Below are positions 1 through 26,127 of a stretch of DNA of 26,127 bases, one piece after another (position 1 is the stretch's first letter; the number at the start of each line of letters is the position of its first letter). The notes below the pieces were generated by a model. It saw nothing but the letters and a program-made list of their open reading frames with translations, did not search any database and was not told the origin of the DNA. The DNA lies in the IMG/VR virus record IMGVR_UViG_3300028844_004365, positions 1 to 26,127 of that record; one strand, written 5' to 3'. The stretch is from a virus. The position numbers and the translations under genes were made by a program.

Positions 1-10
1 AGAACCAATA

Positions 11-418
11 ATGGCGATAACAAAAGAACCAGAAATGGATCAAGACGATGCGGCGGGTTCAATGGACATGGCTAGGATGAGAGACATAATCAAGAACCCA
101 GAAGACGAGCAAAAGGAAGAAACGTTCGCGAACGAACCTGAAGAGAAAGTTCAAGACATAGACAGTCTGGTAAACAAACATTCAGGCGGATTGAACAGAC
201 AAAAGAAAACTTATCCAAAAGTTGCAAGTGGAGACAATCCAATGGCGGCGGAAGACAAGATCACAGAGGAAGAGTTGGCTAACAGTCTCAGAACACAGTA
301 CGAAAGTTTCAAAACTGCATATCAAGAAGCGGCGAAACCTGATTTCTTGGACATGGACAAAGATGGCGATAAAAAAGAACCAATGAAAAAAGCCATCAAA
401 GATAAAGAAGCAAAGTAA
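11..418 (+). CDS. Small charged hypothetical protein with an EF-hand-like loop, upstream of terminase
   Basis: A 135-residue, very hydrophilic protein rich in Glu, Asp and Lys, with no membrane segment or signal peptide. Near the C-terminus (about residues 113-123) is the run DMDKDGDKKEP, which resembles the first part of a calcium-binding EF-hand or dockerin loop (Asp at positions 1, 3 and 5, then Gly), although the acidic residue expected at position 12 is missing. The rest looks largely disordered. It sits 39 bases upstream of the large terminase, where a small terminase or a head-assembly factor could be expected, but nothing in the sequence identifies it as gp16. The reading frame stays open to the left edge, so the ATG at 11 may be internal to a longer gene. 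I do not recognise its function. Confidence 0.7.
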   Translation: MAITKEPEMDQDDAAGSMDMARMRDIIKNPEDEQKEETFANEPEEKVQDIDSLVNKHSGGLNRQKKTYPKVASGDNPMAAEDKITEEELANSLRTQYESFKTAYQEAAKPDFLDMDKDGDKKEPMKKAIKDKEAK

Positions 419-442
419 TACTTTTCCAAGTAACATCACAGC

Positions 443-450
443 GTTAAATA
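443..450 (+). promoter_or_regulatory. T4-late-like promoter octamer before terminase
   Basis: The octamer GTTAAATA resembles the T4 late -10 consensus TATAAATA, with two changes. It lies in the 39-base gap before the large terminase, and only 7 bases separate it from the ATG at 458. T4-type late transcription starts about 6 bases after the octamer, so the predicted leader is 1-2 bases. Confidence 0.45.
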
Positions 451-457
451 CTACACT

Positions 458-2050
458 ATGGCGTATGTATCACTAGACAGCGACCAAATTAAGAAGGCGC
501 ACAAGAAACACAAATATACAAAGATTCAAGTAGAACAACTTGAGAAATGCATGGACACAACATCCGGACCATTATTCTTTATGAAAACCTTCATGAAGAT
601 ACAGCATCCGGTAAAGGGATCTATGCCATTCGAGCCTTTCCCATATCAAGAGAGACTGATTAAAAGTTATAATGATCATAGATTTTCAATAGCCATGCTT
701 CCTAGACAGACAGGTAAAACAACCTGTGCTTCAGGCTTCCTTATTTGGTATGCTATGTTTAGACCAGATTCACAGATACTAATTGCGGCACACAAATACG
801 CAGGTGCATCAGACATCATGTCAAGGGTACGTTATGCTTATGAGATGTTGCCAGCATGGATTAAAGCAGGCGTAACACAATACAATAGAAACAGTATAGA
901 ATTTGACAACGGCTCAAAAATATCAGCAACTACAACAACTGAAAACACAGGACGGGGTATGTCCCTTACACTTGTTTATTGTGATGAGTTTGCATTCGTG
1001 CAACCACCTGAGAAAGCCAGAGAGTTTTGGACATCACTATCACCTACCCTCTCAACAGGTGGTAAGTGTATGATAACGAGTACACCCAACAGTGACGAAG
1101 ATCAGTTTGCATTGATCTGGAAAGAAGCAAACAAAAGATTTGACGAATATGGAAATGACAAGATCGTAGGCACCAACGGGTTCTATGCCATGAAAGCACA
1201 TTGGTCGGAGCACCCGGACAGAGACGAAAAATGGGCAACAGCGGAGAAGGCTAGAATAGGTGACGAAAGATTTAGGCGGGAGCATGAATGTGAATTCTTG
1301 ATCTTTGATGAAACCTTAATCGACAGTGTTACGTTGGCCGACCTAGAAGGCAATGCACCAATACATACCACAGGACAAGTACGATGGTTTGCACATCCTA
1401 AACCAGGTCACACGTACATGGTGTCACTTGATCCAAGTATGGGTACGGGAGGTGACTATGCCGCAATACAAATCTTTGAACTGCCTACTTTCAAACAAAT
1501 AGGTGAATGGCATCACAACATGACGCCAATGAACAAGCAAGTTAAAATACTGCAAGGTATAACAAAACATATACACGACACAATCATGGAGAAAGACACA
1601 ACAGCAACTCCACAAATATTCTATTCCATGGAGAACAACTCTATAGGTGAAGCGGCACTGATGAGGGTCATGGACATTGGCGAAGAAAACATAATGGGAA
1701 TGTTCCTATCAGAGCCTATCAGAAAAGGACACAGACGTAAATTTAGAAGGGGGTTCAACACTACGGCAAAACACAAAATAGATGCATGTACAAAATTCAA
1801 AGAACTTGTTGAGAACGGAAAATTAGAAATAAACTCTAAATTGCTTATTTCTGAGATGAAAGATTTTGTAGCATCTGGTATGTCATACAAAGCCAAGCCA
1901 GGACAGCACGACGATCTAGTTAGTAGTTGTTTATTAATGACACGTATGATGAAGGTGTTGGCAGATTTTGACCCTAAAATATTCGAGAAATGGACAGACA
2001 GGACAAGCGAGATAACACCAATGCCCATATTTGGATCGTTCACAGGATAA
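458..2050 (+). CDS. 17: Terminase large subunit (gp17-like)
   Basis: The DNA-packaging motor ATPase and headful nuclease of tailed phages. It docks on the portal, pumps DNA into the prohead and cuts the concatemer. The 530 residues show the expected order. There is a Walker A-type loop PRQTGKTT (about 82-89), a Walker B strand ending in CDE (LVYCDEFA, about 172-179) and a coupling motif STPN (about 208-211). The RNase H-like nuclease domain follows, with an Asp in VSLDPSMGTGGDY (about D325), a Glu in YSMENNS (about E392) and an Asp in the HDD triplet (about 484-486), matching the three acidic residues of T4 gp17. Length fits the marine T4-like group, slightly shorter than T4 gp17 (610). No clear Shine-Dalgarno sequence precedes the ATG; a late-promoter octamer lies 7 bases upstream. 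Confidence 0.96.
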   Translation: MAYVSLDSDQIKKAHKKHKYTKIQVEQLEKCMDTTSGPLFFMKTFMKIQHPVKGSMPFEPFPYQERLIKSYNDHRFSIAMLPRQTGKTTCASGFLIWYAMFRPDSQILIAAHKYAGASDIMSRVRYAYEMLPAWIKAGVTQYNRNSIEFDNGSKISATTTTENTGRGMSLTLVYCDEFAFVQPPEKAREFWTSLSPTLSTGGKCMITSTPNSDEDQFALIWKEANKRFDEYGNDKIVGTNGFYAMKAHWSEHPDRDEKWATAEKARIGDERFRREHECEFLIFDETLIDSVTLADLEGNAPIHTTGQVRWFAHPKPGHTYMVSLDPSMGTGGDYAAIQIFELPTFKQIGEWHHNMTPMNKQVKILQGITKHIHDTIMEKDTTATPQIFYSMENNSIGEAALMRVMDIGEENIMGMFLSEPIRKGHRRKFRRGFNTTAKHKIDACTKFKELVENGKLEINSKLLISEMKDFVASGMSYKAKPGQHDDLVSSCLLMTRMMKVLADFDPKIFEKWTDRTSEITPMPIFGSFTG

Positions 2051-2056
2051 TAAATA
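2049..2056 (+). promoter_or_regulatory. T4-late-like promoter octamer
   Basis: AATAAATA matches the NATAAATA late-promoter form described for T4-like cyanophages. It overlaps the stop codon of the terminase gene and ends 6 bases before the ATG at 2063, so a transcript from it would have almost no leader. Confidence 0.55.
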
Positions 2057-2062
2057 CACTAT

Positions 2063-4084
2063 ATGAACCCTAAAAACTCAGAAGATTTATTCAACAAGAT
2101 TAGATCACAGTTCTCAAACATCAGACTAGGTGATAAGAATGGCGCCGCTACAGCCGATCCAAGCAGTGCTGTTTTCTTTGAGTTCGAATTCCAAGAAGAT
2201 GCCGACACGTTTGGTTCTGTGAGCATAAGTCTAGCAGACGGTGAGAACATGAAAGTGTACTACAACAGGGATTTAGTAAGCAAGATCGACGAAGACAGCA
2301 GAGACGAATGGTATGCGTTCCTTAAGGAGTTAAAAGACTTCGCAGTAGAGCATCAAATGAGATTTGATGTGCGAGATATCACTAAAAACAACCTAACGAA
2401 GCAGGACTATGAAAATCTTGCAGATACGAACAAAACGGTAAATACTGATGAAATGTCAGAAGAACTAGCGAGAATCACTAAATTAGCAGGTGTTAACGAG
2501 GCACCAATGATGCAAGTTGGCAAACAGCCAAAAGGTGACAGAGAAAAAACTGAGTTGAAACCTATGCCTCATGACAGTAAAATTACATTGTACGACAAAG
2601 ACAAAGACAAAAAGAAAAACGAAGCAGTAGCAGAAGGCCTAACAGGCACTGCAAAACGTTCGTACGAGAACCTAAACAAAACAAAATTAATAATAAGACA
2701 CAAAGGCAAAGTTGACGAGACTGTGCCAGGTGCGAGATCAAGACAGATACAATCACTATACATTGAAAACGAAGATGGAGAGAGATTCAAGTATCCATTG
2801 ACTCATTTAGCAGGTGCTAGAGCAATGATGAGACACGTGTCAAATGGCGGAAGACCACATGACGAATTTGGACAACACATTGTTTCAACTTCTGAAGACA
2901 TAGCAAAACTAAATTCATTCTCAAGATACGTTACCAACAAGGACCAGTTGAATGACAACGCAGGTGACATCATCGAACAGACAAAATTAAAACTAGAGAA
3001 CCTGAGAGGTTACATGAAGAACCTTTCTAACCAAGCACACTACGAGAACGCAAGTAAAGATTTTAAAACATCAGAAGAGCAAATACTAGATGATGAAACT
3101 GTTAACAAAATGAGAGAGAAGTTCACAATGACTAACCTAGACAGCAGAGTTGAAGACGCACTACCAATCATAAACAGAATAATGAGTGAACTAGAAGCAC
3201 CTAAAGAAGAAGAGCAAGTGAACGAGCTAGAGCCAGATGCAGAGCCAATCGATGCACCTATTGAACCACCTGTTGACCACGGCGCAGTAGTACAAAGTTT
3301 CTTAAATGATCCTGACAGCAAATTAGTTTTAAGGAAAGACGATTCAGCAGACAAGATGTTGAAGGTAACAAAATTCACAAACAAGAACACAATGTTGAGT
3401 TCTATACTGTCGGACATAGCATCAAGACTGTTGACTAAATCAGGCGAGGAAGACAGAGTGGCAAACTTCGCTAGTAGAGTGGCAGATGAGATGGAACAGG
3501 AAAATTCAGCAACATTTAAACCAACACCAGACTACATCAAGAACAAGAAGATCGCAGTACAGTTGGCCAAGAGATACATCGACGACTACAAGAAAATGCA
3601 ATCGGAGCCAGGATACACAGACCAAGTGAGGATGGAGCCAGGTGCATTTGAACCAAAGAAAGATTTAAAAGGCAAGGCCAAAGAGACTGAAGCATTTGAG
3701 AATTGGGTGAACAACATCGACGAATATGCAACAGAACCAAAAGATCCTGAAATAGAAAAGAAGGACAAAGAGAACGCAACCAAATTAGATGTCACTAAAG
3801 CAGATAAGATGATGAACACAACTGCTTACAAAAGAATGAAATCAGGTACACCAGGATACACAGACAGAACTAACGAAGGCAATCAGTTTGCTCAGGCAGT
3901 GCAGAAAGCCAAAGCGGCAGGCATGAAAGCAGGTGACAAGTTCAAAGTAGGTGATGAAGAATACACACTGAAAGATGCAATCGAACTTGCTGGACTACAA
4001 CTAGAAGAATTCTATTCAGAAGAAGAGATCGCATACGATAACCAAATAGATAGAATTAAAAATCTAGCATCATACACAATCTAA
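2063..4084 (+). CDS. Large hydrophilic phage protein, probably virion-associated
   Basis: A 673-residue hydrophilic protein rich in Lys, Glu, Asp and Asn, with no membrane segments and no catalytic motif that I recognise. The first 120 residues form a compact-looking domain, followed by the short motif EELARITKLAGVNEAP (about 133-148). A central block (about 205-300) with clustered aromatic and Gly residues (YPLTHLAGARAMMRHVSNGG) looks folded and conserved. The rest is charged and probably flexible. Near the C-terminus two related segments occur, EPGYTDQ (about 515) and TPGYTDR (about 596), with FENWVNNIDEY between them. It lies directly after terminase behind a late octamer, so a structural or assembly role is likely. 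That is inferred from position and composition, not from a recognised domain. Confidence 0.8.
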   Translation: MNPKNSEDLFNKIRSQFSNIRLGDKNGAATADPSSAVFFEFEFQEDADTFGSVSISLADGENMKVYYNRDLVSKIDEDSRDEWYAFLKELKDFAVEHQMRFDVRDITKNNLTKQDYENLADTNKTVNTDEMSEELARITKLAGVNEAPMMQVGKQPKGDREKTELKPMPHDSKITLYDKDKDKKKNEAVAEGLTGTAKRSYENLNKTKLIIRHKGKVDETVPGARSRQIQSLYIENEDGERFKYPLTHLAGARAMMRHVSNGGRPHDEFGQHIVSTSEDIAKLNSFSRYVTNKDQLNDNAGDIIEQTKLKLENLRGYMKNLSNQAHYENASKDFKTSEEQILDDETVNKMREKFTMTNLDSRVEDALPIINRIMSELEAPKEEEQVNELEPDAEPIDAPIEPPVDHGAVVQSFLNDPDSKLVLRKDDSADKMLKVTKFTNKNTMLSSILSDIASRLLTKSGEEDRVANFASRVADEMEQENSATFKPTPDYIKNKKIAVQLAKRYIDDYKKMQSEPGYTDQVRMEPGAFEPKKDLKGKAKETEAFENWVNNIDEYATEPKDPEIEKKDKENATKLDVTKADKMMNTTAYKRMKSGTPGYTDRTNEGNQFAQAVQKAKAAGMKAGDKFKVGDEEYTLKDAIELAGLQLEEFYSEEEIAYDNQIDRIKNLASYTI

Positions 4085-4085
4085 T

Positions 4086-4093
4086 ATTAAATA
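4086..4093 (+). promoter_or_regulatory. Possible late promoter octamer
   Basis: ATTAAATA in the 26-base gap between the 673-residue gene and the next gene. It differs from NATAAATA by one base and lies 17 bases before the ATG at 4111. AT-rich sequence makes chance matches possible, so this is a weaker call than the octamers at 2049 and 26088. Confidence 0.35.
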
Positions 4094-4110
4094 TTATCTA
4101 TAAGAAGATA

Positions 4111-4677
4111 ATGAGAAACCTTGTAATTTTTTATCCAGGGACTGGCGGCAATCATCTGGCAAACATGATCGGTGCCAGTATGTCGTGTGCCAATTGCCAG
4201 ACTTTTGATAAACTGACAGAATACTATTCGCAAAATAATCCTAATGCCCACAGTCAGTCACTTAATTTTTTTATCAATGACATAGACAATGGCATACTTA
4301 AAAGTACTACAAATAACCAGGAAAATGATTTATGGATTACCCACTGGTTTGGGGTATGGCAAACGCTTTTTGAAGATCAAGAAAAATTTAAACGACTTAC
4401 TGAACAATTACAGGTTTTAGTTGTAATAAGCAACTCATTTAGGTTAAGTCAAAGGTATTTTATGAATGAACCGTGCCCGGATGACATCAAATATCAATAC
4501 ACCAAATTGTATACAGAGCAATGTTTTCCCAACTGGAACGTTTCAACCATAGACTTTGATGTTCTAAGCGAACCAATTGAGGTCATCGAAGCACATCTTC
4601 AGGACACCCCTTTCCATATAGATCGCAAACAGGCTGGGCCATTACATGAAAAATGGCGGACGAATGTTTTCAAATAA
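4111..4677 (+). CDS. Sulfotransferase-like P-loop protein (tentative)
   Basis: A 188-residue protein beginning with a hydrophobic strand and glycine-rich loop, FYPGTGGNHLANMIG (about 8-22). This resembles the 5'-phosphosulfate-binding loop of PAPS sulfotransferases, and also a loose P-loop. Later come a strand with SNSFRLSQRYF (about 112-122), placed like the 3'-phosphate-binding segment, and a strand DFDVLSEPIEVIEAHL (about 148-163), placed like the YEDL segment of sulfotransferases. The hallmark Arg-Asp-Pro triplet is absent, so catalysis is uncertain. It stands alone between late genes and gp32, away from the glycan island that encodes a clearer sulfotransferase. It appears more AT-rich than its neighbours. 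It could equally be a nucleoside-kinase-like fold or a degenerate homologue. Confidence 0.6.
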   Translation: MRNLVIFYPGTGGNHLANMIGASMSCANCQTFDKLTEYYSQNNPNAHSQSLNFFINDIDNGILKSTTNNQENDLWITHWFGVWQTLFEDQEKFKRLTEQLQVLVVISNSFRLSQRYFMNEPCPDDIKYQYTKLYTEQCFPNWNVSTIDFDVLSEPIEVIEAHLQDTPFHIDRKQAGPLHEKWRTNVFK

Positions 4678-4702
4678 AGTATACTTTTACCAATAATAGT
4701 AG

Positions 4703-4731
4703 TAGACATTAGATAAATATAGTTGTATATT
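4703..4731 (+). promoter_or_regulatory. Host-type (sigma70-like) promoter for gp32
   Basis: A -35-like TAGACA (4703-4708) and a -10-like TATATT (4726-4731) are separated by 17 bases. Predicted transcription start is near 4738, giving a leader of about 60 bases before the gp32 ATG. Confidence 0.5.
4712..4719 (+). promoter_or_regulatory. Late-promoter octamer within the gp32 upstream region
   Basis: GATAAATA matches NATAAATA and lies inside the spacer of the host-type promoter at 4703-4731. The two elements could give gp32 both early/middle and late expression. This is inferred from overlap alone. Confidence 0.4.
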
Positions 4732-4740
4732 ATGTACTAT

Positions 4741-4815
4741 ATGTCTGATATACATTTAGGCAACAACAAACATAGGCACAATAAAGGAGGCTTACATTAT
4801 GGCATCATTGGCTGA
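4741..4815 (+). CDS. Possible 24-residue leader peptide overlapping the gp32 start
   Basis: A short open frame begins with ATG at 4741 (an in-frame ATG also occurs at 4732) and ends with TGA at 4813-4815, 17 bases into gp32 in a different frame. Its middle codons, encoding NKGG, are created by the gp32 ribosome-binding site AAAGGAGG. Ribosomes translating it would cross and terminate just past the gp32 start, a geometry suited to translational coupling. It has no obvious Shine-Dalgarno sequence, but would lie within a few bases of the predicted transcription start. It may be fortuitous. Confidence 0.3.
   Translation: MSDIHLGNNKHRHNKGGLHYGIIG
4783..4790 (+). promoter_or_regulatory. Strong ribosome-binding site of gp32
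   Basis: AAAGGAGG lies 8 bases before the ATG at 4799. It is the most complete Shine-Dalgarno sequence in the window, consistent with gp32 being needed in large amounts. Confidence 0.8.
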
Positions 4816-5794
4816 AATAAGAGCGAAGTTAAAATCTCAAGAAGTGAATCGCTCCACTTCCAACACAGGCGGAGACAACGCCATTTATCCACATTGGAAC
4901 ATAGCAGAAGGATCAGAAGCAGTAGTACGATTCTTACCCGATAAGGATACAAATAATACATTTTTCTGGACTGAGAGAAACATGATCAAATTACCTTTCG
5001 CAGGTATTAAAGGTCAGACTGATTCTAGACCAGTTACAGTGCAAGTACCTTGCATGGAAATGTATGGCAAGACTTGTCCAGTACTAACGGAAGTTAGACC
5101 ATGGTTCAAAGACAAGAGCATGGAAGACATGGGCAGAAAATATTGGAAAAAGAAAAGTTACATTTTCCAAGGTTTTGTTACAACAAATCCACTAGCAGAG
5201 GACTCAACTCCTGAGAATCCAGTAAGAAGATTTATAATTGGACCTCAGATTTTTAACATTATCAGAGGAGCATTAATGGATCCAGAGATGGAAGAAATGC
5301 CAACTGATTATGTGAAAGGTGTTGATTTTAGAATTACTAAAACAACTAAAGGTGGTTATGCTGACTACTCAACATCAAAATGGTCAAGAAGAGAACGTGC
5401 ATTAGATGAGGCAGAGAGAGCCGCAATCGACACACATGGTTTACACAACCTAGGTGACTTCAGACCAAAAGAGCCAACAGAAGCAGAGGTTAAAATAATC
5501 GCAGAACTATTTGCGAAATCTGTGGAAGGTGAGGCTTATGATCTCGAGCAGTATGGACAGTACTTCAGACCGGCGGGCGTGGCTTACCAAGGTAAACCAC
5601 AGGTAGCAGTACCAACAGCATCGGCTCCAGCGGCAACACCAGTAACAGAAGCGGCACCAACAGCGGCTCCGGTTACGGAAAGTGCACCAGCACCACAACC
5701 TGAGGCGGCTCCGGCAACGGCGGCTCCAGCAGGCGACAGTGCCAAGAGAGCAGAAGACATCTTGAAGTTGATTAGATCAAGACAAGCAAAATAA
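4799..5794 (+). CDS. 32: Single-stranded DNA-binding protein gp32
   Basis: Coats ssDNA during replication, recombination and repair, and works with UvsX and the replisome. The 331 residues begin with a short basic N-terminal segment (LAEIRAKLKSQ), which in T4 gp32 mediates cooperativity. An OB-fold-like core follows, with the region VPCMEMYGKTCPV (about 84-95) and KYWKKKSYIFQGFV (about 114-127), typical of cyanophage-type gp32. Only two Cys (about C85 and C93) are visible here, fewer than the Cys/His set that holds zinc in T4 gp32. The C-terminal part (about 270-315) is a low-complexity Ala/Pro/Thr tail, ending in AEDILKLIRSRQAK instead of the acidic end of T4 gp32. The start is fixed by the strong ribosome-binding site. 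uvsX follows, but with its own promoter. Confidence 0.88.
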   Translation: MASLAEIRAKLKSQEVNRSTSNTGGDNAIYPHWNIAEGSEAVVRFLPDKDTNNTFFWTERNMIKLPFAGIKGQTDSRPVTVQVPCMEMYGKTCPVLTEVRPWFKDKSMEDMGRKYWKKKSYIFQGFVTTNPLAEDSTPENPVRRFIIGPQIFNIIRGALMDPEMEEMPTDYVKGVDFRITKTTKGGYADYSTSKWSRRERALDEAERAAIDTHGLHNLGDFRPKEPTEAEVKIIAELFAKSVEGEAYDLEQYGQYFRPAGVAYQGKPQVAVPTASAPAATPVTEAAPTAAPVTESAPAPQPEAAPATAAPAGDSAKRAEDILKLIRSRQAK

Positions 5795-5806
5795 TCTGAC
5801 ATTTTA

Positions 5807-5838
5807 CCAAGGCCCTGACATTGACGTTAGGGCCTAGG
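5807..5838 (+). promoter_or_regulatory. Hairpin over the uvsX promoter, possible gp32 terminator
   Basis: An inverted repeat: AGGCCCT in the left arm (5810-5816) is perfectly complementary to AGGGCCT in the right arm (5829-5835), and the stem extends to 13 positions with one mismatch and one G-T wobble (5807-5819 with 5826-5838). The loop is 6 bases (5820-5825). It begins 12 bases after the gp32 stop codon, where a terminator would be expected, but no T-run follows. Its loop and right arm carry the -35 box of the uvsX promoter. Confidence 0.6.
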
Positions 5839-5849
5839 TATGCTAAAAT
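5821..5849 (+). promoter_or_regulatory. Extended -10 host-type promoter for uvsX
   Basis: TTGACG (5821-5826) and TAAAAT (5844-5849) are 17 bases apart, with TG one base before the -10 (TGC then TAAAAT), the extended -10 form. Predicted start is near 5856, followed by AAGGA at 5860-5864 and the uvsX ATG at 5872. This argues against the in-frame TTG at 5821 as the real start of uvsX. Confidence 0.65.
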
Positions 5850-5871
5850 AGATGACACAAAGGACAAAATT

Positions 5872-6969
5872 ATGACGAAAGTATTTGACGCAACAAAATT
5901 TAGAAAAAGTATCACAAAATCAATCCAAGGGTTAGGCATAGGATTCAGCGATCCTACAGATTGGATCTCAACAGGAAATTACGCATTAAACTATTTGATG
6001 ACCAGTGATTTCAACAGAGGTATTCCACTAGGAAAAGTAACTGTACTTGCAGGTGAATCAGGAGCAGGCAAAAGTTACATAGCATCAGGAAACATAATCA
6101 AGAACGCACAAGAGCAAGGCATCTTCGTTATATTGATTGACACAGAGAATGCACTAGATGAGAAATGGTTACAGGCATTGAACGTGGACACATCAGAAGA
6201 CAAACTTTTAAAATTAAGTATGTCAATGGTTGATGATGTTGCAAAGACTGTTTCAGAGTTTATGAAAGGTTACAAAGAGCAACACGCAGACAACAAAGAA
6301 GGTGCACCTAAAGTACTGTTCGTCATAGACAGTCTGGGCATGATGCTTACACCAACAGATGTAAATCAGTTTGAAGCAGGTGACATGAAAGGTGACTTGG
6401 GTAGAAAACCAAAGGCACTGACGGCACTCGTGAGGAACTGTGTTAATATGTTTGGTAGTTGGAACGTAGGGCTCATAGCAACCAATCACACATACGCATC
6501 ACAAGATATGTTTGATCCAGATGACAAGATATCAGGCGGACAAGGATTTATCTATGCAAGTTCTATCGTTGTTGCAATGAAAAAATTAAAATTAAAAGAA
6601 GATGAAGCAGGCAATAAAGTTTCAGATGTGAGAGGTATAAGAGCCGCTTGTAAAGTTATGAAGACCAGATATGCCAAGCCGTTTGAAGGTGTACAGGTCA
6701 AGATTCCGTACGAAACGGGAATGAATCCTTACAGTGGATTAGTTGATCTTTTCGAGAAAAAAGGCCTACTAGTTCAGACAGGGAACAGACTGAAATATAT
6801 CGACAAAGCAGGTAAAGAACACATCGACTTCAGAAAAGCATGGGTTGGCGATAAATTAGATATGATAATGGCGGAATTCAAAGAAGAGGTACCCACTGAA
6901 ATGGAAGATACCGATGCCCCTATCGAAGTAGAAACGAAAACAAAAACAAAGAGTAAAAAAGAAGAGTAA
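5872..6969 (+). CDS. uvsX: UvsX recombinase (RecA/Rad51 family)
   Basis: Strand-exchange ATPase of T4-like phages. It forms filaments on ssDNA and drives recombination-dependent replication and repair, with gp32 and the UvsY mediator as partners. The 365-residue product has Walker A GESGAGKS (about 61-68), a conserved acidic strand ILIDTENALD (about 87-96), Walker B VLFVIDSLG (about 148-156) and the ssDNA-binding L2 region with GGQGFIYASSIVV. The C-terminus is a charged Glu/Lys/Thr tail. I chose the ATG at 5872 because it has AAGGA 7 bases upstream, and because the longer in-frame TTG start at 5821 falls on the -35 box of a good promoter. The stop codon overlaps the start of the next gene by one base (TAATG), indicating translational coupling. 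Confidence 0.95.
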   Translation: MTKVFDATKFRKSITKSIQGLGIGFSDPTDWISTGNYALNYLMTSDFNRGIPLGKVTVLAGESGAGKSYIASGNIIKNAQEQGIFVILIDTENALDEKWLQALNVDTSEDKLLKLSMSMVDDVAKTVSEFMKGYKEQHADNKEGAPKVLFVIDSLGMMLTPTDVNQFEAGDMKGDLGRKPKALTALVRNCVNMFGSWNVGLIATNHTYASQDMFDPDDKISGGQGFIYASSIVVAMKKLKLKEDEAGNKVSDVRGIRAACKVMKTRYAKPFEGVQVKIPYETGMNPYSGLVDLFEKKGLLVQTGNRLKYIDKAGKEHIDFRKAWVGDKLDMIMAEFKEEVPTEMEDTDAPIEVETKTKTKSKKEE

Positions 6970-7202
6970 TGATAGACTTTACACACGAGGACATCGAAAG
7001 GTTATGGAATGCCATAACACATTACGTTCCAGAGAGACAGAAACTGGACTGTGCCATAGACTTTATTAAAAGCCTAGAGGACATAGGAGTAGATCATGAC
7101 GTACTCAAAGGATCTGCAGAGCTAGATCCAAAACTAGAAGAAGCCGTTGCAACTGTGTTCGAGGAAGACGAAGAGTCAGACGGATACGGTGAAGATGATT
7201 AA
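6969..7202 (+). CDS. Small acidic protein between uvsX and the next gene
   Basis: A 77-residue acidic protein, starting at an ATG that shares its first base with the uvsX stop. The first 45 residues look helical (EDIERLWNAITHYVPERQKLDCAIDFIKSLEDI). The C-terminal end is strongly acidic (FEEDEESDGYGEDD), similar in character to the tails of proteins that bind SSB or recombinases. No catalytic motif. From memory, T4-like marine phages often carry a small conserved protein here, but I cannot name a function. A recombination accessory role is inferred only from the tight coupling to uvsX. Confidence 0.8.
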   Translation: MIDFTHEDIERLWNAITHYVPERQKLDCAIDFIKSLEDIGVDHDVLKGSAELDPKLEEAVATVFEEDEESDGYGEDD

Positions 7203-7656
7203 TTGGTACAACGAAGTAAGCAGAAACCTCGATAAGATACCAGACTGCGTGGCATACTTTGACAAAGAATTGTTAGAGGCCAAGAAGCAGTGCAAGATAT
7301 ACGGTAACCTAGAAAGAGCCAGTGCGTCACTGCCAGGCATAGTAGAAGAGAGATTCAGTCAACTACAACAACTAGAAGCAATACTAGAATACCTAAACAT
7401 AGAATTAAGAAGACTACGTTCAAAGACCTTCAGAAAATATTTAGAAAATTACAACAGAGCGTTATCAAGCAGAGACGCAGAGAAGTATGTGGACGGCGAA
7501 GACGATGTAGTCGACATGGACAAGATCATTAATGATTTTGCATTAATACGTAATCAATGGTTAGGCATCACCAAGGGACTAGATCAGAAGCAATGGCAGA
7601 TCACAAACATTGTAAAACTGAGAGTCGCAGGAATGGAAGATGCAGATATCAAATAG
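7195..7656 (+). CDS. Conserved helical protein, possibly a UvsY-like recombination mediator
   Basis: A 153-residue, mostly helical protein with LPGIVEERFSQLQQLEAILEYL in the middle and RALSSRDAEKYVDGEDDVVD followed by WQITNIVKLRVAGMED at the C-terminus. Size, helical content, the Lys/Arg-rich helices and the final LR-x-AG-type ending recall T4 UvsY (137 residues, the UvsX loading factor), and the gene lies one gene downstream of uvsX. The match is by pattern only, so I leave the symbol blank. The start at 7195 (ATGATTAA, overlapping the previous stop by 8 bases) is preferred to an upstream in-frame ATG at 7147, which would overlap the previous gene by over 50 bases. The 3' end overlaps the HAD gene by 17 bases. 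Confidence 0.82.
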   Translation: MINWYNEVSRNLDKIPDCVAYFDKELLEAKKQCKIYGNLERASASLPGIVEERFSQLQQLEAILEYLNIELRRLRSKTFRKYLENYNRALSSRDAEKYVDGEDDVVDMDKIINDFALIRNQWLGITKGLDQKQWQITNIVKLRVAGMEDADIK

Positions 7657-8266
7657 AATAATACTAACAGACGTAGACGGTGTTTTGTTGGAATGGGAAC
7701 ACCATTTCACAAAGTGGATGTCATTGAGATCATATTTTGACAAAAAAGGTGTGAGATACTATCCATACAAACAGTTGCCAGACATGTATGATGAATACGA
7801 TATGGCCACTAGGTATGGTGTAAGCAAGGATGTAATTCGACAAGAGATAAGAGAATTCAACAGGAGTGCTTGGATGGGCACACAGAGACCAATGTTGGAA
7901 TCACAGACGTGGGTCAAACTGATGGCCGCTGAAGGGTGGACATTCATTCCTATCACATCTCAAACGTCAGACGTACCAGCACAGGAGTTGCGTAAGAAAA
8001 GATTGGGAGAACTTTTTGGCGAACATGTGTTCACAAATTACCACATACTGGGCACCGGTGCTGACAAAAACAGTGCCTTAGCAGACTTCCACGATACTGG
8101 ACTATATTGGGTCGAGGACAAGCCAGACAACGCTGTACTGGGGCTCAAATACGGTTTAAAGCCTATATTAATAGACCACCCATTCAATCAAGACTTCAAT
8201 CATCCTGACGTTATACGTGTAAGTAATTGGAAAGACATACACCAAATAGTTTCAGGAAGAAAATGA
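7640..8266 (+). CDS. HAD-superfamily phosphatase-like protein
   Basis: A 208-residue soluble protein with the HAD aspartate-nucleophile motif LTDVDGVLLEW (about 9-19, DxDGV). A likely motif II Ser/Thr strand FIPITSQTSD (about 97-106) follows, and an acidic motif IV WVEDKPDN near residue 155. HAD enzymes remove phosphates from sugars, nucleotides or nucleic-acid ends. Small phage HADs often lie beside glycosyltransferases, and the next gene here is one. The start overlaps the end of the preceding gene by 17 bases and the stop overlaps the next start as ATGA. The substrate is unknown; a sugar phosphate or a nucleotide 3'-end are both possible. Confidence 0.8.
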   Translation: MQISNRIILTDVDGVLLEWEHHFTKWMSLRSYFDKKGVRYYPYKQLPDMYDEYDMATRYGVSKDVIRQEIREFNRSAWMGTQRPMLESQTWVKLMAAEGWTFIPITSQTSDVPAQELRKKRLGELFGEHVFTNYHILGTGADKNSALADFHDTGLYWVEDKPDNAVLGLKYGLKPILIDHPFNQDFNHPDVIRVSNWKDIHQIVSGRK

Positions 8267-8937
8267 AAATTTACGTAGGGCACGACAGCAGAGAAGACAT
8301 AGCATACCAAGTATGTGAACACAGTATCAAACGTAGAGACCCGTCAGCAGAAGTTATCCCCCTTAAGCAAAAACAGATGCGTGACCAAGGACTTTACACC
8401 AGACCAGTGGACAAGTTGGCATCAACAGAGTTCACGTTCACTAGGTTCTTCGTGCCCTACATGAATGATTTCAAAGGGTGGGCAGTGTTCTGTGATTGTG
8501 ATTTCCTTTGGAAAATACCTAGTCATGAATTAACAAAGTACTGCGATTCATCTAAAGCAGTTGTCGTTGTGCAACACGACTACACTCCTAAAGAGACAAC
8601 TAAAATGGACGGACAGACACAAACAGTATATCCAAGAAAAAACTGGAGCAGTATGGTACTTTGGAACTGCGAACATCCAAAAAATAAAATACTAACACCA
8701 GAACTACTTAATGAAGAGTCACCAAAATTCCTACACAGATTCAGTTGGCTAGATGACAACGAAGTAGGCGAGATGCCGGCGGAGTATAACTGGCTAGTGG
8801 GTTGGTACAAGGAACCTAGAGATGGGACACCAAAAATACTACACTACACAGAGGGTGGACCATGGTTCGACGGATATCGAGACTGCGAGTACGCCGATGA
8901 CTGGAAGAAGGAACTGATAAATTTATTCAGTTCGTAA
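8263..8937 (+). CDS. GT-A-fold glycosyltransferase (GT8-like)
   Basis: A 224-residue protein starting MKIYVGHDSRED, a typical first strand of a GT-A nucleotide-sugar-binding fold. The metal-binding DxD motif is DCD at about 78-80, in the strand GWAVFCDCDFLW, preceded by TEFTFTRFFVPY. A late segment, KILHYTEGGPWFDGY, resembles the His/Gly-rich C-terminal acceptor region of GT8-type enzymes. The ATG at 8263 overlaps the previous stop as ATGA and is preferred to the longer in-frame start at 8227. The 3' end overlaps the convergent gene at 8923-9630 by 15 bases. It is the last gene of the rightward uvsX operon, but its function belongs with the glycan island. Donor and acceptor are unknown. Confidence 0.85.
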   Translation: MKIYVGHDSREDIAYQVCEHSIKRRDPSAEVIPLKQKQMRDQGLYTRPVDKLASTEFTFTRFFVPYMNDFKGWAVFCDCDFLWKIPSHELTKYCDSSKAVVVVQHDYTPKETTKMDGQTQTVYPRKNWSSMVLWNCEHPKNKILTPELLNEESPKFLHRFSWLDDNEVGEMPAEYNWLVGWYKEPRDGTPKILHYTEGGPWFDGYRDCEYADDWKKELINLFSS

Positions 8938-9630
8938 TAAATCCCTCAGAGCATTTACATCTGCTTGTAGGTGTCTATCCCTTACTTTTGTCCAAACAAA
9001 TTCATCCCTTTGAGAGATGTTAAAATTTTTTCGTATCTGTTTACCGGCATTATCGTCGATGATCTTTTTAGTTTTAAATTCAACAGTCGGCAGGTACAAA
9101 CATCTATTAAGTTTCCTCGCAACTTTCTGCGTGTACGAATCAACGTGCCAGTGCCAGAAGAACGCAGGAGCAAGATAACCTAAGGTATTAGTCCAATTTT
9201 TGTGTACTGCGAAATGTGCCGCTGGTAGTTTCTCGTCAGGCCACAGTGTAGGTTCTTTACGTAAATGCTTGTTCCTTGGTCTACCATCAGAGGGCACCAC
9301 CATTAATATCTTATCATCATACTTGTCAATTTCATCTACAATTAATTGATCCCAATTTGATGTGTTGACCTGAACATCATCCCCCATCAACATAACAACG
9401 TCATGAGATGCTTTTTCGCACATTAAATTCCAACTGTAACAAGTGGATTGGTTTGGTCCAACCGTATAATGTTTTTCGTCTAAAAGATCCTTGTACTCTT
9501 CTAATTTTTCATCATCGTCATTGAGATAAAATAAAAATTCTGTATTGTATTTTTGTGTGGCAGTAGCAGTATCTACTAGTCTCTTTGCTAGTTCTGGTCT
9601 GCCTCTTGATGGACAACAGAACGAGATCAT
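8923..9630 (-). CDS. GT2-like glycosyltransferase
   Basis: A 235-residue protein beginning MISFCCPSRGRPELAKRLVDT, which resembles the start of GT2-type GT-A enzymes (a hydrophobic strand, then PSRGRP). An acidic stretch LNDDDEKL (about 36-43) and the motif MLMGDDVQV (about 80-88) fill the place of the metal/nucleotide-binding DxD. The rest has aromatic and His clusters (FFWHWHVDSYT). It is the last gene of the leftward operon and is coupled to the epimerase by an ATGA overlap. It likely transfers a sugar onto a surface or virion glycan, with the upstream epimerase perhaps supplying the nucleotide sugar. Donor is unknown. Confidence 0.82.
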   Translation of the reverse strand: MISFCCPSRGRPELAKRLVDTATATQKYNTEFLFYLNDDDEKLEEYKDLLDEKHYTVGPNQSTCYSWNLMCEKASHDVVMLMGDDVQVNTSNWDQLIVDEIDKYDDKILMVVPSDGRPRNKHLRKEPTLWPDEKLPAAHFAVHKNWTNTLGYLAPAFFWHWHVDSYTQKVARKLNRCLYLPTVEFKTKKIIDDNAGKQIRKNFNISQRDEFVWTKVRDRHLQADVNALRDLLRTE

Positions 9631-10631
9631 ATCAACTTGTTCTTCCAGGTGTCTGGTGTGATATCGTTTACAATTTCTAATGGCAAATGATATTGAAACT
9701 TTTTTGTGCCTCTGGTTCTTATGTATTCTGCTGTCTTTTTAACTGACTGTCGCATATTGGTTGCTGTGTTATAACCTAATAAGTCTCTTGCTTTGTCTGA
9801 TGAACACACTGCTAATTTGACTTCTTTGGGTCTGTCTTTGTGATGTATTGGATCTAAATTAAGTCCTGTTTCATTAGCACAGGCTTCTGCTAACTCATTG
9901 ATTGTTATGGGTTCTTCGTCTGGCCCTATGTTGATTACTTCACCAACAACATTATCTTGAAATGCAAGTGCATTCAAACAATACAAACAATCATCAATAT
10001 AACTGAAACATCTTTGCTGTTTGCCATCTCCGTATATAATTGGTTGCTTACCTTGTAACATTCTGTTCAACATGATGGACATAACGTTTCTAAAAGGGTC
10101 ATCATACTTCTGTCTTGGTCCAACAATGTTGTGTGGAACAGCAATAACATACTCAACACCATGTGTTTCACATAAATTTCTTAATACATCTTCGCCTGCC
10201 TTCTTTGCAATACCGTATGGATCTTGGGGACGACATTCATAAGTTTCTTTGTAAGGCATTTCATCATGATGGCCATACCTTGCCATGCTTGAACAATACA
10301 CAATACGTTTGACTTTGTTTCTTATGGCCGCTGTGATAGTTGTGACTGACGCTTCAAATATATTTCTTGTAACAAGCACAGGAGAGAACACTGACAGTCC
10401 TTCGTATGCCGTTGCGGCAGTATGATAAACTATGTCACAGCCTTCCATGGCTTTGGTCATGTTTTCTAAATCGCAACAATCCACTTGATGAAACTCAACG
10501 TTTTGGGGAACATTATCTGTGTATCCACCAATCATGTTATCATTACCGGCCACAGTGTGACCTTCTGATATCATCAAATCTGCTAGATGGGAACCTAAGA
10601 AACCTGCTACACCTGTTATAAAAATTTTCAT
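9627..10631 (-). CDS. NAD-dependent sugar-nucleotide epimerase/dehydratase (extended SDR)
   Basis: A 334-residue extended short-chain dehydrogenase. The N-terminal NAD-binding loop is TGVAGFLGSH (GxxGxxG, about 6-15), with Asp residues in the VDCCD strand (about 50-54). The active site is CSSMARYG (about 113-120) with Tyr139 and Lys143 in DPYGIAKKAGE. NIVGPRQ and a C-terminal NIGPDEEPITI segment are typical of UDP-sugar epimerases and dehydratases (GalE/RmlB/WcaG type). It would convert a nucleotide-sugar donor for the transferases around it. The exact reaction cannot be read. A late-type octamer lies 6 bases upstream of its start, so it may be transcribed separately from the three genes before it. 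Confidence 0.92.
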   Translation of the reverse strand: MKIFITGVAGFLGSHLADLMISEGHTVAGNDNMIGGYTDNVPQNVEFHQVDCCDLENMTKAMEGCDIVYHTAATAYEGLSVFSPVLVTRNIFEASVTTITAAIRNKVKRIVYCSSMARYGHHDEMPYKETYECRPQDPYGIAKKAGEDVLRNLCETHGVEYVIAVPHNIVGPRQKYDDPFRNVMSIMLNRMLQGKQPIIYGDGKQQRCFSYIDDCLYCLNALAFQDNVVGEVINIGPDEEPITINELAEACANETGLNLDPIHHKDRPKEVKLAVCSSDKARDLLGYNTATNMRQSVKKTAEYIRTRGTKKFQYHLPLEIVNDITPDTWKNKLI

Positions 10632-10637
10632 TTGAAG

Positions 10638-10645
10638 TATTTAAT
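10638..10645 (-). promoter_or_regulatory. Late-promoter octamer before the epimerase gene
   Basis: On the minus strand the octamer reads ATTAAATA and ends 6 bases before the epimerase ATG (10631). This is nearly the same spacing as at 443 and 2049. It lies in the 19-base gap after the FkbM methyltransferase gene. Confidence 0.4.
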
Positions 10646-10650
10646 TTAGA

Positions 10651-11277
10651 TTATGCACGGTAAAAAACTTTGTCTGGCCAATGATCCATTAACACTTTGA
10701 ATCCTAAATCTCCTATAAATTTTTCAACCACAATATTATTACTACCGTATTTTTTGGTATTGTTGTTTAATTCTATCATTAGATATTTTACATTTTCCAA
10801 AGTTTTTGTTGCACCTTTCAGCACTTCCATTTCATATCCTTCTACATCAATTTTGATCATATCTACATCCTCATATGCCATATGATCCAATGTAATCATT
10901 CGGATATTACCTTTATCATTGACTCTCTTTGCCTGTGTAAAATTATCTTCTGTCAATGATATTTCTTTTAGTTGAGATCCTACAGCCTCCATTCTTGGTG
11001 TACAATTTATAGTACAGTTACGCTGTAAACATTCAAAGTGTGTTTTGTCAGGCTCAAATGCAATTACTTTCCTAGCAAATGGTTCGATGGCTTTTGCCCA
11101 TGTTCCACACCATGCACCCACATCAATAACTGTTTTCATTTCTTTTGTTTGAGATTCGCAGTATTTTAAAAACTTATTCAAACATTTGTTCTGTGTGAAA
11201 GGTGCTCCTGCTTTCCATTTTTCTATATGTACATCATTAGATGGCACCCAAAAATCATTTACTTTTTCTATCTTCAT
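10651..11277 (-). CDS. FkbM-family SAM-dependent methyltransferase
   Basis: A 208-residue methyltransferase with SAM-binding motif I TVIDVGAWCGTWA (about 49-61), an acidic ribose-binding strand KVIAFEPD (about 70-77), and the FkbM signature VDMIKIDVEGYEMEVLKGA (about 148-166). FkbM proteins usually O-methylate sugars or related small molecules. Here it would cap or modify a glycan made by its neighbours. The ATG at 11277 overlaps the stop of the upstream transferase gene as ATGA. It is preferred over the longer in-frame start at 11367, which lies well inside that gene. Acceptor is unknown. Confidence 0.88.
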   Translation of the reverse strand: MKIEKVNDFWVPSNDVHIEKWKAGAPFTQNKCLNKFLKYCESQTKEMKTVIDVGAWCGTWAKAIEPFARKVIAFEPDKTHFECLQRNCTINCTPRMEAVGSQLKEISLTEDNFTQAKRVNDKGNIRMITLDHMAYEDVDMIKIDVEGYEMEVLKGATKTLENVKYLMIELNNNTKKYGSNNIVVEKFIGDLGFKVLMDHWPDKVFYRA

Positions 11278-12086
11278 AGTATGCCCTTGTCCATTAATAT
11301 TTCTACTGCTGTCCCGTTGGCTATCTCCTCCGGTGTGAACTGCTGGTATGCTAGACTGTACAACCAAGGTTCTGGTCCACCGTAGTAAGGATTTTCTATG
11401 TCTGACAGTTCCACGTTGCCAACATCTACAGCAAAACTCTTGTTATCACAAAACACAGGTATTCCCTCACAGATGGCCTCCACAGCCGCGATAGAACAAC
11501 TAGTAACCACACACCAGGCTTCCTTAAGATCCTCGGATAGGGGTACTGTTGCCTCACTCGGTCCTGATGTACCCCTGCCCCTAGGCTTGTGTCGAAGTCG
11601 TATAGGTCTGTCTGTATACCTTTTGATCTGTTCTATGGTCTCATTAGTCCATTTTGGTCTGTCTAAATAGTTGTGTATGCCTGCACTGCTAGGACAAACT
11701 AGAATATACTTGCCAGCAAAGTTTGGTGCCTTGATCTTCATTCCAAACTTCTCAAATCTATCGGCCTTGCAATTTTTAATGTAAGGAACGTGAATAGCAT
11801 TCCTGCACACACGCCAATAATGATTATCTGATTTTAGATTGTTGTTGTCAAATCTGCCAAAGTATGGAGTGTCAGCAAACCAAAAATTATGATTACGTGA
11901 CTCTAACTTCTTGACCATTGCTCTATTGTTGCCAACAAATCCCCAAAACATAGAATTCGCCACGGGCTCGCTTTCGGTTTGATTATCAAGCATTCTTGTT
12001 TGCTCCGGCCAAGACTTCTGCACACCATCGAAAACTTCGTATGCTTTGCTGTTCTTGTTGTTAAATGGTGCGTAGATTGTTAGCAT
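11274..12086 (-). CDS. GT-B-like transferase, paralogue A of four
   Basis: A 270-residue protein of a family with four members in this window. Its C-terminal half carries GKYILVCPSS (about 125-134), the basic strand RPIRLRHKPRGR (about 160-171), the signature WCVVTSCSIAAVEAICEGIPVFC (about 191-213), and a tail with a spaced DIENP and SLAYQQFTPEEIANGTA (about 244-260). The Thr-Ser / Glu-Gly-Ile-Pro pattern resembles the donor-binding site of GT-B enzymes such as capsule (KpsC/KpsS-like) transferases. It is closest to the copy at 13872-14687, which shares the spaced SLAY-QFT-NGTA tail. It overlaps the SGNH gene upstream by 26 bases and the FkbM gene downstream as ATGA. Calling it a glycosyltransferase is inference from motif and context. 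Confidence 0.75.
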   Translation of the reverse strand: MLTIYAPFNNKNSKAYEVFDGVQKSWPEQTRMLDNQTESEPVANSMFWGFVGNNRAMVKKLESRNHNFWFADTPYFGRFDNNNLKSDNHYWRVCRNAIHVPYIKNCKADRFEKFGMKIKAPNFAGKYILVCPSSAGIHNYLDRPKWTNETIEQIKRYTDRPIRLRHKPRGRGTSGPSEATVPLSEDLKEAWCVVTSCSIAAVEAICEGIPVFCDNKSFAVDVGNVELSDIENPYYGGPEPWLYSLAYQQFTPEEIANGTAVEILMDKGIL

Positions 12087-12753
12087 CTATAAACTCTTTC
12101 AATTGTCTTGCCCAATCCATATGCCCTTCTTCGTTAGGATGTGGATCACCTTCCTTGCATTGTTGATTGTTGGCAACTGTGTAATCTAAATGACTTGTCT
12201 CTGGTTTGAAGAATCTTTTCTTGTCTATCTTGTCAAATAATAGTTGTACATCGGGGTTTGTAATCTTTGCATCAGATAGGGTATTATAAAACACATACGG
12301 ATATTTTTTATTTTGGAAATAATCTTGTAGGTCCAACAAACCTAGGATGGATTCTACCTGTGTCATCTGATCTATGTCCGCTCCTAAGCCGAAAAGATAT
12401 TTTATAAAACTTGTTGTGTGCTTGTCTCTGTTTGGATCCCAAGTTTTCCAAGTCGTAGCCATCGTGGGAAATTTGTGTGCCTTGTACCCATCAGATGTTG
12501 GATAGTCAAATCTGTTCCCTCCGCTGGATCCAATTAGGAAAAAACATTTCTCCGCCATCTCTGGAAATTTTTCACACCACACCCTGGTCGTCCACATCAG
12601 TCTCTTAGATCCCCTACCACCATTGGCTAGATTTACCTCAACATTGAGGTCTAACAGTTTTGCTAGTTCCAGACCGCAGTGGGTGTTGACGTTGTCCCTG
12701 GGCCGATAGGTCAGGAAAGAACAACCATTTATGAATAATTTGGTAGGCATCAC
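12061..12753 (-). CDS. SGNH/GDSL-type hydrolase-like protein
   Basis: A 230-residue protein with the block layout of SGNH hydrolases. Block I is FINGCSFLTY (about 7-16; Ser kept, the Asp of GDS replaced by Cys). Block II is NGGRGSKRL (Gly and Asn present). Block III is GSSGGNRFD (the Asn of GxxN). Block V is GDPHPNEEGH (about 206-215, with catalytic Asp and His). Such enzymes remove or transfer acyl or acetyl groups from sugars or lipids. In this island, glycan O-acyl editing is a reasonable inference. It is the first gene of the leftward operon, 36 bases from the divergent GT61 gene, with a host-type promoter upstream and no clear Shine-Dalgarno sequence. Confidence 0.8.
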   Translation of the reverse strand: MMPTKLFINGCSFLTYRPRDNVNTHCGLELAKLLDLNVEVNLANGGRGSKRLMWTTRVWCEKFPEMAEKCFFLIGSSGGNRFDYPTSDGYKAHKFPTMATTWKTWDPNRDKHTTSFIKYLFGLGADIDQMTQVESILGLLDLQDYFQNKKYPYVFYNTLSDAKITNPDVQLLFDKIDKKRFFKPETSHLDYTVANNQQCKEGDPHPNEEGHMDWARQLKEFIDANNLRTI

Positions 12754-12767
12754 TGAATAATTATAGT
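12740..12767 (+). promoter_or_regulatory. Possible host-type promoter for the rightward island operon
   Basis: TTGGTA (12740-12745) and TATAGT (12762-12767) are 16 bases apart and point toward the GT61 gene at 12790. The -35-like element lies inside the divergent SGNH gene. A weak match, and it overlaps the leftward promoter. Confidence 0.35.
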
Positions 12768-12788
12768 ATAGTTATAGGCAAATAGCAA
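12760..12788 (-). promoter_or_regulatory. Host-type promoter for the leftward island operon
   Basis: On the minus strand, TTGCTA (12788-12783) and TATAAT (12765-12760) are 17 bases apart. The -10 is a perfect consensus. The predicted start lies very near the SGNH ATG at 12753, so the leader would be only a few bases. Confidence 0.5.
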
Positions 12789-12789
12789 C

Positions 12790-13872
12790 ATGAAGAACAT
12801 AGATTCAATCAAGTATTTTTTAGATAAATGGGAAACTGTCGACACCAGTTATGATTACACGGTACCTTACCACAAAGACATAGACCCAAACTTCACAAGT
12901 TTACCAACTTTCGTTGCAGAATTCCATGATTGTAAAGTTCATAGTTGTCCTTTACTTGTCACTTACCAACAGAAACTAATAACCAATTACATATGGCGCC
13001 TAACTGATAGAAGTAGGAACAAGCCAGGTAAGTCACACAATCTTTGGAAGGAATGGGGAGATGAGGTACAAGCAGAATTACCACCAGTCAGTGACCACTT
13101 CCATGAGAAGTACCGTTACGTGTGGTTGCCCATCGACGAGCAAAGTGTGGAGAACCCATGGCACATATGGATAGATGTAATTTCAAAATTCAGACTGATG
13201 GAGAAAAGATGGTCAACAGATTTTACAAGATACTGTTACGTATTGGCCAACGAAAGCAAATACTTTGAGAAATGTATAAAAGAATTGTTCCCTGAAGTAA
13301 AAGTTCTCGTGATGCCAAAAAATGCAACTTGGCAATTCAAACATCTGCTAGTCCCAAGTGCAAGTAATTCAAAAGACGGAGTAATCACTCCGCACCTGGC
13401 ACCATGGCTGAGACATTTCAAAGGCAGGCCTGGATTGAAAGAAACAAAATCTCACAGGAAAATTGTTGTATTAAGACCAGGTGCAAAAACGAGAAGAATC
13501 ACAAACTCAGATGAATTGCTGTTGGCACTTAAAGGATGGGAGACAGTGGACCTGGCAAAGATGACAATAAGAGAACAAATGAAAACATTCGCAGAGGCCA
13601 CACACATCGTTGCGGCGCACGGTGCAGGCCTAGTAAATCTACTATGGTGCAATCCGGGAACAAAGGTCATAGAGATACAAGACAAAAATATGATCCACAA
13701 GAAAGTGTATCCTGTGTTGTCTCATCACCTAGGACTCGCACACACTTTATACTTGGCGGACACCGTGCCTATAGCGTTGCAAAACAACAAGAAACCAAAA
13801 GGCATCAAGCGTCTCACTGATCTAATTGATTTTAAAATAGACATAACAGACTTGATGAAGCACATAGACTAA
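12790..13872 (+). CDS. GT61-family (DUF563) glycosyltransferase
   Basis: A 360-residue protein with the hallmark of glycosyltransferase family 61: ATHIVAAHGAGLVNLLWCNPGTKVIEI near the C-terminus, with AHGAG at about 276-280. It is preceded by KIVVLRPGAKTRRITNSDELL, which matches the Arg-rich strand and loop before this motif in GT61 enzymes. The N-terminal half is poorly conserved and probably binds the acceptor. GT61 members transfer xylose, arabinose or GlcNAc in plants and animals and act on surface polysaccharides in bacteria. It is the first gene of the rightward island operon, and its stop overlaps the next start by one base (TAATG). Confidence 0.87.
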   Translation: MKNIDSIKYFLDKWETVDTSYDYTVPYHKDIDPNFTSLPTFVAEFHDCKVHSCPLLVTYQQKLITNYIWRLTDRSRNKPGKSHNLWKEWGDEVQAELPPVSDHFHEKYRYVWLPIDEQSVENPWHIWIDVISKFRLMEKRWSTDFTRYCYVLANESKYFEKCIKELFPEVKVLVMPKNATWQFKHLLVPSASNSKDGVITPHLAPWLRHFKGRPGLKETKSHRKIVVLRPGAKTRRITNSDELLLALKGWETVDLAKMTIREQMKTFAEATHIVAAHGAGLVNLLWCNPGTKVIEIQDKNMIHKKVYPVLSHHLGLAHTLYLADTVPIALQNNKKPKGIKRLTDLIDFKIDITDLMKHID

Positions 13873-14687
13873 TGATATATTTGAGCAGTACTGCAAGAAA
13901 CACAACAGAAAAGTATATACAATTTGCAAAAGAAGGCATGCCGGGGTCTCAAATATTAACCTACGATAAGGTGCTTACAGTGAAAGATGCAACAAAGATT
14001 TGGTTGTTTGGCATATTACGAGGTACTAATCTTGTATACGAACACTGTCAAAAAAATAAAATAGATTTCTACTACATGGACAGACCTTACTGGGGTATCA
14101 GTAGACAACCACCATACTTCTTGAGGATAGTAAAAAACGATCACGTCAAAAACTTCATTGACGAACGCCCCGACGATAGATTCAAAGCAACATTCCCTTT
14201 TGATATCAAACCCTTTCATAAAAATGGAAAGAAAATATTAGTATGTCCGCCTACCAAATCTATCAGCACTTTCTTCGATTGTGAGAACTGGTTAGAAAAC
14301 ACAATGGCGGATTTAAAGAAATACACGGATAGAGAAATTATTGTTAGAGAAAAACCCTACAATCCCGAAGCACAAATAGGGTCGGATGGTAAAATACACA
14401 CAGGTGAAAACAGCACAAAAGTTGCAACAGAAAAAATTATATGGAGCGACATACATGCTGTGGTTACTAACAACAGTTCAATCACGATCAAGGCACTTGC
14501 CAATGGTGTTCCTGTGTTTGCTGACAGCAACAACTGTGCTTTTCCCATTGCGGGCAAAAGCCTGGCACGTATTGAGGATCCTGTGTACATTGATCCTAGG
14601 CCTTTGTTTTACAGTCTGGCCTATGGACAGTTCACAGCAAAAGAAATGAGTAACGGAACAGCATTGAGGATATTAGATGGAAGTTGA
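13872..14687 (+). CDS. GT-B-like transferase, paralogue B of four
   Basis: A 271-residue homologue of the protein at 11274-12086. Shared landmarks are GKKILVCPPT (about 119-128), the strand REIIVREKPYNP, the signature HAVVTNNSSITIKALANGVPVFA (about 195-217), and the tail RIEDPVYIDPRP then SLAYGQFTAKEMSNGTALRIL. The N-terminal half (DATKIWLFGILRG, FYYMDRPYWG) aligns in outline with the MFWGF and WFADTPYFG segments of paralogue A. The role is inferred as a sugar transferase acting on the same glycan. It starts one base into the GT61 stop codon and overlaps the next gene by 11 bases, so this run is translated as one coupled unit. Confidence 0.75.
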   Translation: MIYLSSTARNTTEKYIQFAKEGMPGSQILTYDKVLTVKDATKIWLFGILRGTNLVYEHCQKNKIDFYYMDRPYWGISRQPPYFLRIVKNDHVKNFIDERPDDRFKATFPFDIKPFHKNGKKILVCPPTKSISTFFDCENWLENTMADLKKYTDREIIVREKPYNPEAQIGSDGKIHTGENSTKVATEKIIWSDIHAVVTNNSSITIKALANGVPVFADSNNCAFPIAGKSLARIEDPVYIDPRPLFYSLAYGQFTAKEMSNGTALRILDGS

Positions 14688-15660
14688 AATATTTAGGAGG
14701 ACAGTAAAAGATCGTAAGCGTGGTGCGAGTTGGGATCTGTTACAGCACATGGCCGAGGGCATCAAGGCCTGCGGTGACACGCCAATCATTGTGAACGAAC
14801 ACAAGGAAGGTCCATGGGATGAAAATGAAATGGAACCACACGCACCCATTGGCTGTATGTTTGGGTATGGTGGGAAGAATCAGCCACACCACACCAAGGG
14901 ACGTAGGAGAGACCTTGTAGAACGTGCCAAGAAAAAAGGCATATACATTATTACATTCGATGGCGGCATACTTTCTAGTTTTGGAAACACTATCACGCAT
15001 CATAAACATCATTGGCGTGTGAGCCTATATTCTCCTATGAACAACGGAAACTTCCTGAGTGATAATAGTCCGAGTGATCGTTGGGACATGATGAAAAATT
15101 TATGGAATGTAAAATATGAGCCATGGCGTAAGTCTGAACAACACGATCCAATACTATTTGTGCTACAGCCAAAGGACAACTGGAGCATGGACGAGTTAGA
15201 CCCCATAGACTGGTTCATGGGAGTGTACGAGAAACTAAGACCAGCGACTGACAGGAAGTTCTTAATAAGGCCTCATCCAAACCACATGGCACAAATGATT
15301 AAACGTAAGAACGAGTTTCCTGAGGATTGCGAACTGTTGGAAGGCAAGTCGAGTTGGGTTGGTGATGAGAAAAAATTCTATAGATTTAATTTCCAAGAAG
15401 TGATATCTAATTGTCACGCCGTAGTGACACACAACTCTACCGCTAGTGTTGATTCTTGTGTGCGTGGTATACCAACTTTCTGTACAAGCGATCTGGCACT
15501 GTGTTGGCCCGTTGCTAATCAGAATCTTATGGACATAGAGACACCAAAGAGACCTGACAGAACACAGTGGGTACATGACATTGGTTACAAAATGTGGAGC
15601 ACCGAAGAGATCAAAAGTGGTGTGGTTTTCAAAAGATACAAAGAGCAATTGGGCCTGTAA
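14677..15660 (+). CDS. GT-B-like transferase, paralogue C of four
   Basis: A 327-residue protein, the longest of the four copies. It has FVLQPKDNWS (about 161-170), LIRPHPNHM (about 196-204), the signature HAVVTHNSTASVDSCVRGIPTFC (about 247-269), and a tail with MDIETPKRPDRTQW and a MWSTEEIKSGVVF segment. RPHP followed by a THNST-type loop is the pattern of Kdo/capsule-type GT-B transferases. It has an N-terminal extension (MFGYGGKNQPHHTKGRRRDL) not found in copies A and B. Base composition differs from its neighbours: positions 14701-14760 contain 32 G or C of 60, higher than most of the window. This hints at separate acquisition. Its stop overlaps the next start by one base. Confidence 0.75.
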   Translation: MEVEIFRRTVKDRKRGASWDLLQHMAEGIKACGDTPIIVNEHKEGPWDENEMEPHAPIGCMFGYGGKNQPHHTKGRRRDLVERAKKKGIYIITFDGGILSSFGNTITHHKHHWRVSLYSPMNNGNFLSDNSPSDRWDMMKNLWNVKYEPWRKSEQHDPILFVLQPKDNWSMDELDPIDWFMGVYEKLRPATDRKFLIRPHPNHMAQMIKRKNEFPEDCELLEGKSSWVGDEKKFYRFNFQEVISNCHAVVTHNSTASVDSCVRGIPTFCTSDLALCWPVANQNLMDIETPKRPDRTQWVHDIGYKMWSTEEIKSGVVFKRYKEQLGL

Positions 15661-15827
15661 TGTGTGGCATATACGGTATAACAGACCTAGAGGACTTTTA
15701 TACCAATGAGTTAGGACACGAAAAATTGAAAACAGTGACTTCTAGTCAAAAATCTGCTAAAATGCTTATACCAGATTTAATATTAAAACATTGGAAGGAA
15801 ACATACAAAGTAACAGATGCATCATAG
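15660..15827 (+). CDS. Short protein with an MCGI amino-terminus
   Basis: A 55-residue protein whose first residues, MCGIYGITDL, match the exposed start of class II glutamine amidotransferases and asparagine synthetases, where Cys2 is the nucleophile after Met removal. The rest (HEKLKTVTSSQKSAKMLIPDLILKHW) shows none of the later amidotransferase landmarks, such as the RGPD segment. It is therefore a remnant, a minimal derivative, or a coincidence. The start at 15660 overlaps the previous stop by one base, and the end overlaps the sulfotransferase start by 11 bases. This tight packing supports it being translated. An upstream in-frame ATG at 15594 would lie inside the previous gene. Confidence 0.6.
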   Translation: MCGIYGITDLEDFYTNELGHEKLKTVTSSQKSAKMLIPDLILKHWKETYKVTDAS

Positions 15828-16599
15828 AATAAACGTTTTACGTAATCAATTTAACAACTGTCCCAACTTAATATTAAGTTTTCCTCGTTGTGGTCGTACA
15901 TGGATGAAACATTTTTTTGCACACTATATTGCTAGACAATGGAATGTTGAGTTTAGCAAATGGGTTGATAGGCCTCGCCCGGGAATGCCTGGCATACCTA
16001 AAATATTATTTCGACATGACTTTATGAGCTTAACAGGACATATACCATGGGACGAATATTTTGAAATACAAGACAGCAAACAATTTTATTTTGAACCAGA
16101 AATGAAGTTACAAAACATTGTGTATCTTGTGAGAGAACCACTTGATGTGTTGTTCAGTTATTGGCCATATTTGCAAAGCATACCATACAAAGATTTTACT
16201 TGTCCGGAACACACAGACATAATAGATTTTGCAAAAAACAAACAATGGGGACTAGATATTATTATAAACTTTATGAACTTACAACTGGACCACATGGCTC
16301 AACACCAAGGTCGAAAGTTGTTTATCAAGTACGAAGACTTAAAAAAACAAGACAGTGCTTGGGAAAAACTTCTTATGTTTGTGTTCAAAGATTGCGATAA
16401 AGATTCATTCGCATATGCAAAAGAACAAACCACGTGGGAAAAAATGAAAGAAAAAAATAACAAAGAAGCACCAGATGAATTAAAATTTTACAGAAAGGGC
16501 GGATCAAACTACATCGCAGATTTACCAAAAGATCAACAAGATGTTTTATTGAACTGGCCAGGACTACAAGATTTAAATAAGAGAATAAATGAAAATTAA
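15817..16599 (+). CDS. PAPS-dependent sulfotransferase
   Basis: Transfers sulfate from PAPS to an acceptor, here most likely a sugar hydroxyl. The 260 residues carry the full set of sulfotransferase landmarks. The 5'-phosphosulfate loop is SFPRCGRTWM (about 21-30). The 3'-phosphate-binding segment is VYLVREPLDVLFSYW (about 102-116, with Arg106 and Ser114). KYEDLKK lies at about 171-177. The C-terminal PAPS motif FYRKGGSNYIADL (about 226-238) corresponds to RKGxxGDW. The sequence is AT-richer than its neighbours: positions 16201-16260 have 21 G or C of 60, against 32 of 60 near the start of the transferase gene upstream. The 3' end overlaps the next transferase by 11 bases. Confidence 0.88.
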   Translation: MHHRINVLRNQFNNCPNLILSFPRCGRTWMKHFFAHYIARQWNVEFSKWVDRPRPGMPGIPKILFRHDFMSLTGHIPWDEYFEIQDSKQFYFEPEMKLQNIVYLVREPLDVLFSYWPYLQSIPYKDFTCPEHTDIIDFAKNKQWGLDIIINFMNLQLDHMAQHQGRKLFIKYEDLKKQDSAWEKLLMFVFKDCDKDSFAYAKEQTTWEKMKEKNNKEAPDELKFYRKGGSNYIADLPKDQQDVLLNWPGLQDLNKRINEN

Positions 16600-17470
16600 A
16601 GTTATTACATCGTATAAGCCTGGCTGTTGGGAACAGTACGGCAAAAAAGGTATCGAATCTATGGCTAAACAATTTCCAAAAGAAGTTGATATAGTTGTTT
16701 ACGCAGAAGAACCCAAACCTGAATGTAAGTACGACAGAATTCAATGGATAGATCTAAACACTGCTGAACCAGAATTATTTAAATTTAAGAACAAACACAA
16801 AAACGATCCTGTTGCAAACGGAGAATTAGAAGAAATTGAAGGTGGCGTGAGGCGTCCAGCGGAACTACAAATCAAAGGTGGCAACGATAAAAATAAAGGA
16901 TCATTTCTTTGGGCCGCTGTGAGATTTGCAAACAAAGTATTCTGTGTTGTAAATGCTGTGCGTAATTCAAAAGAATATGATTACGTTGTGTGGATTGACG
17001 GAGATACATTTTCATTTAGGCCCATACCTATGGACTTCTTTGAAAAATTGCTACCAGAAGAAACAATGTTAACGTATCTAGGTCGTGAGAATCCAAAACT
17101 CAACGACGGTGGAAAATATCCAGAGTGTGGATTTGTTGGGTATAACATGAACCATCCAGAGATACAAAACTTTGTAAATGATTGGGAAAATCTTTATGTC
17201 ACAGATGAAGTATTCAAACTGTTAGAATGGCATGACTCGTATGTGTTTTGGCATTTGTCAAAATTATACAGACGAGGAAAAAACATACAAGTAAACGATA
17301 TAGGTTACTGGAAAGGTGTAAAAGGACACCATGTGTTTGTTAATAGCGAACTTGGCGAGTACATGGATCACATGAAAGGCAAACGTAAAAAAATTGGTAC
17401 GTCAGCTCGTAGTGATTTACGTAAGGAACCTACAGTAGACTATTGGAAGAAAGCACCATCGAGTCTATAA
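16589..17470 (+). CDS. GT-A-fold glycosyltransferase
   Basis: A 293-residue protein beginning MKIKVITSYKPGCWEQYG, with a clear DxD motif in YDYVVWIDGDTFSFRPIP (Asp137 and Asp139), the metal and nucleotide-sugar site of GT-A enzymes. Downstream features are YPECGFVGYNMNHPEI and WHDSYVFWHLS, a pattern seen in many phage-encoded GT-A proteins, where a Cys-Gly-Phe loop and an Asp in the acceptor region are conserved. It lies between the sulfotransferase and the fourth GT-B-like copy. It overlaps the former by 11 bases and shares one base with the start of the latter. Donor sugar is unknown. Confidence 0.83.
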   Translation: MKIKVITSYKPGCWEQYGKKGIESMAKQFPKEVDIVVYAEEPKPECKYDRIQWIDLNTAEPELFKFKNKHKNDPVANGELEEIEGGVRRPAELQIKGGNDKNKGSFLWAAVRFANKVFCVVNAVRNSKEYDYVVWIDGDTFSFRPIPMDFFEKLLPEETMLTYLGRENPKLNDGGKYPECGFVGYNMNHPEIQNFVNDWENLYVTDEVFKLLEWHDSYVFWHLSKLYRRGKNIQVNDIGYWKGVKGHHVFVNSELGEYMDHMKGKRKKIGTSARSDLRKEPTVDYWKKAPSSL

Positions 17471-18342
17471 TGAAAATAGAAGCATGGCCCATGCACGGCC
17501 CTCAGAACAGTAAAAATATTTTTAAAAAACTAATACAGTCAATGCGGGAAGCAGGTGACGAGGTATCTGTAGACAAAGAAACCAACGGCGACGTTGCGGT
17601 CATATGGAGTGTGTTATGGCGTGGCAGGATGGAGAGTTACAAACCAATATGGGACAGATACAGGAATAAAGGGAAGCCTGTCATTGTTGTAGAAGTGGGG
17701 GGACTACGTAGGAATCTCAGTTTTAAAATTGGAATTAACGGAATAAACAGAGATGCTGACTTCGGCAATCAAGAATTCAATGATAAACGTTGGCCGCTAT
17801 TCAAACATGAATTGCGTCCATGGAATCCCACTGGAGATCTCATAGTTATATGCGGTCAACATGACGCCTCAGAGCAATGGAAGGGACTTCCAAAAATGTC
17901 AAACTGGATAGAACAGCAGATAAAAGAAATCAGAAAGTACACCACAAGACCAATCTTGGTCAGACCCCACCCTAGAAATATCATCACATTTGATGAAAAC
18001 AAATACCCGAATGTAAAGGTTAGACTGCCAAAGCGAGATTACAGGACATACGACGACACAGATTTCAAGGCCACTCTAGAAAGGACTTGGGCGGTTGTGA
18101 ATCATTCTAGCAATCCTGCCATGGAGGCGGTAATAAAAGGCATACCTGTGTTTGTGTCTGAGTCTAGCCTGTGTCACGACGTGGGCAATATCAAATTAGC
18201 GGACATCAACACACCGGCTATGCCTAACAGATTTACATGGGCGAATAAATTAGCATTCACGGAATGGTTCGAGGACGAGATAGAACAAGGACTGCCATGG
18301 CGAAGGATAAAGGCTAGATTAGAAGAGAAATATATAAAATGA
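17470..18342 (+). CDS. GT-B-like transferase, paralogue D of four
   Basis: A 290-residue member of the same family as the copies at 11274, 13872 and 14677. It shows LIVICGQHDASEQW (about 124-137), TRPILVRPHPRN (about 159-170), the signature WAVVNHSSNPAMEAVIKGIPVFV (about 207-229), and a tail with KLADINTPAMPNRFTW and a WFEDEIEQGLPW segment. A region WNPTGDLIVICGQHD with RPHP is characteristic of this donor-binding half. The ATG at 17470 shares a base with the previous stop and is preferred over the in-frame start at 17443. The gene is followed by the 2OG oxygenase with an ATGA overlap. Its substrate is unknown. Confidence 0.75.
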   Translation: MKIEAWPMHGPQNSKNIFKKLIQSMREAGDEVSVDKETNGDVAVIWSVLWRGRMESYKPIWDRYRNKGKPVIVVEVGGLRRNLSFKIGINGINRDADFGNQEFNDKRWPLFKHELRPWNPTGDLIVICGQHDASEQWKGLPKMSNWIEQQIKEIRKYTTRPILVRPHPRNIITFDENKYPNVKVRLPKRDYRTYDDTDFKATLERTWAVVNHSSNPAMEAVIKGIPVFVSESSLCHDVGNIKLADINTPAMPNRFTWANKLAFTEWFEDEIEQGLPWRRIKARLEEKYIK

Positions 18343-18842
18343 AAATTATAGATAATTTCCTGAACAAAGAGGACCTCGAAGATTTGAAAACTATAGTGCT
18401 TGGTGCAACCTTTCCATGGTACATCAACGATGGTGTTACTCAACCAGACGATGGACACATACAATTCACACACCTAATTTATAAAGACGATGCGTTCAAA
18501 AGTAGTTACACTTTAGGAGGACTAGATATATTCAAAGAACTTCTTGGTTTTAAAAAAATATTACGAGCAAAGTTTAACCTACTACAGAGAACTGACAAAA
18601 TAATTGAACACGGACTGCACACCGACATCTCGGAGCCAAGCAATAAAGTAAAAACAGCAATACTCTATCTGAACACAAATAATGGCTATACGAAATTTGC
18701 AAATGGAGATCTAGTGGAATCAGTAGAAAACAGATTAGTTCTGTTTGCAGGTAAAGTCCAACACGCCGGGAGCACCTGCACAGACAAAAGGTACAGAGCA
18801 GTTTTCAATTTAAATTTTGAGGATGACAATGAAAGTAATTAA
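18339..18842 (+). CDS. 2OG-Fe(II) oxygenase (prolyl-hydroxylase-like)
   Basis: A 167-residue double-stranded beta-helix dioxygenase. The iron-binding triad is visible as HTD (His94, Asp96) and His142 in KVQHAGSTCTDKRYRAVFNLNF, with an Arg at 151 or 153 placed to hold 2-oxoglutarate. Such enzymes use O2 and 2-oxoglutarate to hydroxylate proteins, sugars or small molecules. Many T4-like marine phages carry one, usually with an unknown target. The position at the end of a transferase run suggests a glycan or sugar-nucleotide substrate, but a protein target is equally possible. It overlaps the next gene by 14 bases. Confidence 0.87.
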   Translation: MKIIDNFLNKEDLEDLKTIVLGATFPWYINDGVTQPDDGHIQFTHLIYKDDAFKSSYTLGGLDIFKELLGFKKILRAKFNLLQRTDKIIEHGLHTDISEPSNKVKTAILYLNTNNGYTKFANGDLVESVENRLVLFAGKVQHAGSTCTDKRYRAVFNLNFEDDNESN

Positions 18843-19581
18843 AATCGGACAAATAAATGAGATCGAACCAATAGAATGGATACCTTACAAGGGAGAAGAA
18901 GTTTGTGTAAACTTAACCATAAGGAACGGTAAACGTATCCGTGACATGAAGTACTTCGAAGACAAAGTTAAAGCAGTGCCTCGAGGCAATGCATATTGCA
19001 TAGGCAATGGACCTTCACGTAAGGATTTTGATCTTAATAAACTTAAAGCATCTGGACAGACATACGGTTGTAATGCACTGTACAGAGACTTTATGCCTGA
19101 CTTTATATTTTCTGTTGATACAAAAATGACGATGCAGATGGTAGAAGATGAAGTGGGATTAAAGACCGTACACTACGCACCGGTCCTGGAAGTCAACAGG
19201 AAACAGAGCAAAGGCATGATAAATCTAATACCAAACAATCCACACTGGATATCAGGTAATGCCGCTTTCTGGACAGCAGGTGTCCACGGACACAAGAACA
19301 TCTACCTTATAGGCTTCGACTTTAGGGAGTACGGTAAGGGGCAACTGAATAACATATACCAAGACACAATCTGTTATGGGGAACGAAACGACGACAAGAT
19401 CTTTGAGGGCTGGTGGAAACAATTCAGGGACGTGTTGAAGATGAGACCATACGTGAACTACACCATTGTCCATGACAATCCACCCGAATATCTACACAAC
19501 TCGCAGACAGGTACTGATATAGGAAACAGTAAAGTGATTAGTTACGCTGAATTTGAGGATACTGTTCTATCCGGTTCTTGA
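18829..19581 (+). CDS. GT42/DUF115-like sugar transferase or related protein
   Basis: A 250-residue protein with YCIGNGPSRKDFDLNKLKASG (about 57-77), then YGCNALYRDFMPDFIFSVD (about 79-97), and later SGNAAFWTAGVHGHKNIYLIGFDF. A strand followed by GNGPS, an Asp/Leu linker and an RCN- or GCN-type loop is the nucleotide-binding layout of GT42 sialyltransferases and the DUF115 family (found in flagellin-glycosylation and pterin-kinase-like proteins). The start ATG at 18829 has GAGG a few bases upstream and overlaps the oxygenase stop. It is the last gene of the rightward island operon. The 3' end overlaps the convergent SprT gene by 15 bases. I infer a role in glycan assembly. Confidence 0.78.
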   Translation: MKVIKIGQINEIEPIEWIPYKGEEVCVNLTIRNGKRIRDMKYFEDKVKAVPRGNAYCIGNGPSRKDFDLNKLKASGQTYGCNALYRDFMPDFIFSVDTKMTMQMVEDEVGLKTVHYAPVLEVNRKQSKGMINLIPNNPHWISGNAAFWTAGVHGHKNIYLIGFDFREYGKGQLNNIYQDTICYGERNDDKIFEGWWKQFRDVLKMRPYVNYTIVHDNPPEYLHNSQTGTDIGNSKVISYAEFEDTVLSGS

Positions 19582-20049
19582 TAGAGTCAACCCTGCACTT
19601 TTGAATTTATTTTTAAATGAATAAAAGTTGGCATTGTGATTGCTGTAGGGATCTTTCATCACTGTCATCTGATATAGATGTACCATTTCATGTGCTAAAG
19701 TCTCAATAAAATCTCTGAAGGTTGGATACTTTGTGTGTATCTCAATAGCAAATGTAACATCAGTTTTATCATAGGGTATTATACTTTGGTCGTATGTACC
19801 CTTTCTACATTTTCTATTATCCCAATTGGCCCAACACCTACCCCAGTCATTGGTCATCCTTACCAAATATAGTGGCACTGCTGGCAATTGATTACCAAAC
19901 AATCCTTTGTTTAGATGTTTGAACCAGGTAGATACTATAGAGTATGTGGGTTTGTAATTCCTTATGTTCTTTCGCCTAGTCAGAGTATTTTCCAGTTTTA
20001 TTTTAAGTTGTTTCCTGACCGATACGGTCTTTTTACTGGTCCTTTTCAT
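19567..20049 (-). CDS. SprT-like zinc metalloprotease
   Basis: A 160-residue protein with the gluzincin motif HEMVH (His120, Glu121, His124) in ETLAHEMVHLYQM, and a downstream HNANFY (His138) as a plausible third zinc ligand. This is the arrangement of SprT/Spartan-like proteins. The N-terminus is strongly basic (KRTSKKTVSVRKQLKIK), suggesting DNA contact. Eukaryotic Spartan degrades DNA-protein crosslinks. A role in repair or in removing host proteins from DNA would fit the neighbouring recombination genes but is inferred. It is transcribed leftward from the 65-base divergent gap and converges on the island with a 15-base overlap. No clear -35 was found for it. Confidence 0.85.
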   Translation of the reverse strand: MKRTSKKTVSVRKQLKIKLENTLTRRKNIRNYKPTYSIVSTWFKHLNKGLFGNQLPAVPLYLVRMTNDWGRCWANWDNRKCRKGTYDQSIIPYDKTDVTFAIEIHTKYPTFRDFIETLAHEMVHLYQMTVMKDPYSNHNANFYSFKNKFKSAGLTLSRTG

Positions 20050-20052
20050 AGG

Positions 20053-20080
20053 TTGACTATATTACCAAGTATGCTATAAT
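20053..20080 (+). promoter_or_regulatory. Strong extended -10 host-type promoter for the uvsW operon
   Basis: TTGACT (20053-20058) and a perfect TATAAT (20075-20080) are 16 bases apart, with TG one base before the -10. Predicted start is near 20087. AGGA at 20105-20108 then precedes the ATG at 20115. It is the best match to host sigma70 consensus in the window and marks this operon as early or middle. Confidence 0.7.
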
Positions 20081-20114
20081 ATACTAATAATTATCAATAT
20101 TACCAGGATACAAA

Positions 20115-21491
20115 ATGCACACAGATATGCCAAAAACAATTAACGAAGCACTTAAAATACTAGCATATAATGATTATTTTTGGACAGACCCCCTATCGAC
20201 GCAGAAAACACAGATCAAGCCACATCCTAAAGATTACGACACTGTGCGATCACTAGCAGAATCACAATACGCCTGGACAGAGAAGCAGGCCAGACTGGCA
20301 CTTGTAATCTTGAAAAGATACCTGACCAAGTTCCAGGCCCATGGCATGGATATCAAGAAGTTGTTGGACAAGCCTGAGTACGAGGACGATTTCCGTGTGA
20401 TTAGTTTTGACAAGGTCATTGAGAAATACACCGACGAGGACAACGTCGACAGGATAGAAATGAGATTTCCTTATAACAAGAAAGTGATACAACTGATACG
20501 TTGCATGAAGGACACACGTGACTTGCCCGGCATGTATGCCCTGTACGATGGTGAGAAAAAGAAATGGACCTTCCAACACAGTGACGTTACTGCCTACTAC
20601 CTAACCCTGATAGCAGTGAGATATGATTTCAAATTCACAGACGACAGTTTGCTCAACGACTACGAAGAAGTAAAAAAAGAAATAATAGGACATCGTAAAC
20701 CTACTGCAAGATTAATTGCTGGGGAGGTGGTGTTAGACAATGCTCCAGAATCTTTACAAAATTATTGGGACGAAAACCTTAAAGGTAAAACAGCACTGGC
20801 ACAAGTTGATTCACTCAAGAACTTCGACATATCAACCAAAGGAATAAGTGTTGATGCTGACACTACAGTCGGCCACAAGATAGCACACAACAATTATCAC
20901 AAGTTATGGATTGATTCAAAAGGATTTAGCAAGAAGGAGGTTGTCAAGGGATTGATAGAGTTGAATTGCTTTCCGTTGATCATGCCAGTTAGTGGTGACA
21001 TACACATGGAAGACGATGTCAAAGAATTTTGGGAATGGTTGAATGCTTTCAAGGCCTATGGCATAGACATTCTAGATGACTGTAGTTGGGGGTTCGATGT
21101 CAGAGAGCCAGTCTACAGAAAAGAGTTAGACAAGTTACCAATGCATAGTATAGACCTAGACAAATTTTCAGATAAGAAGCATTGGTTAGTAGATAACCAT
21201 AAACCAAGAGAATTTTTTGAGAATCTATATGAACTTCACCAGATGAGCAAACAGTTCAAACTGATCAGTGATAATACCAAAATAATATTCGTGAGAAACA
21301 GAATACCTAGGGCGTTGATCAAAAGCAAAATTAAACCACAAGCATCACTAGTTGCATTGGGAGGTGGTTATTATGCCACTGGCACGGACAATCTAAAAAG
21401 AATGCTTGAAAATCTTCCAAAAAAGTTGTATTATAGTGATCACCAACCGAGTAGTTGGGATTGGCATGATCATATTATAATAAAACTTTAG
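20115..21491 (+). CDS. Conserved large protein upstream of uvsW, possibly with a HARP-like domain
   Basis: A 458-residue soluble protein of unknown function. A segment at about 115-180 (RIEMRFPYNKKVIQLIRCMKD, then KKKWTFQHSDVTAYYL) has the spacing of the HARP/SMARCAL1-type DNA-structure domain. There, a Phe/Tyr-containing strand is followed by an Arg-rich helix and a K-x-W strand. No Walker A motif is present, so it is not itself a helicase. The C-terminal half is acidic and aromatic, with segments such as KIIFVRNRIPRALIKSKIKP and SLVALGGGYYATGTDN. It has a good ribosome-binding site (AGGA, 6 bases of spacing) and is the first gene of the operon. It ends one base before the uvsW start. A DNA-processing partner of UvsW is plausible but unproven. 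Confidence 0.83.
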   Translation: MHTDMPKTINEALKILAYNDYFWTDPLSTQKTQIKPHPKDYDTVRSLAESQYAWTEKQARLALVILKRYLTKFQAHGMDIKKLLDKPEYEDDFRVISFDKVIEKYTDEDNVDRIEMRFPYNKKVIQLIRCMKDTRDLPGMYALYDGEKKKWTFQHSDVTAYYLTLIAVRYDFKFTDDSLLNDYEEVKKEIIGHRKPTARLIAGEVVLDNAPESLQNYWDENLKGKTALAQVDSLKNFDISTKGISVDADTTVGHKIAHNNYHKLWIDSKGFSKKEVVKGLIELNCFPLIMPVSGDIHMEDDVKEFWEWLNAFKAYGIDILDDCSWGFDVREPVYRKELDKLPMHSIDLDKFSDKKHWLVDNHKPREFFENLYELHQMSKQFKLISDNTKIIFVRNRIPRALIKSKIKPQASLVALGGGYYATGTDNLKRMLENLPKKLYYSDHQPSSWDWHDHIIIKL

Positions 21492-21492
21492 A

Positions 21493-22959
21493 ATGAGCAG
21501 TTGTAAATTAGTAATAAAAGACGAAGTGAATGTGAAGTTTGAGAACCTGAGTCTCGAATGGAGGAAGCGTCTATCAAATAAATTTAAGTATGAGATACCA
21601 TACGCAAGGCACTTACCAGCAGTCAAACTAGGCAGATGGGACGGCAAGGTTAGTTTCTTCGGTCTAGGTGGCACAACTTATCTAAATCTAGTTGATCAAA
21701 TACTTCCCATACTAGACGAGGGCGGTGTGTACATAGATGTAGAAGATCGTAGAGAACAACATAACTTTGAATTCAAGGCAGTTGATAAAAATTATCTATC
21801 ACATATAAACTGGCCGGAGAACCATCCAGCCGCAGGACAACCAATCGAATTGAGAGACTATCAAGTTGAGACAATTAATAAATTTATAGAACATCCACAA
21901 AGCATACAAGAGATCGCCACTGGTGCAGGTAAGACTATTATTACAGCGGCACTGTGCCAATTGGTCGAACCGTATGGAAGGACACTGACCATAGTTCCAA
22001 ACAAAAGCCTTGTCACACAGACAGAGGAGGACTTCCTGGCTTGTAACCTAGATGTTGGTGTGTACTACGGCGACCGGAAAGAACTAGGAAGATTCAACAC
22101 AATAGCAACCTGGCAGTCACTGAACGTGTTAGAAAAGAAAAGCAAAGACGAGCATACAACTGATTTCTTAGAAGCAATACAAGGCATCAACACAGTGATA
22201 ATAGATGAGGTACACATGGCCAAGGCCGATGTCCTTAAAAGATTGTTGACTGGACCATTTGCACACTGTGGTATACGTTGGGGACTAACAGGTACAGTAC
22301 CAAAAGCGGATTACGAGTTCATGGGATTGAAATGTAGCATAGGTGATGTATCCAATAGGATACAGGCCAGCGAACTGCAAGACAAGGGTGTATTGGCAAA
22401 CTGTCATGTGAATGTTCTGCAGACCCAGGATCATCCACAGTTCAAAACATACGGAGAAGAATTAAAATGGCTGACCACAGACAAGACAAGAATGAAATGG
22501 GTGGCCAACACAATCAAAGACATAGCAAGTTCAGGCAATACACTGATACTTGTGGATAGGATATCTGCAGGTGAGATCTTAGAAGAACAGATAGAAGATG
22601 CAGTGTTCGTGTCCGGATCGACTAAAAACACAGACAGAAAGGAACAATACGATGAAATATCTACTGCAACAAATAAAGTTATTATTGCCACATATGGAGT
22701 TGCCGCTGTTGGCATTAATATTCCTAGGATTTTTAATCTTGTTCTCATAGAGCCAGGTAAGTCGTTTGTCAGGGTGATACAGTCAATAGGACGTGGTATC
22801 AGGAAGGCAGAAGACAAAGATAGTGTACAGATATGGGATATTACCAGCAGTTGTAAGTTTGCAAAAAGACACCTAGGTGCAAGAAAAAAGTTTTACAAAG
22901 AGGCCAATTACCCGTATAATATAGAAAAGATAAATTATGAAAATCCTTACACTGGATAA
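21493..22959 (+). CDS. uvsW: UvsW-like superfamily 2 helicase
   Basis: RNA-DNA and branched-DNA helicase that remodels recombination intermediates and R-loops in T4, shutting off early origin use. The 488 residues carry a complete SF2 set. There is a Q-type motif RDYQ (about 121-124), Walker A ATGAGKT (about 142-148), motif II DEVH (about 238-241), motif III LTGT (about 265-268), motif V VAAVGINIPRI (about 403-413) and motif VI QSIGRGIR (about 430-437). An N-terminal domain of about 110 residues precedes the motor, as in T4 UvsW. It begins one base after the upstream stop. Its 3' end overlaps the next gene by 23 bases. Confidence 0.95.
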   Translation: MSSCKLVIKDEVNVKFENLSLEWRKRLSNKFKYEIPYARHLPAVKLGRWDGKVSFFGLGGTTYLNLVDQILPILDEGGVYIDVEDRREQHNFEFKAVDKNYLSHINWPENHPAAGQPIELRDYQVETINKFIEHPQSIQEIATGAGKTIITAALCQLVEPYGRTLTIVPNKSLVTQTEEDFLACNLDVGVYYGDRKELGRFNTIATWQSLNVLEKKSKDEHTTDFLEAIQGINTVIIDEVHMAKADVLKRLLTGPFAHCGIRWGLTGTVPKADYEFMGLKCSIGDVSNRIQASELQDKGVLANCHVNVLQTQDHPQFKTYGEELKWLTTDKTRMKWVANTIKDIASSGNTLILVDRISAGEILEEQIEDAVFVSGSTKNTDRKEQYDEISTATNKVIIATYGVAAVGINIPRIFNLVLIEPGKSFVRVIQSIGRGIRKAEDKDSVQIWDITSSCKFAKRHLGARKKFYKEANYPYNIEKINYENPYTG

Positions 22960-23440
22960 CAGAACATACAAGTTAGAGAAGATACCTGAATGGGTTGATG
23001 AGAATTTAAGATTCGCGGTACTAGACAATTCAAATCCAGACGAACCAGATTTCTTCTACATACCTCTAATATTCCTGGAGAGCTTCAACGCACCAGCGGC
23101 GGTGTTAGAGATTGGACCACACAAGATAAAAATGCCACTGGATTGGAAGATGCTGATAGGCGAAGCAGGACAATCTGAAATGCATGTTTTACCAATAACA
23201 AGTTTGAACGACAGAGGCTTTGATGCTTTCACATTCAATCCATTATCAAGTCCTAAACCAGATTTCTATCCCATAGACGTTGTAGACATCTACACAGAGG
23301 TTAAATGGTATTTTCCTAAAATCAAATCAGGACAGATGTTGGCCGTACCTTTGAACAATGGTCCAAAGCCCATGTGTGCCTACTTTGTCAAGGACATATC
23401 GAGGCAGTGTGAACAGGTGGACTATGGCTCCGTCTGGTAG
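22937..23440 (+). CDS. Conserved phage protein of unknown function
   Basis: A 167-residue globular protein with beta-rich character: YIPLIFLESFNAPAAVLEIG (about 36-55), KMPLDWKMLIGEAGQSEMHVLP, the motif PITSLNDRGFDAFTFNPL (about 87-104), and later VKWYFPKIKSGQMLAVPL. No cofactor-binding or catalytic motif is recognised. I recall very similar proteins in other marine T4-like phages as hypothetical core genes, which suggests real conservation. It is translated from within the end of uvsW and overlaps the next gene by 17 bases. The position suggests a role in replication or in controlling its timing. Confidence 0.82.
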   Translation: MKILTLDNRTYKLEKIPEWVDENLRFAVLDNSNPDEPDFFYIPLIFLESFNAPAAVLEIGPHKIKMPLDWKMLIGEAGQSEMHVLPITSLNDRGFDAFTFNPLSSPKPDFYPIDVVDIYTEVKWYFPKIKSGQMLAVPLNNGPKPMCAYFVKDISRQCEQVDYGSVW

Positions 23441-23657
23441 GAAAACAATAACCATCGATGCACCGATCCTGATAACAAGCAACAAGATCGCTGTTTGGAT
23501 GGATGAAAACTGGATGCACAATTTCTTTGACTTCATGAGAAAACACAAATTCCAATTTTCAGGTTTACAACACAAAAACAAGAAACTAAAATTAACATTT
23601 GTAACAGCGAAAGAATGCACAATGTTTGCACTAAAATATGCCAGCAGAAAAAAATAG
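23424..23657 (+). CDS. Small basic protein of unknown function
   Basis: A 77-residue Lys-rich protein (MAPSGRKTITIDAPILIT, then WMHNFFDFMRKHKFQF and QHKNKKLKLTFVTAKECTMF). One beta-alpha-beta-like pattern with aromatic residues on a predicted helix is visible, suggestive of a small nucleic-acid-binding or RRM-like fold, but no diagnostic motif is present. The ATG at 23424 lies 17 bases before the end of the upstream gene. The longer in-frame start at 23358 would overlap far more and is less likely. The 3' end overlaps the gp62-like gene by 20 bases. Confidence 0.7.
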   Translation: MAPSGRKTITIDAPILITSNKIAVWMDENWMHNFFDFMRKHKFQFSGLQHKNKKLKLTFVTAKECTMFALKYASRKK

Positions 23658-24090
23658 AAAATTTTTTGATCTTAGAAACGGACTGAAAGCAGTAGACTTC
23701 AGGAACAAGGACTACTTCGACAGGATAGATGACAAGGAGAAATCGTTGTATTCACCTTACATGCTGATGAGATATGTTTCCAACGTGTCTTCAAAGGATC
23801 CGTTCTACATAGAACACTACATAGAGATGGTGAACGAATGTGTGAACAAACACTGCTTTACCCTAGGCAAACACAAGAAACTATTATGGATACTGACGGC
23901 TATGTGTGGAGCAGAGACAACGCAATTCCATCAATGGATCAAACCGATGAAGCGTGTACCAAACAAGAGTCTAAAGAGACTACAACAGATATATCCAACG
24001 TGGAAGGAAGCAGACCTAGAGACGTTAGACAAGGTGATAACAGACAGAGAACTAGAGGAACTGATAGAGGCACATGGCATCGACAAATAA
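23638..24090 (+). CDS. 62: gp62-like clamp-loader small subunit (tentative)
   Basis: A 150-residue protein. The core YSPYMLMRYVSNVSSKDPFY (about 38-57), followed by a helix with NECVN and KLLWILTAMCGAETTQFHQWIKPMKR (about 80-105), has the pattern of T4 gp62 and its marine homologues: a short N-terminal part, a PY/F-M-(I/L)-x-R helix, and a Lys/Arg-Trp motif near QWIKP. gp62 joins four copies of gp44 to open and load the gp45 sliding clamp. T4 gp62 is 187 residues; marine copies as I recall are shorter, matching this length. The call is by pattern memory, not alignment. gp44 and gp45 are not in the window, so they must lie elsewhere. Confidence 0.6.
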   Translation: MPAEKNRKFFDLRNGLKAVDFRNKDYFDRIDDKEKSLYSPYMLMRYVSNVSSKDPFYIEHYIEMVNECVNKHCFTLGKHKKLLWILTAMCGAETTQFHQWIKPMKRVPNKSLKRLQQIYPTWKEADLETLDKVITDRELEELIEAHGIDK

Positions 24091-24757
24091 ATGCACATAC
24101 TGTGGCAAGGAGTTTGCCAAGGAACGTACACTGCAAGTACATCTGTGTGAGCCCAAAAGAAGATATCTGCAAAGAGATGAGAAGTGGGTAGTGAATGCGT
24201 TTATGGTATTCCAAAGATTCTATCAGATACATCAACACAATTCAAAAATTAAAACATACGACGATTTCGTAAAGAGTTCGTACTACAATGCATTCGTCAA
24301 GTTTGGTCGATTCATAATGCATATCAATCCCTTGTATCCAGAGAAATACATAGACTATGTGCTACAGTCAAAAGTCAAACTGGACCACTGGGCGAGAGAT
24401 GATCTCTATGAAATGTACTTAGTAGAGGCCTTAAAGTCAGAGCCTGTTGAGGCCGCCCTACAAAGAAGCATCGCAACAATGATGGACTGGGCAACAGAAC
24501 AAAACGCACAATGGCCGGACTATTTCAGACTCGTGAACAAAAACAGAGCGGTGCAACACATACAACAAGGCAAGATAAGTCCATGGTTGTTGCTAGGTTG
24601 CAACGCAGGCAAAAGGATGTTAAAATCATTTAACGACGAACAATTACAAATGATAGAAAGATTTATAAACACAAGTTTCTGGCCCAGCAAGTTGAAGAGC
24701 TATCCTGCTGATCACATGTTGGTGCAGGACACAGCAAGGGAGGCCAAGATTGTCTAA
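24074..24757 (+). CDS. C2HC zinc-finger protein conserved in marine T4-like phages
   Basis: A 227-residue protein with an N-terminal single zinc finger: Cys7, Cys10, His23 and Cys25 in KCTYCGKEFAKERTLQVHLC, a C2HC variant of the classical C2H2 finger. It is followed by a basic helix PKRRYLQRDEKWV and a mostly helical body with SYYNAFVKFGRFIM (about 68-81) and ISPWLLLGCNAGKRML. The finger suggests DNA or RNA contact or a protein interaction. The body matches nothing that I can name, although I recall homologues in cyanophages as hypothetical proteins. It overlaps the upstream gene by 17 bases and the next by 8. Position in the operon suggests replication, middle-gene expression or a polymerase-associated role. 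Confidence 0.8.
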   Translation: MASTNKCTYCGKEFAKERTLQVHLCEPKRRYLQRDEKWVVNAFMVFQRFYQIHQHNSKIKTYDDFVKSSYYNAFVKFGRFIMHINPLYPEKYIDYVLQSKVKLDHWARDDLYEMYLVEALKSEPVEAALQRSIATMMDWATEQNAQWPDYFRLVNKNRAVQHIQQGKISPWLLLGCNAGKRMLKSFNDEQLQMIERFINTSFWPSKLKSYPADHMLVQDTAREAKIV

Positions 24758-24983
24758 GATAGATTTAGAAGTGTCAGATAACCTGGAGTTTGATGACGGA
24801 GACTGTGCTGTCATAATCAAAGAGGACGGATCAATAGGAAGAGTCATAATGCCAAAAGTTAACAAAGACATGTTAAAAACAGAAGGATACAGAAAACTCC
24901 TTGATGTGTTGGAAGTGTTACAACCAGGCTCGAAAGAGAAAATGATTGAACATGCAGAGAAAGACAAAGGAAGTGTACACTAA
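24750..24983 (+). CDS. Small protein with TTG start and strong ribosome-binding site
   Basis: A 77-residue protein beginning at TTG (24750), with AAGGGAGG at 24736-24743 only 6 bases upstream. No upstream ATG gives a better start, and the next ATG would remove 33 residues. The sequence (DNLEFDDGDCAVIIKEDGSIGRVIMPKV) looks like a small beta-domain, followed by a helix LLDVLEVLQPGSKEKM. I recall similar short proteins next to the zinc-finger gene in other T4-like marine phages. Its stop shares one base with the next start (TAATG). Function unknown; tight coupling suggests it acts with the polymerase-palm protein that follows. Confidence 0.78.
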   Translation: MSKIDLEVSDNLEFDDGDCAVIIKEDGSIGRVIMPKVNKDMLKTEGYRKLLDVLEVLQPGSKEKMIEHAEKDKGSVH

Positions 24984-25573
24984 TGCCTGATGTAGATATA
25001 GATTTTTTTGACAGGGATAACACATTGAAGTTGTTCAAACACACTCCAGCATCAATGATAAAAGAAGGAAAATCCGAAAAGCACAAAACGGGAGTTTACT
25101 TCCACGCTGTGCCAGAACATCCTGTTACTGGTCACGCCTCCCTGGATTACAAAAACGCGGAGGACCGAGGTTACTTCAAGATAGACTGCCTAAACGTGAA
25201 CATATACAAGGACGTGAAATCGGAACAGGAACTGGTTGAACTAATGATACAAGAACCTGATTGGGATATGCTTAAGGATCCCAAAACAGTGGAAAACCTT
25301 TTTCACCTAAACGGCCATTTCAATATAGTGTCCAAACTTGAACCAAAGACCATAGAACAACTTGCGGCCGTGTTGGCCATTATACGTCCTGCCAAACGTC
25401 AGTTGATGTACAAGGATTGGGTGGATATAATGAAAGAAGTTTGGGTAAAACCCACAGACGGCAGTTACTTCTTCAAAAAATCACACGCTGTGGCATACGC
25501 ACAGGCCATAGTGGTGCAGATGAATTTGATCAACAAGGCTAAATATAGTTTTGATGAGACATCAAAAAACTAA
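24983..25573 (+). CDS. Miniature family C DNA-polymerase palm-like protein (DnaE/PolC remnant or derivative)
   Basis: A 196-residue protein carrying, in the correct order, the hallmarks of the bacterial replicative polymerase DnaE. PDVDIDF (residues 2-8) matches the PDFDVDF motif with two catalytic Asp (D5, D7). YFKIDCLNV (about 64-72) matches KFDFLGL with the third catalytic Asp (D68) and its Lys (K66). TIEQLAAVLAIIRPA (about 123-137) matches DMIALVALFRPGP, and FFKKSHAVAYA (about 163-173) matches the FNKSHAAAYA motif. DnaE is about 1,160 residues. The PHP domain, most of the fingers and the C-terminal domains are absent. Known T4-like phages use a family B polymerase (gp43), so this is not expected to be the replicase. 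It might repair, prime or regulate. It starts at TAATG after the 77-residue gene. Confidence 0.72.
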   Translation: MPDVDIDFFDRDNTLKLFKHTPASMIKEGKSEKHKTGVYFHAVPEHPVTGHASLDYKNAEDRGYFKIDCLNVNIYKDVKSEQELVELMIQEPDWDMLKDPKTVENLFHLNGHFNIVSKLEPKTIEQLAAVLAIIRPAKRQLMYKDWVDIMKEVWVKPTDGSYFFKKSHAVAYAQAIVVQMNLINKAKYSFDETSKN

Positions 25574-25712
25574 AAAAAGACTCCAAAAAAAATCCAAGAC
25601 AAAATCCAATTCTTCGCTTCGTTCAGAAAGTAAAAGTTATCAGCCTGATAGTCCTTTAACACAGCACTACATCACAACAGGTGCTATACTTCCTGAAAAA
25701 GAGACTAAGTAG
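25554..25712 (+). CDS. Possible 52-residue basic protein at the operon end
   Basis: An open frame of 52 codons from ATG 25554 to TAG 25710-25712, below the usual length cutoff. The N-terminal half is very basic (MRHQKTKKRL and further Lys/Ser). The C-terminal half (YQPDSPLTQHYITTGAILPEK) is more ordered. It overlaps the polymerase-palm gene by 20 bases and the convergent 124-residue gene by 8 bases. That matches the packed style of the window and fills the only gap of more than 100 bases here. No Shine-Dalgarno sequence is obvious and no homologue is recognised, so it remains a candidate. Confidence 0.45.
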   Translation: MRHQKTKKRLQKKSKTKSNSSLRSESKSYQPDSPLTQHYITTGAILPEKETK

Positions 25713-26079
25713 GTCTTCTTACTAATTGGATAGTTCTTCTCTTCACCCGTTTCTTTGAAATTTCTGACAGTTTGACTGTGGGACCATGCACGATCTCCAC
25801 GTCCTTGGAGTTGAGCGTAATCAGGGTTGAACGAAAGTATCTGAACTCCCCTTTTAGAAAAATGTTAATTGGTAATTTACGATTAGATTCATGCCACCAA
25901 GTTTCGCCACACTTCAGGAATTTCATCTTGTCCTGTGGCATCATCAGCCTGCCATAGTCGTAGAAACTGATAACATTGGTGTCCTCGTTCTGTACTATGC
26001 CCACAAACTCCAAATCGCCCTTTCTGATCAGGCTTAAGAATGGGAACTTGTCCCTTAATGTGTTAAAAATTTCGTTCAT
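25705..26079 (-). CDS. Conserved phage protein of unknown function (leftward)
   Basis: A 124-residue protein, compact at the N-terminus (RDKFPFLSLIRKGDLEFVGIVQN), with ISFYDYG and the motif FLKCGETWWHESNRKLPINIF (about 54-74), followed by RYFRSTLITLNSKDVEIVHGP and a basic tail (KKRVKRRTIQLVRR). The Trp-Trp-x-Glu-Ser-Asn-Arg-Lys-Ile/Leu-Pro-Ile-Asn motif is one I recall from hypothetical proteins of T4-like cyanophages, so the family is conserved but unnamed. It is alone on the minus strand, converging on the uvsW operon, and diverges from a late promoter at 26088. No promoter of its own is obvious. Confidence 0.78.
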   Translation of the reverse strand: MNEIFNTLRDKFPFLSLIRKGDLEFVGIVQNEDTNVISFYDYGRLMMPQDKMKFLKCGETWWHESNRKLPINIFLKGEFRYFRSTLITLNSKDVEIVHGPTVKLSEISKKRVKRRTIQLVRRPT

Positions 26080-26087
26080 TCTATATC

Positions 26088-26095
26088 TATAAATA
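26088..26095 (+). promoter_or_regulatory. Exact T4 late promoter at the right edge
   Basis: TATAAATA is identical to the T4 late-promoter consensus and points rightward, toward a gene starting at ATG 26105 or 26112. Only a few codons of that gene are visible before the window ends. A second, weaker octamer, GTTAAATA, lies at 26098-26105. Confidence 0.6.
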
Positions 26096-26127
26096 CTGTT
26101 AAATATGTATTATGCAAACAGTACAAA

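Follow-up and report, generated by a model that had tools for sequence, protein, structure and literature searches.

A predicted uvsX promoter nested in the DNA of a conserved gp32 3' hairpin in relatives of jumbo T4-like phages

The gp32-uvsX junction and its elements

The virus record IMGVR_UViG_3300028844_004365, the 26,127 bases of which are referred to here as the window, encodes a gp32-like single-stranded DNA-binding protein and, downstream of it, a uvsX-like recombinase, and the junction between these two genes is the subject of this analysis (Table 1). The genes for the terminase large subunit and a virion protein, and a 188-aa ORF without a PHROG or Pfam match, lie 5' of gp32, while uvsX is followed on the 3' side by a UvsY-like gene (PHROG, Pfam); given this arrangement, the hairpin found at the junction separates a packaging/gp32 unit from a recombination unit provided with its own predicted promoter. 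In a phage collection, the relatives of the window are the jumbo T4-like phages RaK2, 121Q, Atu_ph07, Phosso, PA5oct and Vibrio 2.275.O; none of the isolates in it reaches 60% identity in gp32. Elsewhere in the window, positions 12790-13872 encode a protein with a Glycosyltransferase 61 domain.

Table 1. Coordinates of the elements at the gp32-uvsX junction (positions in the window, except for the inserted ORF of a relative)
Feature	Position	Strand	Basis
gp32-like single-stranded DNA-binding protein gene	4799..5794	+	PHROG 1192 (E 3.5e-63), Pfam PF08804 (E 9.2e-8)
RNA hairpin, left arm TACCAAGGCCCTGAC	5805..5819	+	repeat, RNA fold, compensating changes in relatives
Apical loop ATTGAC, 6 nt, with five of the six -35 bases	5820..5825	+	sequence, RNA fold
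-35 box TTGACG of the predicted uvsX promoter	5821..5826	+	promoter scan; TTGAC in relatives
Right arm GTTAGGGCCTAGGTA, doubling as most of the promoter spacer	5826..5840	+	repeat, RNA fold
Extended -10, TGC + TAAAAT (box 5844-5849)	5841..5849	+	promoter scan
Predicted transcription start, 7 nt 3' of the -10	5856..5856	+	promoter geometry only
Shine-Dalgarno-like AAGGA of uvsX	5860..5864	+	sequence
uvsX-like recombinase gene, 365 aa, ATG at 5872	5872..6969	+	PHROG 97 (E 2.5e-62), Pfam RecA PF00154
Inserted ORF (MLYEIDGKPAFRI..), L002 copy of the ~270-aa insert	L002:2751-3569		

The original prediction described a 13-position inverted repeat with a 6-base loop, beginning 12 bases past the gp32 stop and followed by no T-run, and each of these points is borne out by the sequence. 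The stop codon occupies 5792-5794 and the repeat 5807-5819/5826-5838, with 11 of the 13 positions in Watson-Crick pairing, one G·U and one A·A mismatch; two further pairs lengthen the arms to 5805-5819/5826-5840, complementary at 13 of 15 positions. In RNA the hairpin 5805-5840 has 14 pairs, is encoded at the end of the gp32 transcript, and the base of its stem ends 3 nt 5' of the -10 box. The formation of an RNA hairpin on transcription out of gp32, also foreseen, agrees with the folding of the + strand RNA (5790-5880), which has a minimum free energy (MFE) of -26 kcal/mol and a z-score of -5.1, equalled by 0 of 200 shuffles, and with the strand asymmetry of its wobble pairs described below. 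The complementary strand as RNA folds more weakly (z -3.2, 1 of 200 shuffles equal), and there the G·U pair of the + strand hairpin becomes an A·C mismatch. A DNA fold is possible on both strands (z -3.8 and -4.3).

A stable, G+C-rich RNA hairpin past the stop codon at an operon boundary is what an intrinsic (Rho-independent) terminator would also show, and such a hairpin is present here (14 pairs, z -5.1). The element differs, however, in what follows the stem, since the window holds no U-rich tract at this place and the tail, TGCTAAAAT, is the -10 region of the predicted promoter; in addition, a terminator scan of the gp32-uvsX junction for a stem plus T-run found no site. A 14-pair stem lacking a U-tract is therefore not filed as an intrinsic terminator, and the canonical form of this element was rejected as the identity of the hairpin. 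A known Rfam element was likewise rejected, with 0 matches at gathering score in the window and 11 loci.

The -35 box of the predicted uvsX promoter starts within the loop, as originally proposed, covers five loop bases and ends with its final G in the right arm, whereas the TG of an extended -10 promoter stands at 5841-5842 after the stem. The site TTGACG-17-TAAAAT with TG, with its spacer of 17, has 10 of 12 consensus bases and the layout of a sigma70 extended -10 promoter, and it is probably active as a promoter of this type. The start predicted from it falls downstream of the hairpin.

Three promoter-in-hairpin composites with a score of at least 12 are present in the window, among which that of the junction reaches 30.5 and the others 14 and 12.5. 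A survey beyond the window, covering 781,601 bases in 40 fragments of related records, gave 12 composites scoring at least 25 where 0.2 were expected (30 shuffles of the 781,601 bases), and all 12 can be identified by sequence as the gp32-uvsX junction. At a looser score of 18 the numbers are 19 seen and 5.7 expected, and a separate set of three shuffles gave 8, 8 and 12. The possibility of a cassette repeated throughout the genome was rejected, since in the 40 fragments the composites scoring at least 25 are confined to this junction.

Hairpin and promoter in close and distant relatives

Four scans of viral contigs, from each of which the best 80 matches were taken, provided 163 distinct junction regions from at least 272 loci. 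Thirteen of these, containing uvsX only and no readable gp32 end, were left out, and the remaining 150 comprise 77 close regions (gp32 identity of at least 70%, plus L105) and 73 distant ones. Among the matches listed, the composite is found in 68 of the 77 distinct close regions, the other 9 having an inserted ORF in its place; conservation of the stem in related phages, which had been suggested as a check of the original prediction, is thus observed, with compensating changes. Two of the 68 composites, L204 and L262, stop before the -10 at contig ends, which leaves 66 with both boxes. In folds computed blind to the promoter, all 66 of these distinct sequences, the window included, place the first T of TTGAC within the apical loop of the MFE structure. 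A spacer of 17 separates the boxes in 65 of the 66 (among the matches listed, and with a -10 search that tried 17 ahead of 16 and 18). When the fold ends at the -10, no more than 4 nt separate the stem base from this box in all 57 distinct sequences; when 15 nt more are folded, this holds for 52 of the 57, and the distance is at most 7 nt in every one. All 68 insert-free close regions contain TTGAC (again among the matches listed), and it is invariant in 51 aligned elements with variable arms, a constancy to be read with the fact that the elements were chosen for holding TTGAC, the close regions without it being exactly the nine insert-bearing ones. Many close relatives have GGCC-type arms in common, and the loop, in a symmetric stem search, is 4-14 nt long.

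In the nine remaining close relatives, a ~270-aa ORF is inserted between gp32 and uvsX and the hairpin is absent (among the matches listed); the L002 copy of this ORF has no PHROG or Pfam match. All nine have, without a hairpin, the site TTGACA-17-TATAAT, located ahead of uvsX and close to where the inserted ORF ends. Among the distant matches listed, 14 of the 73 regions have a gap of 8-17 nt and no hairpin, and a symmetric search found a hairpin in 47 of the other 59. These distant hairpins contain 23 G·U against 8 A·C (p 0.011), their four-base loops are GNRA or UNCG in 18 of 19 cases, and at least 5 T occur among the 8 bases past the stem in 11 of the 47 (e.g., L158 with 7/8 and L073 with 5/8). 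In many distant relatives no promoter accompanies the hairpin that follows gp32, and in four (L040, L076, L110 and L156) the hairpin is directly followed by a TTGAC/TATAAT promoter-like site, so that the two lie side by side. A hairpin after gp32 was also predicted in 8 of 8 isolated jumbo phages, hand-picked from hit lists and folded with no shuffle control, and in one of them, PA5oct, the gene following it is not uvsX. The 14 distant regions without a hairpin, together with the nine insert-bearing close ones, indicate that the hairpin is dispensable, and the occurrence of hairpin and predicted promoter apart from each other in relatives shows that the two are separable.

A uvsX tree of 142 rows, built with a quick method and supported by SH-aLRT only, places all 59 nested rows in one 69-row clade (support 93), together with 8 insert rows and 2 with a plain hairpin. 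The sister clade, of 7 rows (support 95, joined at 94), contains all four side-by-side rows and three others. In L106 and L109, the uvsX belongs to the clade that contains the window but is preceded by a distant-type gp32 (61%) with its plain hairpin, and in these two regions the hairpin evidently travels with gp32. The 8 insert rows require 8 changes on the tree, from which it appears that the junction has often been exchanged, and it looks like a recombination hot spot.

Upstream of gp32, composites scoring at least 19 were found in 5 of 60 distinct distant regions (L050, L052, L053, L056 and L058; no shuffles were run), with TTGAC at the loop end and the -10 at 17 nt. L127 is a sixth distant case, with a score of 14, and the close group has 1 in 64 (L165, score 18). 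A compensated pair change, from C-G to T-A, sets L053 apart from the other four. At this site the gp32 promoter overlaps the hairpin of the preceding gene, which suggests that hairpins and the promoters following them came to overlap on more than one occasion in this group of phages. L050, L052, L053, L055, L056 and L058 have this second hairpin ~90-100 nt upstream of gp32, past the stop codon of the upstream gene, with TTGAC closing its loop and a -10 following at 17 nt.

Other elements were noticed around the same genes. Between the hairpin-promoter and uvsX, L208, L013, L010, L012 and others encode a small ORF of ~32 aa (..WILYKQIPAW.., with a hydrophobic tail), expression of which would depend on this promoter and the ATG of which lies 6 nt past the -10 in 19 of 26 cases, 5 nt in 4, 9 nt in 2 and 0 nt in 1; with its ATG at the expected +1, it is perhaps a leaderless small membrane protein. 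In L019, L026 and L027, uvsX itself has the 6-nt spacing from the -10. The gp32-uvsX gap of L047, L059, L067, L115 and L138 holds another conserved element, without a match in Rfam, in which an outer stem encloses TTCCGGCAAAAACCTCC..CGGTAA.CAGCGAGGT, and where pairing of CCG with CGG and of ACCTC with GAGGT would allow an H-type pseudoknot. In the same gap, L056 and L058 have a long closing stem around a common AGAACAG.GATTCATTG stretch, which also gave no Rfam match. Finally, the gp32 leader (4700-4798 in the window, and in relatives) contains AT-rich hairpins and AGGCA motifs repeated before the Shine-Dalgarno sequence, as well as a (T)ATAAATA box of T4-late-like type near sigma70-like boxes; these leader elements are perhaps an autoregulatory operator of gp32.

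Selection on the hairpin arms

The arms of different subclades are of different types (GGCCC, TTGGCTCC and GTGGCTATA), exchanged in sequence with pairing kept, as in the arm pairs AGGCCCT/AGGGCCT, TTGGCTCCAG/CTGGAGCCAA and GTGGCTATACT/AGTATAGCCAC. The mean self-pairing score is 28.7 against 18.0 over all swapped arms, and falls to 16.1 for swaps between right arms with at least 3 differences in 14 positions; because many arms are alike, 41.8% of the full set of swaps still reach the lowest self-pairing score, 21.5. Covariation was counted on 15 ungapped variants taken from the mixed 51-row alignment. Their score was 0.273, a value reached in none of 500 shuffles, which gave 0.164, and sliding brought it to no more than 0.076; 96.9% of their cells pair, whereas two of the five covariation measures applied to them, both-side-changed pairs and further pair types, were not above shuffles. 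On the mixed 51-row alignment RNAalifold returned only 4 pairs, a low count which is put down to shifted registers between subclades.

Of the cells in 49 distinct stems, collected by a search that penalised G·U and A·C alike, 574 are Watson-Crick, 50 are G·U, 5 are A·C and 14 fall in none of these classes. On minimum spanning trees, one-sided changes from a Watson-Crick pair led 29 times to G·U, once to A·C (p 6e-8 for 29 to 1) and 7 times to other mismatches, and the Watson-Crick pair was kept through 13 two-sided changes. The left arm alone, which is not part of the promoter, gave 16 G·U and 0 A·C. Minimum spanning trees are a stand-in for phylogeny, and with a recombining junction some events may be counted repeatedly; the changes were for this reason also counted as distinct events, with 18 G·U and 1 A·C. 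A mutational strand bias as the origin of the G·U excess was rejected, since at the fourfold sites of the window's gp32 and uvsX, A exceeds T by 147 to 77 and G is close to C (37 to 33), and such A-rich sites argue against a surplus of changes toward T.

If the inverted repeat were selected as a cruciform or as an operator, G·U and A·C should be equally frequent, yet the ratio is 29 to 1. The hairpin thus appears to have been selected as + strand RNA, and these comparisons show selection acting on the RNA of the gp32 transcript rather than on a DNA cruciform or an operator.

A probable boundary hairpin with a nested predicted promoter, and the alternatives

The explanation that we favour, with a probability of roughly 0.68, is that of a 3'-boundary hairpin of the gp32 mRNA with a sigma70-type promoter of the uvsX-uvsY operon nested in the same DNA. 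Polymerase leaving the packaging/gp32 unit would transcribe the hairpin immediately after the stop codon, and the folded RNA would slow or stop it, letting fewer transcripts enter uvsX; alternatively, the folded RNA would block 3'-5' exonucleases after termination or cleavage further downstream, producing a stable 3' end of the gp32 mRNA. The uvsX operon would start at its own promoter, with the -35 in the loop, the right arm as spacer and the -10 at about the end of the stem. That a hairpin so often follows gp32 in distant relatives agrees with a role at a boundary or in read-through, and the effect is probably one of termination, attenuation or 3' protection, with the terms 'mRNA 3' end' and 'terminator' being inseparable from sequence alone. 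Shared descent plus economy would suffice to explain the nesting.

Stem-loops that stabilise mRNA 3' ends are found at the processed ends of Rho-terminated transcripts and in REP-like elements, and they need no U-tract. The gp32 hairpin resembles them, being a 3' hairpin that has no U-tract and comes after the gene for an abundant protein, and selection at the RNA level (29:1 overall, 16:0 on the left arm, and covariation) is what such a stem-loop would be expected to show; it differs from them in that the right arm and loop double as a promoter-like site. The stability of T4 gene 32 mRNA is well known (PMC3014915).

An unlikely alternative is a hand-over: after its release at the gp32 hairpin, the polymerase would remain bound to the DNA and initiate again from the promoter lying under it, and transcription of gp32 would in this way feed uvsX initiation with no need for read-through. 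That post-termination RNA polymerase can remain on DNA and reinitiate at nearby promoters is a published single-molecule finding (PMC6978380), and the geometry would suit it, as release ~7-9 nt past the stem would land on the -10 and all 57 distinct variants retain the nesting when folded as far as the -10. The recycling described there concerns intrinsic termination, however, and the window's hairpin has no U-tract; moreover, the promoter stands beside the hairpin in four distant relatives, nine close ones have no hairpin, and the constancy of the nesting is equally explained by shared descent. It is accordingly improbable that the hairpin serves as a terminator-to-promoter device coupling the dose of recombinase to that of the single-stranded DNA-binding protein while the mRNAs stay separate.

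It is also quite unlikely that the hairpin has a role in processing or translation only, shaping RNase cleavage or uncoupling the translation of gp32 and uvsX on a shared transcript and leaving the polymerase unaffected. A stable intercistronic hairpin that is dispensable in some relatives would be compatible with such a role, as would the cut made by RNase E near the stop codon of T4 gene 32 mRNA (PMC3014915). Nevertheless, the hairpin is upstream of the predicted uvsX start, and the uvsX mRNA made from the promoter would lack it, leaving only read-through RNA to be affected.

Much less credible is an operator, that is, an inverted repeat binding a dimeric repressor or activator that overlaps the -35. 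Palindromes over a -35 are typical operators, and the GGCC-type arms common to many close relatives would agree with one, but neither the sequence nor the spacing of the half-sites is conserved: the arms of subclades differ with pairing kept, and a loop of 4-14 nt would shift the half-sites. The wobble strand asymmetry speaks against it too, as do the promoterless hairpins after gp32 in distant relatives, many of them with GNRA or UNCG loops.

The least plausible explanation, which formed part of the original prediction, is a DNA cruciform or single-strand hairpin exposing or hiding the -35 and tuning uvsX initiation via supercoiling: DNA folds on both strands and all 66 composites with both boxes have the start of the -35 in the loop, yet a cruciform would tolerate G·T and A·C equally, which 29 to 1 overall and 16 to 0 on the non-promoter arm contradict, the promoter-like site occurs without a palindrome in 9 of 9 insert-bearing relatives, and distant relatives have hairpins without a promoter or, in four cases, just before it. 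Of the dual role originally proposed, the RNA half therefore holds, with conservation and + strand selection in its favour, and the cruciform tuning of uvsX, at odds with the wobble asymmetry, is unsupported.

Among known systems, the virion-RNAP promoters of phage N4 are short single-stranded DNA hairpins with a 3-nt loop, read by the phage's own RNAP. Promoter information lies in a hairpin in both cases; the gp32-uvsX element differs from the N4 type in its 14-pair stem, 6-nt loop and sigma70-type boxes, which are hairpin-free in nine relatives, and in its selection at the RNA level. The functional counterpart in T4, PuvsX, works in vitro with RNA polymerase alone and has a weak -35, UP elements and a perfect -10 (PMC2988021), whereas the site in the window has a good -35 and a hairpin arm as its spacer. 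In the open-licence PMC literature, searched by title or abstract, no description of a -35 inside a conserved gp32 3' hairpin was found.

A single stretch of ~45 nt would have to meet two distinct demands, that of an RNA fold in one transcript and that of a promoter-like site for a sigma factor, and this double use persists in close relatives while the letters of the hairpin change. If the hand-over from terminator to promoter were true, the nesting (loop as -35, arm as spacer, stem base at the -10) would be kept for coupling and not by descent alone. The relatives with each half alone, with both side by side or with one nested in the other form a natural series in which the saving of space can be set against the coupling of transcription units, and which bears on whether the recycling of polymerase after termination matters in nature.
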